A DNA stretch of 64,000 bases, from assembly GCA_019753175.1 (NCBI GenBank), contig JAIELK010000004.1, positions 1-64,000 of the forward strand, given 5' to 3'. The DNA comes from Hyphomonadaceae bacterium (GTDB taxonomy: Bacteria; Pseudomonadota; Alphaproteobacteria; Caulobacterales; Aquidulcibacteraceae). Below the pieces are notes generated by a model, which made no database searches, was not told where the DNA came from, and was given only the letters and a program-made list of their open reading frames with translations. Positions 1 to 64,000 of the stretch are shown in pieces (the first letter of the stretch is position 1; each line of letters begins with the position of its first letter). The position numbers and the translations under genes are program-made.

Positions 1-126
1 GATCGCCGCGCCTTCCAGCGTGGCGACGCCGGCGGAGTCGTAGCCGCGATACTCCAGCCGCTTCAGCGCTTGCACCAGCCGAGGCGCAACCGGGGCCGTA
101 CCCAGGATGCCAATGATCCCGCACAT
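1..126 (-). CDS. glmS: Glutamine--fructose-6-phosphate aminotransferase (N-terminal fragment)
   Basis: Only the first 42 codons lie in the window; the gene continues past the left edge. The translation begins MCGIIGILG, with the cysteine after the initiator that becomes the N-terminal nucleophile of class II glutamine amidotransferases. It continues with [15 protein letters not shown], the hallmark of GlmS rather than of AsnB or PurF. The enzyme makes glucosamine-6-phosphate from fructose-6-phosphate and glutamine in the cytoplasm, the first step to UDP-GlcNAc. It is divergent from glmM, the next step of the pathway, across 111 bp, so the two may share a regulatory region. Confidence 0.93.
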
Positions 127-237
127 GAAATTAACCCTGTTCGCCCCGCCCTTGCAGCGCTCTCATGCCGCCGACGTCCTTGATTTGCACCTCAATTAGT
201 CTTTCAACATGCGACTGGAGACCAAAGAGCGGTTGGC

Positions 238-1599
238 ATGAGCAGAACCTATTTCGGCACCGATGGCATTCGCGGTACGGCTAACCGGTTTCCGATGACG
301 CCGGAAGTAGCCATGCGCGTCGGCCTCGCTGCTGGCAAGCGCTTCATGTCCGCCGACGACCGCCGCCACCTGGTGGTGATCGGCAAGGATACGCGCCTGT
401 CCGGCTACATGCTGGAGCCGGCGCTGACGGCGGGTTTCACGGCTGCCGGCATGGATGTGGTGCTGTTCGGGCCGCTACCGACGCCGGCGGTGGCGATGCT
501 GACGCGCAGCCTGCGCGCGGACCTCGGCGTGATGCTCTCGGCTTCCCACAACAAGTTTGCCGACAACGGCATCAAGCTGTTCGGCCCCGACGGCTACAAG
601 CTCTCCGATCAGGACGAGATGGAGATCGAGGCGCTGATGGATGGCGCGCTCGATAGCCACTTGGCCGCACCCGACAAGCTCGGCCGGGCGCGGCGCATCG
701 ACGACGCGCAGGCGCGTTATGTCGAGATCGTCAAGGCGACGTTCCCGAAAGGCCTGACGCTCAAAGGCCTTCGCATCGTCATCGACGCCGCCAATGGCGC
801 CGCCTACAAGGTTGCGCCGGTGGCGCTCTATGAACTGGGCGCCGAAGTGATCAAGATCGGCGTCGAGCCCGACGGATTCAACATCAACCTGGAAGTGGGC
901 TCAACCGATACGCGCGCGCTCAAGGACGCGGTGCTGAAATATCGCGCGGATCTCGGCATTGCGCTGGATGGCGACGCCGATCGCGTCGCCATCGTCGACG
1001 AGAAAGGCGCCTCGATCGACGGCGACCAGCTGATGGCGCTGATCGCCAAGAGTTGGAAACAGAGCGGAGCTTTGTCGAAGCCCGGCATCGTCGCCACGGT
1101 GATGAGCAATTTGGGGCTCGAGCGTTATCTCAAGAGCCTGTCGCTGAAACTCGAGCGCACCACGGTCGGCGACCGCTACGTCACCGAAGCCATGCGCGCC
1201 AAGGGCTACAATGTCGGCGGCGAGCAATCCGGCCACATCATCTTGAGCGACTTCTCCACCACCGGCGATGGTCTCTTGGCGGCGCTGCAAGTGCTGGCGG
1301 TGATCGTGCAATCGGGCAAGCCGGCAAGCGAAGTGTGCACGCTGTTCGAGCCCGCGCCGCAGGTGCTCGAAAACGTGCGCTACGAGCGCGGCGCCAAGGA
1401 TCCGATGATCGCGCAAACCGTGCAGGACGCGATCAAGGCCGGCGAAGAAAAGCTCAACGGCAAAGGCCGCCTGCTGGTGCGCAAATCCGGCACAGAACCG
1501 CTGGTGCGGATCATGGCCGAAGGCGACGACGAAGCGCTTGTGCGCGCCGTGATCGCCGATGTTAAGACAGCAGTGGTCGCCGCGGCAAGGGCGGCGTGA
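238..1599 (+). CDS. glmM: Phosphoglucosamine mutase
   Basis: Converts glucosamine-6-phosphate to glucosamine-1-phosphate in the cytosol for UDP-GlcNAc, feeding peptidoglycan and lipid A. The 453-residue length is normal for the family. Visible motifs: N-terminal FGTDGIRG (residues 6-13), the phosphoserine loop SASHN (101-105, phosphorylated Ser probably 103), the Mg-binding DGDADR (244-249), the sugar-binding GGEQSGH (327-333) and the phosphate-binding [10 protein letters not shown] (416-425). This set and the spacing separate GlmM from phosphomannomutases. It stands divergent from glmS. No other gene of the ftsH-folP-glmM arrangement seen in many proteobacteria is adjacent. Confidence 0.97.
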
Positions 1600-1679
1600 G
1601 GGAACAGCGCCTGTCTGATCAGGTTTAGCACCTGTTGGGGAACGGACTCTGGCTCCGGCATTTGGGCCAGACGTAGCCC

Positions 1680-2984
1680 CTAAGGCCTTCCCACGCTCAC
1701 ATAGGTGAAGCCCTTCGCTTGCATCTCCGCCGGGCGGTAGATGTTGCGCAGATCGATCACCACCGGCGCCTTCAACGCGTCCTTCACCCGGTCGAGGTCG
1801 AGCGCGCGGAATTGGTCCCATTCGGTGACGATCACCACCGCATCGGCGCCTTGCACGCAATCGTAGGGACCGGACGCAAACGCCACGTCCTTCAGCATGT
1901 GCTTGGCTTCCTTCATGCCTTCGGGATCGAAGGCGCGCACTTTGGCGCCTTCGGCCTGCAGTGTCGGCACGATATCGAGCGCGGGCGCGTCGCGCATGTC
2001 GTCGGTGTTCGGCTTGAAGGTGAGGCCAAGCACCGCGATGGTCTTGCCGGCGACATTACCCTTCAGCGCTTCGATGATTTTCTGCGCCATCTTCTGCTTG
2101 CGCGCAGTGTTGACGCGCACTGTGGTCTCGATCAGCTCGATCGGCGCGCCGGCGTCGCGGGCGGTCTTCATCAGCGCCAGCGTGTCCTTCGGGAAGCATG
2201 AGCCGCCATAGCCGGGGCCGGCGTTCAAGAACTTGCGGCCGATGCGGTTGTCGAGACCGATGCCACGCGCGACTTCCTGCACATTGGCGCCGACTGCTTC
2301 GCACAGATCGGCGATCTCGTTGATAAAGGTGATCTTCATCGCCAAGAAGCCGTTGCCGGCGTACTTGATCAGCTCTGAGGTGCGACGCGAGGTGAACACC
2401 ATGGGCGTTTCGTTGAGCGAAAGCGGGCGATACAGCTGGCGCATCACCTCGCGTGCGCGCTCATCGTCGGTGCCGACAACAACGCGATCCGGCCGTTTGA
2501 AGTCACTGATGGCGGCGCCTTCGCGTAGGAATTCCGGATTGGAGACGACGGCGAAATCGGCGTCCGGACGCTTCTTTCTGATGATGGCTTCGACTTCATC
2601 GCCAGTGCCGACAGGCACCGTCGATTTTGTCACCACGACGGTGTAGCCGTCCATCAGCCCTGCGATCTCCTCGGCGGCGGCGTGGACATAGGTGAGGTCG
2701 GCGTGGCCGTCGCCGCGGCGCGACGGCGTGCCGACGGCGATGAACACGGCGTCGGCGTCGCGGATCGATTGCGCAGGATCGGTGGTGAAAAACAGCCGTC
2801 CCTGCTCGACATTGTCCTTCACCAGATCATCCAGGCCCGGCTCGAAGATCGGGATCTCTCCCTTCTGCAGCCGCGCAATCTTGGCCGCATCTTTGTCGAC
2901 GCAAGTGACGGTGTGGCCGAAGTCGGCGAAGCAGGCGCCGGAGACGAGGCCGACATAGCCGGTGCCGATCATGGTGACGCGCAT
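1680..2984 (-). CDS. ugd: UDP-glucose 6-dehydrogenase
   Basis: Oxidises UDP-glucose to UDP-glucuronate with two NAD+. The 434-residue protein has the N-terminal Rossmann motif GTGYVG (7-12), the catalytic-site segment SELIKYAGNGFLAMKI with Lys near 207, and the thiohemiacetal cysteine in GYGGSCFPKD (Cys263). The ATG has AGGAG about 10 nt upstream, and that sequence overlaps the stop region of the preceding phosphomannomutase gene, only 3 nt away, so the two are very likely co-transcribed. The UDP-glucuronate probably feeds the UDP-xylose synthase homologue at 9886-10854, giving a sugar-nucleotide route for surface polysaccharide. Confidence 0.96.
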   Translation of the reverse strand: MRVTMIGTGYVGLVSGACFADFGHTVTCVDKDAAKIARLQKGEIPIFEPGLDDLVKDNVEQGRLFFTTDPAQSIRDADAVFIAVGTPSRRGDGHADLTYVHAAAEEIAGLMDGYTVVVTKSTVPVGTGDEVEAIIRKKRPDADFAVVSNPEFLREGAAISDFKRPDRVVVGTDDERAREVMRQLYRPLSLNETPMVFTSRRTSELIKYAGNGFLAMKITFINEIADLCEAVGANVQEVARGIGLDNRIGRKFLNAGPGYGGSCFPKDTLALMKTARDAGAPIELIETTVRVNTARKQKMAQKIIEALKGNVAGKTIAVLGLTFKPNTDDMRDAPALDIVPTLQAEGAKVRAFDPEGMKEAKHMLKDVAFASGPYDCVQGADAVVIVTEWDQFRALDLDRVKDALKAPVVIDLRNIYRPAEMQAKGFTYVSVGRP

Positions 2985-2987
2985 TGT

Positions 2988-4511
2988 CTAAATCTCCTGA
3001 TTATATGCGCCGACGTCCGGATAGCGCGCGAGCCGCGGCTTCACTTCGTCGCGAAACAATGCCCGCATGTCGTCGTTGCTGGTCATGCTCTCGACCACGA
3101 CCACCAGCTCCGGCTTGTTGGACGAGGCGCGCACCAGAACCCATGAGCCATCCGTCAGCGTGACGCGCGCGCCGTTGACGGTGTTGACGTCGCGGATGGC
3201 GCGGCCGAGGATTTTGCCGCCTTCTCCGGCGAGGCGCTTGTAGTCGGCCACTACGGCGTCGACGATGGCGTACTTCTTTTCGTCGTCGCAGTGCGGGCTC
3301 ATGGTCAGCGAGGTGTAGCTCTTCGCCAGCGCCTTGCGCAGGTCCGAAAGCGTCTTGCCTGGATTGCGATCGAGCATGGCCAGCACCGCCGCCGCCGCGA
3401 CCAGGCCGTCGTCGTAACCGAGGCCCAAGGGCGGACGGAAAAAGAAGTGGCCGCTCTTTTCGAAGCCGGCGAGCGCCGAAAGCTCAGTGGTGCGGCGCTT
3501 GATGTAGGAATGCCCGGTCTTCCAATAATCGACCTTGGCGCCGTTGGCTTGCAGCACCGGATCGATGGCGTAGAGCCCAGTGGACTTTACATCGACGACG
3601 AAGGTCGCGTTCGGATGCTGCGCGGAGAGATCGCGCGCCAGCATCAGCCCGACCTTGTCAGCGAATATCTCCTCGCCTTCGTCGTCGACGACGCCGCAGC
3701 GGTCGCCGTCGCCGTCGAAGCCGAGCGCTGCGTCGGCGCCGTGCGCTTTCACCGCTGCGGCCATATCGTGCAGCATTTCCGCGTCTTCGGGATTGGCGTT
3801 GTAATGCGGGAAGGTCCAGTCGAGCCCGCAGTGCAGCTCGATCACCTCGGCGCCCATGCGGCGGAGCGCTTCGGGCGCGAACGCGCCGGCGGTGCCGTTG
3901 CCGCACGCAGCGATGACCTTAAGCGGGCGCGTCAGCTTCACGCGTTGCGCTACGTCGGCGATGTAGCGCTCGCCCAAGCCTTCGACACGCTTGTAGGCGC
4001 CGCCGGCATGCTCTTTGAAAGCGCCGCCGAGCACGATCTCCTTCAACCGCCCCATTTCTTCAGGGCCGAAGGTCAACGGGCGGTTCGCGCCCATCTTTAC
4101 GCCGGTCCAGCCGTTTTCGTTGTGGCTCGCCGTCACCATCGCCACGCACGGAATGTCGAGTGCGAATTGCGCGAAATAGGCGGTCGGCGAGAGCGCGAGG
4201 CCGATATCGTGCACCTCCATGCCTGCCTGCATGAGTCCGAGCGTCAACGCCTGCTTGATCGACTGCGAATAGAAACGGAAATCGTGACCGACCACGATCT
4301 TGGGCTCGACGCCCATCTCCCGGATCAGCGTACCCAAGCCTAGACCCAGCGCTTGTACGCCCAACGCATTCAGCTCAGGCGGCTTGACTGAGCCGGGGAT
4401 GCCGAACCACCAGCGCGCGTCGTACTCACGGAAGCCCGTGGGCTTCACCAGCGGCAGCGTCTCGAACGCGGCGGAATTGGCGGCGACGCTCGCGCGCGGG
4501 GCGGGCAACAT
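2988..4511 (-). CDS. Phosphomannomutase/phosphoglucomutase
   Basis: Alpha-D-phosphohexomutase that interconverts hexose 1- and 6-phosphates, supplying GDP-mannose or UDP-glucose precursors. Seen in the 507 residues: active-site TASHNENGWTGVK with Ser129, Mg-binding DGDGDR (266-271), and the C-terminal RASSNKPELVVVVES phosphate loop, which carries RASSNKPE in place of the RxSGTEP of GlmM. The length is slightly above the usual 450-470. It is first of a two-gene unit with ugd. The annotated ATG gives an about 25-residue extension before the conserved FREYDARW region, so a later start is possible. ManB, AlgC and Pgm functions cannot be separated by eye, so no symbol is given. Confidence 0.9.
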   Translation of the reverse strand: MLPAPRASVAANSAAFETLPLVKPTGFREYDARWWFGIPGSVKPPELNALGVQALGLGLGTLIREMGVEPKIVVGHDFRFYSQSIKQALTLGLMQAGMEVHDIGLALSPTAYFAQFALDIPCVAMVTASHNENGWTGVKMGANRPLTFGPEEMGRLKEIVLGGAFKEHAGGAYKRVEGLGERYIADVAQRVKLTRPLKVIAACGNGTAGAFAPEALRRMGAEVIELHCGLDWTFPHYNANPEDAEMLHDMAAAVKAHGADAALGFDGDGDRCGVVDDEGEEIFADKVGLMLARDLSAQHPNATFVVDVKSTGLYAIDPVLQANGAKVDYWKTGHSYIKRRTTELSALAGFEKSGHFFFRPPLGLGYDDGLVAAAAVLAMLDRNPGKTLSDLRKALAKSYTSLTMSPHCDDEKKYAIVDAVVADYKRLAGEGGKILGRAIRDVNTVNGARVTLTDGSWVLVRASSNKPELVVVVESMTSNDDMRALFRDEVKPRLARYPDVGAYNQEI

Positions 4512-4586
4512 GGATCCATCCGTTCAGTATCGGCGGGGGAGCGCCGGGGTTTGCGTCAAAAGCCACGAAAACTCAACCCACGCGGC

Positions 4587-5171
4587 TCACGCGCGCGGCG
4601 TCACGCGGACGCGTCTGATTTCCAGGCCTTCGGCTTCCTGCGTGCTGTCGCTCAACGCGCGAAGCCCGATGGCGTTCACAGCCGTTTGCGGGGGAATTTC
4701 GAACACCAGGCTGCCGCTTTGCGGCGGCGCTTCCTGGCTGACCCAGTGGGCCGGCCCGTCGCCGAGGATCGTAACCGCGAGACCGTTCGCGGCATTCACC
4801 GGCAGCGGCCCGTATGTGACTTCGATTGTCGCCGGCCGGCCCTCGATCAGCGCTGCCTGCGCTCGGGTGAGCAGAATTTGCACGCCGCGATCTGTCGGCA
4901 CTGGCGGCGCTTGGTTCGGCTGCTGGGCGATGCGCAACGCCTGCGCCGACCCCCAGAAGCTGCGCACGATCGTCATGGCTTGTTCCGGCCCAGCGACGGG
5001 GGCGTCGAACGCCGCGTCTTCGAAGACGAGACTTCCATGATCGACCGCGGCGGCGACCGGCCGCGGTTCTCGCGGCCAGGATTGCGGCTCCAGGCTGAAC
5101 GCAATAATCCCCGCCGCCGCCAGGGCCGCCAAAGGGTAAAATAGGATCGGGTGGAACAGCCAGTGGCGCAT
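4587..5171 (-). CDS. Membrane-anchored protein of unknown function
   Basis: Not recognised. The protein is 194 residues from the chosen ATG. It begins MRHWLFHPILFYPLAALAAA, one hydrophobic helix near residues 8-26, followed by a soluble and presumably periplasmic domain rich in beta-prone stretches and ending LEIRRVRVTPRA. A longer reading frame is open up to 5234 but adds only Arg/Ala-rich sequence with no helix; the chosen start has an AAGG-type ribosome site and places the membrane segment at the N-terminus. It is divergent from the LuxR-type gene at 5252 across 80 bp. Confidence 0.7.
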   Translation of the reverse strand: MRHWLFHPILFYPLAALAAAGIIAFSLEPQSWPREPRPVAAAVDHGSLVFEDAAFDAPVAGPEQAMTIVRSFWGSAQALRIAQQPNQAPPVPTDRGVQILLTRAQAALIEGRPATIEVTYGPLPVNAANGLAVTILGDGPAHWVSQEAPPQSGSLVFEIPPQTAVNAIGLRALSDSTQEAEGLEIRRVRVTPRA

Positions 5172-5251
5172 CGCCCTTGCCTCTAGCTCGCCGGCGGCGG
5201 CCCGCAAAGCTGCTCTGGCGCCGCCCCAAGGCATTGCCTAGGCTTCGCGCC

Positions 5252-5668
5252 ATGTTTCGCACCGTCCTCCTCTACGGGGCCGGCCTGGCCCTGGCGGTCG
5301 CCGCGCTGCAATGGGTCGAGTATCAAGTTTGGGCGCGTTCGCACCCCGGCGAACTCTATTCACTGCTCTTGGCGGCGGCGTTCCTTGGTCTTGGCGTGTG
5401 GGTTGGGGCGCGCCTGTTCCGTCAGAGCCCGCCGACCGGCGACTTCGTGCCAAACGAGGCGGCACGAGCCTCGCTTGGCATCACGGACCGGGAGCGTGAA
5501 GTGCTTGGGCTGCTCGCGGCAGGCCGCTCCAACAAGGAGATCGCCCAGCGCCTTGCGGTGTCGCCCAACACCGTCAAAACCCACATCGCCCGCCTGTATG
5601 AGAAGCTAGAGGCGTCACGGCGTACCGAGGCCGTTCTCAAGGCGCGCGAACTGAGACTCATCCCGTAG
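5252..5668 (+). CDS. Membrane-anchored LuxR-type HTH regulator
   Basis: A 138-residue protein with two predicted transmembrane helices (about residues 4-20 and 32-50) and a C-terminal LuxR/GerE helix-turn-helix. The HTH carries LTDREREVL-like spacing (GITDREREVLGLLA), then GRSNKEIAQRLAVSPNTVKTH and the recognition-helix end RLYEKL. No receiver or autoinducer-binding domain is present, so it is a minimal membrane-tethered DNA-binding protein. The ATG at 5252 is preferred because it puts the hydrophobic helix at the N-terminus; a 25-residue Arg-rich extension upstream looks non-coding. Signal and targets are unknown; the divergent membrane protein at 4587-5171 is the obvious candidate partner. 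Confidence 0.85.
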   Translation: MFRTVLLYGAGLALAVAALQWVEYQVWARSHPGELYSLLLAAAFLGLGVWVGARLFRQSPPTGDFVPNEAARASLGITDREREVLGLLAAGRSNKEIAQRLAVSPNTVKTHIARLYEKLEASRRTEAVLKARELRLIP

Positions 5669-5768
5669 TTTTTTGGACGATTGCAGCCAAATCACCCTTT
5701 CGGGCGATGGCGGCCGGCGCCGCGCCATGGTTTGCCTGGCCGGTTCGGCAATTTGGGAGATTCGGCGC

Positions 5769-6158
5769 ATGGCGAAGGTGCTCGGCATAGGCGGCTTGTT
5801 TTTCAAGGCGAAGGATAGCGAGGTGACGCGGCGCTGGTACGCTGAAGTTCTGGGGCTTGAGCCCACGGAATGGGGTGGAACCTGGTTCCCCGCTGAACCG
5901 TTCGCGGCGCATCCCGGCGCGGGCACGGTGTTCAACGTAATGGGCGCCGATAACGATTACATGGCCCCGTCTAAGGCCGACTTCATGTTCAATCTCGTGG
6001 TCGATGACCTCGACGCCATGCTGGCGCGCTGCAAGGCGCACGGGGTCGAGCCGGTTAAGCTCTTCCCCGACGAGGCCAATGGCCGTTTTGCCCACATCCT
6101 CGATCCGGAAGGCCGCAAGGTCGAGCTTTGGCAGCCGAAACCCATGGAGGGCGCGTGA
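5769..6158 (+). CDS. VOC (glyoxalase/bleomycin-resistance) family protein
   Basis: A 129-residue vicinal-oxygen-chelate fold protein. The pattern is typical: GIGGLFFKAKD at the start, WYAEVLGLEPTEWGG, a central VVDDLDAMLARCKAHG strand-helix, and the C-terminal LDPEGRKVELWQP with a candidate metal ligand Glu. Substrate cannot be told from sequence. The start has GGAGA about 8 nt upstream. The stop overlaps the start of the downstream DUF4199 gene (TGATG), so the two are translationally coupled. A second VOC gene follows at 6720. Confidence 0.88.
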   Translation: MAKVLGIGGLFFKAKDSEVTRRWYAEVLGLEPTEWGGTWFPAEPFAAHPGAGTVFNVMGADNDYMAPSKADFMFNLVVDDLDAMLARCKAHGVEPVKLFPDEANGRFAHILDPEGRKVELWQPKPMEGA

Positions 6159-6697
6159 TGCTTCGTTCGATCCTCGTTTTCGGAATTGTCGCCGGTCTGC
6201 TGATCGCCGCGCCGCTCTTTTCGTTCATCGTTTTTCAAGGCGCGGGCGTCGGGGCGAATTCCCAGCTCATCGGCTACGGCATCATGCTGGTGGCGCTCAG
6301 TCTCATCTTTGTCGCCGTGAAGAGCTACCGCGATAAGGCGCTGGGCGGGGTGATCAAGTTCCTTCCAGCGTTTCTGATGGGCCTCGGCATCAGCGCGGTG
6401 GCGGGCGTGATCTATGTCATTGGCTGGGAAATTACGCTTTCGCTGACCAATTACGCTTTTATCGAGCACTACAGCGCCTCGCTGATCGAGGCCGAGCGCG
6501 CCAACGGCGGGTCAGCGGCCGATCTGCAGCGGGTGAGCGAGGAAGTGGCGCACTTCGCCGCGCAATATCGCGATCCGCTATTCCGCCTGCCGGTCACCTT
6601 CATCGAGATTTTCCCAGTCGGCGTTGTGGTTTCGCTGATCTCCGCGGCGTTGCTGCGCAACAGCCGCTTCCTGCCGGCGCGCGCCGCGAACGGCTGA
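6158..6697 (+). CDS. DUF4199-type membrane protein
   Basis: A 179-residue inner-membrane protein with four predicted helices (about residues 4-24, 34-54, 68-92 and 148-166) and a soluble stretch between the last two that contains YRDPLFRLP. The layout, with a short N-terminal helix pair and a central charged helix, fits the DUF4199 family, whose function is unknown. The ATG overlaps the preceding VOC stop and is preceded by GGAGG, so translation is coupled. It lies between two VOC genes in a likely three-gene operon. Confidence 0.82.
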   Translation: MLRSILVFGIVAGLLIAAPLFSFIVFQGAGVGANSQLIGYGIMLVALSLIFVAVKSYRDKALGGVIKFLPAFLMGLGISAVAGVIYVIGWEITLSLTNYAFIEHYSASLIEAERANGGSAADLQRVSEEVAHFAAQYRDPLFRLPVTFIEIFPVGVVVSLISAALLRNSRFLPARAANG

Positions 6698-6719
6698 GCT
6701 TCAAAGTCGAGGATGCAGC

Positions 6720-7067
6720 ATGGCAAATCGCATTGTTCATTTCGATATCGGCTGTCGCGACAAGCAAACGACGAGCGCGTTTTATGCCGGCGTGTTCGGT
6801 TGGGAGATCGGCAAAGGCGCGAACGCGTTCTCGCTTGCGATCAAGGAGGCGGGCATCGACGGGCAGATCGTTGCGCTCGGGCATGAGCCGCACAATTATG
6901 TCATGCTCTATGTCGAGGTCGACGATATCAGCACGACGCTCGCGGAAGCGGAAAGGCGGGGCGGCGGCAACGTCATTGGACCTGTGCCCCTGGGGGGCGG
7001 GCGGCGCTTCGCGTGGCTCAAGGATACCGAGGGCACGCTCGTCGGGGTCATCGACAACAAGGGTTGA
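6720..7067 (+). CDS. VOC family protein
   Basis: A 115-residue single-domain VOC protein: HFDIGCRDKQTTSAFYAGVF followed by GWEIGK, a middle segment YVMLYVEVDDISTTLAEAE, and the end FAWLKDTEGTLVGVID. The motif order and short length resemble VOC proteins annotated as glyoxalase-like with no assigned substrate. It follows the DUF4199 gene by 22 nt and is probably in the same transcript as the other VOC gene, to which it is only distantly similar. Confidence 0.87.
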   Translation: MANRIVHFDIGCRDKQTTSAFYAGVFGWEIGKGANAFSLAIKEAGIDGQIVALGHEPHNYVMLYVEVDDISTTLAEAERRGGGNVIGPVPLGGGRRFAWLKDTEGTLVGVIDNKG

Positions 7068-7118
7068 GCGACGGGCGCCGCTATTGACGCACGCGGCGCT
7101 GGCGGCGAAGCAGAGTCC

Positions 7119-7838
7119 ATGCCTTTCATCGCTCTGCTTCGCCACGGCCAAAGCCAATGGAACCTGGAAAACCGCTTCACCGGTTGGGTCGATGTCGACC
7201 TGACCGAGAAGGGGGAAGCCGAAGCCAGCCGCGCCGGCGCGCTGCTGGCGGAGAGCGGCGTCGCCTTCGACAAACTCTTCACGTCGGTGCAGACGCGCGC
7301 GATCCGTACCGGCAATCTGGCGCTGGAAAATGCAGGGCTTGCTTGGCTGCCGGTCGAGCGCTCATGGCGCTTGAACGAGCGCCATTACGGTGCACTGACC
7401 GGCCTCAACAAGGCCGAGACCGCGGCCAAGCACGGCGACGAGCAGGTGAAGATTTGGCGCCGCTCTTACGATACGCCGCCGCCGCCGCTCGACCCCGCGA
7501 GCGAGCACGATTTTTCGAAAGATCGCCGCTATGCCGGCGTCGCTGACTTGCCGCGCACGGAATCGCTGAAGCTCACGTTGGAGCGGGTGCTGCCGTATTG
7601 GAACGAGGCGATCGCGCCCGACCTGCGCGCCGGCAAGAATCTCATCATCGCCGCGCACGGCAATTCCCTGCGCGCGATCGTCAAGCACCTGTTCGCCGTG
7701 CCCGACGATGACATCGTCCATGTCGAGATGCCGACCGGCAATCCGCTGCTGATCGAACTCGACGCTTCGCTCCGCCCGATCTCCGCGCGCTATCTCGATG
7801 CAGCGCGCGCTGAGAAATTGCCGGCGTTGCCGGGATGA
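7119..7838 (+). CDS. gpmA: 2,3-bisphosphoglycerate-dependent phosphoglycerate mutase
   Basis: Glycolytic and gluconeogenic interconversion of 3- and 2-phosphoglycerate through a phosphohistidine. The 239-residue length fits the dPGM family. Visible: [10 protein letters not shown] with the phosphoacceptor His9, [15 protein letters not shown], the catalytic Glu in [15 protein letters not shown], and the second histidine in [16 protein letters not shown]. It is followed by an inverted pair of GC-rich repeats at 7853-7962. Confidence 0.97.
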
Positions 7839-7852
7839 GGACGTCGCGCCAC

Positions 7853-7962
7853 GCTCCCCTCCCCCTTGCGGGGAGGGGGCAGGGGGAGGGGGTGCAAACG
7901 CTGACCTCTACAAGTTGGCGCCTTCACCCCCCTCCCTACCCTCCCCCGCAAGGGGGGAGGGA
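7853..7962. repeat. GC-rich inverted repeat pair (palindromic intergenic element)
   Basis: Two arms of about 40 bp each contain a CCCCTCCCCC-TTGC-GGGGAGGGGG hairpin. The second arm (7923-7962) is the reverse complement of the first (7853-7895) with minor changes. It lies between gpmA and the deaminase gene. Similar elements are at 28081-28256 and 28525-28553. It could act as a bidirectional terminator, but no run of T follows either arm. Confidence 0.8.
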
Positions 7963-8019
7963 CGCCAAGGGTCGCGGGCAGCCCCCGGCGCAATCGTTTC
8001 ACCTCGCGGGGAGGGGAGC

Positions 8020-8460
8020 GTGACCGACGCAGCCTGCATGCGCCGCGCGCTCGATCTGGCCGCGCAAGGCATGGGCCGCACGGGCGAAAACCCAAGCGTC
8101 GGCTGCGTGATCGTGAAAGACCGCGCCGTCGTCGCCGAAGCGCGCACCGCCGATGGCGGGCGCCCGCACGCGGAAGAACAAGCGCTGGCGCAAGCCGGCG
8201 CCGCCGCCCGCGGCGCGAGCGTTTATGTCACGCTGGAGCCATGCGCCAAGCGCAGCAACGGCGGCGTCTCATGCACCGATCTTCTGATCCAGGCCGGCGT
8301 CGCGCGCGTGGTTATCGCCGCGCGCGATCCGCACCCGTTCGCAAACGGCGTAGGTATCGAGCGTCTGCGCACGGCGGGGATCGTCGTCGAAACGGGCATC
8401 TACGAAGCCGAAGCCCGCACGCAGAACGCAGCGTTCTTTGTGAAGTGGGATTTCACCTAG
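8020..8460 (+). CDS. Stand-alone RibD-type cytidine/deoxycytidylate deaminase family protein
   Basis: A 146-residue zinc deaminase. Motifs: CMRRALDLAAQG, GENPSVGCVIVKD, the zinc/catalytic HAE in GRPHAEEQAL, and the second zinc motif in TLEPCAKRSNGGVSC. These match the N-terminal deaminase half of RibD (riboflavin synthesis), but the reductase half is absent and the protein ends about 30 residues after the fold. The PC...C spacer differs from the usual RibD SHHGRTPPC form, so a different substrate is possible. The GTG start is chosen for the GAGGGG ribosome site just upstream; a Met at 8038 is the alternative. Confidence 0.8.
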   Translation: MTDAACMRRALDLAAQGMGRTGENPSVGCVIVKDRAVVAEARTADGGRPHAEEQALAQAGAAARGASVYVTLEPCAKRSNGGVSCTDLLIQAGVARVVIAARDPHPFANGVGIERLRTAGIVVETGIYEAEARTQNAAFFVKWDFT

Positions 8461-9151
8461 GCGCTTCGCGTTGCGCGAATTCGGCGTTGTGTTTGATGTA
8501 GCGGTGTTCCGCTAGAGCTGAGGCTGAAAAACCTACGATCAACGGGCCGAGCCAAGGCCATATCGTAATGACACTGGTGTCCGCTTCCGGGAAAAGTTGG
8601 CGCAGCCCGATGCTCGCGAACGCGACGTGGGTTGCTATGCCGGCGCCGATCATGCCGCCGAAGTGCTCCTTCAGCCAGAAGCGCGGGTGGTCAGGAGGTT
8701 TGCGCCACATGCCGATGGCGCCGAATCCGATCAAGAGGCCGACGATCGACACGCCGGCAATGAACGGTTGTTGGGCCACAAGGCCGACACCGATCGCGCC
8801 CAAGGCGGCGATAATGTTGAGGACGCCGACGGGTAAGAACAGTCCGCGCGTATAGCCGAGGGCGTCGCCTTTGAAGTCGAGGGCGCGGCGTCCCATCCAC
8901 AGCGCGGTGGCGGTTATGGTGAGCAGATAGGCGAGGAACACGGCGCCCATCCATTGACCACGCGACAGGGTGGTCAGCGTGAGGACCGCAGCTGTGGCGA
9001 GCACCAGGACCATGGTCCAGACATAGGTCGCGCCCGCGCGCCGATGCAGCAGCCCTCCCTTGCGCGAGAATCCTGCGGTCCAAAGCGATGCAAAAGCCAG
9101 CGCGCCGACGCCGACATGCGCCCAGCGTGCGATCTCATGCAGCGTGTCCAT
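8453..9151 (-). CDS. Polytopic membrane protein, DUF2306-like
   Basis: A 232-residue protein with about seven hydrophobic helices. The N-terminus has HVGVGALAFASLWTAGFSRK, then GGLLHRRAGATYVWTM, the HxxxG...KGG..HRRxG pattern seen in DUF2306-type membrane proteins. Function unknown. The ATG at 9151 overlaps the 3' end of the padR gene by 17 nt, so it belongs to the PadR unit and is the likeliest target of PadR control. Its 3' end overlaps the convergent deaminase gene by 8 nt. Confidence 0.8.
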   Translation of the reverse strand: MDTLHEIARWAHVGVGALAFASLWTAGFSRKGGLLHRRAGATYVWTMVLVLATAAVLTLTTLSRGQWMGAVFLAYLLTITATALWMGRRALDFKGDALGYTRGLFLPVGVLNIIAALGAIGVGLVAQQPFIAGVSIVGLLIGFGAIGMWRKPPDHPRFWLKEHFGGMIGAGIATHVAFASIGLRQLFPEADTSVITIWPWLGPLIVGFSASALAEHRYIKHNAEFAQREAPR

Positions 9152-9704
9152 GGCGATCCTCCGTGACGAACTGCGCCCTATGAGCCTCCAGTATGGCGGC
9201 AGCCGCGCTCTGCGTGGCGCGTGCACGCGCCAGACCGAGCGCCAGCGACGCGCGGTTGAAGAAGGCGACGCGACGTTCGTCCTCCGTTTCCGGTGGCGCA
9301 TCGTCGTCCGGCACCCGCTCAAGCGCAGCCACCAGATGATCGGCCTGGGCTTTCATGGTGGCGAGAAAGTCGGCAGCGTCTTCGTCTTTGAGCAGGGAAA
9401 GGAAGATCAGTTGCGCGTAGATGGCCGAGCGCTGCGCTGGCGAGACGGGCCCTTTTTTGAGCCAGCGCTTCACCTCTGCCCGACCCTTCGCGGTGGTCCG
9501 ATAGACGCGCTTGTCAGGACCAATCGGCGAGGCCGCCGCTCTTACGCTCAGCAATCCTTGCTCGGATAGCCGGCCAAGCGTGCGGTAAATCTGGCTTTGG
9601 TCCGCGTTCCAGAAGAACGCGAACACCTCGTCGAACCAGCGCTTCAGGTCATAACCGGACCGCGGTTCTTCCAATGCGCCGAGGAGGATGTGGTCGAGCG
9701 ACAT
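9135..9704 (-). CDS. PadR-family transcriptional regulator
   Basis: A 189-residue DNA-binding protein. The N-terminal winged helix reads ILLGALEEPRSGYDLKRWFD and then FFWNADQSQIYRTLGRLSEQGLL, the PadR signature. A C-terminal helical dimerisation domain follows. It is co-transcribed with the membrane protein at 8453-9151. Two perfect 20-bp palindromes sit immediately upstream (9711-9730 and 9735-9754) over the apparent promoter, which indicates autorepression. The ligand is unknown. Confidence 0.93.
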   Translation of the reverse strand: MSLDHILLGALEEPRSGYDLKRWFDEVFAFFWNADQSQIYRTLGRLSEQGLLSVRAAASPIGPDKRVYRTTAKGRAEVKRWLKKGPVSPAQRSAIYAQLIFLSLLKDEDAADFLATMKAQADHLVAALERVPDDDAPPETEDERRVAFFNRASLALGLARARATQSAAAAILEAHRAQFVTEDRHGHAA

Positions 9705-9710
9705 GATCTG

Positions 9711-9754
9711 CTATTGGCATAGTCCAATAGCTAACTATAGGCATAAGCCTATAG
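9711..9754 (-). promoter_or_regulatory. Twin palindromic operator overlapping the padR promoter
   Basis: Palindrome 1 (9711-9730) is CTATTGG-6 nt-CCAATAG; palindrome 2 (9735-9754) is CTATAGGC-4 nt-GCCTATAG. Both are perfect, 20 bp long and 24 bp apart centre to centre. On the minus strand a -35 candidate TTGACG lies at 9760-9755 and a -10 candidate TATAGT within palindrome 2, about 15 nt on. A protein bound here would block initiation. Assignment to PadR rests on adjacency. Confidence 0.75.
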
Positions 9755-9760
9755 CGTCAA

Positions 9761-9885
9761 GGGCGGTGAGCGCGATCCTTTGAGTGCGGTGAGCGGACGG
9801 CGCAGAACGCGGCGTTCTGTAATGTGGTTCGTGAGGGCGGCCAGCGTCTTGCCGGCATGCCGCCTGGAAGACGGCGTTCCAGCGC

Positions 9886-9894
<9 letters not shown>
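9761..9894. repeat. Intergenic element with 13-bp perfect terminal inverted repeats
   Basis: GGGCGGTGAGCGC at 9761-9773 is exactly inverted at 9882-9894. An inner inverted repeat CAGAACGC/GCGTTCTG lies between them. The right arm overlaps the stop codon of the UDP-xylose synthase homologue. It fills the 181-bp gap between that gene and padR and may serve as a terminator or be a palindromic mobile remnant. Confidence 0.6.
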
Positions 9895-10854
<960 letters not shown>

Positions 10855-10901
10855 GAGATGCGGCTTAAGGCGAAGATCGCCGTCCCGCAATCGCGTGCGC
10901 G

Positions 10902-11762
10902 CTATTCCGCCGCCACCGCCGTCTGTTTGGCCAGCTTGTCGAAAGCCACGAGGTCGCGAAGCAGATCCTCAAGCTGATCGAACGGCACCATGTTGGGCCC
11001 GTCGCTGGGGGCGTTATCCGGATCGGGGTGAGCTTCGAGAAACACCGCCGCCACACCGATCGCCACCGCCGCCCGCGCCAGGATCGGCACGAACTGACGC
11101 TCGCCGCCGCTGGTGTCGCCGCGCCCGCCCGGTTGCTGCACAGAGTGCGTCGCGTCGAACACCACCGGCGCGCCGAAACTCTTCATAATCGGGATCGCGC
11201 GCATATCCGAGACAAGCGTGTTGTAACCGAAGCTCGCGCCCCGCTCGCACGCCATGACATTGGGATTACCCGAGCCGGTGATCTTGGCGATCACGTTTTT
11301 CATATCCCACGGCGCGAGAAACTGGCCCTTCTTCACATTGATCGGCTTGCCGGTTTCGGCCGCAGCGATCAGCAGGTCGGTCTGCCGGCACAAAAAGGCT
11401 GGAATCTGCAGCACGTCGACGACTTCCGCCACCTCGGCGCACTGTTCGGGCAGATGCACATCGGTCAGCACAGGCACGCCAAGTTTGGTGCGGATTTCCT
11501 CGAAAATCGGCGCCGAAGCGTCAAAGCCGGCGCCGCGCTTGGTGGACAGGCTGGAGCGGTTGGCCTTGTCAAAGCTGGTCTTGTAGATGAACGGCGCACC
11601 GACGCGCTTGAAAACGTCGCGCAAGAACTCGGCCGTCTCAAGCGCGTGCTCACGGCTCTCGAGCTGGCAGGGGCCGCAGATGAAAGCCAGCGGCCGCGCG
11701 TTGCCAATCTCAAGGGGAGAACTTTCGACGCGCGGAATGCGAATGACGGCGTTGGGGGTCAC
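10902..11762 (-). CDS. kdsA: 3-deoxy-8-phosphooctulonate (Kdo-8-P) synthase
   Basis: Condenses arabinose-5-phosphate with phosphoenolpyruvate to Kdo-8-phosphate for the inner core of lipopolysaccharide. Motifs: [76 protein letters not shown] and [16 protein letters not shown]. The GTG start at 11762 has AAGGA 8 nt upstream; a further GTG nine codons upstream is less well placed. The previous step, KdsD, is encoded 4 kb away at 15938-16918. Confidence 0.97.
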
Positions 11763-11811
11763 GGGATGTCCTTGGGGCTCGGCCTCCACATAGGCCCTCG
11801 CCCGCGCGGCC

Positions 11812-12741
11812 TCAACCCGGGTCGGTGCTGCTCGCTTCGTCGAGCGGACAGGGGTGGGTCTCGGCAGCGGCCTGCGCCTGGAGCCACGCGCGCAGCAGGG
11901 CGGCGTCGGGGTTTGCGGTGCGGCCCGTGGGCCAGACCACCCAATACTGGAAGTCGTCGCGCACGGTGACCTTGAACGGCATCACCAAGCGCCCGGCGCG
12001 CAACTCGTCCACAGCTAACCAGTGGCGGCCCAGCGCAACGCCTTGGCCGTCAAGCGCGGCGCGCAGCATCAGCGGGCTGTCGTCGAACATCGGGCCGCTG
12101 CTTGGTTCGGGCCAATTGAGCCCGGCAGCGCGGAACCAGCGGACCCAGGGCGTCCACACATTGCGCAGCAACGTCGCACGTTGAAGATCGGCGGGGGTCC
12201 GCAGCTGGAGCGTGTCGCGATAAGCGGGCGTGCACACAGGCGATAGCGCTTCGTCGAACAGCCGGATGGCGTTCAGTCCTTCCCAGCCGCCAGCGCCCAG
12301 CCGAATGCCAACGTCGATCTTCTCGCGCTTGTAGTCGGAGAGGCGTTCAGAGACACGAAGCTCGACGTCGATGCCCGGATGGGCCTCGCGGAACTCGGCA
12401 AGGCGCCTGTAGAGCCAGGTCGAGGCCATGCTTGGGACCGACGACACGACAATTGTGCGCGCTGTCGCATGCACGGATGGACTCGCAGCGCCGAATGCGT
12501 CTTCAAGCAAGCTGAGGCCCTGCGTGATCTTGCCGAATAGCTGTGACCCCTCGGTGGTCAGCGTCATCGTGTTGCCGACACGCCGGAACAATGTCACGCC
12601 GAGCTGCTGTTCCAGTTCGCGGATGCGGTGGCTGACGGCGCTATGCGTGAGGCCGAGTTCGTGTGCGGCCTTGGAGTAGGACTGCAAACGGCCTGCTGCC
12701 TGGAACGCGCGCAGCGTCTGCAGCGAGGGGAGGTGAGCCAC
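11812..12741 (-). CDS. LysR-family transcriptional regulator (GcvA-like)
   Basis: A 309-residue LTTR. The N-terminal HTH reads [20 protein letters not shown] and [18 protein letters not shown], followed by [15 protein letters not shown]. The effector domain includes the [20 protein letters not shown] segment common in GcvA/AmpR-like regulators. It is co-oriented with kdsA, 49 nt upstream of it, but LysR regulators usually control divergent genes; the divergent small membrane protein gene at 12884 is the geometric candidate. No clear T-N11-A box was assigned. Confidence 0.93.
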
Positions 12742-12883
12742 CTGTCGGGCCTCGTGGGTTGTGAATTTCGCTCACATCCACGTTGTCGATGCTTCGTTCG
12801 CTTTCAAGAGGGGCCAGGCGCATCTTCTGTTTTGCCAGCCGGTTGAACCCAGCCGGCGACAAGAAGTCCCTGGAGAAATCCCC

Positions 12884-13024
12884 ATGCGTCACGCCCTTTA
12901 TCTCGCTGTCTTGGAAAATGGCACGCCACTGGCGGTGAAGATCGCCTCGATCGCCGTTTCCGCGGTTCTGGTTGCCCTGGTCGCTGTCCCGATCCTCGCG
13001 GTCGGCGCTGCGGTGGTCGCCTGA
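12884..13024 (+). CDS. Small single-helix membrane protein (46 aa)
   Basis: MRHALYLAVLENG followed by one long hydrophobic helix (about residues 18-45, AVLVALVAVPILAVGAAVVA at the end). The ATG has GGAG 8 nt upstream. It is divergent from the LysR gene. No family is recognised. A longer reading frame from 12761 adds sequence that looks non-coding. The case rests on the ribosome site and the clean hydrophobic segment. Confidence 0.5.
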   Translation: MRHALYLAVLENGTPLAVKIASIAVSAVLVALVAVPILAVGAAVVA

Positions 13025-13105
13025 GCTCATCCCAACACCTTGGCGGGGCCTGCCCCCCACGAGCCACTGCCCAGCTCCTCCCCCTGGGCGGGCCCCGCCG
13101 TCTGC

Positions 13106-14800
13106 TTAGAGTTCGCCAATCAGCGTTTGCAGCGCCGCCTGTGGGGCGGCGCCTTCGACGTGGATCAGCGCCCACAGCCCCATGAACAACAAGGGCCAGC
13201 GCGCGCTCGCATCGCCGCCTTCGCTGAACGCCGCGCGCGCGGCCTCTGCGCCGAATCCGATCCGGACTGCCTCCAAGTTCGGCAGGGTTTTCGCCAGCAT
13301 GGGCGCGCGTGGCGCGATCCAATCCGCAACCGGCACGGTGAAGCCGCGCTTCTTGGCCCAGGGCTCAGCAGCGCTGCAATGCCGCGCCAGCCATGCGCGC
13401 AGCAGATACTTGCCAAAGCGCCCGCGCACTTTCAGCCGATCCGGCAAGTGGAATGCAAGGGCTGCGACCTCGGGGTCGAGAAACGGCGTGCGGCCTTCCA
13501 ACCCGTGCGCCATCAGGCAACGGTCGAGCTTCAGTAAGAGATCGTTCGGCAGCCAGGTTGCAATGTCGCCCCACTGCGCGCGCTGCAGCAGCGTCAGTTC
13601 TTGCGGCGCCGTTGCGGCTTCCCGCCAAGCGGCGAGCGCCTCTTGCGCGTTTGCGCTTTCGCTGACCTGCGGTTCCGCCGCCCGTCCGCCAAGCCAACTC
13701 GGCCTGAGCGCGCGCCGATACCGGCCGTAGCCGGCAAACAACTCGTCGCCGCCTTCGCCGGTAAGCACCACGGTGAGGCGCGCCTTGGCCGCTTCGGCGA
13801 GTTTGAAGGTCGGCAAGCAGGCGTAGTCGGCGACGGGGTCGTCCATCGCCCAGGCCACCTGCGGGGCGATGCGCCAGAAGTCTTCTTCGCCGAAGCTTAT
13901 GTCCTGCCAGTCAAGATCAAGCGCGCGCGCCACGCGTTCGGCCTGGTCGCGCTCGTCGCGCGCGTTCGGCGCATCGAAGCCGCAGGTGTAGGCGACGACC
14001 CGGCGTTGGTTGAGCCGCGCCATCATCGTCGCGATCGTCGCGGAGTCGATGCCGCCGGAGAGAAAGAGGCCGTAAGGCACGTCGGAACGCTGGTGCACGC
14101 GCACGCTGTCTTCGAGGACGCGATCGAGCGCCGATAGCGCTTCTTCCTCGTCCGCCAGGCGTTCGCTCGCTGCCGGAATGGCGCTGCGGCGACGCACCGA
14201 CTTCAACGCGCCACCGACAACTTCCTCAATCTGACCCGGCCCCAGCCGCCGCACGCCTGGCCAGGCCGTCTCCGCCTCCAGGCTATAGTGAAGCGAAGAA
14301 ACCTGCCGCAGCATCGCCGGCGCTAGCCGCGCCTTGCCGAATGCGCGCGGCTCTGATGCGAACGCAAGCGCCGCCCCGCGTTGCTGAACATAGAGCGGCT
14401 TAATGCCGAAGGGGTCGCGCACCAGCCACGTGCGGCCGTCGGCGCCGATCAGGCAGAACGCGTACATGCCGCGCAGACGATCGAACGCGCGCTCGCCTTC
14501 CTGCGCGTAGATGTGCAGCAGCGGCTCAAAATCGGAACCGGTCGAGAGCTTGCCCTTGAGCTGAAACTCCTCGGCGAGTTCAAGATAATTGTAGATCTCA
14601 CCGTTGCCGATGATGGTCGAGCCGGCGGCGTGTAAAGGCTGCCAGCCGCCTTCGAGATCGATGATCGAAAGCCGCGCGTGCGCGAGCGAGAAGCGCTCGT
14701 TCTCTTCAACGCGGATGCCGTTTGGTCCGCGGTGAGCGATGGTCTCGATCAGCGCGCGAGCGCCTTCCGAGGCGCCGACAATCCCAGCGATGCCGCACAT
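13106..14800 (-). CDS. asnB: Asparagine synthetase (glutamine-hydrolysing) family protein
   Basis: Amidotransferase with an N-terminal class II glutaminase domain (MCGIAGIVG, Cys2 nucleophile; AHRGPNG; GNGEIYNY) and a C-terminal synthetase domain with the PP-loop SGGIDSATIA and TGEGGDELFAGYGRY. It is 564 residues. The ATG overlaps the stop of the upstream glycosyltransferase (ATGA). This pairing with a glycosyltransferase is common in polysaccharide clusters, where AsnB-like enzymes may amidate sugars or carriers rather than make free asparagine; which applies here is unknown. Confidence 0.9.
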   Translation of the reverse strand: MCGIAGIVGASEGARALIETIAHRGPNGIRVEENERFSLAHARLSIIDLEGGWQPLHAAGSTIIGNGEIYNYLELAEEFQLKGKLSTGSDFEPLLHIYAQEGERAFDRLRGMYAFCLIGADGRTWLVRDPFGIKPLYVQQRGAALAFASEPRAFGKARLAPAMLRQVSSLHYSLEAETAWPGVRRLGPGQIEEVVGGALKSVRRRSAIPAASERLADEEEALSALDRVLEDSVRVHQRSDVPYGLFLSGGIDSATIATMMARLNQRRVVAYTCGFDAPNARDERDQAERVARALDLDWQDISFGEEDFWRIAPQVAWAMDDPVADYACLPTFKLAEAAKARLTVVLTGEGGDELFAGYGRYRRALRPSWLGGRAAEPQVSESANAQEALAAWREAATAPQELTLLQRAQWGDIATWLPNDLLLKLDRCLMAHGLEGRTPFLDPEVAALAFHLPDRLKVRGRFGKYLLRAWLARHCSAAEPWAKKRGFTVPVADWIAPRAPMLAKTLPNLEAVRIGFGAEAARAAFSEGGDASARWPLLFMGLWALIHVEGAAPQAALQTLIGEL

Positions 14801-15825
14801 CAGGCGCCCCCCAGGCTGTCGAACAGCCCGCGCCATTGCGCGATGATCGCCGATTCGGAAAATTCGCTCGCCACTCGTGCGGCGCCGGCGATGGCAAGCG
14901 CCTGTCGCAAAGGGGCGTCCAGAAGCAAAGTTTGGGTCTTGTCGGCGAGCGCTGTTGCGTCATCGACTTCGATCAGGAAGCCGTCCTCACCGTCGCGTAT
15001 GAGCGCGCTCGGGCCAGCGGCTTTTGCCGCCACGATCGGCACGCCATGCGCCCAGGCCTGGATCACGACATTGCCCAGCGGCTCAAAGCGGGAAGGGAAG
15101 ATGCACACATCGGCCGTGCGATAAAGCGAAGGCGCGTCATCGCGCCAGCCGAGAAAGCGGACCCGTGCTTGAACGTCAAGCTCGCGGGCCAGCGCCTTCA
15201 GCGCCGCTTCCTCCGGGCCGTCGCCTGCGATCCAGAGATAAGCGTTCGGCAGCCTCGCCAACGCACGCAGCGAAACGTCGTGGGCTTTGCTGTCGTGCAG
15301 GCGTCCCATGCCGAGCAGCAACGGCGCGTTTGCCGGCGTGTCGAGCGACGCGCGGTCCACGGGCGCGCCTTCTCCGGCTGCGGCAAAGTTCGGGATGTAG
15401 TGCGCGCGCGCCGCAGGCCAGCCTTCGTGCACCATCCAGTCGACGATATCCTGCGTGTTGCCGACCAGCGCGTCGAAGTCGCGATAATTCTTGAGCTTGT
15501 AATAGCCGCCGAGTCTTCCGACGCGCTTCCACGCGCCCGCTGGCGTGAGGCTTGCCGCGCGATTCATCCAGGCCAGCACGATCCGCGCATCGCGCTCTCG
15601 CGCCAGCGATGCGATAGCGGGAGAGGTGACGAAGTCGAAGGTCTTGCCGAAGGGCAGCACGCGCGCGGGGACGCCAAGCTCTGCCAACACCCGCTCGCGC
15701 CCCGCATGCGCACGGATCGCGGCTGTTTGCTCCAGGCCGGCGCGCGCAAAGGCGCCGACGAGGCTCACGAAATACGCCTCCGCGCCGCCATTGACGGCCG
15801 AGCCGAGCGTGTGAAGCAAGCTCAT
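14800..15825 (-). CDS. Glycosyltransferase family 4 (GT-B) protein
   Basis: A GT4-like transferase of about 341 residues. The N-terminus is MSLLHTLGSAVNGGAEAYF, the donor site has LLLGMGRLHDSKAHDVSLRA and WIAGDGPEEAALKALA, and the nucleotide-sugar contact region is IFPSRFEPLGNVVIQAWAHG with the EX7E-type spacing. It probably adds a sugar to lipopolysaccharide core, given kdsD divergent on one side and kdsA nearby, but acceptor and donor are unknown. The reading frame is open upstream to 15888; the start chosen matches the family. It is translationally coupled to asnB. Confidence 0.88.
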   Translation of the reverse strand: MSLLHTLGSAVNGGAEAYFVSLVGAFARAGLEQTAAIRAHAGRERVLAELGVPARVLPFGKTFDFVTSPAIASLARERDARIVLAWMNRAASLTPAGAWKRVGRLGGYYKLKNYRDFDALVGNTQDIVDWMVHEGWPAARAHYIPNFAAAGEGAPVDRASLDTPANAPLLLGMGRLHDSKAHDVSLRALARLPNAYLWIAGDGPEEAALKALARELDVQARVRFLGWRDDAPSLYRTADVCIFPSRFEPLGNVVIQAWAHGVPIVAAKAAGPSALIRDGEDGFLIEVDDATALADKTQTLLLDAPLRQALAIAGAARVASEFSESAIIAQWRGLFDSLGGA

Positions 15826-15937
15826 GCGAAGGGCGCAGCGGGCGGCATCGGATTGCGGAGGCATAGAGCGCCAGAGCCAAAGCCTCAACCGTCTGCCCGC
15901 AGATGACTTTTGGCGGCCCTCGTGTCATGGGCAGCCC

Positions 15938-16918
15938 ATGGACGACCTCATCGATCCGGCGGCCGCCATCGCCGCCGGCCAGGAAACCATCCGCGCCGAG
16001 GCGCGCGCCCTTGACCAGCTTGCGCAGGCGCTGGTTGAGGGATTGAACGCACCGTTCGTGGAGGCGGCGAGGCTGCTGGCGAACACCCAGGGCCGCGTCA
16101 TCGTCTCCGGCATGGGCAAGTCGGGGCACATCGCCCGCAAGATCGCGGCGACCTTGGCCTCCACTGGCACGCCGGCGCAGTTCGTGCATCCGGCGGAAGC
16201 CAGCCACGGCGATCTCGGCATGATCGTCGAGGCCGATTGCGTGCTGGCGATCTCGCGCTCGGGGGAGACGGCGGAGCTGTCGGACCTGCTCTACCATTGC
16301 CGGCGCATCCACGTGCCGATCATCGGCATGACCTTCAAGCCGGGCTCTTCGCTGGCCAACGCGTCCAATGCTGCGCTGATCCTGCCAGAGTGCGGCGAAG
16401 CCAGCGACGAAGCGCCGGCGCCTACAATTTCAACCACGATGTGTCTGGCGCTCGGCGATGCGCTGGCGGTCGCGCTCTTGAAAGCGCGCGGCTTCACCGC
16501 CGATCATTTCGGCGCCATCCATCCCGGCGGAAAACTGGGCGCTGCCTTGAAACGCGTGCGCGACATCATGCGTGTGGGCCAGAGCGATCCGCTGATCGCG
16601 CCGGACACACCGCTGCCGCGCGCCATGGAGGCGATGAGCGTCGGCGGCATCGGCGCGGTGGGCGTGATCGAAGCCGGCAAGCTGATCGGCATCATCACGG
16701 ACGGCGATTTGCGCCGCAAGCTCACACCAGAGATGTTCGCGAAGGATGCGCGCGCAATCATGACCGCGAATCCGAAAACCATCGCGCCGGACGCGCCGAT
16801 CGCCGACGCTATCGCAATCATGAACGAAAAGCGGATTACGTTGTTGTTCGCGGTCGAAGACGGCCGGCCCGTGGGCGTCGTGCACATGCACGATCTGCTG
16901 GCGGCGGGGGTCAGGTGA
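15938..16918 (+). CDS. kdsD: Arabinose-5-phosphate isomerase
   Basis: Converts ribulose-5-phosphate to arabinose-5-phosphate, the precursor used by KdsA. The 326 residues match the KdsD/KpsF family: an N-terminal SIS domain with SGMGKSGHIARKIAATLAST, FVHPAEASHGDLGM and AISRSGETAEL, followed by DHFGAIHPGGKLG and two CBS domains (about residues 205-260 and 268-326). The ATG at 15938 fits the family start. Its stop overlaps the start of the next gene (TGATG). Confidence 0.95.
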   Translation: MDDLIDPAAAIAAGQETIRAEARALDQLAQALVEGLNAPFVEAARLLANTQGRVIVSGMGKSGHIARKIAATLASTGTPAQFVHPAEASHGDLGMIVEADCVLAISRSGETAELSDLLYHCRRIHVPIIGMTFKPGSSLANASNAALILPECGEASDEAPAPTISTTMCLALGDALAVALLKARGFTADHFGAIHPGGKLGAALKRVRDIMRVGQSDPLIAPDTPLPRAMEAMSVGGIGAVGVIEAGKLIGIITDGDLRRKLTPEMFAKDARAIMTANPKTIAPDAPIADAIAIMNEKRITLLFAVEDGRPVGVVHMHDLLAAGVR

Positions 16919-18372
16919 TGATGAAGAAGCTGAGTGATACCGTTCGTCATTCCAGACGCCCGCAGCGCGATCCGGAATCCAGGGGATCGGAGGGCTCGGC
17001 GGTTGCCGCTGGGTTCCGGGTTCGCCGCTCCGCGGCGCCCCGGAATGACGAACGCATTGCCGCTGCTGTTGTTGTTGCATTGGTAGCGCTGCTTAGTGCG
17101 CCAATCGCAAGCGCGCAGACTGCGACTGGGTTTCCGCCCACCGTCGAGTTCTCCATCCAATCCACGCTTCCGCGCATGATTGCGTGGCGGCGGGATTTTC
17201 ACCAGAACCCGGAGCTCTCCTACGAAGAAGTGCGCACCGCGCGCATCGTCGCCCAGCATCTGCGCAGTCTGCGCTTTGACGAAGTGCGCACCGGCGTGGC
17301 GCAAACCGGCGTTGTGGGCGTGCTGCGCGGCGCCCGTCCCGGTCCAGTGATCGCCTTGCGCGCCGACATGGATGCGCTGCCTGTGACTGAGGAGGTCGAT
17401 CTCCCGTTCCGCTCGCGAGCGCGGGGTACCTACAACGGCCAAGACGTCGGCATCATGCACGCCTGCGGGCACGACACCCATGTCGCCGTGCTGATGGCGA
17501 CCGCGAGTGTGCTTGCGGCAAACCGCGCCAACCTCGCCGGCACGGTGATCTTCGTGTTTCAGCCCTCGGAAGAAGGCCGTCCGCTCGACGGCGGCCTTGG
17601 CGGCGCCGAGCGCATGCTCGCTGAAAACGTGTTCGGCGATCTGCGCCCGGAAGCCATCTTCGGCCTGCATGCGTGGCCGCAGGACGCCGGCACGGTGAAA
17701 ATCATCTCGGGGCCGTTCATGGCCGGCTCCGATCGATTGCGCATCACCGTCAACGGGCGCCAGACGCATGGTGCGCAACCGCATCGCGGCGTCGATCCGA
17801 TCGTGGTGTCGTCGCAGATCGTCAACGCGCTGCAGACGATTCCGTCGCGGCAGATGGATGCGGTGACCTCGCCGGTGATCGTCACCATCGGCTCGATCCA
17901 GGGCGGGGTCCGCTACAACATCATTCCCGATCGGGTAGAGATGCAGGGCACCATCCGCTATCTCAATCCGGAAACGCGTGAAGATCTATACGCACGCATC
18001 CGCCGCACCGTCACCGCGATCGCGGAAAGCGCAGGGACGACCGCCGAAGTCTCGATCGAGTCGAACGCCGTGCCGGTGGTCAATCCGCCGGCGCTGACGG
18101 CGCGGGTGAGAAGCGCGGTCGCGCGTGCATTGGGCGAAGCCGCGGTGCAAGGCGGTGCGCCCGGCATGGTGGCCGAGGACTTCGCTTACTTCCAGCAGGC
18201 CGTGCCCGGCGTCTTCTTCTATTATGGGATCAACCCACCCGGCGTGACTGCCGAACAGGCCGCCCCCAACCACAGCCCGCGCTTCTTCGTGCACGAGCCG
18301 GCGATGGAGACGGCGCTGCGGTCCATGCTGGCGATCGCGCTCGATTATGTGGGGCCGGGCGCTCGAACGTGA
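16918..18372 (+). CDS. Exported M20-family metal-dependent amidohydrolase with a repeat-bearing signal peptide
   Basis: A 484-residue M20D-type amidohydrolase (IAA-amino acid hydrolase/hippuricase-like). Domains: MIAWRRDFHQNPELSYEE at about 87-104, metal site HACGHDTH (181-188), VIFVFQPSEEG, FGLHAWPQDAG, a dimerisation insert and the end region GMVAEDFAYFQQAVPGVFFY. It carries a hydrophobic segment AAAVVVALVALLSAPIASAQ (48-67), so it is exported. The 38 residues between the MMKKLSDT start and that segment are encoded by a palindromic intergenic repeat (16941-17054), in frame. Without it the N-terminus would be an ordinary signal peptide. It is coupled to kdsD by a TGATG overlap. Substrate unknown. 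Confidence 0.9.
   Translation: MMKKLSDTVRHSRRPQRDPESRGSEGSAVAAGFRVRRSAAPRNDERIAAAVVVALVALLSAPIASAQTATGFPPTVEFSIQSTLPRMIAWRRDFHQNPELSYEEVRTARIVAQHLRSLRFDEVRTGVAQTGVVGVLRGARPGPVIALRADMDALPVTEEVDLPFRSRARGTYNGQDVGIMHACGHDTHVAVLMATASVLAANRANLAGTVIFVFQPSEEGRPLDGGLGGAERMLAENVFGDLRPEAIFGLHAWPQDAGTVKIISGPFMAGSDRLRITVNGRQTHGAQPHRGVDPIVVSSQIVNALQTIPSRQMDAVTSPVIVTIGSIQGGVRYNIIPDRVEMQGTIRYLNPETREDLYARIRRTVTAIAESAGTTAEVSIESNAVPVVNPPALTARVRSAVARALGEAAVQGGAPGMVAEDFAYFQQAVPGVFFYYGINPPGVTAEQAAPNHSPRFFVHEPAMETALRSMLAIALDYVGPGART
16941..17054 (+). repeat. Palindromic repeat inserted in a coding region
   Basis: A 114-bp element with 13-bp perfect terminal inverted repeats CGTTCGTCATTCC/GGAATGACGAACG. The right half (GTTCCGGGTTCGCCGCTCCG then CGGCGCCCCGGAATG) matches the right halves of the repeats at 57501-57608, 57672-57778 and 58148-58252 with some substitutions, so it belongs to the same broad family. 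Its length is a multiple of three and it carries no stop in the reading frame of the host gene. Confidence 0.85.
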
Positions 18373-18437
18373 CGCTGCGGAGTGTTGCGCTTTCGCCCGC
18401 AGTGCTGTTGAACGTGACGCACATTCCGGAGATTCCC

Positions 18438-19499
18438 ATGAAACCCCCGTTCCGGCTCTATGGCTCGGAGCTTTCGCCTTATTCGATCAAGGTGCGCTCG
18501 TATCTGCGCTTCAAGAAGCTGGAGCATGAGTGGCTGCGGCGCTCGAACGCGCGGCAGGAAGAATTCCAGCGCTACGCCAAGCTGCCGCTGATCCCGGTTC
18601 TGGTCGACGCCGGCGACAATGCGATGCAGGACTCCACGCCGATCATTGAAAAGCTCGAGAGCCTCTATCCCGAACCGTCGATCACGCCTGATGACCGCGC
18701 TTTGGCGTTCGTTTCAGCGCTTCTGGAAGACTATGCCGACGAGTGGCTCAACAAGGCCATGTTCCATTATCGCTGGAGCTACCCGGCAGATCAGGACAGC
18801 GCCGCCCATCGCATCGCCGACTCGATTTTCGAGGGGGCGGAAAAGCCCGAGGGCGTCGAAGACTCCATCAAGACCCGCATGATCGGGCGGCTGCATTATG
18901 TCGGCTCTTCGCCGACAACGGCGGCGGCGATCGAAGCCTCCTTTGCGCGCGCCCTGGCGCTGTTCGATGGCATGTTGGCGGCGCGCTCTTATCTGTTCGG
19001 CGGCCGCCCATGCCTAGCTGACTTCGGCTTGGCCGGGCAGTTTGCCGAACTGCTCTCCGATCCGACGCCGGGCGCGCTGATGAAGGCGCAGGCGCCGAAC
19101 GTAGTGCGTTGGGTCGATCGCATGGAAAATCCGGATGTGGAGGGCTCGTTTGTCGCGCTCAACGCGGTGCGCGCCGAGCTTGTGGAGCTGCTGCGCGCCG
19201 AGGTCGCCGGCGCTTATCTGCCCTGGATGGAAGCGAATGCGGCCGCTGTCGCCGACGACGCCAACGCGTTCAGCGTAGAGATCGGCGGCGCGGCGTTTGC
19301 GCAGCGTCCGCAGCGCTACGCCGCCAAGGCGCTCGCGGCGCTGCAAAGCAAGCGCGCGGCGGCGAACGATGCGGCGCTTGCGTCCTTGCTGGAGGAGACC
19401 GGCTGCGATGCGTTCCTGCTCGCGGAGCAGTCGCGCGACGACGAGGAAGACTCCGCGTCGGATGACGATCGGTCCGGCGCGGATGAAGAAACGTCTTAA
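18438..19499 (+). CDS. Glutathione S-transferase-like protein
   Basis: A 353-residue protein. The N-terminal thioredoxin-like domain reads FRLYGSELSPYSIKVRSYLR and the trans-Pro region LPLIPVLVD, then MQDSTPIIEKLE, as in GSTs. A helical C-terminal domain follows (about 90-240), with a further C-terminal region of about 110 residues ending in an acidic tail (DDEEDSASDDD). The Ser-Pro-Tyr-Ser around the usual catalytic position replaces a CxxC. Length is well above the typical 200-230. GGAG precedes the ATG. The stop overlaps the convergent cyclase stop by 3 nt. Confidence 0.85.
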   Translation: MKPPFRLYGSELSPYSIKVRSYLRFKKLEHEWLRRSNARQEEFQRYAKLPLIPVLVDAGDNAMQDSTPIIEKLESLYPEPSITPDDRALAFVSALLEDYADEWLNKAMFHYRWSYPADQDSAAHRIADSIFEGAEKPEGVEDSIKTRMIGRLHYVGSSPTTAAAIEASFARALALFDGMLAARSYLFGGRPCLADFGLAGQFAELLSDPTPGALMKAQAPNVVRWVDRMENPDVEGSFVALNAVRAELVELLRAEVAGAYLPWMEANAAAVADDANAFSVEIGGAAFAQRPQRYAAKALAALQSKRAAANDAALASLLEETGCDAFLLAEQSRDDEEDSASDDDRSGADEETS

Positions 19500-21508
19500 G
19501 CGCTGCAGGCCGTTTTGAAGTCGTAAGCGACTTCTGCGGCGCAATCCGGCCAGATGCCGGTCTCGCGCCAATAGCGGGCGAGGCCGAGTCTGACGCAGAG
19601 TTCGGAAAAGGCGGGGTTCATGCGCAGAGACCGCGTCTGATCGATGAACAGGAGCGCGGTTTCATAACCGATGTGCGGTCGCGCGGCTTCGAGCGCGCTC
19701 GCGCGCCAGGCGCTGATATCGTCGAGCGCTTCTTGGAAAATCGCGAGCGCAGGATCGCTCATACCGAGCACAGACAGCGCGACGGCAAGGTCCAACGCGG
19801 CCGCGGGCTCGGTTTCGGCCATCGCAGTGAAGTCTTCGCCAAGCTGCATGAAGGCTTCCGGCGACGGCGCCATCATCAGCTCTTGCATGCGCTGGCCTGC
19901 CTTGTGCACCGCCGAGTTGGTGAGGCCCGGCACAAGCCGCTCGCCGTCTTGGCGCAGCGCCATCGCCGTGGCGAAGTCGCCGTCGAGCGCGGCGACGCTC
20001 TGGCGCATGAACCACACGAAGACATTGTCGGGATAGCGCGCGGCTGCGTCTTCAAGGATCGAGCGTCCATCTGCCTTCGAAGTCTTGGACCAGACATTGT
20101 AGCCGTGAAACGCCGCCAGCATCGGATCGAGCGGATCGAGTTCGAAGGCGCGCGCCTGCTGCGCGTAGCCATCCGCCACGCGCCCGACAGAAATCAGGAA
20201 TTGGCCGTAGCGAAAAAACAGCAGCGGATTGTTGGGCTCAACCGCGAGCGCCTTCTCGAGCAGCGCCTCGCGTTCGTTCCAGCGCCCGAGATATTCGCTC
20301 TCAAGCGCCGCGAGCACAGCGTAGGCCTCGCCCATCGACGGGTCGACGCCCAGCGCGCGCTCCGCTGCTTCGCGCGCGTCTTCCACGAGGCGCGCCCTGT
20401 CGGCTCGCGAAAGGCGCAGCACTTCGAGCTTCGCGGTGGCCAGCGCCGCCCACGCGCGCGCGAAATCCGGCGCTTCGCGCACGATGCGATCGAGCGCTGC
20501 TGCTGCGGTCTGTATGCAGACAGTGGCGCCGCTGCGCATCAATTCGCGCGCTTCGAAGTAGGCATCTGACAACGCTGCGGTCAGCTTGGGCGCGCGCACG
20601 CGGCCCGTTTCACCCAGCGTCACGGCCAACGCCCTGACTACCTCCAGCGCAATATGCTCTTGCAGCGTCAGCGCATCGCCCAATTCGCGGTCATAGCGCT
20701 CCGACCACAGCACAACGCCGCTGTCGACGTCCGATAGATTCACGCCGATCCGCACCCGGTCGCCGTCGCGCCGGACCGAGCCGTCCAGAACGTGGGTGGC
20801 GTTGAGCGCCTTGGCGGCGCGCGGTTTGTCGCGGCCACGAAACGCGAAACTCGATGTCGAGCCGATCACTTTGAGGCTCGGAATGCGCGACACGGTGTAG
20901 AGGATCTCTTCTGCAAGCCCCGTCGAGAGTGAGCGCGTCGCGCGGTCCCGCGCCTGGGCGTCGAACGCAAGCACGGCAAGCACCGGCGCGGTGCGCCGCG
21001 CTGTCGTCGCTTGGCCGGTTGGGTCGAGCGCATAAACGGCGATCGCCGTGCGCATCTTGGCCAGCTTGATTTTGCCGCGGGGCGTCAGCCGCCGGGCTAG
21101 CTCCGGCGCCGCGTTGTCGCGAACGACCTGCGACACCAGGATTGTTCGCGGCCCCGCCTCGGCCTGCAATCGCGCGGCGACATTGACGCCGTGCCCCAAG
21201 AGATCCCCATTGGCGGTCAGCGTGACCTCGCCCAGATGAATACCGAAGCGAAGGGTCACCTCGCCGGCGGTTTCGCAGAGTTGTAGCGCTGCCAGCACAG
21301 CGTCGCTGGCGCTTGCGAACTCGAGCATCAGCCCGTCACCGGCGGTGTTGAAGACGCGTCCCCAGCTTGCCGCGCAAACCTCATGCGCTTGCTCGCGCAG
21401 CGCGTTCACCGCAGCGGTGGCGCCGGCGGCGTCGCGTTCGGCCCAGGCCGAATACCCGGCGATGTCGGCGGATACGATGGCCGCGAGTTTGCGGGAAGGC
21501 TGCGCCAT
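19496..21508 (-). CDS. Class III adenylate/guanylate cyclase with TolB-like and TPR regions
   Basis: A 670-residue soluble protein. The N-terminal cyclase domain (about 1-160) shows RKLAAIVSADIAGYSAW with metal Asp15, NTAGDGLMLEF with Asp58, and GHGVNVAARLQ with Asn109 and Arg113, so catalytic residues appear intact. A central domain (about 185-310) has AVLAFDAQ, STGLAEEILYTVSRIPSLKV and LDGSVRRDGDRVRI, as in the FlgO/TolB-like modules of this cyclase group. The rest is TPR-like. cAMP is the likely product. No transmembrane segment is seen. The promoter region lies after the hsp20 terminator. Confidence 0.88.
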   Translation of the reverse strand: MAQPSRKLAAIVSADIAGYSAWAERDAAGATAAVNALREQAHEVCAASWGRVFNTAGDGLMLEFASASDAVLAALQLCETAGEVTLRFGIHLGEVTLTANGDLLGHGVNVAARLQAEAGPRTILVSQVVRDNAAPELARRLTPRGKIKLAKMRTAIAVYALDPTGQATTARRTAPVLAVLAFDAQARDRATRSLSTGLAEEILYTVSRIPSLKVIGSTSSFAFRGRDKPRAAKALNATHVLDGSVRRDGDRVRIGVNLSDVDSGVVLWSERYDRELGDALTLQEHIALEVVRALAVTLGETGRVRAPKLTAALSDAYFEARELMRSGATVCIQTAAAALDRIVREAPDFARAWAALATAKLEVLRLSRADRARLVEDAREAAERALGVDPSMGEAYAVLAALESEYLGRWNEREALLEKALAVEPNNPLLFFRYGQFLISVGRVADGYAQQARAFELDPLDPMLAAFHGYNVWSKTSKADGRSILEDAAARYPDNVFVWFMRQSVAALDGDFATAMALRQDGERLVPGLTNSAVHKAGQRMQELMMAPSPEAFMQLGEDFTAMAETEPAAALDLAVALSVLGMSDPALAIFQEALDDISAWRASALEAARPHIGYETALLFIDQTRSLRMNPAFSELCVRLGLARYWRETGIWPDCAAEVAYDFKTACSA

Positions 21509-21542
21509 GGGCTCACCCTAGCAGGCAACGGCCCAAAGACGA

Positions 21543-21574
21543 AAACGGCGTGCACCCTAGGGCGCACGCCGTTT
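21543..21574 (-). terminator. Rho-independent terminator of the small heat-shock gene
   Basis: AAACGGCGTGC at 21543-21553 is perfectly inverted at 21564-21574 around a 10-nt centre (ACCCTAGGGC) that can extend the stem. Read on the minus strand the stem is followed by a T-rich stretch (TTTTCGTCTTT). It lies between the hsp20 stop and the cyclase start. Confidence 0.8.
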
Positions 21575-21637
21575 CGCAAGGGCCCGCCGCGCGGTTTGGG
21601 GGGGAGGGGAGTCCGCGCGGCGAGCGCGAAGCGGAGA

Positions 21638-22132
21638 TTAGGCCGCTTCGATTTCATCGTTGGCGGCGCTCGTCTCCACCACCTTGGCTTTCGGGCGAGA
21701 CGCGCCGGGGGTTACACCACTGATCTCGATCTTCCGCGGCTTCAGCAACTCTGGAAGCTCACGCACGAGATGGATGGTCAGCAGGCCGTGTTCCAGCTTC
21801 GCGGCGGACACACGTACGTGATCGGCGAGGCCGAACCGGCGCTCGAAGCCGCGCTCCGCGATGCCGCGATGCAGGAAATTGCGCGGCGTTTCCGGCTGCT
21901 TGCGCTGGCCCGTCACGACCAGGGAATTCTGCTTGAACTCGATCGTGAGGTCGTCCTGGCTGAAACCAGCCACCGCGAGTTCGATCCTGAACTCGTCCTC
22001 ACCAATTTGTTCGACATTGAAGGGCGGATACCCGGGCGCGGCGTCGAGCCGCGCGGCCTGATCCATGAGGTTCGCGATGCGGTCAAAACCGACCAACGTC
22101 CGATAAAGCGGATTCAATTCATTCGCTGGCAT
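21638..22132 (-). CDS. Small heat-shock protein (Hsp20/alpha-crystallin family)
   Basis: ATP-independent holdase chaperone. The 164 residues include MPANELNPLYRTLVGFDRI (IbpA-like N-terminus), PPFNVEQIGEDEFRIELAVA and GFSQDDLTIEF, the crystallin core GIAERGFERRFGLADHV, and the LxIxLVRELPE tail motif. The charged C-terminal extension is about 20 residues longer than in IbpA. The strong SD AGGAGG lies inside a predicted hairpin (22134-22155), and a sigma-32-type promoter lies about 100 bp upstream, so it is probably controlled both transcriptionally and by temperature-dependent translation. Confidence 0.95.
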   Translation of the reverse strand: MPANELNPLYRTLVGFDRIANLMDQAARLDAAPGYPPFNVEQIGEDEFRIELAVAGFSQDDLTIEFKQNSLVVTGQRKQPETPRNFLHRGIAERGFERRFGLADHVRVSAAKLEHGLLTIHLVRELPELLKPRKIEISGVTPGASRPKAKVVETSAANDEIEAA

Positions 22133-22133
22133 G

Positions 22134-22155
22134 TTGTCCTCCTACGAAGCGACAA
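22134..22155 (-). promoter_or_regulatory. Candidate RNA thermometer hairpin over the hsp20 ribosome site
   Basis: On the minus strand the leader just before the ATG folds as UUGUC, bulged G, CUUC, loop GUA, GGAG, GACAA. The SD (AGGAGG) sits in the 3' arm. The 5' arm contains UCGCU, which fits the U(U/C)GCU element known opposite the SD in ROSE thermometers. The pairing was worked out by eye. Confidence 0.5.
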
Positions 22156-22226
22156 GGTTGGCGGTACAAATGACGACCCTTGCCCCCGAAGGCGACATGG
22201 CCGGCGACCTGCACCGAACGTCACAG

Positions 22227-22255
22227 AGATTGGGGCGGGCGCGGCCGCGTTCAAG
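22227..22255 (-). promoter_or_regulatory. Sigma-32 (RpoH)-type promoter
   Basis: On the minus strand CTTGAA (22255-22250) is followed after 14 nt by CCCCAATCT (22235-22227), very close to the heat-shock consensus CTTGAA-N13-17-CCCCATnT. It would give a leader of roughly 85-90 nt before the hsp20 ATG. Confidence 0.65.
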
Positions 22256-22295
22256 AGCTTTGACAAGGCGGCGCGGGCGTGAGTAGCGGAGTGCC

Positions 22296-23177
22296 ATGCT
22301 CCTGAATCGGCGTCACGCCATGCTCGGCGCGCTCTCAGCCGTCGCTGCCTGCGGCAATGGCGGTTCGCCCGCGGACACCCCGCCGGCGGGCTCGCTCGCA
22401 TGGGCGATCGCCGGCCCCTGGCGGATCGACCCGGAACGCGACCCGGCCCGTCATCCGCTGCAGACCCTGCTGTTCTGGGGGCTCGAAGGCGACATGACGG
22501 TGCTCGAAGTGCTGCCCGGGCTGGGCTGGTACACGTCCATCCTCGCGCCATATCTGGCGGCCAATGGCGGGCGCTTGACTGCGGCTGGATTCGACGAGCG
22601 GTCGGCGTCGTTGGCGCAGCGCGAAACCATGGCGCTCTGGGAAGCGCGCTTCAGCAACAATCGCGTGCTCTACGGCGAGATCGCACGGACCTCGCTTGGC
22701 GGCGCGCTGGCGCCGCCGAACAGCATCGACTTCGCCCTGCTGGCGAACAACGTGCACACGCTCATGGCCAATGGCGTCGCCGAGCGCGTGTTTCAGGACA
22801 TCCTTGCGGCGTTGAAACCGGGCGGCGCCCTGGGGGTCGAACAGCACCGCGCGGCCTCGACCGGCCTGCAAGACCCGTTGGCCGGCGACGGTTATGTGCA
22901 GGAAGCTTATGTCCGTGCGCTGGCCGAGGAGTCGGGCTTCGAGTTCGTCGCGGCGAGCGACATCAACGCCAATCCGCGCGACACGCGCGACCACCCATTC
23001 GGTGTCTGGACGCTGCCGCCGGTGCTCCGCACTTCGCCCCTTGGCCAGCCCGACGATCCCACGTTCAACACCGCACCCTACGAGGCCATTGGCGAAAGCG
23101 ACCGGATGACGTTGAAGTTTCGAAAGCCGTCAGGGCTTACCCCGACGGCGCCTGCGGCGCCGGAGCCGCCGCGGTAG
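22296..23177 (+). CDS. Lipid-anchored predicted methyltransferase-like protein
   Basis: A 293-residue protein. The N-terminus MLLNRRHAMLGALSAVAAC has an Arg-Arg pair, a hydrophobic core and a lipobox ending in Cys19, so it looks like a lipoprotein, possibly Tat-exported. The body resembles class I SAM methyltransferases of the COG4798 type: MTVLEVLPGLGWYTSILAP as motif I, then IDFALLANNVHTLM and ILAALKPGGALGVEQH. It probably sits in the periplasm, where SAM is not expected, so enzymatic activity is doubtful. Downstream is the SCP2 gene, 73 nt away. Confidence 0.78.
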   Translation: MLLNRRHAMLGALSAVAACGNGGSPADTPPAGSLAWAIAGPWRIDPERDPARHPLQTLLFWGLEGDMTVLEVLPGLGWYTSILAPYLAANGGRLTAAGFDERSASLAQRETMALWEARFSNNRVLYGEIARTSLGGALAPPNSIDFALLANNVHTLMANGVAERVFQDILAALKPGGALGVEQHRAASTGLQDPLAGDGYVQEAYVRALAEESGFEFVAASDINANPRDTRDHPFGVWTLPPVLRTSPLGQPDDPTFNTAPYEAIGESDRMTLKFRKPSGLTPTAPAAPEPPR

Positions 23178-23250
23178 CGAGCCGCCGCTCTTGCCCGCCA
23201 GCGCGCTCTAGTGTGTAAGGAGGCGCAACAACCCCCGGAGGCGTAGTCCC

Positions 23251-23550
23251 ATGACCTTTGATGACATCCTGAACCGCTTCAAGAGCTCTGGCGTGACCGT
23301 TGCGGGCAAGAAGGTGAAGTTCGACTTCGGCGATGCCGGCAAGATTTTCCTGGATGGCGTCGCCAACGCCGTGTCTCAGGATGACGTCGCGGCTGACACG
23401 ACCATCAAAGTGAAGCTCGACGATTTCGTTGCGATGGCGCAAGGCGCGCTCGATCCCACGTCCGCTTTCATGCAGGGCAAGCTCAAGGTCGAAGGCGACA
23501 TGGGCGTCGCCATGCAGCTGCAAAGCGTGATGGCCAAACTACGCGGCTGA
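23251..23550 (+). CDS. SCP-2 sterol-carrier-like lipid-binding protein
   Basis: A compact 99-residue single-domain protein with the SCP2 pattern: FDFGDAGKIFLDGVANAVSQ, TTIKVKLDDFVAMAQGALDP, the conserved FMQGKLKVEGDMGVAMQLQS and end helix. It probably binds acyl-CoA or other lipids in the cytosol. The gene is preceded by CCCCGGAGG-type sequence and followed after 16 nt by the hydrolase gene, so the two are likely an operon. Confidence 0.93.
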   Translation: MTFDDILNRFKSSGVTVAGKKVKFDFGDAGKIFLDGVANAVSQDDVAADTTIKVKLDDFVAMAQGALDPTSAFMQGKLKVEGDMGVAMQLQSVMAKLRG

Positions 23551-23566
23551 CCGGTCTTCGCCGCGC

Positions 23567-24511
23567 ATGGCTTTCGTTACGATTCCCGGCAACGAAGTTC
23601 CCGAAGGCGCGGAGGAGCATTGGCTTGAAGGGCGCGGCGGCGTGAAGCTCCGCGCGATGACAGCGCCCGCGACGGCCTCGCCGGTGCGCGGCTCCGTCAT
23701 CATCGCCCCTGGCCGCACGGAGTTCATCGAAAAGTATTTCGAAGTCGCGCGCGAATTGCAGGCGCGCGGCTTCGCGGTGTTTTGTATCGACTGGCGCGGA
23801 CAGGGTTTGTCCGGCCGCGAGGTGGAAAACGGCCTGAAGGGTCACTTCGTTAGTTTCGACGATCCGGTGAACGACCTGTCGACCGCCTTGAAGATGCTGT
23901 CGGCGAAGCTGCCGCGTCCGCACATCGGGCTGGCGCACTCGATGGGCGGCGGCATCATGTTGCGCGCGCTTCAGACACGTCGCCTCGAGCTCGACGCTGC
24001 GGCGTTTTCCGCGCCAATGTGGGGCATCGCCGGTCTGAAACCGATGGCGAAGCGCTTTGCACGTTTCATGACTTCGGTTGGCGCGGGCGGCATGTTCGCG
24101 CCGACGGTGGCGACGCGCTGGAAGCGCGAAGCGTTCAAGCGCAATCCGGTGACGAACGATCAGCAGCGCCACGCGCGCTGCCAGGACTTGGTGACGGAAG
24201 AACCGCGCCTGGCTCTTGCAGGGCCGACGCTCGGCTGGGTCGCCGCGGCGAGCGACACCATCGAGGCGTTCCGCCAACCCGGCGCGCTGGCGAACGTGCG
24301 TATCCCGATCCTGGTGGCGACGGCTGAAGACGAGCTATTCGTCGACAGCGCCAGCCATGCTTTCGTCGCCGGCCAATTGCCAAACGCCACCCACATCACC
24401 ATCCCCGGCGCCAAGCACGAGATCCTTATGGAGCGGGACGAACTGCGCGCGCAGTTCTGGCGCGCCTTCGACGCGCTGCTTGAACGAATGGCCGCCACAG
24501 CGGCAGCCTAA
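23567..24511 (+). CDS. Alpha/beta hydrolase (lysophospholipase/monoacylglycerol lipase type)
   Basis: A 314-residue serine hydrolase. The oxyanion/early strand is SVIIAPGRTEFIEKYFEVAR and FCIDWRGQGLSGRE. The nucleophile elbow is GLAHSMGGGI, the acid is in VATAEDELFVDSASH, and the histidine is in PGAKHEILMERDELR. These match the PldB-like group. No signal peptide, so cytosolic. The substrate is probably a lyso- or monoacyl-lipid, in keeping with the SCP2 gene before it. Confidence 0.9.
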   Translation: MAFVTIPGNEVPEGAEEHWLEGRGGVKLRAMTAPATASPVRGSVIIAPGRTEFIEKYFEVARELQARGFAVFCIDWRGQGLSGREVENGLKGHFVSFDDPVNDLSTALKMLSAKLPRPHIGLAHSMGGGIMLRALQTRRLELDAAAFSAPMWGIAGLKPMAKRFARFMTSVGAGGMFAPTVATRWKREAFKRNPVTNDQQRHARCQDLVTEEPRLALAGPTLGWVAAASDTIEAFRQPGALANVRIPILVATAEDELFVDSASHAFVAGQLPNATHITIPGAKHEILMERDELRAQFWRAFDALLERMAATAAA

Positions 24512-24535
24512 GACCGCAACACAACGGAGAGCGTC

Positions 24536-25582
24536 ATGGCCGGAGAATTAGTGCTCGTCACCGGCGGCACAGGTTTCCTCGGTTCGCACTGCATCGCGCA
24601 AGCCCTGGCCGCCGGCTATAAGGTGCGCACCACGGTGCGCAGCACCCGGCGCGCGGGCGACGTGCGGGCGATGGTCGCCGCGGCGGGCGTCGAAGCTGGC
24701 GATCGTTTGAGCTTCGCCGAAGCCGACCTTTCTTCCGATGCAGGATGGAACGAAGCGGCTGCCGGCTGCGCCTATGCGCTGCATGTGGCGTCGCCGTTTC
24801 CGCCGTCGACGCCGCGCCATGAGGACGAGCTGATCGTGCCCGCGCGCGACGGCGCGCTGCGCCTGCTGCTCGCGGCGCGTGAGGCGGGGGTAAAGCGCGT
24901 GGTGCTGACGTCGTCCTTCGCGGCGATCGGGTATGGCCACGGCTCGCGCAGTACGCCGTTCACCGAAGCGGATTGGACCAATCTCGATGGCCGCGGCGTT
25001 AGCGCCTACGTCAAGTCCAAGACCATAGCCGAGCGCGCAGCGTGGGATTTCATCGCCCGCGAAGGCGGCAGCCTCGAGCTTTCGGTGATCAATCCGGTGC
25101 TGATCCTCGGGCCTGCGCTCGCCGCCGACACGTCCACCTCCATCATCTTGGTCAAGCGCATGCTGAAGGGTGAAATGCCGGGCTGCCCGCGCATGCGCTT
25201 CGGCGTCGTCGACGTACGCGACACGGCTGACCTGCATCTGCGTGCCATGACCAATCCGGCGGCGAAGGGTGAGCGCTTCCTCGCGGTCGCCGAGGAGTTC
25301 GTGTGGATGACCGACATGGCGCGCATGCTGAAGGAGCGCATGGGCGCCGGCGGGGCGTTGGTGAAAACGTCGACACTGCCGGACTGGATGGTGAAGCTGG
25401 TCGCGCTGGGCGACAAGGAAGTCGCCCAGATCGTGCCGGAGCTCGGCATCGAGAAGAATGCCCGCGCGGACAAGGCGCGCAATGTGCTCGGCTGGTCGCC
25501 GCGGCCGAACGCCGAGGCCACGCTGGCGAGCGCCGAGAGCCTGATCAAACTGGGCATCGTCGGCGTAAAAAAAGCGGCGTAA
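24536..25582 (+). CDS. NAD(P)-dependent epimerase/aldehyde reductase (dihydroflavonol-4-reductase family)
   Basis: An extended SDR of 348 residues. LVTGGTGFLGSHCIAQALAA is the nucleotide site, VRTTVRS the NADP-preferring arm, VVLTSSFAAIGYG the catalytic serine strand, and SAYVKSKTIAERAAWDF contains Tyr-x-x-x-Lys. The family includes reductases of aldehydes, ketones and steroids; the substrate is not known here. It has GGAGAG just upstream and follows the hydrolase by 24 nt. Confidence 0.9.
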   Translation: MAGELVLVTGGTGFLGSHCIAQALAAGYKVRTTVRSTRRAGDVRAMVAAAGVEAGDRLSFAEADLSSDAGWNEAAAGCAYALHVASPFPPSTPRHEDELIVPARDGALRLLLAAREAGVKRVVLTSSFAAIGYGHGSRSTPFTEADWTNLDGRGVSAYVKSKTIAERAAWDFIAREGGSLELSVINPVLILGPALAADTSTSIILVKRMLKGEMPGCPRMRFGVVDVRDTADLHLRAMTNPAAKGERFLAVAEEFVWMTDMARMLKERMGAGGALVKTSTLPDWMVKLVALGDKEVAQIVPELGIEKNARADKARNVLGWSPRPNAEATLASAESLIKLGIVGVKKAA

Positions 25583-25652
25583 GCGTCGAAAGTCGCCAGC
25601 CCCGCGCGTCATGGCGATGACGGCGCAATCCAGCGCCGATCGGGAGTGATCC

Positions 25653-26000
25653 ATGCAGTACATGCTTTTGATCTACGGCGAAGAGGCGAAATGGGCGGCG
25701 TTGGCGCCGGAGAAGATTTCCGAGGTGATGGCGGCGTACTTCGCCTACACGGAAGACTTGGCGAAGGCCGGCAAGCTCAAGTCGGGCGATGAATTGCAGC
25801 CGGTCGAAACAGCGAAAACGGTCAGCCTCGAAACCGGCAAGCGCCAAGTCGTCGACGGTCCGTTCGCCGACACCAAGGAGACGCTAGGCGGCTATTATCT
25901 GATCGAGGCCGACAACATCGACGAGGCGGTCGAGTGGGCCGCCAGATGCCCCGGCGCGCGCCAGGGGCGCATCGAGGTGCGGCCCGTCGTCATGCGATGA
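25653..26000 (+). CDS. YciI/DGPF-domain protein
   Basis: A 115-residue protein with the features of the DGPF group: MQYMLLIYGEE start, the central VVDGPFADTKETLGGYYLIE motif, and EAVEWAARCPGARQGRIEVRPVV. These proteins are regularly encoded next to ECF42-type sigma factors. The stop overlaps the start of the sigma factor gene (ATGA), so the two are co-translated. Enzymatic function is not established. Confidence 0.95.
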   Translation: MQYMLLIYGEEAKWAALAPEKISEVMAAYFAYTEDLAKAGKLKSGDELQPVETAKTVSLETGKRQVVDGPFADTKETLGGYYLIEADNIDEAVEWAARCPGARQGRIEVRPVVMR

Positions 26001-27226
26001 GCGCAGCGGCGACGGCCGAGCGCGTTGCGCGCGAGAGCTACGGGCGCCTGCTCGCGCTGCTCTCGGCGCGCACGCGCGACGTCGCCGCGGCGGAGGATGC
26101 GCTCGCCGATGCGTTCGCCGCTGCGCTCAGTGCGTGGCCGCGCGGCGGCGCGCCGGACAATCCCGAGGCCTGGCTGTTTGCGGCCGCCAAGCGCAAGCTG
26201 ATCGACGCGGCGCGGCGCGCCAAGACCGCGGCGGGTGGCGAGGCGCAAATTGCGCTGAATATCGAAGAGATGGAAAGCGAGATGGCCGGCGCGGACATCC
26301 CCGATCGGCGCTTGGCGCTGATGTTCGCGTGCACGCATCCGGTCATTCCCGAGAGCGAACGCACGCCCATGATGTTGCAGACCGTGCTGGGGTTTTCCGC
26401 CGAGCGCATCGCCGCCGCCTTCCTTGTCGATGCAGCGGCGATGGGCCAGCGACTGGTGCGCGCCAAGAAGAAGGTCAAGGACGCGGGCGCGAGCTTCGAC
26501 ATTCCCGAAAAGGAAACATGGCGTGCGCGCTTCGGCGCGGTGCTGGACGCGATCTATGCGGCGTACAATGCCGGTTGGAGCGATCCGCTCGGCGCCGACG
26601 CTGCGCGGCGCGGACTTGCGGAGGAGGCGATCTGGCTCGCGCGCGTGCTGGCGGCGCTGCTGCCGAACGAACCGGAGCCCGGCGGGCTCCTGGCGCTCAT
26701 GCTGCACCTGGAGGCGCGCAAGCCTGCGCGCCGCAGCCCCGACGGCGCCTATGTTCCGCTCGACGCGCAAGACGTCTCGCTCTGGCGGCGGGAGATGTGG
26801 CTGGAGGCCGAGACGCTGCTGCGCGGCGCCAGCCGCATGCGCCGGCCCGGACGCTATCAGCTGGAAGCGGCGATCCAGTCCGCGCATGCCGCGCGCGCCT
26901 GGCGCGGCGAAGCCGACTGGGGGGCTATCGTGTTGCTCTACGAAGCGCTGGCGGCGCTGACCGGCTCGCCGGTGGCGCACCTCAATCACGCCGCCGCCCT
27001 GGCGCGGCGCGACGGCGCAGAGGGTGGGCTCACAGCCGTTGAGGCTGCGCGCCAGTGCTTCCCCGTTCTTACCGACTATCAGCCGTATTGGGCGCTGGTC
27101 GCCGATTTGAACGGGAGGCTGGGGCGCACCGAAGCCGCGCGTATTGCGTACGACGAAGCGATTGCGCGCGAGCGCGACGCGTCGGTGGTGCGGTTTCTCG
27201 AACAGCGGCGCGCGGCGCTGGATTAA
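25997..27226 (+). CDS. ECF42-type RNA polymerase sigma factor with long C-terminal extension
   Basis: A 409-residue sigma factor. Region 2 is near the N-terminus (SYGRLLALLSARTRDVAAAE, DALADAFAAALSAWP, NPEAWLFAAAKRKLID), region 4 follows (MLQTVLGFSAERIAAAFLVD, GQRLVRAKKKVKDAG), and about 200 residues of helical TPR-like sequence complete it (LYEALAALTGSPVAHLNHAA, ADLNGRLGRTEAARIAYDEA). This fits ECF42, which has no anti-sigma factor and depends on its C-terminal extension. It is coupled to the DGPF gene and overlaps the convergent acid phosphatase stop. Confidence 0.93.
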   Translation: MSAAATAERVARESYGRLLALLSARTRDVAAAEDALADAFAAALSAWPRGGAPDNPEAWLFAAAKRKLIDAARRAKTAAGGEAQIALNIEEMESEMAGADIPDRRLALMFACTHPVIPESERTPMMLQTVLGFSAERIAAAFLVDAAAMGQRLVRAKKKVKDAGASFDIPEKETWRARFGAVLDAIYAAYNAGWSDPLGADAARRGLAEEAIWLARVLAALLPNEPEPGGLLALMLHLEARKPARRSPDGAYVPLDAQDVSLWRREMWLEAETLLRGASRMRRPGRYQLEAAIQSAHAARAWRGEADWGAIVLLYEALAALTGSPVAHLNHAAALARRDGAEGGLTAVEAARQCFPVLTDYQPYWALVADLNGRLGRTEAARIAYDEAIARERDASVVRFLEQRRAALD

Positions 27227-27924
27227 TCGCGGCCGAACTCGGCGCGGGCTGCATCGAGCGCGGCGCGAAATGCGGGCTCCGCGTGCAGCCGCGCGACTGC
27301 GCCCGCGGCGACGATGCGGCCGGCTTCGACGTCGCTTGGATAATGCAGGCCGCAAACGACGCGGCTGTCGCCGTATGCGCGGCCACGCGCCAGGATGGCG
27401 TCGGCCTGCTCTGGCCAGAGTTCTGCCAACACCAACGCCCAGGCCCAACCGAACGCGGCGTGCCCTGACGGGTAAGACCCGCTGGCGCGCAAACGATCAT
27501 CGGGCGTGATGCACGCCGTCACGTCGGCGTCGACCTCGAACGGGCGCTCGCGATCGAAGCGCGCTTTGGCGACCAGGATCGCCGCGCCGAGCGGCGCGCG
27601 CAGGCGCGACAGCGCGTCGGCGGTGAGTGGATAGCTTTCGGCGGTGAAGCTCTCGCCCAGCACCGGCGCGAAAGCAATGAACGGATCGAACGCGTCGTCG
27701 GCGCGCGCTTGCGCGAGGCGCGCCTCGCTCCACGGCCCGCGCACATACGCTGCTTCTGCCTCCAACATGGCCCCGCTCGGCGGCCCGGCGACGATTGCGC
27801 TTGCTTCCACCGACGGCGTCAGCGCGGCGGCGATGGGGAGCGCGGCGTTCTGCAATGTGGTGCATGCGGTGAGGAGGAGTGCTGCGGCGATGGCGAAGAA
27901 AGATGTCGGAGTGTAGCTCGGCAT
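27223..27924 (-). CDS. Class A nonspecific acid phosphatase (PAP2 superfamily), lipoprotein
   Basis: A 233-residue exported phosphatase. The N-terminus has a signal peptide with lipobox LLLTAC. The PAP2 motifs are KARFDRERPF, SGSYPSGHAAF and SRVVCGLHYPSDVEAGR, with the His and Arg residues expected of the phosphohistidine mechanism. The ATG at 27924 places the signal peptide at the start; a longer frame from 27951 is less likely. Location is probably periplasmic. Confidence 0.92.
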   Translation of the reverse strand: MPSYTPTSFFAIAAALLLTACTTLQNAALPIAAALTPSVEASAIVAGPPSGAMLEAEAAYVRGPWSEARLAQARADDAFDPFIAFAPVLGESFTAESYPLTADALSRLRAPLGAAILVAKARFDRERPFEVDADVTACITPDDRLRASGSYPSGHAAFGWAWALVLAELWPEQADAILARGRAYGDSRVVCGLHYPSDVEAGRIVAAGAVARLHAEPAFRAALDAARAEFGRD

Positions 27925-28080
27925 GAAGTGCTTTCTTGGCGGTTGGACCATTCACCATACAGCCAGCGTCAGAGGCGACGGACAAGGTTTTTCCTGTGCG
28001 GAGTATAGCGCGACCTCCGCGCCGACATGTGCGATGTGGAGCGCCGCGCTTCAACTAGAGCATGTTGTACGACAGCTGAC

Positions 28081-28256
28081 GCACCCCCCTCCCCTTGGAG
28101 GGGACGGGGCAGGGGGTGGGGTGCAACGCCAACGCTTGCTGTTCAAGCGTCACCACAGGCGCTTCGGCGAAGCGTGCATGTGAGCGCCTTGAACTAAATC
28201 GGCGAGGGTCACCCCGCCCCCTACCCCCTCCCCTCAAAGGGGAGGGGGCGCCCCCG
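28081..28256. repeat. GC-rich inverted repeat pair
   Basis: Left arm 28081-28124 contains CACCCCCCTCCCCTTGGAGG; right arm about 28207-28256 is its approximate inverse, with CCCCTCCCCTCAAAGGGGAG. The arms resemble the element at 7853-7962. The stretch 27925-28256 has no gene; the part before this element (27925-28080) shows nothing I can identify apart from the acid-phosphatase upstream region. The right arm ends where the truncated reductase fragment begins. Confidence 0.75.
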
Positions 28257-28520
28257 AATGCGACTTTGCTTGGCGATGATTTGGAAGCGGCGGTGCGGAA
28301 GCTGAAAGCAGAAGTGGACGGCGAGATCGAAGTCGGCGGGCCGAAGCTTGCCGCGAGCTTGGGCAAGCTTGGGCTGGTGGATGAGTATCAGATCTATCTG
28401 CGCCCGTTTGTGCTGGGGCGCGGCGCGCCGTTCTTTGCCGGCGTGACGCCGAAGCTGCGGCTCGTTGGGAGCGAACGGATTGGGGAGGGGGCGGTGAAGC
28501 TGAGGTATGCGGTGGGTTAG
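28257..28520 (+). pseudogene. Truncated RibD C-terminal/dihydrofolate-reductase-like protein
   Basis: About 88 codons translate to NATLLGDDLEAAVRKLKAEV and end in LGLVDEYQIYLRPFVLGRGA with PFF, which matches the C-terminal third of DHFR-like reductases (COG0262/RibD-C, VDEY...P..LG.G..). The NADPH-binding N-terminal part is missing. The upstream sequence is the right arm of a GC-rich repeat, so the gene appears to have lost its 5' part at or through that insertion. The frame is open into the repeat, giving a chimeric 141-codon reading frame that is not credible as a gene. Confidence 0.7.
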
Positions 28521-28524
28521 AGCC

Positions 28525-28553
28525 CTCTCCCTCCTTTTGGGAGGGGGAAAGGG
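28525..28553. repeat. Short GC-rich hairpin
   Basis: CCCTCTCCCTCC-TTTT-GGGAGGGGGAAAGGG is a small palindrome of the same style as the repeats at 28081 and 7853. It sits directly after the reductase fragment and may have been its terminator. Confidence 0.5.
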
Positions 28554-28674
28554 AACGCGATTAATCCGGCTGGCCACTGATCGTGTCGCTCATAAAAAAT
28601 GGCCGCCTCCGTCTTGTGGCCTGGCTGGAACAGCGTCGATTCTCGACTAGCTTGGATGTCGTCGGAGGCATGCA

Positions 28675-29499
28675 ATGCAAGTGTTCATAAGTTGGTCGGG
28701 CCAACTCAGCAAAGCCATAGCTGGTACATTGGCCACGTGGTTGCCTACGGTGCTCCAATCTGTCCGAACATATTACACGCCGAACGACACTGAGAAAGGT
28801 AGCCGGTGGTTCGAGGAAATCGCACAGCAGTTGGAGGCGTCGGCCTTCGGCATTGTCGTCTTGACGAAGAGCAATCTGGAGAAGCCCTGGATACACTTCG
28901 AGGCTGGCGCTCTGATTTCGCGACTGGAGCGCAAAGTTACGCCGCTTCTGATCCAAGTATCAGAGACAGATCTTAAGCCACCTCTTTCCTTGTTGAATGC
29001 AACCTTTCTCGAGAAGGAGGACATCAGACGTTTGGTTTCGAACATCAACGAGCAGTTTGGCGAAAAGCGTGTTCCATCGGATGCTGTGGATAGGGTCTTC
29101 GACAAGTTCTGGCCGGACCTGCTCGCCGCTGTCGAGAGTCATATTTTGGAGACAAGAGAAACGGCAAGACCACCGTCGTCGAAACGTGATCAGTCAGAGG
29201 TTCTGGAGGAGCTGGTTTCCATAGTTCGCGATCTTCAGCGCCGCCCGCATTCGATCGGCTCTTCTGGGGCCACGCTGACTTCGCTATCGCGCCGGCTCAT
29301 ATCCACGTTCACACAGCTGACCGGGTCGATAACAGACGATATCGACCGAGAAGAATGCCTCAACGTGCTGAGTAGAGTATGCGAGGATTATTGGAAAATC
29401 GTAGATAAAGCTCAAGTCGAGGAGCGCGCGCTGCTACTGGAGCAGTTAGATCGCGTGCGACGAAGTATTGTACGAGCGAAGGACGAGATACCGTTCTGA
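28675..29499 (+). CDS. TIR-domain protein with helical C-terminal domain
   Basis: A 274-residue protein. The N-terminal TIR domain (about 1-150) opens MQVFISWSGQLSKAIAGTLA, has GSRWFEEIAQQLEASAFGIV, and carries the candidate NADase Glu76 in PWIHFEAGAL, all in TIR-fold order. The C-terminal half (about 160-274) is helical and unrecognised. Base composition is visibly A/T-richer than neighbours, with rare codons such as ATA, AGA and TTA, and repeats lie on both sides. It is probably an acquired gene. TIR proteins of bacteria often hydrolyse NAD in phage defence, but no partner gene (Thoeris ThsA, STING, Argonaute) is seen here. Confidence 0.85.
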   Translation: MQVFISWSGQLSKAIAGTLATWLPTVLQSVRTYYTPNDTEKGSRWFEEIAQQLEASAFGIVVLTKSNLEKPWIHFEAGALISRLERKVTPLLIQVSETDLKPPLSLLNATFLEKEDIRRLVSNINEQFGEKRVPSDAVDRVFDKFWPDLLAAVESHILETRETARPPSSKRDQSEVLEELVSIVRDLQRRPHSIGSSGATLTSLSRRLISTFTQLTGSITDDIDREECLNVLSRVCEDYWKIVDKAQVEERALLLEQLDRVRRSIVRAKDEIPF

Positions 29500-29542
29500 C
29501 CCAAAGGCCGCCCCTCACGGACCGACTTTCGTGTGTTCGCGC

Positions 29543-29689
29543 TCTCCCTTCTCCCGCATGGGCGGGAGAAGGTGGCCCGGAGGGCCGGATGAGGGTGGGC
29601 GGGCGAGGATGTGGCGCTCCGTCCTGATCCGCGCCCCCTCATCCGTCAGCTTCGCTGACACCTTCTCCCCCTCTCGGAGGAGAAGGGAG
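29543..29689. repeat. Palindromic intergenic element
   Basis: The element starts CTCCCTTCTCCCGCATGGGC and ends in the inverse GGAGGAGAAGGGAG. Inner arms are ATGAGGG/CCCTCAT, with short hairpins GGCCCGGAGGGCC and GTCAGCTTCGCTGAC. It fills the gap between the TIR gene and the convergent deoxyhypusine synthase-like gene, reaching the last base before the stop of the latter. It may act as a terminator for both. Confidence 0.75.
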
Positions 29690-30742
29690 TTACACAAACA
29701 GCTTCGCCCAATTCCGCGCCTCGCGCTTCTTCCAGCCGCCGCGGTGATACGCGTCGCTGACGATAATCGGCGCGACGGACGTCGCTTCGGCGAACACCAT
29801 CTGCTCGTGTACGGTGCTCACCTTGCCCCAGCTGGCCGCTTCCTGCAGCGTTGAGGAGGAGCAGGCGCCGTCGCGCACGTCGGCGACCGTGATCTGCACG
29901 GCGTATTTGTGCACTTCGACATCCTCATGGCCGAGGATTTCCGCGCACACCACCGTATCCTGCGCGAAGTTCTTCGGCACGCCGCCGCCGACCATGAACA
30001 AAGCCGTGGTCCCCGCGGCGAGCTTGATCTCGGTGAGTTCGCGGAAATCGCCGGCGCTGTCGATGGTGAGGTACGGCTTCTTCGCCTTGCGGCGCTCAAC
30101 CTGGTGTTTGACCAAGCCAAAGCCCGCCGAGCAATCGGAAAACGCCGGCACGAAGATCGGCACGCCTTTTTCGTAAGCGCGCTGGATCAGCGAATCCTTT
30201 TTCTTCGCATTGCCAGCGGCAAGCCATTTGCCGAGCTCGTAAATGAACTCGCGCGAGGTGTAGGGGCGCGGCTCCAGCATCTCGCAGATATCGTATATCG
30301 TGTGATCGACGTGCTGGAGTTCTTCCTCGTCGATATAGGTATCGTAGATGCGGTCGATATAGAGCGAGCGCAGCGTGTTATCGTCGGGGATTTCCTTGGC
30401 CTGGTAGTGCTTGAAGCCCAGCGCTTCGAGGAAATCCATGTCGATGATCGAGGCGCCGGTGGCGACGATGGCGTCGGCCATGTTGTACTCAACCATGTCG
30501 CGCCACACGTGTAGGCAGCCGCCCGCGCCGGTGGAGCCGGCCATGATGAGCCAAGTCGAGCATTTCTCGTCCTCAAGCGCCATGTTGAGGATTTGTGCGG
30601 CGCGCGCGGCGTCGCGGGACGTGAAGCTCATCTTGCCCCAGGCGTCGATGATCGGGCGGGCGTCGAACGAGGCGATGTCGATGTGCTCGACGGGGGAGGA
30701 GAGCAGTTCGGCTTTGCGGTTGGAATCGATCTTGTCGGCCAT
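29690..30742 (-). CDS. Deoxyhypusine synthase-like protein
   Basis: A 350-residue NAD-dependent aminobutyl-transferase family member. Conserved features include MAGSTGAGGCLHVWRDMVEY, the NAD-site VPIFVPAFSDCSAGFGLV, LFMVGGGVPKNF, and ASWGKVS with Lys307, the position of the imine-forming lysine of eukaryotic deoxyhypusine synthase. Bacteria lack eIF5A, so the product is more likely a polyamine such as homospermidine or spermidine made from putrescine; this is inference. The next gene upstream encodes ornithine decarboxylase, which would supply putrescine. The ATG at 30742 is used; the frame is open upstream to 30811. Confidence 0.88.
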   Translation of the reverse strand: MADKIDSNRKAELLSSPVEHIDIASFDARPIIDAWGKMSFTSRDAARAAQILNMALEDEKCSTWLIMAGSTGAGGCLHVWRDMVEYNMADAIVATGASIIDMDFLEALGFKHYQAKEIPDDNTLRSLYIDRIYDTYIDEEELQHVDHTIYDICEMLEPRPYTSREFIYELGKWLAAGNAKKKDSLIQRAYEKGVPIFVPAFSDCSAGFGLVKHQVERRKAKKPYLTIDSAGDFRELTEIKLAAGTTALFMVGGGVPKNFAQDTVVCAEILGHEDVEVHKYAVQITVADVRDGACSSSTLQEAASWGKVSTVHEQMVFAEATSVAPIIVSDAYHRGGWKKREARNWAKLFV

Positions 30743-30883
30743 TGGAGGGCGCTCCACACGGCGGCGTCTCAACCAAACAGCCCCGCGGACGCTCCGCCGC
30801 ACACGAGGCAAATCTTGCGATCGGCGCTGCCATTAAGGCAAGCTGTGGAGAATGCAATCGCGAAGTTTGGATGGAGGGCGGGC

Positions 30884-32080
30884 TCAGCCCTGCTTCGTCT
30901 TGCGCGCGCGCTTGGGCTTCGCGGCCGCCGCTTCGCCGAACAGGGTCGGCCACGGCGCGTCCTGCGACGCGATCGTCACCGTCTCGCCGAAGCCGTTGAA
31001 GCGCGTGGCCATGGCGGCGCCATAAGCGCCCAGCGAGCCAATCTCGACCAGGTCGCCTTCGCGGATGTCGGCGGGCAGCATGAACGGGCCGGCGGCCGCG
31101 TCCATGCTGTCGCAGGTCGGACCATAGAGACGGAACGGCGCAAGCTTGGCGCGGCTGGGTTCGGCGCGCAGCAGCTTGGCCGGGAACGACCAGTTCAAGT
31201 GCGTGGCGTCGAACAGCGTGCCGAAGGCGCCGTCATTGAGGTAGAGCGCGTCGCCCTTGCGCAGCTCGACGCGCGCGACGGTGGAGCCGGCCTCGGCAAC
31301 CAGAGCGCGGCCAGGCTCACACCAGAGCTTGGCGTTCTGGGCGACGAACATATCCTCGAAGCCCGACTTGATGGCGTCGACATAGTCCAGCATCGGCGGC
31401 GGGGTCATGCCCGGATAGATCGCCGGGAAGCCGCCGCCGACATCGACGATGTCGGCCACCACGCCGGCCTTGACGATGGCGCGGTTGACGACGTCGAGCG
31501 CTGTGCGGAATGCGCGCGGGGTCATGCACTGGCTGCCGACATGGAACGAGACGCCCAGCATTTCTTCGCTGACTTGCCGGGTCTTACGCAGCAGCGCCGG
31601 CGCGAGGTCGGCGCTGACGCCGAATTTGTTCGTCAGCGGATACGCCGAGCCGTCGCCGGAAACGGCGAAGCGCACCACCAGCGTCAGGTCCTTGGCGCCG
31701 TTGGTTTCGGCGAGGATCTTGTCCAGTTCGTCTTCGCTATCCAGCGCGAACGTCTTCACGCCGTAATCGTGGAAGGCGCGTGCGATCGCCCGGCGGCTCT
31801 TCACCGGGTGCATGAAGGCAATATGGGCGCCTGGGAACTTGGCGTGCACCAGCGCCGCCTCGTTGTCGGAGGCGACGTCGAAGCTTGTAATGCCCGCGCC
31901 CCAAAGCGCGTCGAGCACCCATGCCGAAGGGTTCGCCTTGACGGCGTAGAACACTTCCCCGGGGAAGTGCGTGCGGAACCATGCCGCAGCCGCGGCGACG
32001 CGGTGCGGGCGAGCGATAGCCACGGGACCATCCGGCGCATCGCGCGCAAGAAGGTCGAGAGGCGAGAGGACAGAGTCCAT
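30884..32080 (-). CDS. Ornithine/lysine decarboxylase, fold type III
   Basis: A 398-residue PLP-dependent alanine-racemase-fold decarboxylase. FYAVKANPSAWVLDAL carries the PLP lysine, GVSFHVGSQCMTPRAF and VDVGGGFPAIYPG the phosphate site, EPGRALVAEAG the PLP contacts, and YGPTCDSMD the active-site Cys/Asp of ornithine decarboxylases. It gives putrescine, the precursor for the downstream deoxyhypusine synthase-like enzyme (141 nt away). GGGAG precedes the ATG. A long structured leader lies upstream. The C-terminus has a Lys/Arg-rich tail of about 10 residues. Confidence 0.93.
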   Translation of the reverse strand: MDSVLSPLDLLARDAPDGPVAIARPHRVAAAAAWFRTHFPGEVFYAVKANPSAWVLDALWGAGITSFDVASDNEAALVHAKFPGAHIAFMHPVKSRRAIARAFHDYGVKTFALDSEDELDKILAETNGAKDLTLVVRFAVSGDGSAYPLTNKFGVSADLAPALLRKTRQVSEEMLGVSFHVGSQCMTPRAFRTALDVVNRAIVKAGVVADIVDVGGGFPAIYPGMTPPPMLDYVDAIKSGFEDMFVAQNAKLWCEPGRALVAEAGSTVARVELRKGDALYLNDGAFGTLFDATHLNWSFPAKLLRAEPSRAKLAPFRLYGPTCDSMDAAAGPFMLPADIREGDLVEIGSLGAYGAAMATRFNGFGETVTIASQDAPWPTLFGEAAAAKPKRARKTKQG

Positions 32081-32100
32081 CCGGCTGCTCCCAATACTCT

Positions 32101-32280
32101 GCGTTGATACTCTCAACGCGTGAACCCAGGCCGGCGTTAGTCGGACATGCTAAATGTCAGGTCCGCCCTTGGGAGCTTGCGCCAGGAGACCGCCAGGAAG
32201 CATCCTGCTTCCAGTTGCTTGCGGTCCCCCAGGTGGCCTGGGCCGAGGGGGCGTTAGTGGACGCTGTTTCCAGGTCCGCC
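32101..32280 (-). promoter_or_regulatory. Structured mRNA leader of the ornithine decarboxylase gene
   Basis: On the minus strand two similar modules occur, 32280-32250 and 32168-32133. Each begins GGCGGACCTG and ends GTCC(G)ACTAACGCC, with GGAC/GTCC and GGCG/CGCC pairing. Between them are CCCAGG-CCA-CCTGGG-type and nested GACCGC/GCGGTC with GGAAGCA/TGCTTCC hairpins. A further 7-bp hairpin, GCGTTGA/TCAACGC, lies at 32119-32101, 20 nt from the ATG. Position agrees with the alphaproteobacterial speF leader motif, but I cannot confirm the consensus. The rest of the gap, 32281-32527, shows only possible promoters. Confidence 0.55.
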
Positions 32281-32527
32281 GGTGAAGTCGCAATATGGGT
32301 AACTTTCGCGCAAGTAAAGAGTGGATCGTGGTTAATTGCGGCTCCCGCGCGAGCGCGGCGCCACCGCGGCGCACAGGACACACGGTAACCACTCGTTAGT
32401 CAGTTTCACCAAAGCGTAACAATAGCTCCATCAAACCATTATCGCTCGCGCCTAACGAAGCCCCCGCGTGACGCGCGGATGGAAGCGCCTCACGCACGAA
32501 ACGAATTCGGTAGTTGGGGGATTCCAG

Positions 32528-35338
32528 ATGGCCTCTCGGAAGACTTGGCGCGCGCTCATGCTCGCGTTGGCGGTGGGCGTTGCAAGTTGCGGCAGCGGAT
32601 CGAACATCGAGTCGCCCGGTGCGACGGGCCCGACCAGTCCGCCGGGCGGTGGCGGCGGCGGCGGGCCGACCGGGCTGACCTTGCCCGGCGGTGGACCCGT
32701 GACCGAGATCGTCCAGATCAATGCGTCCAATACTTCGACCGGCAACGTCACGCTCAACGCCGTGCCCGGCCGTGTCTATGAGATTCGCGGGCGCGTCGAT
32801 GTCGGGAGCGACATCGGCTCTGGCGGCACGGGCGGGGTCTCCGCCACGCTGACCATCGAGCCCGGCGTAACGCTGATGGCGGACTCTGCTGACGACATGG
32901 TGATCGTCAATCGCGGTTCGCGCATCGTCGCCAACGGTCTGGCCAATCAGCCGATCATCTTCACCAGCCGCGCCGACCTCGCCGGCCAGAACGATCCAGC
33001 CACCGCCAGCCGGCAGTGGGCGGGCGTGATCATTCTCGGCCGCGCTCCGATCCGCGGCTGCAACGCCGCCGTCGCTCAAGGGGCGGCAAATTGCGAAAAC
33101 GCGGTCGAAGGCGTCACCAACGCCACCGGCCGTCAGGCGCTCTATGGCGGCAACGTGCCGAACGACAACAGCGGCAGCTTCCGCTACGTGCAAATCCGCT
33201 ACCCCGGCGCCTTCCTCACGTCTGCGGCGGCCGGTGACGACCTCAATGGTCTCACGCTCGGCGGCGTCGGCTCGGGAACGACGATCAGCCACGTTCAGGT
33301 GCACAATTCTGGCGACGACGGCGTCGAAGTGTTCGGCGGCGCGGTGAACATGAAAAACATCGTGATCACCGGCGCACTCGATGACTCGCTCGATTACGAC
33401 GAGGGTTGGACCGGCGCGTTGCAGTATCTGGTGATCCGTCAGTCTGCGCTGGTCGGCGGCCCGGACCGCATGGTCGAAGCGTCGAACCGCCGGGTCTCGT
33501 CAACCGGCGACACCATCTTCACCAACCCGACCATCGCCAACTACACGATGGTCGGTCTGCCGGTGAACAGCGCCAACGGCGCCATTCGCGGCATCGAACT
33601 CAACGCCACCGGCGGCACCCCCGGCAGCTCCGGCCAGTATCTCAACGGCATCGTCGTGGGCTCGACCACGTGCTTGTTTGCTGATGCGGCGAACACGACT
33701 CTGGCGCCGAGCTTCCGCTCGACCCTATTCGATTGCCCCGGCGCCTACGGCGCGGCGGCGGTCACCCTGATCGACGCCTCGGGCAACAACAACACGCGCA
33801 ACACGCCGAATACACTGGCGGGTTTGCTGCCCGGCCCGAACGAGGTCGCGCGCAACGCGACTGCGATCAATCCAGCCACGATCAATCCGTTCTTTGACGC
33901 GCTGGCGACGCCCTACATCGGCGCCTTCTCGCCGACCGAGACGATCGCGGCAAACTGGGCGACCGGATGGTCGTTCCAGTTGTTCGGGGCGTCGGCGTGC
34001 CCCACCGGCACGACCGAGAACGGCACGCTCGCCGGCCTGCGTCGTTGCGTGCTTGCCGGCACGGTTGGCCAAAGCGGCGTGCCAGCCAGTCTGCGGCTTG
34101 TTGCCGGCAACATCTACGAACTCTCGGGACGCGTCGATGTCGGCATCGATCGTGGCGCCGCCGGCACAGCCGGTGTGGCCGCTTCACTCACCATCGACCC
34201 GGGGGTGACCATCTTCGGCAAGAACTCGGCCGACATGCTGATCGTGAACCGCGGCTCGCAGATTTTTGTGAACGGCACGTCTTCGGCGCCGGTGATCATG
34301 ACCTCGATCGCCGACGTCACCAACGCGCGTAGCGACACCGGCGCCAGCCGGGAGTGGGCGGGCCTCATCGTGCTCGGACGTGCACCGATCCGCGGCTGCA
34401 ACTCTGCGGTGGCTCAAGGGACGGTCGACTGCCAGAACGCGATCGAAGGCGTAACCGTCGCGACCGGCCGTCAAGCGCTCTATGGCGGCGCGGAAGCCGC
34501 CGACAACAGCGGTCGGCTAGCGTTTCTGCAAATCCGCTATCCCGGTGCGTTTCTGACCTCGGCTGCGGCGGGCGACGACCTCAACGGTCTCACCCTCGGC
34601 GGCATCGGTTCGGGCACGCAGGTTCAAAACGTGCAGGTGCACAATTCGGGCGATGACGGCATCGAGATTTTCGGCGGCACCGTCAACATGCGGCGCATCA
34701 TCGTGACCGGCGCCACCGACGACTCGCTCGACTACGATGAGGGTTGGCGCGGCAACGCCCAATTCGGAATCGTAATCCAGACCACGGATGTCGATCGCGA
34801 CCGGATGGTGGAAGCGTCGAACCGGCGGGTCACCTCAACCGGCGACACGTTGTTCACGCGGCCGCAGCTCGCGAACTTCACCTTCGTGGGCCTGCCGCAA
34901 AACCTGGCCTCCGGGAACATCCGCGGCATCGAACTCAACGCTACGGGCGGCACCCCAGGCAGCTCCGGCGTGTTCGTCAACAGCGTCGTCACCGGCTCGA
35001 CCACGTGCTTGTTCGCTGACGCCGCCAACACGATCGCGCCGAATGTGCCTGAGTTCCACTCGGTGCTGTTCGACTGCCCCGGCGCTTACGGCACGGCGGC
35101 CAACACGTTAATTACCAACGGCGCCAACAACTCGACGGCGACGACGAACACGCTGGCGTCCGCGACCGTGGGCGGCCGCCCGTTCATCAACGGCGCCAAC
35201 GAGAATGCGCGCAGCGTATTCGCGGTCTCGGGGCTCGGGTCGTTCTTCACCACCACGAGCTATATCGGCGCGGTGCAGAACGTGTCCGACACGTGGTGGC
35301 AAGGCTGGTCCTGCCGTCTCGACGCAACGGCGTGCTGA
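32528..35338 (+). CDS. Internally duplicated surface lipoprotein, TonB-receptor partner
   Basis: A 936-residue protein. The signal peptide ends at lipobox GVASC, followed by a Gly-rich linker. Two long repeats (about residues 77-414 and 522-859) share extended identical blocks such as ALYGG, IRYPGAFLTSAAAGDDLNGL, VHNSGDDG, DDSLDYDEGW, MVEASNRRV and GIELNATGGTPGSSG. The pattern is of a parallel beta-helix-like surface protein. The gene lies 79 bp before a TonB-dependent receptor and the two probably work in uptake of a bulky substrate. Homologous pairs are known in Caulobacterales and sphingomonads; the ligand is unknown. Confidence 0.85.
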   Translation: MASRKTWRALMLALAVGVASCGSGSNIESPGATGPTSPPGGGGGGGPTGLTLPGGGPVTEIVQINASNTSTGNVTLNAVPGRVYEIRGRVDVGSDIGSGGTGGVSATLTIEPGVTLMADSADDMVIVNRGSRIVANGLANQPIIFTSRADLAGQNDPATASRQWAGVIILGRAPIRGCNAAVAQGAANCENAVEGVTNATGRQALYGGNVPNDNSGSFRYVQIRYPGAFLTSAAAGDDLNGLTLGGVGSGTTISHVQVHNSGDDGVEVFGGAVNMKNIVITGALDDSLDYDEGWTGALQYLVIRQSALVGGPDRMVEASNRRVSSTGDTIFTNPTIANYTMVGLPVNSANGAIRGIELNATGGTPGSSGQYLNGIVVGSTTCLFADAANTTLAPSFRSTLFDCPGAYGAAAVTLIDASGNNNTRNTPNTLAGLLPGPNEVARNATAINPATINPFFDALATPYIGAFSPTETIAANWATGWSFQLFGASACPTGTTENGTLAGLRRCVLAGTVGQSGVPASLRLVAGNIYELSGRVDVGIDRGAAGTAGVAASLTIDPGVTIFGKNSADMLIVNRGSQIFVNGTSSAPVIMTSIADVTNARSDTGASREWAGLIVLGRAPIRGCNSAVAQGTVDCQNAIEGVTVATGRQALYGGAEAADNSGRLAFLQIRYPGAFLTSAAAGDDLNGLTLGGIGSGTQVQNVQVHNSGDDGIEIFGGTVNMRRIIVTGATDDSLDYDEGWRGNAQFGIVIQTTDVDRDRMVEASNRRVTSTGDTLFTRPQLANFTFVGLPQNLASGNIRGIELNATGGTPGSSGVFVNSVVTGSTTCLFADAANTIAPNVPEFHSVLFDCPGAYGTAANTLITNGANNSTATTNTLASATVGGRPFINGANENARSVFAVSGLGSFFTTTSYIGAVQNVSDTWWQGWSCRLDATAC

Positions 35339-35349
35339 TCGTGCGATGC

Positions 35350-35374
35350 GGGCGACGGCTCAAAGCCGTCGCCC
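35350..35374 (+). terminator. Strong hairpin between the lipoprotein and TonB receptor genes
   Basis: GGGCGACGGC-TCAAA-GCCGTCGCCC is a perfect 10-bp stem starting 12 nt after the lipoprotein stop. Only a weak T stretch follows, so it may attenuate transcription into the receptor gene or stabilise the upstream mRNA rather than end transcription. Confidence 0.6.
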
Positions 35375-35417
35375 GTCCGTCGTTTGGGGCTAGATCAATT
35401 TTGAAGGCTGATGTCCG

Positions 35418-38090
35418 ATGAAACCGAAACACTTGCCGCTGAATAGGCTGGTGCTGCTTATCACCACGATGCTGTTCACGCCGACGCTCGCCGTCGCGCA
35501 AGACACGCCGGCGCCGCAACCGCAGCCCGAGGCCAGCGACGAAGCAGCCGACGAGTCGTTCGCCGAGGACACCGGCGAAATTGTCGTTCTGGGGCGATTC
35601 ATCCCGGAGCCCATGCGCGAGACGTCCGAGGTGGCGACATTTCTCTCCTCCGAAGATCTGGCTCGCCAGGGCGACGACAACGCAGCGCTCGCACTCACCC
35701 GCCTGACCGGCCTCTCGGTCGTCTCGAACCGCTTCGTCTATGTGCGCGGGCTCGGCGACCGCTATTCGTCGGCGTTGCTCAACGGCTCGCCGCTGCCGAG
35801 CCCCGAACCGCTCCGCCGGCAAGTACCGCTTGACCTTTTCCCGTCGAACATTCTCGACGGCGCCACCGTGCAGAAGACGTTCTCACCGAATTATCCGGGC
35901 GAGTTCGGCGGCGGCATCATCGATTTGCGCACGCTGCGCATCCCGCTCGATCCGTTCCTCACCATCAAGGCAGGCACCGGCTACAATACCGAAGCCACCA
36001 ACCAGCGCGGCCTGGTGTATTACGGCGAGCGCAGCGACTGGACGACCGTGTCGGACGGGCTGCGCGAACTTCCGGACGCCGTCGAAGACGCGATCGCGCG
36101 CGACGTGCGCATTTCGCGCGACACAGGCTTCACCGAAGCGGAACTGGAAGAGATCGGCGAGAGCTTCGCCAACTCGCCGCTCACCGTGGTTCAAAGCGAA
36201 GAACTCGATCCCGACTTCGAAGGCGAAATCAACGCCGGGACGTCGTTCGATGTCGGCCGCTACAATGTCGGGCTTCTGGGCGTGTTCGGCTACGACAGCG
36301 CCTGGCGCACCCGCGATGCACGCCGCATCGGCGTTGTCGGCAATGTCGACAACACCGAGTTCCAGACCCTGACCTCGACCTGGGACATCGTTGGCAACCT
36401 GTTCGGCAGCGCCAGCGTGGGCTGGGACGAAAACGAGCTCGCGCTCACAGGCTTGCTCGTGCGCTCCTCCACGAAGTACGCGCAAGTCAGCGAAGGTCGG
36501 AACAACGACTTCGCCGGCGGCGACCTGCGCCGCGAATCGACGGCCTGGTACGAGCGCCAGCTTGGCTCCGTGCAGTTGGCGGGCGAACATCGCTTCGGCG
36601 CGCTCGACGTCGAGTGGCGCGGCGCATTCGCCGAGTCGACTCGTGAAGCCCCCTACGAGCGCAGCATTGTTTATGTGCTGCCCGATGGCGGCGTGCCGAG
36701 CTACGCGCCCGGCAACGGCGGCAACGAGACCCGCTTCTCGTATCTCACCGACCAGGTGCTGAGCGGTGGCGTCGATCTCGACTACACCATTGCGCTGAGC
36801 GAAGAGCGCGACGCCATCATCTCGGCGGGGTGGGCGAGTTCACGCACCGAACGCGATTACGAGTTCTATAGCTTCAGCTTCAGCACTGCCGCCGGAACCC
36901 CGCAAAGCGTGCTTGAATTGCGTCCCGACTTCCTGTTCTCACCTGACAACATCGATCCCCTGCGGTTCGAGATCAACGAGAACTTCAACCCTAACGCCAA
37001 TTATGTCGGCGAACTCGACGTCGACGCCGGCTATGTCAGCGCTGACGTGGAAGTCATTCCGCTGGTGCGCGCGGCGATCGGCGTCCGCTACGAAGACGCG
37101 GTGCAGAGCGTCAGCACCGGCGTGCGCTACCCGCTGCCGCCCGGCTTCACGCCTGCGGCGCCGGCGCTGATCGAGAACACGTATTGGCTGCCGGCGGCGA
37201 CGCTGACCTGGAATTTCGCCGAGGACTTGCAGCTCCGCCTCGGTTATTCGCAAACCATCGCGCGGCCGCAGTTCCGCGAACTGGCGTTCACGCCGTTCAT
37301 CGATCCAGACACCGACCGCATCTATCAGGGCAATCCGTACCTGCAGGACAGCGAGTTCGTGAACTACGATGCGCGCGTGGAATACTATTTCGGCCGCGAC
37401 CGCTTCGTCACCGGTGGTCTCTTCTACAAGACCATCGACAGTCCGATCGAAGAGGTGGTGATCTCTCCGAACGGCACCGACATCCTCACCCGTTTCCTCA
37501 ACGCGCCGCAGGCGACGTTGTGGGGCGTGGAAGCGGACTTCCGCACGCGGTTTGAGATGCCGTTCGAGCTGCCCGGTTTCTTCAGCACGGCAGAATGGTT
37601 CTTCGGCGCCAACTACACCTACACCAACAGCGAAGTGACCGCCGGCGAGGACGATATCGTCATCAACGTGTCGGTCGACCCCGCGCCTGCCGGCCAGCCT
37701 GCGCCTACCGCGCCTGCACGCAACTTCATAACCGACGGGTCACAGCTTCAGGGCACCCCGGAGCACATCGCCAATCTTCAGTTCGGATTCGACACGGAGG
37801 CGACGCAGCTCACCTTGCTGGTGGGCTATGTGTCCGAGCGCATCTCACGCCGCGGCGACCCGACCGGCGCGAACGTGCCGACCGTGTTTGAAGACCCCGG
37901 CATACTGGTCGACCTCGTATTCCGTCATAACTTCACCGTCTCGGGCACGGACTTGTCGCTTGGCCTTTCGGCCCGCAACCTGCTGGCGGAGCCTTACACG
38001 GAGTACCAGAACTCGGACCTCGGACAGACCGATTTCAACAGCTATGAGCGTGGAACCTCGTTTTCGGCCAGTTTGACGGCGCGGTTCTAG
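35418..38090 (+). CDS. TonB-dependent outer-membrane receptor
   Basis: An 890-residue receptor with signal peptide (cleavage after AVA, about residue 27), an acidic linker, a TonB-box-like EIVVLG, and a plug domain (LTRLTGLSVVSNRFVYVRGL, LPSPEPLRRQVPLDLFPSNI, NYPGEFGGGIIDL). The rest is a 22-strand-type barrel with the characteristic middle motif LRLGYSQTIARPQFRELAF and an end RGTSFSASLTARF, the terminal Phe being typical of outer-membrane proteins. It follows the surface lipoprotein gene and probably imports what that protein captures. Confidence 0.95.
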   Translation: MKPKHLPLNRLVLLITTMLFTPTLAVAQDTPAPQPQPEASDEAADESFAEDTGEIVVLGRFIPEPMRETSEVATFLSSEDLARQGDDNAALALTRLTGLSVVSNRFVYVRGLGDRYSSALLNGSPLPSPEPLRRQVPLDLFPSNILDGATVQKTFSPNYPGEFGGGIIDLRTLRIPLDPFLTIKAGTGYNTEATNQRGLVYYGERSDWTTVSDGLRELPDAVEDAIARDVRISRDTGFTEAELEEIGESFANSPLTVVQSEELDPDFEGEINAGTSFDVGRYNVGLLGVFGYDSAWRTRDARRIGVVGNVDNTEFQTLTSTWDIVGNLFGSASVGWDENELALTGLLVRSSTKYAQVSEGRNNDFAGGDLRRESTAWYERQLGSVQLAGEHRFGALDVEWRGAFAESTREAPYERSIVYVLPDGGVPSYAPGNGGNETRFSYLTDQVLSGGVDLDYTIALSEERDAIISAGWASSRTERDYEFYSFSFSTAAGTPQSVLELRPDFLFSPDNIDPLRFEINENFNPNANYVGELDVDAGYVSADVEVIPLVRAAIGVRYEDAVQSVSTGVRYPLPPGFTPAAPALIENTYWLPAATLTWNFAEDLQLRLGYSQTIARPQFRELAFTPFIDPDTDRIYQGNPYLQDSEFVNYDARVEYYFGRDRFVTGGLFYKTIDSPIEEVVISPNGTDILTRFLNAPQATLWGVEADFRTRFEMPFELPGFFSTAEWFFGANYTYTNSEVTAGEDDIVINVSVDPAPAGQPAPTAPARNFITDGSQLQGTPEHIANLQFGFDTEATQLTLLVGYVSERISRRGDPTGANVPTVFEDPGILVDLVFRHNFTVSGTDLSLGLSARNLLAEPYTEYQNSDLGQTDFNSYERGTSFSASLTARF

Positions 38091-38226
38091 GGTGTTCGCG
38101 CCCGCGCCGAGTCCGCTCGGCAGGGGGGCGCACATCCGCTAAAGGGAGAGGCGAAGCGGCGCGACTTGCGGTACAGGATTGTTACAGGCGGGCCTGGCGA
38201 GACTGCGATCCGGCGGCGGTGCGAGT

Positions 38227-38255
38227 TTGTAGCCCCTGCGGCGGGGGCCTATAAG
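38227..38255 (+). promoter_or_regulatory. Putative promoter of the type II secretion operon
   Basis: TTGTAG (38227-38232), a 17-bp spacer and TATAAG (38250-38255) lie about 40 bp before gspC. The spacer is a GC palindrome (CCCCTGCGGCGGGGGCC). The 205-bp gap between the receptor gene and gspC otherwise shows no gene. Confidence 0.5.
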
Positions 38256-38295
38256 GTTGCCGCAGGCGGGGTCTGGGGGAACCGGCGAGGGTGTG

Positions 38296-39060
38296 ATGAC
38301 TCAACAGAGAACACTGGCGCTGTCGGGCGGCGCTGATTTGCGCGAACGCGCCTTGAACGCGGTGCGGCCGGGGATCGAGGCGCTGCTGCTCGCTGCCGTC
38401 GCGCTGGGCTGCGCGCAAGCGTCATGGACAATCCTTGCGCCGAACCCGGCCGGGGCGTTCAACGCCGCCGACGATCAACAGGATGCAACGCGGCTGCATT
38501 TGGCTCAGGTGGTCACGCCGTTCGCGCCTGCGTTGCTTGACTCAGCCGGTCCCTCGCACGCCGCGCTTGCATTGTTGTCTGGCGTGCAGGTCAGCGGCGT
38601 GCGCATCGCCGATGATCCAGCGCGCAGCGGAGCGATCCTCACGCTCAATGACGGAAGCCAAAAGGCGTTCCTCGTCGGTCAAGAAATCAGCGCCGGGGTG
38701 ACGCTGTCCGAAGTGAGCGCGTCGTACGTTCTCGTTTCTTATCCGGGCGGCACGCAGCAGCTCTCGATGGCGACCAGCAGTCAAGGGTTCTCGTTTGCGC
38801 GCGCATTGATGGGACAGGGAACTGACGCTGACGCGGCAGAGCCTGCGCCGGCCGCGGCCTCGTTCTCCCCGGTCGATGCGCCGATTGCCTTGCCGCCGGC
38901 CGTCGCAACGGCGCCGCTGACGGAATTGCACGCTTTGACGCCGCGCGAAGCGACGCCACTCAGCGTTCTCTTCCACGCTGGTTTGCCGGTGTTTGCTGAA
39001 TACCAAGCGAGTGTCGGGGATGCGCCCGCGCCGCCGCTGCGAACCTCAGAGGCGGACTGA
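38296..39060 (+). CDS. gspC: Type II secretion protein C
   Basis: A 254-residue inner-membrane protein linking the inner platform to the secretin. One transmembrane helix lies near residues 28-48. The homology region (about 90-155) has GVQVSGVRIADDPARSGAIL, GSQKAFLVGQEISAGVTLSE and VLVSYPGGTQQLSM, the pattern of GspC HR domains. A Pro/Ala-rich tail follows without a PDZ domain. It is first in the gsp operon, 5 nt before gspD. Confidence 0.85.
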   Translation: MTQQRTLALSGGADLRERALNAVRPGIEALLLAAVALGCAQASWTILAPNPAGAFNAADDQQDATRLHLAQVVTPFAPALLDSAGPSHAALALLSGVQVSGVRIADDPARSGAILTLNDGSQKAFLVGQEISAGVTLSEVSASYVLVSYPGGTQQLSMATSSQGFSFARALMGQGTDADAAEPAPAAASFSPVDAPIALPPAVATAPLTELHALTPREATPLSVLFHAGLPVFAEYQASVGDAPAPPLRTSEAD

Positions 39061-39065
39061 CGCTG

Positions 39066-41075
39066 ATGAATTTGGGCTCACGTACGGGGCGCTTGTTTGC
39101 ACTTGGCTTGGCGGGGGCGGCGCTGCTCACGCCGGCGGCGCACGCGCAGAACCCGCCGCAGCAAGGTGCGGGCGACCAGCGCCAGGGCGGCGCGGTCACC
39201 ATGCGCGAAGTCGACATTCGCGCCTTCATTGAAGACGTGTCGCAGGCCACGGGCCGCACCTTCATCATTGATCCCCGCGTAAGCGGTCGCGTGACAGTGC
39301 TGGCGCAGCAATCCATGTCCGAGCGCGAGCTGTTGGACGTCTTCATGTCGACGCTGCGCGTCAACGGCTTTGCTGCGGTGCCGACCTCAAGCGGCGCGTA
39401 TCGAATCGTGCCGATGGAAGTGGCCGCGCGCGAGCCGGGGCAGGCCGGGCAAGGCGCCGACAGCACCTATGTGAGCCAGGTGTTTTCGCTGCGTTTCGCG
39501 GACGCTGAATCCGTCGCCGCCGCCTTGCGGCCGATGTTGTCGGAGCGCGGACAAGTCACGGTGAACCGGCGCGGCAATTCCATTGTGGTGGTGGATTTCG
39601 GATCCACCATCCAACGCTTGCGCGATGTGATCGCGCGCCTTGACCGCGACACGTCTTCAATGCGCACGGTGCGGCTGCGCAATACCTCGGCCGCCGAGAT
39701 GGCGCGGGTGGCGCAGAGTCTCGCCACCGCCATCGGCGAAGAGGGCCGGCCGCTCGTGCGCGCCGTGCCGGTGCCATCGAGCAACACGCTGGTGCTGCGC
39801 GGCGACGAGCACGCGCTCGATCAGCTGCTGCCGCTGATCCGCGAACTCGACACGCAGGCGGACTATCAGTCTGGGGTGTCGGTGATCCCGCTGCGCTACG
39901 CCGTGGCCGAAGAGGTCGCGCCGATCCTGCAGCAATTGTCCGTAGCGCTGTCGGCGACGCCGGGGGAGGAAGGCGCGCCCGCCGCCAATCGCCGCGCTAA
40001 CGTGGCGTTTCACCAGGCCACCAATTCCTTGATCATCAGCGCCGACCCCGAGACACAGGAGCAGCTCTCCAATGTCGTGCGGTCGCTCGACGTTCGGCGC
40101 GAGCAGATTCTAGTTGAGGCGATTGTTGTCGAGGTGTCGGACAACACGGCGCGCGAACTGGGATTGCAGTATGTCGCAAGCGGCGCTTCAGGAGAAGACG
40201 CCGTGCCGTTCATCTCCACCAATTACGGCGCGTCGGCGCCCAGCTTGTTGGCGCTGACCGGCGCGGTGCTGCTGCGCGGCTCCGACGACGACGATGACGA
40301 TGACAGCGAAGCCATCCGCGACCTGCGCCGTGCGGCGGTCAACGCGCTGATCCGCAGCAATGGGCTGCTGATCGGCGGCGGTGGTCAGAACGACGACGGC
40401 TCGATCTTCGGCCTGTTGCTTAATGCGCTGGCCGAGGACCGGGACTCCAATGTGCTGTCGACGCCGTCGGTGATGACACTCGACAACGAGGAAGCGAGCA
40501 CCCTGGTGGGTCAGCAGATTCCCATCACGACGGGCGAGGCGGTCGGCGACAATCTCGACAACCAGTTCCGCACCATCCAACGCGAGGATGTCGGCGTGCA
40601 GCTCGAGGTGCGGCCGCAGATCAGCGAAGGCGGCGCCATCCGGTTGGAAATCCGCCAGGAAGTGTCGAACGTCGCCGGCCAGATCATCTCCGGCTCGACC
40701 GACCTCATCACCAATCGGCGCGAGATCAAGACCACCGTGCAGGTCGATCCGGGCCAGATCATCGTGCTCGGCGGGCTGATCCAGGAAGACGTGCAGCGCA
40801 CCGATGCGGGCATTCCCGGTTTGCGGCGCATTCCGCTAGCTGGCCGTCTGTTCCGCAGCGAGGGCACATCCCGCCGTCGCACCAATCTGATGGTGTTCCT
40901 GCGTGCGACCGTGGTGAACACGCCTGAACAGGCGCGCGCGACGACACAGCGCCAATACGACGCGATCCGCGCTTATCAAGGGCTGGATCCGCTGGTGGCG
41001 CGTCAGCTCGAACAAGAGATGTCGCGTCCATCGCCGCCGTCGGCGCCGCAGCCACAACCGGAGACGCGCAACTAG
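39066..41075 (+). CDS. gspD: Type II secretion system secretin
   Basis: Outer-membrane channel of the type II system, 669 residues with a signal peptide (cleaved after AHA, about residue 27). N-domains include VDIRAFIEDVSQATGRTFII and FIIDPRVSGRVTV (N0), then repeated N1-N3 domains (YVSQVFSLRFADAESVAAAL, VRLRNTSAAEMARVAQSL). The secretin core has VLSTPSVMTLDNEEA, VGQQIPITTGEA and the C-terminal VDPGQIIVLGGLIQED with IPGLRRIPLAGRLFR. An acidic insert (SDDDDDDDSE) lies in the core. No pilotin gene is recognised, but a lipoprotein gene ends the operon. Confidence 0.96.
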   Translation: MNLGSRTGRLFALGLAGAALLTPAAHAQNPPQQGAGDQRQGGAVTMREVDIRAFIEDVSQATGRTFIIDPRVSGRVTVLAQQSMSERELLDVFMSTLRVNGFAAVPTSSGAYRIVPMEVAAREPGQAGQGADSTYVSQVFSLRFADAESVAAALRPMLSERGQVTVNRRGNSIVVVDFGSTIQRLRDVIARLDRDTSSMRTVRLRNTSAAEMARVAQSLATAIGEEGRPLVRAVPVPSSNTLVLRGDEHALDQLLPLIRELDTQADYQSGVSVIPLRYAVAEEVAPILQQLSVALSATPGEEGAPAANRRANVAFHQATNSLIISADPETQEQLSNVVRSLDVRREQILVEAIVVEVSDNTARELGLQYVASGASGEDAVPFISTNYGASAPSLLALTGAVLLRGSDDDDDDDSEAIRDLRRAAVNALIRSNGLLIGGGGQNDDGSIFGLLLNALAEDRDSNVLSTPSVMTLDNEEASTLVGQQIPITTGEAVGDNLDNQFRTIQREDVGVQLEVRPQISEGGAIRLEIRQEVSNVAGQIISGSTDLITNRREIKTTVQVDPGQIIVLGGLIQEDVQRTDAGIPGLRRIPLAGRLFRSEGTSRRRTNLMVFLRATVVNTPEQARATTQRQYDAIRAYQGLDPLVARQLEQEMSRPSPPSAPQPQPETRN

Positions 41076-41081
41076 GGCGCG

Positions 41082-42587
41082 ATGACACGCATGGCGCAAG
41101 GCAAGTCCGATTCCTCCGCCTCGCCAGCCCCGCGGCTCGATTACGCATTCGCCAAGGCGAACGGCGTCGTGCTGCTGACGGCGGAAGCGCCCTGGCGCGT
41201 CGGCGTGCGCGCCGACGCCGACCCGATGGCGCTGATGGAGGCGCGTCGCGTGCTCGGCGCGCCGTTCGAAGTGATTGAACTCAACGCGCAGGCCTTCGAC
41301 GAAGCACTGTCGCAGCGCTATGCCGTATCGAGCGAAGCGGCGCGCTCAATCGCGGAATCGTTTGACGCCGATCTCGATGCGCTAGCCGATAGCGCCGGCG
41401 CCACCGCCGATCTGCTCGACAGCCAAGACGATGCGCCGATCATCCGGTTGATCAACGGCCTGATCTCGGAGGCCATCAGCCAGAGCGCGTCCGACATCCA
41501 TATCGAGCCCGCCGAGCATGCCGTGATCGTGCGCCTGCGCATCGACGGCGTGCTACGGGAGGTGCTGCAGGCTCCGGCGCGGCTGCGCGCGCGGCTGGTC
41601 GCGCGCATCAAGGTGATGGCGCGGCTCGACATCGCCGAAAAACGCCTGCCGCAGGACGGGCGCATCTCGCTGACGCTTGGCGGGCGCGGCGTCGACGTGC
41701 GCGTCTCGACGCTGCCTTCGCGCTACGGCGAGCGCGTGGTGATGCGCCTGCTCGACAAGGACCAAGGGCTGCGGAGTCTCGACGCGCTCGGTATGAGCGA
41801 GGAGCTGTTGGCGCGCTTCAAGGCGTCGCTGCAAACGCCCAACGGCATTGTGCTGGTCACTGGCCCCACGGGCTCCGGCAAGACCACCACGCTTTACGCG
41901 GCGCTCAATCTTCTGAACGATCGGACGCGCAACATTCTTACCGTCGAGGATCCGATCGAATACGCCATCGACGGCGTGGGTCAGACGCAGATCAATCCCA
42001 AGATCGGCATGACCTTCGCCGCCGGTCTGCGCGCGATTTTGCGCCAGGACCCCGACATCGTCATGGTCGGCGAAATTCGCGATCCGGAGACCGCGCAGAT
42101 CGCGGTGCAGGCGTCGCTCACCGGCCACCTGGTGTTCTCCACGGTGCACACCAACGATGCGGTGTCGGCGATCACGCGTCTCAAGGATATGGGCGTCGAA
42201 CCTTATCTGCTGGCGTCGACGCTGCGTGCGATCGTGGCGCAGCGTTTGGTGCGCCGGCTCTGCCCGCACTGCAAGCGACCGGCCGTGGTAGGCCCGCATG
42301 AGCAGGCGCTGCTGCGCTCGATCGGGGCGGAGGGCGCGCGCGTCTACGAAGGCGCGGGCTGCCCGCAATGCCGCGGTTCAGGCTATGTCGGCCGCATAGG
42401 CCTCTACGAGTTCGTCGCCATCGACGACGACATCCGCCGCATGATCCACGCCGGCGCCAACGAGCAGGAGATGGCCGCCTACGCCTTCCGCAACGCCGAT
42501 CCGTTGCTGAAGAGCGGGCTCCGATACGCCGCCGCGGGCGTGACCTCGCTCAGCGACGTCTTGCGCGTCGCCAGCGGCCACGGCTAA
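41082..42587 (+). CDS. gspE: Type II secretion ATPase
   Basis: Cytoplasmic ATPase that drives pseudopilus assembly, 501 residues. Walker A is [10 protein letters not shown] (261-270), the Asp box TVEDPIEY, and Walker [11 protein letters not shown] (325-334), with the His box [14 protein letters not shown]. The zinc-binding domain has CPHC (394-397) and CPQC (427-430). The N-terminal GspL-binding domain is short. The first ATG (41082) or the Met four codons later may be used. Confidence 0.97.
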
Positions 42588-42595
42588 CGGATTGC

Positions 42596-43822
42596 ATGCC
42601 GCGGTTTCAGTACCTCGCCATCGACGCCGACGGGCGCCACAAGCGCGGCGGCGTCGACGCCGCCAATGAAAGCGCCGCGCGCGCCATGTTGGTGCGCAAG
42701 CGGCTGCTGCCGGTGGAGATCGGCGCGAGCGAAGGCGGGCGGCGGCGCGAAGCAGCCGCCGATCGTTCGGCGCCAAGCGGGGCCAAGCTCTCCCACAAGG
42801 CCGTGCTGTTGGTGACGCGCCAGCTCGCCACTCTGATCGAGGCGGCGGTGCCGGTCGACGAAGCGCTGGCGATGATCGCGGCTCAGCAGGAGCAGCCGGC
42901 CGCGCAGCGCATCGTCGCGGACATCCAGGCGGGTGTGGTTGAAGGCCAGCGCCTTGCCGACGCATTGGCGCGCCATCCGCGCAGTTTCTCCGGGCTCTAT
43001 CGCGCCGCCGTTGCGGGCGGCGAACAATCGGGCAAGCTCAGCTTCGTATTGGCCCGGCTCGCGGACTACCTCGAACGCGCCCACGCGCTCCGCAGCAAAG
43101 TAACGACTGCGATGATCTATCCGGCGGCCCTGAGCTTCGTTGCAATCACGGTTGTCGTCTGCCTGATGATCTTTGTCGTGCCGAGCCTGATCGAGCAGTT
43201 CGAACAATTCGATCAGCGTTTGCCGCTGCTCACGCAGATCCTGATCGGCGTCTCGCGGTTCCTGACCGCGTTCTGGCCGCTGCTGCTGATCGCGCTCGCG
43301 CTCGGCGGCTGGTTCATACGCGTCATGCTGGCGCGCGAGCCGGTGCGCGCGCAGCTCGATGGCTTCCTGCTGCGTGCGCCGATCATCGGGCGCTGGGTGG
43401 TGGCGGTGAACGCCAGCCGCTTCATCCGCGCAGTTTCGACGCTGGTGTCCTCCGGCATGCCGGTTCTGGAAAGCGTGCGCGCCGCACGCGAATCCGTCGG
43501 CAATCTCGAAGTACGCAAGGCGGTGCTGCGCATGGCGGAACGCATCGAGGAAGGCGAGCCATTCTCGCAGGCGATGCGGCGCTCCGGCGTCATTCCCCCG
43601 ATGGTCACCTACATGGCCCACAGCGGGGAAAACGCCGGCGAGCTGCCCTCGATGCTGGACAAGGCCGCCGCCCATCTCGATCAGGAGTTCGAGAGCTTTA
43701 CCGCGTCCGCGCTCAGCCTGTTGGAGCCGGCGATCATTGTGTTCATGGGACTCGTGGTCGCCTCGATCGTGCTTGCGATCATGTTGCCGATCCTGCAATT
43801 GAACCGTCTGGCGATAGGGTGA
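42596..43822 (+). CDS. gspF: Type II secretion inner-membrane platform protein
   Basis: A 408-residue polytopic protein. The N-terminus MPRFQYLAIDADGRHKRGGV is typical of GspF. Two homologous cytoplasmic GspF domains are seen (LVTRQLATLIEAAVPVDEAL about 70-190; FIRAVSTLVSSGMPVLESVR about 270-390), with three transmembrane helices (around 168-195, 220-245 and 375-400). It follows gspE by 8 nt and gspG follows by 7 nt. Confidence 0.96.
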   Translation: MPRFQYLAIDADGRHKRGGVDAANESAARAMLVRKRLLPVEIGASEGGRRREAAADRSAPSGAKLSHKAVLLVTRQLATLIEAAVPVDEALAMIAAQQEQPAAQRIVADIQAGVVEGQRLADALARHPRSFSGLYRAAVAGGEQSGKLSFVLARLADYLERAHALRSKVTTAMIYPAALSFVAITVVVCLMIFVVPSLIEQFEQFDQRLPLLTQILIGVSRFLTAFWPLLLIALALGGWFIRVMLAREPVRAQLDGFLLRAPIIGRWVVAVNASRFIRAVSTLVSSGMPVLESVRAARESVGNLEVRKAVLRMAERIEEGEPFSQAMRRSGVIPPMVTYMAHSGENAGELPSMLDKAAAHLDQEFESFTASALSLLEPAIIVFMGLVVASIVLAIMLPILQLNRLAIG

Positions 43823-43829
43823 GGAAACC

Positions 43830-44300
43830 ATGTTGAAAGCCATGCTGCAGCGGGCGTTGCGCCGCCGCCGGAGCGGCCAGCGGCTTCATCGTGAAGCCGG
43901 CGTGACTTTGGTGGAGATGATGGTCGTGATTGTCATCATCGGCCTTGTCACCGCCATCGTCGTCATCAACGTGCTGCCGGCGCAGGACACTGCGCGGATC
44001 GAGAAAGCGCGCGCCGACATTCGTCTGATCGAGCAGGCGCTCGAATTGTACCGGCTGGACTATGCTCGTTATCCCAGTATGGACCTCGGCCTGCAGGCGC
44101 TGGTCGAGCCGCCGCAGGAAGGCGCTCAAGCCGCGGTGCAGCGCGAATCCTACATCCGCCGCCTGCCGAACGATCCGTGGGGGCGCCCGTACGAATATGT
44201 CATTCCCGGTGAACACGGCCCCTTCGACGTGTATACGCTCGGCGCCGACGCGCAGGAGGGCGGCGATGGCGTGGATGGCGACATCGGCAACTGGCAGTAA
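43830..44300 (+). CDS. gspG: Type II secretion major pseudopilin
   Basis: A 156-residue pseudopilin. The prepilin peptidase site is EAG|VTLVEMMVVIVIIGLV with Gly at -1 and Glu at +5, and the leader is about 24 residues, longer than usual. The calcium-binding C-terminal region (YIRRLPNDPWGRPYEYVIPG, then HGPFDVYTLGADAQEGG) is that of major pseudopilins. It overlaps the start of gspH. Confidence 0.96.
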   Translation: MLKAMLQRALRRRRSGQRLHREAGVTLVEMMVVIVIIGLVTAIVVINVLPAQDTARIEKARADIRLIEQALELYRLDYARYPSMDLGLQALVEPPQEGAQAAVQRESYIRRLPNDPWGRPYEYVIPGEHGPFDVYTLGADAQEGGDGVDGDIGNWQ

Positions 44301-44769
44301 GCGCCTCGCGCGCGACGCGGGCGTCAGCCTGGTGGAAGCCATGGTGGCGCTGATGATCATTGGCCTGATTGTCGGCGCGGTGGTGCTGCTTGCGCCTGGC
44401 CCCGGACGCGAAACCCGCACCGAGGCGGAACGCCTGGCCGCGCGCATCGCCTTTGCGCGCGAGGAGAGCGTCATCGTCAACCGCACCATCGCCCTCAATC
44501 TGACCCCCGAGGGTTATGGCTTCGAGCGGCTGGAGAGCAATGGATGGGCGCCCGCCGAGCATGGTTCGCCGCTCGGGTTTCGCGCCTGGCCGGCCGCGCT
44601 CGACGTCAGAGTGGAACAAAGCGCCAGTGAAGCGCAGGACGCGCGCATTGCCCGTTTCGACGCTCTCGGTGGGGCGACGCCCGTATCGGTCATCTTCGAC
44701 GGTTCCGGCGCCCGCTGGCGCGTTGCCGTCACGGCGGAAGGCGAGGTCGATGTTGCGCTCGCCGAGTGA
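44266..44769 (+). CDS. gspH: Type II secretion minor pseudopilin H
   Basis: A 167-residue minor pseudopilin with leader and cleavage site DAG|VSLVEAMVALMIIGLI. The ATG at 44266, chosen for the AGGAGG ribosome site, lies inside the last 35 nt of gspG, so expression is coupled. The rest is the GspH-like fold (ARIAFAREESVIVNRTIALN, LTPEGYGFERL). A Met at 44275 is an alternative start. Confidence 0.88.
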   Translation: MAWMATSATGSKRLARDAGVSLVEAMVALMIIGLIVGAVVLLAPGPGRETRTEAERLAARIAFAREESVIVNRTIALNLTPEGYGFERLESNGWAPAEHGSPLGFRAWPAALDVRVEQSASEAQDARIARFDALGGATPVSVIFDGSGARWRVAVTAEGEVDVALAE

Positions 44770-45127
44770 TTCCGGATTTTCGCTGATCGAAGCACTGGTG
44801 GCGCTTGCCGTGTTCGCGATGGCGGGCGTGGCGCTTGTGCAGCTGCAGACGCACGCGCTCGGCGCCTTTGCGCAAACCGAGACCCGAGCGCTCGCCGATC
44901 TCGCGGCGCAAAACCGATTGACCGAAATCGTGTCGTCGACCACGCGCCCGGCGCCCGGCGCGCGCGAGGAGCAGGTGGCGTTCGCAGGCCGTACCTGGAG
45001 CATGACCACGACCGTGGTGGAGACGCCTGCGCCAGAGACGTTTCGCGTCAGCGTCGCGGTCAGCACGCCCGGCGCCGCACCCGTCGCCGTCGCGCACGCG
45101 TTCTACGCCGCGGGGGAGACGCCATGA
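44750..45127 (+). CDS. gspI: Type II secretion minor pseudopilin I
   Basis: A 125-residue minor pseudopilin: a short leader MLRSPSDSG then FSLIEALVALAVFAMAGVAL as the hydrophobic helix with Glu at +5. The C-terminal part contains ALADLAAQNRLTEIVSS, as in GspI. It starts 20 nt inside gspH and overlaps gspJ by 4 nt. Confidence 0.92.
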   Translation: MLRSPSDSGFSLIEALVALAVFAMAGVALVQLQTHALGAFAQTETRALADLAAQNRLTEIVSSTTRPAPGAREEQVAFAGRTWSMTTTVVETPAPETFRVSVAVSTPGAAPVAVAHAFYAAGETP

Positions 45128-45732
45128 GCGCGCGCCGCGCAGCCGATGACGCAGGCTTCACGCTGATCGAGGCGATGATCTCGCTGTTTGTGTTCAGCCT
45201 GATCGCGGCCGGTTCGGTGCTGATGCTGACGCAGAGCGTCAACACTCAGGCGCGCGTCGCCGAGGCGCAGGCGGCGCTGCGCGACGTGCAAACCGCGCGC
45301 GCGGTGCTGAGTGCTGACCTCGCCCAGTATGTCGGGCGCGAGATTCGCGAAGCGAACGGTCGGGTGCGCCCCCGTCTCATCGGCGGCGATGCGGACGCGC
45401 CGCTTGCTTTCGTGCGCGCCGCCGCCGAGCCCGATGGCGAGCGTGGCGCCATCACCTCGCTGGCTCTTGTGGAGTATGTCTTCGTCGACGGTTCGCTGAT
45501 CCGCCGCTCGCGCACGCGCCTCGATGGCGCCGCGATCGAGGAGACGACCGAAAGCGTGGTTATCGCCGACGCCGGCGAGGCGCGCTTTGAGTTTTACGAT
45601 GGCGCCGCGTGGCGCCAACAATGGTTGGTGGGCGCGCAGGGCAGCGCCCCGCCGCGCGCGGTGGCCTTGATCTTCGCATCGCGGCGTTACGGCGAAGTGC
45701 GGATCGAAGCCATGGTGGGGCTTTCCGGATGA
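45124..45732 (+). CDS. gspJ: Type II secretion minor pseudopilin J
   Basis: A 202-residue minor pseudopilin with site DAG|FTLIEAMISLFVFSLIAAGS. The globular part is beta-rich (VLSADLAQYVGREIREANG, LALVEYVFVDGSLIRRS), typical of GspJ. Coupled at both ends by 4-nt ATGA overlaps with gspI and gspK. Confidence 0.92.
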   Translation: MSARRAADDAGFTLIEAMISLFVFSLIAAGSVLMLTQSVNTQARVAEAQAALRDVQTARAVLSADLAQYVGREIREANGRVRPRLIGGDADAPLAFVRAAAEPDGERGAITSLALVEYVFVDGSLIRRSRTRLDGAAIEETTESVVIADAGEARFEFYDGAAWRQQWLVGAQGSAPPRAVALIFASRRYGEVRIEAMVGLSG

Positions 45733-46715
45733 AGCGCGGCGCGCAAACCGATCGCGGTGCTGCGCTGGTCACGGTGTTGACCATGCTGGCGGTGATGTCC
45801 ACGCTGGCGATCGTGGTCGTCGACGCCGCCAATATGAGCATGCGCCGCACTGGCAATCTCGTGCGCATGGAGCAGACGCGCTGGTACCTGATGGGCGCGG
45901 AGGCGTTCGCCGCCAGCCGCATCGAGACGCTGCAGCGAGCGGCGGAGATCGGCCGCATCGACCAAGCCGAGTGGCAGAGCCGTCCCTTCACTTTTCCGCT
46001 CGATGATGGCGCGATGCGGGTCACGCTGCGAGACGGATCCAATTGCTTCAACCTCAACAGCATGGTGCAGGGCGAGACCGAGACGAACGCCAACGCGGCC
46101 GCGATCATGCAGTTCGCGCGGCTGCTGGACCTGCTCGGCGTGCGCTCGGACCGGGTGGGGCTTGGTGCGGCGCTCGCTGATTGGATCGACACCGACAGAG
46201 AGCAATCGCCAGGCGGCGCCGAGGACGGCGTTCGCGACGGCGCGCCGTATCGGCCCGCCAACACGTTGATGGCCGATGTCAGCGAACTGGCGCGCGTGCA
46301 GGGCTTCGATGACGGCATTGTCTCCGTCATTGCCGCCTACGTGTGCGTGCGGCCGACGACCGCGCCCAATCGCATCAACCCGAACACGCTGCGCCCCGAG
46401 GATGCGCCGCTGCTGGCGATGCTCTTGCCGGACGTCGGCGTCGAGGACGCGCGCCGCGTGATCCGCGACCGGCCGCCCGGCGGGTGGCAGAACCTTGACT
46501 CGTTCTTCGCGCACCCGCGTCTTGTCGGCCTCGAGATGAATGACCTGCGCCGCGGGAGTTTCTCGATGCAAACCGCCTATTACGTGATGACCGCCCAGGT
46601 CGAGCGCGACGGCGCGCGCGAGTCCGGCGCCGCCCTCATCCGCGCCACCCCTGGTGGCGGCGGTGTCGTGGTGCGTCGTTTGTTTGGGGTTGGACTGGCG
46701 GAGCGTCCGCTTTGA
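45729..46715 (+). CDS. gspK: Type II secretion minor pseudopilin K
   Basis: A 328-residue large minor pseudopilin. After a short leader, the helix reads GAALVTVLTMLAVMSTLAIV; the +5 residue is not Glu, which is normal for GspK, the tip pseudopilin. The globular region has NSMVQGETETNANAAAIMQF, INPNTLRPEDAPLLAMLLP and GWQNLDSFFAHP, in keeping with the GspK domain. Coupled to gspJ and gspL. Confidence 0.92.
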   Translation: MKRGAQTDRGAALVTVLTMLAVMSTLAIVVVDAANMSMRRTGNLVRMEQTRWYLMGAEAFAASRIETLQRAAEIGRIDQAEWQSRPFTFPLDDGAMRVTLRDGSNCFNLNSMVQGETETNANAAAIMQFARLLDLLGVRSDRVGLGAALADWIDTDREQSPGGAEDGVRDGAPYRPANTLMADVSELARVQGFDDGIVSVIAAYVCVRPTTAPNRINPNTLRPEDAPLLAMLLPDVGVEDARRVIRDRPPGGWQNLDSFFAHPRLVGLEMNDLRRGSFSMQTAYYVMTAQVERDGARESGAALIRATPGGGGVVVRRLFGVGLAERPL

Positions 46716-47926
46716 GCGAAGCGCTGGTCTTGATCGCAGGTGAAACTCCCGAAGAGCCGGTGGCGTGGGCGCGCGTCGACGCAGCTGGTCGCGTGATCGA
46801 ACGCGGGGTCGCGCGCGCAGGCGAGCGCGCGCCTGCGGCGCATCCTGCACGCACCGCGCTGGTCATCTCGGCCGCGGAGGCGCGATTGCGCCGACTGGAA
46901 TTGCCGGCGCGAACCGAGGCGCAAGCGCGCGCGGGTGCGCCGTTCCTGTTCGAAGGCGAACTCGCCGACACCGAAGACGTGCACTATGCGGTCGGCGCCG
47001 CACAAGACGCCAGTGGCGCGCGGCTCGCCGCGGCAATGTCCGCGCGCCGTCTGCGGCAATGGCTCGATCGGTGTGAAACTCTCGGCGCCGATCCGCACGT
47101 CGTGCTGCTCGATTGCACGACCTGGCCGACGCCGGCGGGCGAGGTGCAGATCGTGGCGACGCCGCAGCGGGTGATCGTTGCTGGCGGCGCGCGCGGCGGG
47201 TTTACGATCGAGCCTTCACTTGCGCCAGCCGTGTTCGCCCGTTGGTTGGGAGAGGCCCAGGGCCACGGCATGCGCGTTGTCTTGATGGACGATCACGTCG
47301 ATGCATGGCGCAACGCGCTGGGGTCGCACGCGACGCGCTTGGAGACGGCGCACGCACCGGACATCCTCGACACGCTGGCGCACGGTGCGGCGAACGTCCC
47401 AGCCGCCGCGCCCAATCTGCGACAAGGCGCGTTCGCGCCTTCCGGCCGCAGCGAAAAACCGCTCAAGCTGTGGCGCTTCGCTGCGCTGTTGGCCGCCGCC
47501 GCCCTGTTGTTGCAGGTGGGCGCGCTGCTGATCGCCGGCGTTCGCGACCACCAAGCCGCGCGCCAAACGCTGGCGGCGGCGGAGCGCGACTTCCGCGAAC
47601 TGCGCCCGGGCGCGCGCGTGACCAACCTTCGCGCGCAGGTGGCCGCGCTCGTGAATCAGGCGGAGCAGTCGGGGCGCCACCCGGTGTTGACGGTGTCGCA
47701 GCCGTTAAGCGAAGTGTTGCGCCAACAGCCGCTGGCGCGCATGGACGACATCCGTCACCAATCGCCGGGGCGCGGCGTGGTGGTGCAACTCTCTGCTTCG
47801 GACCCGGCCGCGCTCGAAGCGGTCGCAGCGGCGTTGCGTCAGCAGGGACTGAGCGTCGACACCCAACAGCTGCCGCCGCGCAACGGCCGCCATGCGGCCG
47901 AGTTGCGCCTGGAGGCGCCGCCATGA
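46712..47926 (+). CDS. gspL: Type II secretion protein L
   Basis: A 404-residue bitopic protein linking the ATPase to the inner-membrane platform. An actin-like cytoplasmic domain (about 1-245), one transmembrane helix (about 252-272, AALLAAAALLLQVGALLIAG) and a periplasmic ferredoxin-like domain (about 325-404) are seen. The start is TTG at 46712, overlapping the gspK stop (TTGA), with GGAG upstream; no ATG fits. Confidence 0.88.
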   Translation: MSEALVLIAGETPEEPVAWARVDAAGRVIERGVARAGERAPAAHPARTALVISAAEARLRRLELPARTEAQARAGAPFLFEGELADTEDVHYAVGAAQDASGARLAAAMSARRLRQWLDRCETLGADPHVVLLDCTTWPTPAGEVQIVATPQRVIVAGGARGGFTIEPSLAPAVFARWLGEAQGHGMRVVLMDDHVDAWRNALGSHATRLETAHAPDILDTLAHGAANVPAAAPNLRQGAFAPSGRSEKPLKLWRFAALLAAAALLLQVGALLIAGVRDHQAARQTLAAAERDFRELRPGARVTNLRAQVAALVNQAEQSGRHPVLTVSQPLSEVLRQQPLARMDDIRHQSPGRGVVVQLSASDPAALEAVAAALRQQGLSVDTQQLPPRNGRHAAELRLEAPP

Positions 47927-48399
47927 TTACGCAACTTGCCGCATGGTGGCGGGCGCGAACGTCGCGTGAGCGATGGCTCATTCAAGCCGCGGGCGTGCTC
48001 GTCTTCGCGATCCTGCTGCCGGCCTGGGTCTATCTGAGCGCGGCCTCCTTCCGCGACAACGCAGCCAGCGCGCTCGCCCGCGCAAACCAGGTCAGCGACC
48101 AGATCACGCAGCTCCGCGAAGCCGCGCGTGTGCAAGGCATGGAAACGCTTGGCGCCGACGGCTCGCTGCGCGAGCGCGTGCTCGCCGCCGCTTCGTCGAA
48201 CAACCTGAGCACCATGGCGCTGGAAGCGGCCGGCCCGGACCGTATTCGCGTCGCGTTCGAGAGCGCCGACTCGCTGGCGGTCTATCGCTGGATGGAAGCA
48301 ATGGGACGGCGCGGCGCCACCATCTCGCGCACGACGATGACTCGTGTCGGCGCGAGCGACTTGGTCAACGCCGAGTTCGAAGTCGCGGAGGGGCCGTGA
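47923..48399 (+). CDS. gspM: Type II secretion protein M
   Basis: A 158-residue bitopic protein. N-terminal RARTSRERWLIQAAG precedes a single transmembrane helix (about 19-40) and a periplasmic ferredoxin-like domain with LAVYRWMEAMGRRGATISRT. It partners GspL. It overlaps gspL by 4 nt and gspN by 4 nt. Confidence 0.9.
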   Translation: MITQLAAWWRARTSRERWLIQAAGVLVFAILLPAWVYLSAASFRDNAASALARANQVSDQITQLREAARVQGMETLGADGSLRERVLAAASSNNLSTMALEAAGPDRIRVAFESADSLAVYRWMEAMGRRGATISRTTMTRVGASDLVNAEFEVAEGP

Positions 48400-49130
48400 G
48401 CATCAAGCTTTGGCACGTCCTCGTCTTCGTGTTTGCGCTGGTGGTGTTCGCGCTTGCTGGCGCGCCCGCGCGTGTGCTCGCCCCGCAGCATCCCGGAGCG
48501 TTCACCTACGAGCGGGCAGACGGCACGGTCTGGCGCGGCCGGCTGGAGGCGGTCCGCGTCGGCGCGCTGAGCGCAGGTTCGCTCTCCTGGCGAATTGCGC
48601 TGTTCGATGTGCTGCAAGGCAAGATCGATGCGCCGATTGGAATCAGCGGCGGCGACGTGGCTGGCGAAGGGCGCCTGCTTGCGAACCTGCAGGGGGACCG
48701 GCGTCTGATGATTGCGCAGCTCCGCATCGACGGTATGCCGCTCGGGGCCGCAATGCTGCCGGGGCAAACGCAAATCGAGGGCGTCGACGTGTTTTTCGAC
48801 GCGGGCCAATGCGTTCAGGCCGAGGGGCGCGCGACATCCGACGTGCTGCAACGCGCCGGTCAGACGCTGCGCTTTGACGGTCCTGCGCTCGCGGGTGCGA
48901 TGCGCTGTGATGGCGCTGACGCGCTGCTGGAGCTGACCGGAACCAATGTTGCTGGCGATTCTGCGCTGGTCACGGTGCGTCTTCGCGGCGACGGCTCCGG
49001 TGAGTGGCGCGTCGGCGTGCGCTCGGCTAGCATTGAAACCCAGGCCGCGCTCGTTGCGGCGGGCCTCACGGCCGATCCCGTTTCGGGTGAAACCAGCATC
49101 AGCGAAGGCATGACATGGCTCCCGTTCTGA
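48396..49130 (+). CDS. gspN: Type II secretion protein N
   Basis: A 244-residue protein with an N-terminal hydrophobic helix (VLVFVFALVVFALAGAPA) and a periplasmic domain with RADGTVWRGRLEAVRVGAL and LSWRIALFDVLQGKI, matching GspN, a protein found in only some type II systems. The start is GTG, overlapping the gspM stop. It overlaps the downstream lipoprotein gene by 16 nt. Confidence 0.88.
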   Translation: MSIKLWHVLVFVFALVVFALAGAPARVLAPQHPGAFTYERADGTVWRGRLEAVRVGALSAGSLSWRIALFDVLQGKIDAPIGISGGDVAGEGRLLANLQGDRRLMIAQLRIDGMPLGAAMLPGQTQIEGVDVFFDAGQCVQAEGRATSDVLQRAGQTLRFDGPALAGAMRCDGADALLELTGTNVAGDSALVTVRLRGDGSGEWRVGVRSASIETQAALVAAGLTADPVSGETSISEGMTWLPF

Positions 49131-49630
49131 AGGCGTCTTTCGTTCGCGGCGTTGGCGCGGCTGCACTGGCGGTGCTGATCGCTGGCTGTGCGTCGGCGAG
49201 CCGGGCGGAGCGCCAGGACGCGCCCGAGCAAAGCCGCCAGACAATCGATGCGGGCGCCGTGCAACTCGAGACGCTCGCGCCGCAGCCGCTCAATCCGGGC
49301 CAATGCGGGCTGTTTCTGTGGGCGCAGGGCTCGCAAGAGCCTGCTTTCGTGTTCGTGTCGTACAACCGGCCAGCGGAAGCGATCGTGCGTCCGAATGGCC
49401 GCGAGAGACGTCTGGCCCGCACCGCAGGCGAGGGCGCTACAGTCTCTGGCGTGTTCGAGAGTCAGGCGTTCTCGGATGGCCGCATGACGCTCAGCGTGGA
49501 TGTCACCTTCGATCCAGAGCGCGAGCTGCACGGCGGCGCTGTTGTCGATCGCGGCGTGTTGCGGCTTCGCGATCAGGACGGGTGGGAGACCGTCATCCCG
49601 GTCGGCGGCCTCGCCGCGTGTCAGAGCTGA
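49115..49630 (+). CDS. Lipoprotein of unknown function at the end of the type II secretion operon
   Basis: A 171-residue lipoprotein: hydrophobic signal VGAAALAVLIAGC with lipobox Cys25. The mature part is small and beta-rich (PGQCGLFLWAQGSQEPAFVF, MTLSVDVTFDPERELHGG). I do not recognise the family. The start lies 16 nt inside gspN, so it is made with the secretion machine; it may be a pilotin-like, secretin-associated or substrate-handling lipoprotein. This is inference. Its stop overlaps the convergent peptidase gene by 10 nt. Confidence 0.8.
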   Translation: MAPVLKASFVRGVGAAALAVLIAGCASASRAERQDAPEQSRQTIDAGAVQLETLAPQPLNPGQCGLFLWAQGSQEPAFVFVSYNRPAEAIVRPNGRERRLARTAGEGATVSGVFESQAFSDGRMTLSVDVTFDPERELHGGAVVDRGVLRLRDQDGWETVIPVGGLAACQS

Positions 49631-50085
49631 GCGTAGGCCAGCACCAGCCAGACCGCGAACACGCCGATGCTGAGAAACGGCCCAAACGCCAAGGCGTCGG
49701 TGGCAGCGGTCTCGCGTCCGGCCAGGCGGCGCGCCGCCGCGTAAGCGACGCCGAGGGCGGAGGCGATCAGCACCACAAACGGCAAGCCCATCCAACCCAC
49801 CCAGGCGCCCGCGCCCGCCAGCAGCTTGGCGTCGCCCATGCCGAGGCCGTCGCGGCCGCGCAGCGCCCGGTAGGCGGCGCTCAGAGCCCACATCGCGCCG
49901 TAGCCGGCGGCCACGCCGATGAGCGAGTCGGGCACCGAGCGATTGAGCACCCAGGCAGCGCCCAGGCCCGCGAGCGCCAGGAGTGCATTCAGCACGTCGG
50001 GAATGCGCAGCGTACGCAGGTCGATCACACTGATGGTGAACAACAAGGCGAGCAGCACAAAGGTGGCGAGATGGGTGTAGAACAT
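49621..50085 (-). CDS. gspO: Prepilin peptidase (A24 family), peptidase domain only
   Basis: A 154-residue membrane protease with about five helices. The two catalytic aspartates lie in VIDLRTLRIPD (Asp22) and GLGMGDAKLLAG (Asp85), the GxGD family signature. It lacks the N-terminal domain and zinc cysteines of GspO/PilD that methylate the new pilin N-terminus, so it resembles TadV/CpaA-type peptidases. It probably cleaves the pseudopilins GspG-K. It is convergent to the gsp operon rather than in it, with a 10-nt overlap. Confidence 0.88.
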   Translation of the reverse strand: MFYTHLATFVLLALLFTISVIDLRTLRIPDVLNALLALAGLGAAWVLNRSVPDSLIGVAAGYGAMWALSAAYRALRGRDGLGMGDAKLLAGAGAWVGWMGLPFVVLIASALGVAYAAARRLAGRETAATDALAFGPFLSIGVFAVWLVLAYAQL

Positions 50086-50153
50086 CGCTTTGCGGAGTGT
50101 TAGGTCGCGCTAGCACGTGGGGCGGCCGTTCGATAGCGGCCAAAGATGGGGGC

Positions 50154-50167
50154 GTCACAAAAGTGAC
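50154..50167. promoter_or_regulatory. Small palindrome before pstC
   Basis: GTCAC-AAAA-GTGAC is a perfect 5-bp inverted repeat 27 bp before the pstC start. It could be an operator. A PhoB box would be expected for pst genes, but the 7-bp direct repeats of a Pho box were not convincingly found. Confidence 0.35.
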
Positions 50168-50194
50168 ACCGAAACATACAGTCGAGCCAGGCAG

Positions 50195-51118
50195 ATGACT
50201 GACGTTGCAGTGCGCGATTTCACGCAGCGCCGTGTGCGCTGGGCGGAGCGCATCATCGAGAGCGTCTTGTTCGCCGCGGCGCTGGTGGCGATCGCGGTGG
50301 TGTTGACCATTCTCTACATCGTGGTCTCGGAATCCGCCGGGTTCTTCGCGCAAGTGCCGGTGATGGAGTTTTTGACCGGCACGCGCTGGACTCCGCTGTT
50401 CGACAATCCGAGCTACGGCATCCTGCCGCTGGTCACCGGCACGTTCATGTCGACCTTGGTGGCGCTCACCGTCGCGGTGCCGCTTGGATTGCTGGTCGCC
50501 ATCTATCTGAGCGAGTTCGCCGGCGCCCGTGAACGCGAGACCATCAAACCGATTCTCGAACTGCTCGCTGCGGTGCCGACGGTCGTCTACGGATACTTCG
50601 CGCTCCTCTTCGTGACGCCGCTGCTGCAGGACGCGCTGCGTCCGTTTGGCGTTGAGTTGCCCTCGTTCAATCTTTTGTCGGCGGGTTTGGTCATCGGGCT
50701 GATGATCATTCCCTACATCGCCTCTCTCTCGGAGGATGCGATGCGTGCGGTTCCGCGCGCGATGCGAGACGGTTCGTTTGCGATGGGCGCGACGCGGCTC
50801 GAAACCGCGTTCCGCGTCGTGTTGCCGGCCGCGATCTCTGGGGTCATCGGCGCCGTCATCCTCGGCATGTCGCGCGCCATCGGCGAGACCATGATCGTCG
50901 CCATCGCCGGCGGCAGCCAGCCGCAGATGGTGTCGCATCCGATGCAGCAGGGGGCGACGGTCACCGCGTTCATCGCGCAGGTCGCCAAGGGCGATCTGCC
51001 TTGGGGAACGCTGCAATTCACCAGCATTTTCGCCGCCGGACTGGCGCTGCTGGTGCTCACCTTGATTTTTAATTTCGCCGCGTTCTGGCTGCAGCGCCGC
51101 TATCGGGAGGCCTATTGA
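50195..51118 (+). CDS. pstC: Phosphate ABC transporter permease PstC
   Basis: A 307-residue inner-membrane permease with about six helices. MEFLTGTRWTP, YGILPLVTGTFMSTLVALTV, LAAVPTVVYGYFALL and the EAA-loop region AMRDGSFAMGATRLETAFRV with SRAIGETMIVAIAGG are those of PstC. Its partner PstA is next, coupled by TGATG. No pstS, pstB or phoU gene is nearby, so the rest of the high-affinity phosphate system must be elsewhere. Confidence 0.95.
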   Translation: MTDVAVRDFTQRRVRWAERIIESVLFAAALVAIAVVLTILYIVVSESAGFFAQVPVMEFLTGTRWTPLFDNPSYGILPLVTGTFMSTLVALTVAVPLGLLVAIYLSEFAGARERETIKPILELLAAVPTVVYGYFALLFVTPLLQDALRPFGVELPSFNLLSAGLVIGLMIIPYIASLSEDAMRAVPRAMRDGSFAMGATRLETAFRVVLPAAISGVIGAVILGMSRAIGETMIVAIAGGSQPQMVSHPMQQGATVTAFIAQVAKGDLPWGTLQFTSIFAAGLALLVLTLIFNFAAFWLQRRYREAY

Positions 51119-52314
51119 TGACCACCCTGGACGCCGCCACCCCGCGCGACATCACTGCCCATCCGCCCGGGCTCGCGTCACGCAAATTCGCGGACCGCAG
51201 TTTCATTGTTTGGGGATTGATCGCCACAGCGATCGGGCTGAGCACGCTGGTGGCGTTGCTGTGGGATTTGATCGGCGATGGCGGCCATAGGCTGACCGTT
51301 GACTTCTTCACCAGCTTCGGCTCGGCGAGCCCGGCCGAGGCCGGCATTCTTGCGGCGTGGGTCGGTTCGCTGCTCGTGATCGTCACCACTGCGGCGGTTG
51401 CGATTCCGCTTGGCGTCATGGCCGGCGTGTATTTCGAGGAGTACGCCCCTAAGAACCGCATCACCAGCGCGCTCGAAATCGCGGTGAACAACCTCGCTGG
51501 CGTGCCGTCGATACTCTTCGGCCTGATGGCGCTCGGCGTGTTCGTGCAGTTCCTCGGCAACGCCGGCAACTGGCCGTCATTCATGCCGCCGGAAGCGCGC
51601 GCCGACGCCGCCAGTCTGTTCGGCCGTTCGATCCTGACCGCGGGCATAACGCTCGCCTTGCTGATCCTGCCCATCGTGATCGTGGCGACGCGCGAAGCGG
51701 TTCGCGGCGTGCCGCAGGAAATGCGCCAAGCGGCCCTCGCGGTGGGCGCCACCAAGTGGCAGACGACACAGCATCATGTGCTGCCTTACGCGCTGCCCGG
51801 CGTCGTCACCGGCGTCATCATCGGCATCTCTCGCGCGATCGGGGAGACAGCGCCGCTGATCCTGATCGGCGGCCTCACCTTCGTGGCGTTCCTGCCGATC
51901 ATGCGCCCCGGAGACGCGACCTACGAAACGATTGGCGTGCTCGACGCATACGGAGCGGCGGTCGATCCCTCGGCCACCGAGCGTGTGCACATCAGCCATG
52001 ACGGCGTCGTCTTGCTTCCGGACTTCAGTGAAATGCCAGTCGAGGCTGGGCAAGTGGTCGATCTCCCGCACGGCTCGACCGTGCAAACCGTCGCCAGCTT
52101 CGGCGACGCCGCAGAGAGCTGGCTGCCGTCAAACTGGCTCGGCGCTGAGTTCACGGTGATGCCGATCCAGATGTTCAACTGGACATCGCGGCCGGAGGCC
52201 GAGTTTCGCGAACTTGCCGCTGCGGCGGGCCTCGTGCTGTTAGCGATCACGCTGTTGCTGAACGGCAGCGCGATCTGGCTGCGCTATCGGCTGCGCAAGC
52301 AGATCAAGTGGTGA
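51118..52314 (+). CDS. pstA: Phosphate ABC transporter permease PstA with an enlarged periplasmic loop
   Basis: A 398-residue permease. VYFEEYAPKNRITSALEIAV, NNLAGVPSILFGLMAL, LPIVIVATREAVRGVPQEMR, ALAVGATKWQTTQHHVLPYA and SRAIGETAPLILIGG are PstA hallmarks. The usual PstA is near 280 residues. Here a stretch of about 80 residues (263-342) containing VHISHDGVVLLPDFSEMPVE is inserted before the conserved FTVMPIQMFNWT, and the N-terminal loop is longer. The ATG at 51118 overlaps the pstC stop. Confidence 0.93.
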   Translation: MTTLDAATPRDITAHPPGLASRKFADRSFIVWGLIATAIGLSTLVALLWDLIGDGGHRLTVDFFTSFGSASPAEAGILAAWVGSLLVIVTTAAVAIPLGVMAGVYFEEYAPKNRITSALEIAVNNLAGVPSILFGLMALGVFVQFLGNAGNWPSFMPPEARADAASLFGRSILTAGITLALLILPIVIVATREAVRGVPQEMRQAALAVGATKWQTTQHHVLPYALPGVVTGVIIGISRAIGETAPLILIGGLTFVAFLPIMRPGDATYETIGVLDAYGAAVDPSATERVHISHDGVVLLPDFSEMPVEAGQVVDLPHGSTVQTVASFGDAAESWLPSNWLGAEFTVMPIQMFNWTSRPEAEFRELAAAAGLVLLAITLLLNGSAIWLRYRLRKQIKW

Positions 52315-52382
52315 GGCTGCGGCGCCGCTAGTTTGGACCGCGGCCGCGAATCCCGGCACGAATCGCGCGTACGGAGCGGGCG

Positions 52383-52988
52383 ATGATCGGATCCTTGAAT
52401 GGTGTGGTGGCGGCGGTCGGCGAGGATGCCGCGCTCATTGAGGTCGGCGGCGTCGGCTACCTGGTGCAGGCGGGCGCACGGACACTCGGCCGGCTGAGCA
52501 TCGGCGCCCCCGCGCGCCTGGCGGTCGAGACACACGTGCGCGAAGACGCCATCCGCCTGTTCGGTTTTTCTTCGGAAGAGGAGCGCGCCTGGTTCGCGCA
52601 TCTGCAAACGATTCCGGGTGTCGGCGCGAAGGTGGCGCTGGCGATCCTCGATGCCCTGCCGCCGGAGGCGCTGGTGGACGCCATCGCCCTGCAGGACAAA
52701 GCCGCGTTCGCCCGCGCCAACGGCGTCGGCGCGAAACTGGCGGCGCGGCTGGCGCAGGAGCTGGCGGCAAAGCAGGGACCGAAGGGCTTTGCCGCGGCTT
52801 TGCCGCGTGTCGCCAATGCGTCTGCGCCTGTGACCGGCGCGCGCGCGGAAGCCGTATCCGCGCTGGTCAATCTGGGCATCGATCAAACCAGCGCAGCGCG
52901 CGCGGTCGCGTCCGCCGCCAAACGTTTCGACACCGATGCGCCCGCGCCCGAGTTGATCCGTGCCGCGCTGAAAGAAGTCAGCCGCTAG
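52383..52988 (+). CDS. ruvA: Holliday junction branch-migration protein RuvA
   Basis: A 201-residue DNA junction-binding protein. MIGSLNGVVAAVGEDAALIE is the OB domain, FGFSSEEERAWFAHLQTIPG and VGAKVALAILDALPPEAL carry the first helix-hairpin-helix, and GVGAKLAARLAQELAAK the second. The C-terminal RuvB-binding helices follow (SALVNLGIDQTSAARAVASA). ruvB lies 2.7 kb away on the same strand, separated by four unrelated genes; ruvC is not in the window. Confidence 0.96.
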   Translation: MIGSLNGVVAAVGEDAALIEVGGVGYLVQAGARTLGRLSIGAPARLAVETHVREDAIRLFGFSSEEERAWFAHLQTIPGVGAKVALAILDALPPEALVDAIALQDKAAFARANGVGAKLAARLAQELAAKQGPKGFAAALPRVANASAPVTGARAEAVSALVNLGIDQTSAARAVASAAKRFDTDAPAPELIRAALKEVSR

Positions 52989-53024
52989 GCGCACCGGAGT
53001 TGCAATGCCGGCACGTATTGATCG

Positions 53025-53306
53025 TTACACCCGCCCTAAAGTTGTTGTCTTGGGCAAATAAAATGCCTGGTCATCCGTCCGGGTTTGCTTTGCGTGTTGG
53101 CGTGGCAATCCGTTGACCAGATCGCTGCGCACGTCGACCCGACATGCACGCAATTGCGGCGTGAACGCGCCCTCCAGCAGCATGACTTGCACCTCAAAGC
53201 CGCGCGCGCGCCAGTAGGCTTCTATTCGCGCCTTGAGTTCCTTCGCGCCGTGCCGATCTGTGAATTCACTTGCTTGAACCACCATCGCAGTTGCAGCAGA
53301 AGTCAC
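53025..53306 (-). CDS. Conserved small protein of unknown function
   Basis: A 93-residue protein starting at GTG with a strong GGAGG 7-8 nt upstream. It contains AKELKARIEAYWRARGFEVQ, FTPQLRACRVDVRSDLVNGL and a basic C-terminal tail. The core looks like small proteins common in alphaproteobacteria, but no function is known to me. It starts just before two palindromic operators and is divergent from the TetR gene, so it is the likely target of that regulator. Confidence 0.72.
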   Translation of the reverse strand: MTSAATAMVVQASEFTDRHGAKELKARIEAYWRARGFEVQVMLLEGAFTPQLRACRVDVRSDLVNGLPRQHAKQTRTDDQAFYLPKTTTLGRV

Positions 53307-53327
53307 GGGTCCACCTCCAATTACTCA

Positions 53328-53345
53328 ACCTATCTACGAGTAGGT
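53328..53345. promoter_or_regulatory. Palindromic operator 1 (TetR region)
   Basis: ACCTATCTACGAGTAGGT, with 5-bp outer arms ACCTA/TAGGT and an inner CTAC-GA-GTAG palindrome. It lies about 20 bp upstream of the small-protein gene. Confidence 0.6.
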
Positions 53346-53404
53346 GAGCAATGCATGGTAAAAAAAATCCTAACCAAACTGGTCGGAGGTATTTGAGAGA
53401 GGCG

Positions 53405-53422
53405 ACCTACCTACGTGTAGGC
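53405..53422. promoter_or_regulatory. Palindromic operator 2 (TetR region)
   Basis: ACCTACCTACGTGTAGGC, with inner CTAC-GT-GTAG palindrome, nearly identical to operator 1 (shared CCTA-C-TACG-GTAGG). It lies 43 bp upstream of the tetR start. Two copies flanking the divergent promoters suggest one regulator controls both genes. Confidence 0.6.
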
Positions 53423-53464
53423 TAGTGTAAACAATGCGTCGGGTTTGGTTGAGCGCGAGATGCA

Positions 53465-54082
53465 ATGAACACAGCTCACAATAGCAGCACGCGGCAACAA
53501 AATAGCAGCACGCGGCAACAAATCGTGGACGCCGCTGAGCGCCGGGTCACACAGGTTGGATTCAATGGCTTCAGCTATGCCGACATCGCGTCCGAGCTTG
53601 GGTTGACCACGGCTAGCATTCACTACCACTTCCCGGCCAAGGCCGATCTGGGCGTCTCTTTGATCGAGCGATGCGAACAGCGTCTGCGCGAGGCCCTTGC
53701 CCAGGTTCATCGGTTAGATGAGGATCCCGTTGCCCAAATGAGACGTCTCTGCGCCGTGTCCGATTCGGCGGCGAGGGCTGGCGGCATGTGTCTGTCGGGC
53801 ATGCTTGCCGCGGAGTTCGCGACGCTGCCGAGGCACATGCAGGAGCGCGTACGTACGCTCATTCACCTCGAAATTCAGTGGCTTTCATCCACGCTCCACG
53901 AAGGTGTGGCGAAGGGGCGTTTCGTTCTGAAGGGTGACAAGACGGAAGCCGCACACGCACTGGCGAGCGCGCTTCACGGGGCGGTGATGGTCTCACGCGT
54001 CCATGGCGGACACGAGGCCTTCAAGCGCTCGATCGATCTCATCATTGAGCAGGTGTGCCAACCCGTCGAGAGCGAAGCGTAG
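53465..54082 (+). CDS. TetR/AcrR-family transcriptional regulator
   Basis: A 205-residue repressor. The HTH reads RQQIVDAAERRVTQVGFNGF, SYADIASELGLTTASIHYHF and PAKADLGVSLIERCEQRL, followed by a helical ligand-binding domain. The N-terminus has a tandem duplication of NSSTRQQ caused by a 21-bp repeat. Matching palindromic operators are at 53328 and 53405. The ligand is unknown. The adjacent genes on either side are of unknown function. Confidence 0.93.
   Translation: MNTAHNSSTRQQNSSTRQQIVDAAERRVTQVGFNGFSYADIASELGLTTASIHYHFPAKADLGVSLIERCEQRLREALAQVHRLDEDPVAQMRRLCAVSDSAARAGGMCLSGMLAAEFATLPRHMQERVRTLIHLEIQWLSSTLHEGVAKGRFVLKGDKTEAAHALASALHGAVMVSRVHGGHEAFKRSIDLIIEQVCQPVESEA
53480..53521 (+). repeat. 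21-bp perfect tandem duplication in tetR
   Basis: AATAGCAGCACGCGGCAACAA occurs twice in succession with no mismatch, in frame, adding one copy of NSSTRQQ at the protein N-terminus, outside the HTH. Confidence 0.9.
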
Positions 54083-54097
54083 CGTGGCGCCGCGTTC

Positions 54098-54739
54098 TCA
54101 CGCGAACTCGTACTGATAGCGCTCCAGCAACGTTTGCACGGCGCCGCGATCAATGTTTTCGCGCGGATTGAACACGCCCATCGTGTCGACGCTCGCGCGC
54201 CATTCCAGAAAGCGCAGCACCTCATGATAGTGAGGCCGGTTCCAGAAATCGTGGATCACGACCGTCGTGGCCGGGGGGCAATGCAAGAGCGTCTGCAGGG
54301 TACAGGCGACGCGGAAGCGCCCGTCGATGAGCACGTGATCGGGCGCTGAGTCGGCGTATGTCGGCCATGGGGCCGCCGCGTAGGCGGGCCAGTCGGAGCG
54401 ATGTGAAAGATCCTGCGGCTTGCCCCATTTTGCGACTGGGCCAACATCGACATGACGAATCTCGAGCCGACCCGCCGCCACCCCTTCCGCGAGCGCCGGC
54501 GTCCTCAGGGCGGCTTCGGTCCAAGCGCGATCGGTCTCGATGGAGAGCAGGTGTTTTACCTGTTCTTCCATGGCGACGAGCGTCGAGCCGCCAACGCCAA
54601 ACTCGAGCGCGCGTGCTCGACCGTGCACCAGCCTTCGGTACAGAGCCTCTTCAGCGGCGGTCATGACCACCCGTATCCGCGGCGGTGCTGACCCTTTGGG
54701 CAGCAATATCCCGAGACGGCGCAAAATGCTCTTGGACAT
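54098..54739 (-). CDS. Predicted methyltransferase-like protein
   Basis: A 213-residue protein. LVHGRARALEFGVGGSTLVA is a SAM-site-like motif I, LLSIETDRAWTEAALR a following acidic strand, and DHVLIDGRFRVACTLQTLL with VVIHDFWNRPHYHEVLRFLE the later conserved part. The pattern resembles Methyltransf_24-like proteins seen in polysaccharide clusters. The ATG at 54739 starts MSKSILRRLGILLP; no good ribosome site is seen, and the internal Met at MTAAEEALYRRL is possible. It is convergent to tetR. Confidence 0.7.
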   Translation of the reverse strand: MSKSILRRLGILLPKGSAPPRIRVVMTAAEEALYRRLVHGRARALEFGVGGSTLVAMEEQVKHLLSIETDRAWTEAALRTPALAEGVAAGRLEIRHVDVGPVAKWGKPQDLSHRSDWPAYAAAPWPTYADSAPDHVLIDGRFRVACTLQTLLHCPPATTVVIHDFWNRPHYHEVLRFLEWRASVDTMGVFNPRENIDRGAVQTLLERYQYEFA

Positions 54740-54869
54740 GCAACTCTGAGACAGGATGGAAAAAACTGATTGGCGTTTGTGCGTTCGGTGTGGCTTCGTG
54801 GCCGAACGGCGCCAGCGGTCGCGTCTGGCGAAGCAACCGGAGCCAAACGAGGATAAAGGGAGGAAGGTC

Positions 54870-55652
54870 ATGGAGCAAGCACAAGGCGCGCGGCCGGCGG
54901 CAGCCGGACTGCCGGTCGTCAATAAGATAGGGCTCGATGCGCCCTTCAGCTGGCTGGCGCAGGGTGGGCGGGATTTCGCCAGCGCTTTCATCCCGTGTCT
55001 CCTCTACGGCCTGGGCATCGCTATCGTCAGCTATTTCCTGGCGCGTGCGCTTGTGGTCAGCGACCTCGCGTTCTGGGCGTTGGTTTTGTCCTGCGGCTTC
55101 GTGTTCGTCGCGCCGATGCTGGCCATGGGCCTCTATGAAGCGGGGCGGCAAATCGAGAGCGGCGCCAAGCCAACGCTGTCGCAGATGCTGTTTGTGAAGG
55201 GCGCGGTGCGGCTGGACGTGGCTTATCTTGGCCTCGCGCTCGTGCTCATCTTCTTCCTGTGGACGCGGCTCGCGCAGATCGTCTACGGCCTCTCGACCTA
55301 CAGCCTGCACACCACCGTCGAGGACTTTGTCGCCTTCGCGCTCACCACCAGCGATGGTCACACCATGCTGATCGCCGGCGCGATCGTTGGCGGGATCATT
55401 GCTTTCGTGACCTTTGCGCTGGTGGTCGTCTCGGCCCCTATGCTGCTCGATCAGAACGCCAACGTGTTCGCCGCGGTGATCACGAGTCTGACCGCGGCGT
55501 CGCGCAACTTTGCGCCGCTGCTCTTGTGGGCCTTCATCATCGCCGCACTGCTGATCGTCGCCGCGTTGACCTGGTTCATCGCCTTGGCGGTGATCTTCCC
55601 CTGGTTGGGCTTGGCCAGTTGGCGCGCCTATCGGGCGCTGGTGCAGTCTTAA
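54870..55652 (+). CDS. DUF2189 membrane protein
   Basis: A 260-residue inner-membrane protein with six predicted helices and the DUF2189 pattern: GLPVVNKIGLDAPFSWLAQG at the start, LYEAGRQIESGAKPTLSQML in the loop, and the end VIFPWLGLASWRAYRALV. Function unknown. GGGAGG stands before the ATG. It lies directly before ruvB, whose start is 50 nt away. Confidence 0.9.
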   Translation: MEQAQGARPAAAGLPVVNKIGLDAPFSWLAQGGRDFASAFIPCLLYGLGIAIVSYFLARALVVSDLAFWALVLSCGFVFVAPMLAMGLYEAGRQIESGAKPTLSQMLFVKGAVRLDVAYLGLALVLIFFLWTRLAQIVYGLSTYSLHTTVEDFVAFALTTSDGHTMLIAGAIVGGIIAFVTFALVVVSAPMLLDQNANVFAAVITSLTAASRNFAPLLLWAFIIAALLIVAALTWFIALAVIFPWLGLASWRAYRALVQS

Positions 55653-55702
55653 GGCCGCGGAGCTTGAACGAATTGCGCCCCCGAATCGGGTAAAGCGGGC
55701 GC

Positions 55703-56740
55703 ATGGCCGAGCCTGCAGAACGCCTGGTGACATCCGATCGCATCCCGGGAGAGGGCGCTGACCGCGCGCTCAGGCCCCAGGGGTTCGACGAATTCGTCGG
55801 CCAGCCGGCGGCCAAGGCCAATCTCAAAGTGTTCGTGGACGCCGCCCGCGCCCGCGGCGACGCCATGGACCATGTGCTGCTGTTCGGGCCCCCGGGGCTC
55901 GGCAAGACCACGCTGGCGCAAATCATCGCCCGCGAAATGGGCGTTGGCTTCCGCGCCACGTCCGGGCCGGTGATCGCGCGCGCCGGCGATCTGGCGGCGC
56001 TGCTCACGAACCTTGAACCGCGCGACGTTCTGTTCATCGACGAAATCCATCGCCTAGCCCCGGCGGTGGAGGAAATCCTCTATCCGGCGATGGAGGATTA
56101 TCACCTCGACATCATTATCGGCGAAGGCCCGAGCGCGCGTTCGGTGCGCATCGATCTCGCGCCCTTCACCTTGGTCGGCGCCACCACGCGCGCGGGGCTC
56201 TTGGGCACGCCGCTCAGGGATCGCTTCGGCATTCCTGTACGACTCGAATTCTACGGCGCCGAAGAGCTGATCGGCATCGTCACCCGCGCTGCGGCCAAGC
56301 TTGGTGCGCCGATCACCGCCGAGGGCGCGGTCGAGATCGCCAAGCGCGCGCGTGGCACGCCGCGCGTCGCCGTGCGTCTGCTCCGCCGTGTGCGCGATTT
56401 CGCGGAGGCTGGCGGCGGCGCCATCGACTCCAAGCTCGCGGACGCGGCGCTGAAGCGCCTCGATGTCGACGGCGATGGTCTGGATCTGCTGGATCGCCGC
56501 TATCTGCACGCCTTGGTGGAGACCTATTCCGGCGGCCCGGTCGGCGTCGAGACGCTGGCGGCGGCGTTATCGGAAGCGCGCGACGCCGTCGAAGACATGA
56601 TCGAGCCCTACCTGATGCAGCAGGGATTGGTCATGCGCACCCCGCGAGGACGCATGGCCGCGCCGAAAGCGTACGAGCGGCTGGGCAAGAAGCCGCCAGC
56701 AAGAGCGCCGGAAACGGGGGCGTTGTTCGGGGAGGGGTGA
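55703..56740 (+). CDS. ruvB: Holliday junction helicase RuvB
   Basis: A 345-residue AAA+ motor for branch migration. [18 protein letters not shown] (21-38), Walker [10 protein letters not shown] (62-70), Walker B FIDEIHRL (111-118), sensor [19 protein letters not shown] and the C-terminal winged helix ([14 protein letters not shown]). These are all canonical. It lies 2.7 kb after ruvA on the same strand, with the DUF2189 gene just before it. Confidence 0.98.
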
Positions 56741-56744
56741 CATC

Positions 56745-57410
56745 ATGAGCAATCCGAGCGATCCCGTCGACAGGGTCGCCACCTTGCCTCGCAAACGTAC
56801 CGAGTGGCTTGTCGTGCTGCCGGGTTGGATTTCTGCGCTGGCCGCCATTGCCACGCTTGGAGTAGCAATATCGCTAACAGGTCCCCTTAGTTCGATGGAA
56901 TCATATTTCCAATCTGAACTCGCGCTTCGCAACATGGATCTCCTTGCTGAACGCGATGGCCGCATCAGCGCGGAGGAAGAGTTATCTCAACTGAGACAAC
57001 AACTCGCACGCGAGGTTTCCCGCATGGCGGAGCTTCGAGCTGCTGAAGGGTCAGCGTCCTCATCTCCTTTTTCCTCTGCCGCGGCGTTTGATGCACAGTA
57101 TTTGCTGTGGCGCGCCGCGCGTGAGGCCGTTTGGTCGCAAAACCTTCAACCGTCTCAGCATATTCCTATTGGGGCCGTTTTGGCCGCCTCGGCGCGAAGT
57201 TTGCTTACTCCCGCCAACCTCCAGGCGGACCAGAGAGAAGTGGCTCTTCTTCTAAGCGCTTTGGAGCACGACTGCGCACCGGCCACTTCAATCACTATGA
57301 TAACGCCCTCTGACCAAGAGGAGGCGACGCGCTCCTTTTCTGATGCCATCGGACGAGCATTTGCAGCCTACAATGAATGCCTAGTCGCAGAGCTAGCGCC
57401 ATCGGGTTGA
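56745..57410 (+). CDS. Membrane-anchored coiled-coil protein of unknown function
   Basis: A 221-residue protein with one transmembrane helix (about residues 25-45) and a following acidic coiled coil (DGRISAEEELSQLRQQLARE). The C-terminal half is helical with a Cys near residue 175. No family is recognised. The sequence is more A/T-rich than ruvB, with more TTT, TTA-type and AAT codons, suggesting a recent arrival. It follows the ruvB stop by only 4 nt, so it is likely co-transcribed. Confidence 0.72.
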   Translation: MSNPSDPVDRVATLPRKRTEWLVVLPGWISALAAIATLGVAISLTGPLSSMESYFQSELALRNMDLLAERDGRISAEEELSQLRQQLAREVSRMAELRAAEGSASSSPFSSAAAFDAQYLLWRAAREAVWSQNLQPSQHIPIGAVLAASARSLLTPANLQADQREVALLLSALEHDCAPATSITMITPSDQEEATRSFSDAIGRAFAAYNECLVAELAPSG

Positions 57411-57500
57411 GGATGCGTTTGCTACCGTCGAGACCGGAGGCGGAGTGCTTGCAAGCGCCCCTTTTTCAACGGCTGATCCAAGCTCGCCACGCTCATCCCT

Positions 57501-57608
57501 ACCCACGAATTCCCGGATTGCGCGCAGCGTAAGTCCGGGACCCAAGATCGCGAGCGTTCGTGTTTATGGGTCCCGGGCTCGCCGCTTTGCGGCGCCCCGG
57601 GAATGGGT
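57501..57608. repeat. Palindromic repeat copy 1
   Basis: Begins ACCCACGAATTCCCGGATTG and ends CGGCGCCCCGGGAATGGGT. Inner parts TCCGGGACCCA and TGGGTCCCGGG are inverse. The middle, around 57548-57566, differs from the other copies. Confidence 0.9.
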
Positions 57609-57671
57609 GAAACGTCGTGCAAGAAGTTGCGCTGGGCCTGATCCAAGCTCTCCTCAAGGTCATCGCCCAAC

Positions 57672-57778
57672 CACCCATTCCCGGATTGCGCGCAGCGCAA
57701 GTCCGGGACCCAAGATCACGGACGGATTGTGTTTATGGGTCCCGGGCTCGCCGCTTCGCGGCGTCCTGGGAATGGGTG
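57672..57778. repeat. Palindromic repeat copy 2
   Basis: Begins ACCCATTCCCGGATTGCGCG and ends TCCTGGGAATGGGT. It is nearly identical to copy 3, and in the same orientation, 33 bp before the GIY-YIG gene. Confidence 0.9.
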
Positions 57779-57811
57779 GTGGGGGTTGTTGTGATGTTGT
57801 AAGGGTTCTGG

Positions 57812-58144
57812 ATGCGTGTCGATGAAACGCGCCTGACTGCAACCTACATGCTCGCCAGCCGCAAGCATGGCACGTTGTACCTCGGCTCGGCGCTCGATCT
57901 GATCGCGCGCGTGAGCGAGCACAAGGCGGGGATTGGTTCGACGTTCACCGCGAAGTATGGCGTGACGCGCTTGGTTTGGTATCAGCCGTTCATGCTCGTG
58001 ACGGAGGCGCGCGATCGCGAGTACGCGATGAAGAAATGGCGGCGCGATTGGAAGACAAACCTGATCGAACGCGACAATCCGCATTGGGATGACTTGTTTC
58101 CGGTGTTGACCGGCGCGCAATTGACAAAATCGCCAACGCACTGA
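57812..58144 (+). CDS. GIY-YIG nuclease-domain protein (UPF0213-like)
   Basis: A 110-residue single-domain protein. TYMLASRKHGTLYLGSALDL corresponds to the GIY-YIG motif with Tyr and TLYLG, then RVSEHKAGIGSTFTAKYG with the Arg/His region, and YQPFMLVTEARDREYAMKKW with the catalytic Glu. It is a short member of the family with no DNA-binding module. Genes of this type are frequent near palindromic repeats in alphaproteobacteria, and here repeats flank it at 33 bp and 3 bp in the same orientation. Role unknown. Confidence 0.88.
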   Translation: MRVDETRLTATYMLASRKHGTLYLGSALDLIARVSEHKAGIGSTFTAKYGVTRLVWYQPFMLVTEARDREYAMKKWRRDWKTNLIERDNPHWDDLFPVLTGAQLTKSPTH

Positions 58145-58147
58145 CAC

Positions 58148-58252
58148 ACCCATTCCCGGATTGCGCGCAGCGCAAGTCCGGGACCCAAGATCACGGACGG
58201 ATCGCGTTTATGGGTCCCGGGCTCGCCGCTTTGCGGCGCCCCGGGAATGGGT
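58148..58252. repeat. Palindromic repeat copy 3
   Basis: Begins ACCCATTCCCGGATTGCGCG and ends GCGCCCCGGGAATGGGT, 3 bp after the GIY-YIG stop. Same orientation and nearly the same sequence as copy 2. Confidence 0.9.
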
Positions 58253-58295
58253 GGCGGGTTTTGGCGAACGGGAATTTCTGCTATCCTCCCGCCCC

Positions 58296-58547
58296 ATGAC
58301 CACGCTCACCATCCCGCTCGATCCCGCCACCGAGGCCGCGTTGGATGAAATCGCCGCCGCAACGCAGCGGCCCAAGGCGGAGATCGCGGCCGATCTGGTG
58401 GCGGAGTATGTCCGCCACAGGGCCGACTATTCCGAACTTGTCCGCGAGGCGCGGGAGGATTTTGCCGCAGGCCGCACCTTCACCGCTGAAGAGGTCGCCG
58501 CTGGTGCGCGCGCGATTATCGCCGGGGCGCGGGCGCGCACCCCTTGA
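58296..58547 (+). CDS. ParD-like antitoxin (ribbon-helix-helix)
   Basis: An 83-residue protein. The N-terminal half MTTLTIPLDPATEAALDEIA and ATQRPKAEIAADLVAEYVRH has the strand-helix-helix form of CopG/ParD RHH proteins, with a C-terminal part (LVREAREDFAAGRTFTAEEV) that would bind the toxin. It is coupled by TTGA overlap with a damaged parE gene, so any toxin function is lost, leaving a solitary antitoxin. Confidence 0.8.
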   Translation: MTTLTIPLDPATEAALDEIAAATQRPKAEIAADLVAEYVRHRADYSELVREAREDFAAGRTFTAEEVAAGARAIIAGARARTP

Positions 58548-58686
58548 GGCGCGAAGTTTGGTCGGCGCATGCGCGCGCCGATTTTGAGTATTACTTGGCC
58601 TATGTCGCCGATCGAACGGCGACCGTCATCGCGCAAGCGCGAGCCGAGGAGCCGTGAGGCGCAGCATCGCAGAACTGGACAGATGA
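58544..58686 (+). pseudogene. Frameshifted and truncated ParE-type toxin
   Basis: From the TTG at 58544 the frame reads LRREVWSAHARADFEYYLAY and VADRTATVIAQARAEEP, then TGA at 58655. One frame over it resumes VRRSIAELDR and stops at 58684-58686. Together the two frames resemble the N-terminal half of a RelE/ParE toxin. The C-terminal catalytic half is missing, and the SDR gene starts 25 bp on. Confidence 0.72.
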
Positions 58687-58710
58687 AAGCTGGCCGAAGA
58701 AGGACCCCCC

Positions 58711-59544
58711 ATGACCCCATTCGCCTCCCAGACCTGGTGGATCACCGGCGCCTCGTCCGGCATCGGCGCCGCGCTCGCGGAAGCGCTGGCGGCGAAGGGC
58801 GCGCGGCTGGTGCTCTCGGGGCGCAACCAAGCCGCGCTCGCGGCGGTCGCCGCCCGCTGCAGCACGCCGTCTCTGGTCCTGCCGTTCGAAGCCACCGACT
58901 ACGACCGGTTGCCGGCTTTGGTGGACCAGGCATGGGCCTGGGCTGCATCGCAGGGCGGCCGGGTCGACGCCCTGGTCAACAATGCCGGCATTTCGCAGCG
59001 CTCGCTGGCGGTGGATACGGCGTTTGAAGTCTATCGCCGCATCGTCGAGATCGACTTGATGGCGCCGATCGCGCTGACGCAGGCGCTCTTGCCGCGCATG
59101 GTCGCCGCCGGCGGCGGCCATCTTGTCGCGATCTCCAGTGTCGCCGGCATCATCGGCGCGCCGCTGCGCGCCGCCTACAGCGCCGCCAAGGCGGGGATCC
59201 TGGCCTATCACGACAGCGTCCGTGCCGAGACCGCACATCAGGGAATGAAGGTGCTGGTGGTGGCGCCAGGCTCGGTGCGCACCAACGTCTCCAGGAACGC
59301 GCTTGACGGCAATGCGCAGGCGCGCGGTTTCTCCGATGTGGCGATCGACAACGGCATGCCGGCGGATTCCGCCGCCGCGCGCATCGTCGAAGCGCTTGAG
59401 AGCGGTCAGCGCGAACTCATTCTCGCCGAAGGCATGGAGCTGCAGGGTGCGCTGCTGCGCCGCTCCAACCCGGATCAGCTCTTTGATGTGATGGCGCAGC
59501 TGATGGCCAGCGGTTACGCTAAGAAACTCGGCGCCGAGAGCTGA
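58711..59544 (+). CDS. Short-chain dehydrogenase/reductase
   Basis: A 277-residue classical SDR. WWITGASSGIGAALAEALAA is the cofactor site, NNAGIS the stabilising motif, AISSVAGIIGAPLRAAYSAA then K the catalytic Ser-Tyr-Lys, and the end is AQLMASGYAKKLG. The N-terminal part is shared with DHRS7-like SDRs. Substrate unknown. GGACCCCCC stands before the ATG, so the ribosome site is weak. Confidence 0.93.
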   Translation: MTPFASQTWWITGASSGIGAALAEALAAKGARLVLSGRNQAALAAVAARCSTPSLVLPFEATDYDRLPALVDQAWAWAASQGGRVDALVNNAGISQRSLAVDTAFEVYRRIVEIDLMAPIALTQALLPRMVAAGGGHLVAISSVAGIIGAPLRAAYSAAKAGILAYHDSVRAETAHQGMKVLVVAPGSVRTNVSRNALDGNAQARGFSDVAIDNGMPADSAAARIVEALESGQRELILAEGMELQGALLRRSNPDQLFDVMAQLMASGYAKKLGAES

Positions 59545-59557
59545 ACGTCAGCGTTGG

Positions 59558-60400
59558 TCACTCCCGGAACCGGCGCCGCCGCGGCCGTTCGTCTTCCGCT
59601 TCGCTGCCGACCCGGAATTCCTGCGGCAAAGCTGCGAGTGCTTCGAAGGTCAACGTCGTGGTGTAGCTGCCGATTGCCGCTGCACCGCCGGCGGGCAGCG
59701 GCGCGCGGTGGCGCGCCGCGATGACATAGCGGCCAGGGGCGGCGAAGCTGAAGCGCGCGACGCCGTTGGCGTCGGTGGCGGCGAAGGTGTCGATGTCATT
59801 GTCGGCGTCGCCCTCGGCGTAGAGCACGATCGCCGTGTTCGCGATCGGTGCGCCGTCGAACAGCAGCTGCACTTCGAACCCGCCGGCGGCGAGCACCTGA
59901 TTGGGATGCGTCATCGGCTTGATCGCTAGGCGTCCGCGCGGCGTGTCGACGACGGTGCGCGTTGCGGTTCCGCGGGTGACATAGGTCTCGGCGAGCGTCA
60001 CGGTTTGGATGGTGGTAAGCGGCGCGCCTTCGGGCGGTGTTTCGCCTTGCGCCAGTGGCCGCCACTGACCGTCGACGCCGACCAAAGTTGTCGGCGCGCC
60101 CACCTGTTCGCCCGTGCTGAAGCGATACGTGCCGCCACGGAACAGATCGGCCTGTAGCAGCGTGCCCGCGCCTTGAACGGCCATGCTGTCGAATGACGCG
60201 GGCGCGCCGTCGGGGCCGGTGATGTCGATCTGCGCCGGCACCGCGATCTCCGGCGTGAAGAACCGGTTGGTGTGCGAGCCCTCGACGCTGATCGGCGCCT
60301 GTTGCGGCCAATGTTCGCTTGGCTTGAGGTACGTCGTGTACGCCGTCGCCGGAGCCGCCAGCAGCCCCAGCAGCATGCCGGCCAGCAGCACCTGCTTCAT
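59558..60400 (-). CDS. DUF4198 exported protein
   Basis: A 280-residue periplasmic protein: signal MKQVLLAGMLLGLLAAPATA, then YTTYLKPSEHWPQQAPISVE, EGSHTNRFFTPEIAVPAQID and the C-terminal FEVQLLFDGAPIANTAIVLY. The family is linked with metal uptake (NikM-like), but no transporter is adjacent. The end is an Arg-rich tail. A Met four codons upstream (60412) is an alternative start; the used ATG has GAGG about 9 nt before it. Confidence 0.85.
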   Translation of the reverse strand: MKQVLLAGMLLGLLAAPATAYTTYLKPSEHWPQQAPISVEGSHTNRFFTPEIAVPAQIDITGPDGAPASFDSMAVQGAGTLLQADLFRGGTYRFSTGEQVGAPTTLVGVDGQWRPLAQGETPPEGAPLTTIQTVTLAETYVTRGTATRTVVDTPRGRLAIKPMTHPNQVLAAGGFEVQLLFDGAPIANTAIVLYAEGDADNDIDTFAATDANGVARFSFAAPGRYVIAARHRAPLPAGGAAAIGSYTTTLTFEALAALPQEFRVGSEAEDERPRRRRFRE

Positions 60401-60511
60401 CGTTCGCCTCATGTTTCGCTTCGAAACGCGTGATCCCTCAAGACGAACACACAACAGGTTTGTGCAGTTTTCAAGAACGTAACGTCAAAGCGCGTAACGT
60501 TCGTGTGATGG

Positions 60512-60886
60512 TTAGCGTCCGCGGCCGTCCAACAGCGCCAGCAGGCCGAAAAGGCTGACCACCGTAAACCAGATCAGCAGCACGAGGCTCGCCAATCCGG
60601 CGAGCCAGATGATCGGGATGCCAATCAGAACGATCGCAAGCACGACGCCGATCGCCCCGACGATCCAGATCGCCAGCGTCCACCAGAACGCGGTCCACCA
60701 TATGCGGATCTGATGGTCGAGATGCGATCGGGCCAGGCCCGCGGCTTCGGCCCGGCCGACATAGGCAACGATCAGCCCGACCAAAGCCAGGACGCCAGCG
60801 CTGGGGATGCTCAGCAGGTAGAGCACGTAGGTCAGCAGTGCGGCGCCGCGGCCCCGTTCGCTGGAATAGGTGGCGGTATCGGTCAT
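60512..60886 (-). CDS. DUF4870-like small membrane protein
   Basis: A 124-residue protein with three hydrophobic helices. SERGRGAALLTYVLYLLSIP and RSHLDHQIRIWWTAFWWTL follow the DUF4870 layout. Function unknown. Its ATG overlaps the xerD stop by 4 nt, so it is co-translated with the recombinase. The 111-bp gap to the DUF4198 start holds no gene. Confidence 0.85.
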   Translation of the reverse strand: MTDTATYSSERGRGAALLTYVLYLLSIPSAGVLALVGLIVAYVGRAEAAGLARSHLDHQIRIWWTAFWWTLAIWIVGAIGVVLAIVLIGIPIIWLAGLASLVLLIWFTVVSLFGLLALLDGRGR

Positions 60887-61794
60887 GCTTTCCCTTTCTT
60901 GCGCGCCAGCGGATGCTTGGTCTCCAGCAGCGTCCGCAACCGCCCTTCGGCGACGTGTGTGTAGATTTGCGTGGTAGCGATGTCGGCGTGGCCGAGCAAT
61001 GTCTGCACCGTGCGGAGGTCGGCGCCGCCCTCCACCATGTGTGTTGCGAAGGCGTGTCGCAAGACGTGTGGCGACACCTTGGCCGGATCGAGCCCAGCCT
61101 TAAGCGCCGCTGCTTCAAGGATCTGCGCCACGCGCCTGCGGGTCAGCTTGCCATCGGCGGCTGACGACGAGGGGAACAGAAACCGCGCCGCCTTCTCGCG
61201 TCGGGCTTCGAGCTTCGGCAGCAGCGCCTCGCGCGCGGCCAGATGGGTCTCCAGCGCTGCGATCGCGTGGCGCCCCAGCATGACGAGGCGTTCCTTGCCG
61301 CCCTTGCCCTCGACCATCATCTGCTGTTGGCCGGGCTTGGGCGCGGCGCGCAGCGGCAGCGAAACGAGTTCGCTCACCCGCAGGCCAGCGCCATAGAGCA
61401 GCTCGATCAGCGCTCTGTCGCGCGGGCTCTCCGCCGCCGCGATCAAGCGCTCGATCTCCGCCACGGACAGTGTTTTCGGCAGCGTGCGAGCGCGTTTGGG
61501 CGGATCGAGCCGCGACGTGGGATCGTCGCCGCGCAGGTTTTCCTGGAGCAGGAAGCGAAAGAACTGCTTGAGCGCCGAGATGCGCCGCCGCGCCGTGGCT
61601 GCGCTCAGCCCACGCCGCGCCAGGCCCGCAACATAGGCTTCCAGCGTCTCGGCGCTGGCTGCCGCCAGTGCGCCCGCGGTGTTGGCGCGCGCGTCGTCGA
61701 GATCGCGCTTGTAGGCGTCGAGCGTATTGGCGCGCGCGCCGCGCTCTGCCGACAGCATTTCCAAGAACGCCTCGATCAGCGCGGAATCGGACAT
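60883..61794 (-). CDS. xerD: Site-specific tyrosine recombinase XerD
   Basis: A 303-residue recombinase that resolves chromosome dimers at dif with XerC. The N-terminal core-binding domain (FLEMLSAERGARANTLDAYK) precedes the catalytic domain. Catalytic features are GAGLRVSELVSLPLR, HVLRHAFATHMVEGGADLRT (HxxR), LLGHADIATTQIYTH with the nucleophilic Tyr. xerC is not in the window. It is coupled to the DUF4870 gene and divergent from the TIR fusion gene across 78 bp. Confidence 0.93.
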   Translation of the reverse strand: MSDSALIEAFLEMLSAERGARANTLDAYKRDLDDARANTAGALAAASAETLEAYVAGLARRGLSAATARRRISALKQFFRFLLQENLRGDDPTSRLDPPKRARTLPKTLSVAEIERLIAAAESPRDRALIELLYGAGLRVSELVSLPLRAAPKPGQQQMMVEGKGGKERLVMLGRHAIAALETHLAAREALLPKLEARREKAARFLFPSSSAADGKLTRRRVAQILEAAALKAGLDPAKVSPHVLRHAFATHMVEGGADLRTVQTLLGHADIATTQIYTHVAEGRLRTLLETKHPLARKKGKA

Positions 61795-61872
61795 CGGAAC
61801 AGCCTAGCACAGGCGGCGGGGTTGGCCTTTACCCTCCTTGTGCCCTAGCCTGGCGCTGGGAGAGGGGTTCGG

Positions 61873-62859
61873 ATGTTCTGGAACAAGAAGGAAAAACCTG
61901 TCGAGACGACGGCGCCCGCCGAAGCGGTGGAGACAACAGCGCTCACGAAACCGGCGATTGAGGTGCCTGCGCTGCCCCCAAAGGCCGCTGCCGCGGGCGG
62001 CGTGTTCATCAGTTATCGCCGCTCATCGGCGCTGATCACGGATCACGTCCACGAAAAAGTCACCACGCGATTGGCAGGTGCGCCGGTATTCTTGGACCGC
62101 AATGACATTGAGCCCGGCGCCGCGTTTCCTGCGCGATTGCGCGACGCTGTATCCAGCGCCTCCATCGTGTTGGTGATCATCGGCCGCGACTGGATTTCAG
62201 CCCAGGACGAGCGGACCTTTCGCCGCCGACTCGACATGCCCAATGATTGGGTGCGTCAGGAAGTTGAGGCGGCGCTCGGCGGCGACGCTTTGGTGATCCC
62301 GGTACTGGTCGAAGGGATTCCGATGCCCACCGCCGAGCAGCTGCCGGATTCCATTGTCGCGCTGTCCGAGAAAAACGCCATTACCCTGTCACGCGACCAC
62401 TTCAACGAGGACGTCAACAAACTGATCGACTTTCTCGCGGCGCGATTGCCCCGCCGGGCGAACGATGGCGAAAACGGCGTGAAATTTCCTGAACCTGCAG
62501 TCGTTCGGCCGGTGCCGCTATCGCCGGAGCAGCTTGCTCACGTGCTGAAGAGTTTGCCGCAATGGCGCGTATCAGAGACGCACCTCAACGACGACCCGCG
62601 CTTCGGTGTAGAGCATCGACGCGTCGAGCTGGTCCGTGAGTTTCGCTTCAAGAGCTTCAAGTCCGCCATCGACTTCATGCGCGCCGCCGCCGACATCATC
62701 GATGCCCACGGCCATCACCCGCGCTGGGAAAATGTATTTCGCACCGTTACGGTTTGGCTGAGCACATGGGACATCGGGCATCGGCCCTCTGACCGCGACT
62801 GGAAGGCGGCGCAGATGCTGGAGGACATCTACAAGAAGTACGCGTCGCAGGATCGTTGA
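61873..62859 (+). CDS. TIR domain fused to a pterin-4a-carbinolamine dehydratase domain
   Basis: A 328-residue fusion. After a 40-residue Ala/Pro/Thr linker comes a TIR domain (about 43-190): GVFISYRRSSALITDHVH, FLDRNDIEPGAAFPARLR, SIVLVIIGRDWIS, and the candidate catalytic Glu130 in DWVRQEVEAALGGD. The C-terminal domain (about 215-325) is a PCD/DCoH fold: LSPEQLAHVLKSLPQWRV, REFRFKSFKSAIDFM, and the active-site run D277-x3-H281-H282-P283-x5-F289-x9-W299-x9-D309. That matches the published PCD motif, with Trp at the third histidine position. Start codon choice is simple, with GGGG upstream. Base composition is like the genome. Function unknown; possibly NAD hydrolysis coupled to a pterin ligand or dimerisation. 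Confidence 0.85.
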   Translation: MFWNKKEKPVETTAPAEAVETTALTKPAIEVPALPPKAAAAGGVFISYRRSSALITDHVHEKVTTRLAGAPVFLDRNDIEPGAAFPARLRDAVSSASIVLVIIGRDWISAQDERTFRRRLDMPNDWVRQEVEAALGGDALVIPVLVEGIPMPTAEQLPDSIVALSEKNAITLSRDHFNEDVNKLIDFLAARLPRRANDGENGVKFPEPAVVRPVPLSPEQLAHVLKSLPQWRVSETHLNDDPRFGVEHRRVELVREFRFKSFKSAIDFMRAAADIIDAHGHHPRWENVFRTVTVWLSTWDIGHRPSDRDWKAAQMLEDIYKKYASQDR

Positions 62860-62876
62860 AGGAACCGCACGACTTG

Positions 62877-64000
62877 TCAGCTCGGCTGGCCAGCCAAAAT
62901 CGCTTCGACCGCAATGCGGCGCGCATCCGCTTCGAGGCCAAGCGCGCGCAGCGAGCGGATGATGCGCTCCAGGCTTTCCGCGTCGAGCCGGGCGGGGCCT
63001 GCCTCGCTGCTGGCGACGATTGCGAGCAGGGCGCCTTCGCCAACGGCGCGCCGCTCGACAGCGCCCGCTAGCGCCACCAGCGCCCCGGCGTCGCCTTGCA
63101 CGCCGCCCTGCGGCGTATTGCGGAGCAGCGCCGATTGCGCCGCTCCCTCCAATTGCACGCCGAGGCCGGCGAGGATGGCGAGGTCGCGCGCAGCCGAGCG
63201 CGGCTGCGAGGCGCCGCGATCGATGCGCCGCTGAACCACGGTTGCGTCGACGCTGTTGCTGAGCACGGCGAGCGCGAGATCGAGCGGCGCAAGCGCTGCT
63301 TCATCGACGCCGGCCGCGCGGGCGCTAGCGACAAGCCGCTGCGACACCGCGACGTCGCCGGTGATCAGCGAGGCGCGCGCAAACATCAGCGCGGCCGCGT
63401 GATCGGGCGCGGTCTGCAACGCGGCAATGTCGGCCTGGAAGAAGCGCGCCGCCGCTTCGAACTCAGCGGCCACGCCGGCTTGGCGCAGCACCGTCGCGAT
63501 TGCAGTGGCCGCCTCGATCGAACCGGGCGCGGCGTCGACTTGGCGCAGCGCGCCAGCAATCACCGGCAAGCCCGTGGTTATCGTCGCGGGCGTTGCGCGC
63601 AGGATGGTGCGCGTTTCGGCCGCGGTCAGCGCGCCGCGCCGGTAGGCGAGCGCCGTAGCTTGCGCGCGCACCGGCTGCTGCGTCGCTTCGCTCCGCGCCA
63701 GCGCGACCAGCGACAGTGTTGAAACGTCGGCGAGCGGGTTGGCGCCTGGGCGCAAATTCCCCGCCAGCGACAATTGCGTGGTCAGTGCGTTTTCGTAGCG
63801 TGCAGCTGGCGGACGCGCCGGCGCTGCGCCGCCGGCTGCGGCGACCGCGCCGGCGAACCAAGCGTCTTCGGCGGCGTTGGTGCGTGCGAGCGACAAAGCG
63901 AGATCAGCAGCGGCGCGATCGCCGGCGGCGGCGGCGCAATAGGCGCGCAAGCGCAGGAGCAACGCGGGCGGCGGGTCGCCGAAATTGGCGCCGCGCCCGC
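62877..64000 (-). CDS. Alanine-rich helical repeat protein (N-terminal part outside window)
   Basis: The frame is open to the right edge, so the gene is incomplete; 373 codons are visible. The product is Ala/Leu/Arg-rich and almost all helical, of TPR- or HEAT-like character (FFQADIAALQTAPDHAAALM, IIRSLRALGLEADARRIAVE). I know similar proteins only as conserved hypotheticals of alphaproteobacteria. It is convergent to the TIR fusion gene with a 17-bp gap. The end is LAGQPS. Confidence 0.75.
   Translation of the reverse strand, partial: GRGANFGDPPPALLLRLRAYCAAAAGDRAAADLALSLARTNAAEDAWFAGAVAAAGGAAPARPPAARYENALTTQLSLAGNLRPGANPLADVSTLSLVALARSEATQQPVRAQATALAYRRGALTAAETRTILRATPATITTGLPVIAGALRQVDAAPGSIEAATAIATVLRQAGVAAEFEAAARFFQADIAALQTAPDHAAALMFARASLITGDVAVSQRLVASARAAGVDEAALAPLDLALAVLSNSVDATVVQRRIDRGASQPRSAARDLAILAGLGVQLEGAAQSALLRNTPQGGVQGDAGALVALAGAVERRAVGEGALLAIVASSEAGPARLDAESLERIIRSLRALGLEADARRIAVEAILAGQPS

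Follow-up and report, generated by a model that had tools for sequence, protein, structure and literature searches.

Near the right end of the DNA examined here, a window of 64,000 nucleotides from a Hyphomonadaceae bacterium, a single gene encodes an N-terminal TIR domain followed by a pterin carbinolamine dehydratase (PCD/DCoH) domain. This pairing of TIR and PCD in one gene is real and rare. We tentatively read the product as an accessory one-gene effector of an immune type, in which the PCD/DCoH part would be a divergent multimerising module that controls a TIR NADase; we hold this reading to be somewhat short of probable. The PCD/DCoH module is perhaps also ligand-sensing. The coordinates of the gene, its parts and its two neighbours are collected in Table 1.

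Table 1 Features of the TIR-PCD gene and its borders in the window
Feature	Position	Strand	Basis or remark
xerD-like tyrosine recombinase, left border	60883..61794	-	Pfam Phage_integrase; matched in 27 of 29 other genus members
TIR-PCD fusion gene	61873..62859	+	328 aa, ATG to stop
N-terminal extension, residues 1-43	61873..62001	+	Translation; pLDDT <50 at residues 1-9 and 11-40
TIR_2 domain, residues 44-185	62002..62427	+	Pfam
Glu130 codon	62260..62262	+	Aligned with SARM1 position 642
Interdomain linker, residues 186-214	62428..62514	+	Pfam domain borders; pLDDT <50 at residues 195-216
Pterin_4a/PCD/DCoH domain, residues 215-318	62515..62826	+	Pfam, fold match
HHPRWENVFRTVTVWLSTWD: HHP motif and Trp299 replacing the usual His	62713..62772	+	PCD alignment
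Right border gene, cut by the window end	62877..63998	-	Matched in 24 of 29 other genus members

A sequence-only reading of this DNA had proposed that one frame holds both domains, and the profile searches agree. Both Pfam matches are significant and well over their cut-offs: TIR_2 (PF13676) with 56.9 bits (cut-off 28, E 3.9e-15) and Pterin_4a (PF01329) with 67.9 bits (cut-off 26, E 8.6e-19). A frame error fusing two genes is ruled out by the open frame, which runs uninterrupted over 336 codons from stop to stop, and by a homologous pairing in another phylum, where a single frame of the Rhodococcus jostii RHA1 copy spans the C-terminal half of the TIR domain through the PCD domain. By direct reading, GGGAGAGGGG lies directly 5' of the ATG. 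No promoter and no terminator was found in a scan of positions 61700-63000. In the predicted structure pLDDT is low over most of residues 1-43 and 186-214; the first stretch is probably a disordered, flexible extension and the second resembles a linker.

The TIR half carries the landmarks named in the sequence-only reading, i.e. ISYRR, RNDIEPG and E130 within DWVRQEVEAAL. SARM1 was among its best relatives in a PDB sequence search (best E 1.9e-8), and a SARM1 chain held the top Foldseek rank (E 1.9e-7). The sequence alignment places DWVRQE over DWVHKE of SARM1, so that Glu130 corresponds to SARM1 position 642, the residue altered in PDB entry 7cm7, titled E642A. By this alignment the catalytic glutamate of NAD-cleaving TIR domains is present. 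The TIR part of the predicted structure is weak (block pLDDT 38-66), as the folding alignment contained no close TIR homologues. The closest genome relatives of this half are TIR domains with at most 43% identity; two of ten such relatives carry an FGE-sulfatase domain as their C-terminal part, and the other eight have no second Pfam domain over the cut-off. Against defence models the protein gave only weak TIR matches, to ThcB4 in NCBIfam (25.9 bits, cut-off 220) and to ThsB in PADLOC (E 0.0033).

TIR domains are found elsewhere in the same genome. Its 3.13 Mb include 16 TIR_2 matches, 14 of them over the Pfam cut-off and several clustered (e.g. C16:12117-17221, C21:56104-59128 and C6:53339-59360); none of the stretches containing the other 15 matched the fused TIR domain in phmmer at E 1e-5. 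One of these genes lies in the window itself (28675-29499, plus strand, 274 aa; likewise no match to the fused TIR at E 1e-5) and was possibly acquired, given its low GC (0.53 vs 0.66). We also observed a TIR gene on Paraburkholderia sp. PGU19 plasmid NZ_AP023182.1 (L195) that appears as two adjoining open stretches in one frame.

The PCD half matched PCD/DCoH chains in a PDB sequence search (best 2v6u, E 2.2e-9). Of the ten blocks of its predicted structure between residues 231 and 328, nine have pLDDT 74-93 and one has 59; the values are lower at residues 211-230 (pLDDT 39-52). The model superposes on 2ebb (Z 12.6, rmsd 2.6, 96 aligned residues), on DCoH 3hxa (Z 12.2, rmsd 2.2, 95 aligned) and on the Rubisco assembly factor 4low (Z 10.3, rmsd 2.0, 78 aligned).

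The PCD active-site motif had been described as complete, which holds for a part of it. The family pattern, reportedly given in the PCD family paper Naponelli 2008, is [EDKH]x3H[HN][PCS]x5-6[YWF]x9[HW]x8-15D. All 57 PCD rows of our alignment fit this pattern, the TIR-PCD protein among them, with HHP at residues 281-283 and the final Asp at Asp309. At the [HW] place, however, both fused PCDs have Trp, whereas all 55 others have His. In the TIR-PCD protein, Trp299 thus replaces the second catalytic histidine of PCD, presumably the equivalent of His79 of rat DCoH. The HHP, the acidic residue preceding it and the final Asp are common to both fused PCDs, and the retention of these remaining residues would be equally compatible with continued pterin binding by the domain. 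Searching DNA with the exact pattern HHPxW-13-WD for other PCDs of the Trp type matched 4 of 398 phylum genomes, and of these matches the TIR-PCD gene alone is a PCD. The other hits are best taken as chance, since a reversed control pattern hit 7 genomes; the three other phylum hits (L198-L200) and 29 viral-contig hits had no frame matching the PCD profile at E 1 and were rejected.

In a PCD tree the query and the Rhodococcus copy pair with support of 99/96 and stand separate from the 55 PCDs that lack a TIR domain; the alignment has 72 columns, the bootstrap is unsettled, both fused rows are flagged as long branches and all rows were gathered with a profile built from the two fused PCDs. The 55 comparison PCDs are matches from this analysis with no TIR match in frame, including the genome's own second PCD. 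The latter is an ordinary PCD on contig C27 (E 1.2e-31, open frame of 109 aa); derivation of the fused PCD half as a copy of it was considered and is not supported by the tree.

The only other copy found lies on plasmid pRHL1 of Rhodococcus jostii RHA1, in another phylum. Among 72,556 plasmid records, six matched and only pRHL1 covers both domains. Two separate pieces of the RHA1 copy together cover 85% of the query at 34.5% identity. One is N-terminal TIR sequence (L054 7938-8243); the other (8206-8889) holds the remainder of the TIR domain and the PCD. These pieces are in different frames, and the RHA1 gene is therefore frame-shifted as deposited, which leaves one known intact TIR-PCD copy. 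Pfam recognised TIR_2 in the first piece (29.4 bits, cut-off 28) and Pterin_4a in the second (68.2 bits). The PCD parts of the two proteins are 39% identical. The TIR halves were not recovered as sisters in a tree of 32 rows, where the RHA1 TIR, a long branch, grouped with a Streptomyces TIR (96/83); this tree omits the split TIR L195, the partial sequence L017 and second-domain hits. Forcing both fusion TIRs together cost 5.27 log units (p-AU 0.062), again with the RHA1 row long-branched, so that a sister relation is neither established nor refuted. By eye, the surroundings of the RHA1 copy include IS3-type transposase-like ORF pieces and a tyrosine integrase-like ORF. A further ORF close by (L054 9465-9968) looks, likewise by eye, like a small protein of a nucleotide-binding or TIR-like kind and is a possible partner.

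No fusion was found in 59 other family members, in which all candidates were scored, nor was any seen in 60 relatives. None was seen either in 384 genomes of the class, 397 of the phylum and 397 of the order, overlapping samples in which at most five first-look candidates per genome were scored, so that a weak copy could be missed. Searching 29 other genus members with the PCD half gave at most 49.4 bits, compared to 346.5 for the TIR-PCD gene. Genome contigs yielded no loci with the whole protein and, with the PCD alignment, eight Bacteroidota loci of 79-106 codons that are not relevant; these searches use narrow peptide patterns and would miss relatives with other letters there. Viral contigs, phages and PHROGs held nothing relevant to TIR-PCD. 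Absence from related genomes had been named beforehand as speaking against the fusion. The near relatives do lack it, but the pairing in RHA1 argues against a single-genome artefact.

Both direct neighbours lie on the strand opposite to the TIR-PCD gene, and the right one has no Pfam match at E 0.01. The two border genes share one contig in 21 genus members, as judged by coordinates, and we examined the interval in 20 of these (G014 was left out). The distance between the matched parts of the two border genes is 1,085 bp here and ranges from 2 bp (G026) and 66 bp (G007) up to 2,334 bp (G010). The contents of this slot (window positions 61795-62876) differ across the 20 members: it is nearly empty or filled with other ORFs, among them by eye an ATP-grasp-like ORF, a ParE-like pair and an amidinotransferase-like ORF, and in none of the 20 is there a PCD or TIR match. 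Within 12 kb further to the right, the five ORFs checked encode shikimate kinase, DHQ synthase, CNNM/CorC, ArgJ and SecA. No pterin gene was recognised among the neighbouring ORFs looked at, and the seven ORFs around the TIR-PCD gene, including both direct neighbours, gave no PADLOC match at E 0.001.

The earlier view that the gene is not obviously acquired does not survive this comparison, given the variable slot in 20 genus members and the absence of the gene from 59 other family genomes. The GC content of the gene is 0.613 (ORF mean 0.660, sd 0.035; three of 45 ORFs are lower), with an ordinary GC3. As the slot is variable, and nearly empty or otherwise filled in the 20 relatives, the genomic comparison suggests that TIR-PCD was probably gained by its own lineage, in a variable slot within a core region; loss in all other lineages is less simple than gain. 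The interval from xerD to the right border gene, here and in the 20 members (L164-L183), is a possible insertion hotspot. Elsewhere in the window, positions 57498-58263 contain direct repeats that are imperfect: two families with three copies each of 52-55 nt and one with two copies of 117 nt. Amid these repeats lies a small GIY-YIG ORF (57812-58144).

For this protein we infer NAD cleavage, multimers, a trigger and a role in defence. The N-terminal TIR domain would cleave NAD+, but only once several TIR domains have been gathered. The PCD/DCoH part would no longer chiefly recycle pterins and would keep the TIR domains in dimeric or tetrameric form. These multimers may be rearranged or clustered by a trigger, which could be a protein of the phage or of the host, or else a ligand occupying what was once the pterin pocket; the TIR domains would then form composite active sites and cleave NAD+, and the cell, infected or stressed, would be arrested or killed. 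Several published sources describe components of such a scheme. TIR activity requires self-association, which fused domains help (PMC8635717). The dimeric TIR protein SpbK binds a phage portal protein through its other domain, and its TIR domains are thereby clustered (PMC12847820). Dimers and tetramers are formed by PCD proteins; one of them, the inactive Raf2, has been seen in both states and acts in assembly (PMC5859369). A putative dimerising or sensing role of the PCD part agrees with the evidence.

Gating by a pterin-like ligand stays an option through the conserved acidic, HHP and Asp residues. The PCD could accordingly be a true ligand sensor, for a reduced pterin, a molybdopterin-like or another compound, whose gain or loss switches the TIR NADase on. 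The protein would then read the pterin/folate state, e.g. when phages remodel folate metabolism. A pure scaffold would have no need of the HHP, its preceding acidic residue or the final Asp, all of which both fused PCDs keep, and ligand-gated TIR proteins do exist, SARM1 being gated by NMN and NAD+ (PMC8635717). However, a catalytic His has given way to Trp and the neighbouring ORFs looked at include no recognised pterin gene, and we regard this reading as a serious but minor possibility. It is quite unlikely, in our view, that the protein is a bifunctional enzyme whose PCD still dehydrates 4a-hydroxytetrahydropterins beside a separate NAD chemistry of the TIR domain. The family pattern permits either His or Trp and fits the protein, and the NCBIfam dehydratase equivalogs (PRK00823) do match, but all five models stay below their cut-offs (best 59.6 vs 108 bits). 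Among the 57 PCDs, moreover, Trp is confined to the fused pair, and the genome has its other PCD and no match to Biopterin_H, in a search for which the Caulobacter vibrioides control was positive.

The Glu130 and the DWVxxE context of SARM1 stand against a TIR domain devoid of enzyme activity, i.e. an adaptor in which both domains serve assembly. Scaffold TIR domains exist (PMC8635717), and DCoH is a protein-binding coactivator by the titles of its PDB entries; we nonetheless judge such an adaptor highly improbable. The occurrence in one of 60 family genomes and the frame-shifted state of the Rhodococcus copy would fit a fusion that arose by chance, has little or no function, was gained recently and will probably decay. 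Yet both motifs are kept in the intact copy, and one PCD type is common to two copies in two phyla. As the TIR halves were not recovered as sisters, two separate joinings may have occurred, which would argue against pure chance. We hold such a chance fusion to be very unlikely.

In its general plan, the proposed multimer-controlled TIR effector resembles single-protein TIR NADases of defence such as SpbK of Bacillus subtilis, likewise one polypeptide with a TIR domain and an assembling or sensing domain. In SpbK, however, a four-helix bundle forms the N-terminal part and the TIR domain the C-terminal one (PMC12847820), in contrast to the N-terminal TIR domain and PCD-fold partner found here. 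The likeness to SARM1 lies in the TIR half (PDB sequence relatives, Foldseek rank and Glu130 at 642), whereas SARM1 is regulated by an ARM domain (PMC8635717) and has SAM domains (PMC12847820) and no PCD. PCD/DCoH enzymes (PF01329, COG2154) share the profile, the fold and the HHP...Asp pattern, but TIR-PCD differs in its fused TIR domain, in the Trp at the second catalytic His and in its separate grouping in the tree. Raf2, the alpha-carboxysome Rubisco assembly factor (acRAF), likewise uses the PCD fold for assembly and not for catalysis, but it is without TIR and tied to Rubisco (PMC5859369). Thoeris proteins (ThsB, ThcB4) share the TIR domain, including the weak NCBIfam match to ThcB4; TIR-PCD is far under the ThcB4 cut-off and has no neighbouring ThsA-type effector among the seven ORFs compared with PADLOC at E 0.001.

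That no system of this architecture had been described fits our literature searches. No description of TIR-PCD, no paper on TIR with PCD or dehydratase and no link between TIR, pterin and anti-phage activity was found in the full texts searched, a body outside which most subscription papers lie. Apart from one on cardiomyocytes, the full texts that name both a TIR domain and pterin are unrelated.

TIR-PCD adds to the modular TIR effectors, a known kind. TIR proteins are controlled by their fused domains, and each new partner therefore points to a new trigger or a new way of assembly. Within the literature searched, a PCD/DCoH partner would for the first time tie a TIR effector to a pterin-enzyme fold, a fold already turned from an enzyme into an assembly factor (Raf2) and a coactivator (DCoH). 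More specifically, though we consider it unlikely, the two fusions may represent horizontally spread, pterin-gated immune NADases in which the altered PCD binds a pterin-like ligand and gates the TIR sites through a dimer or tetramer. If true, such a pterin-gated TIR-PCD would let the cell sense a disturbance of pterin or folate as a sign of infection.
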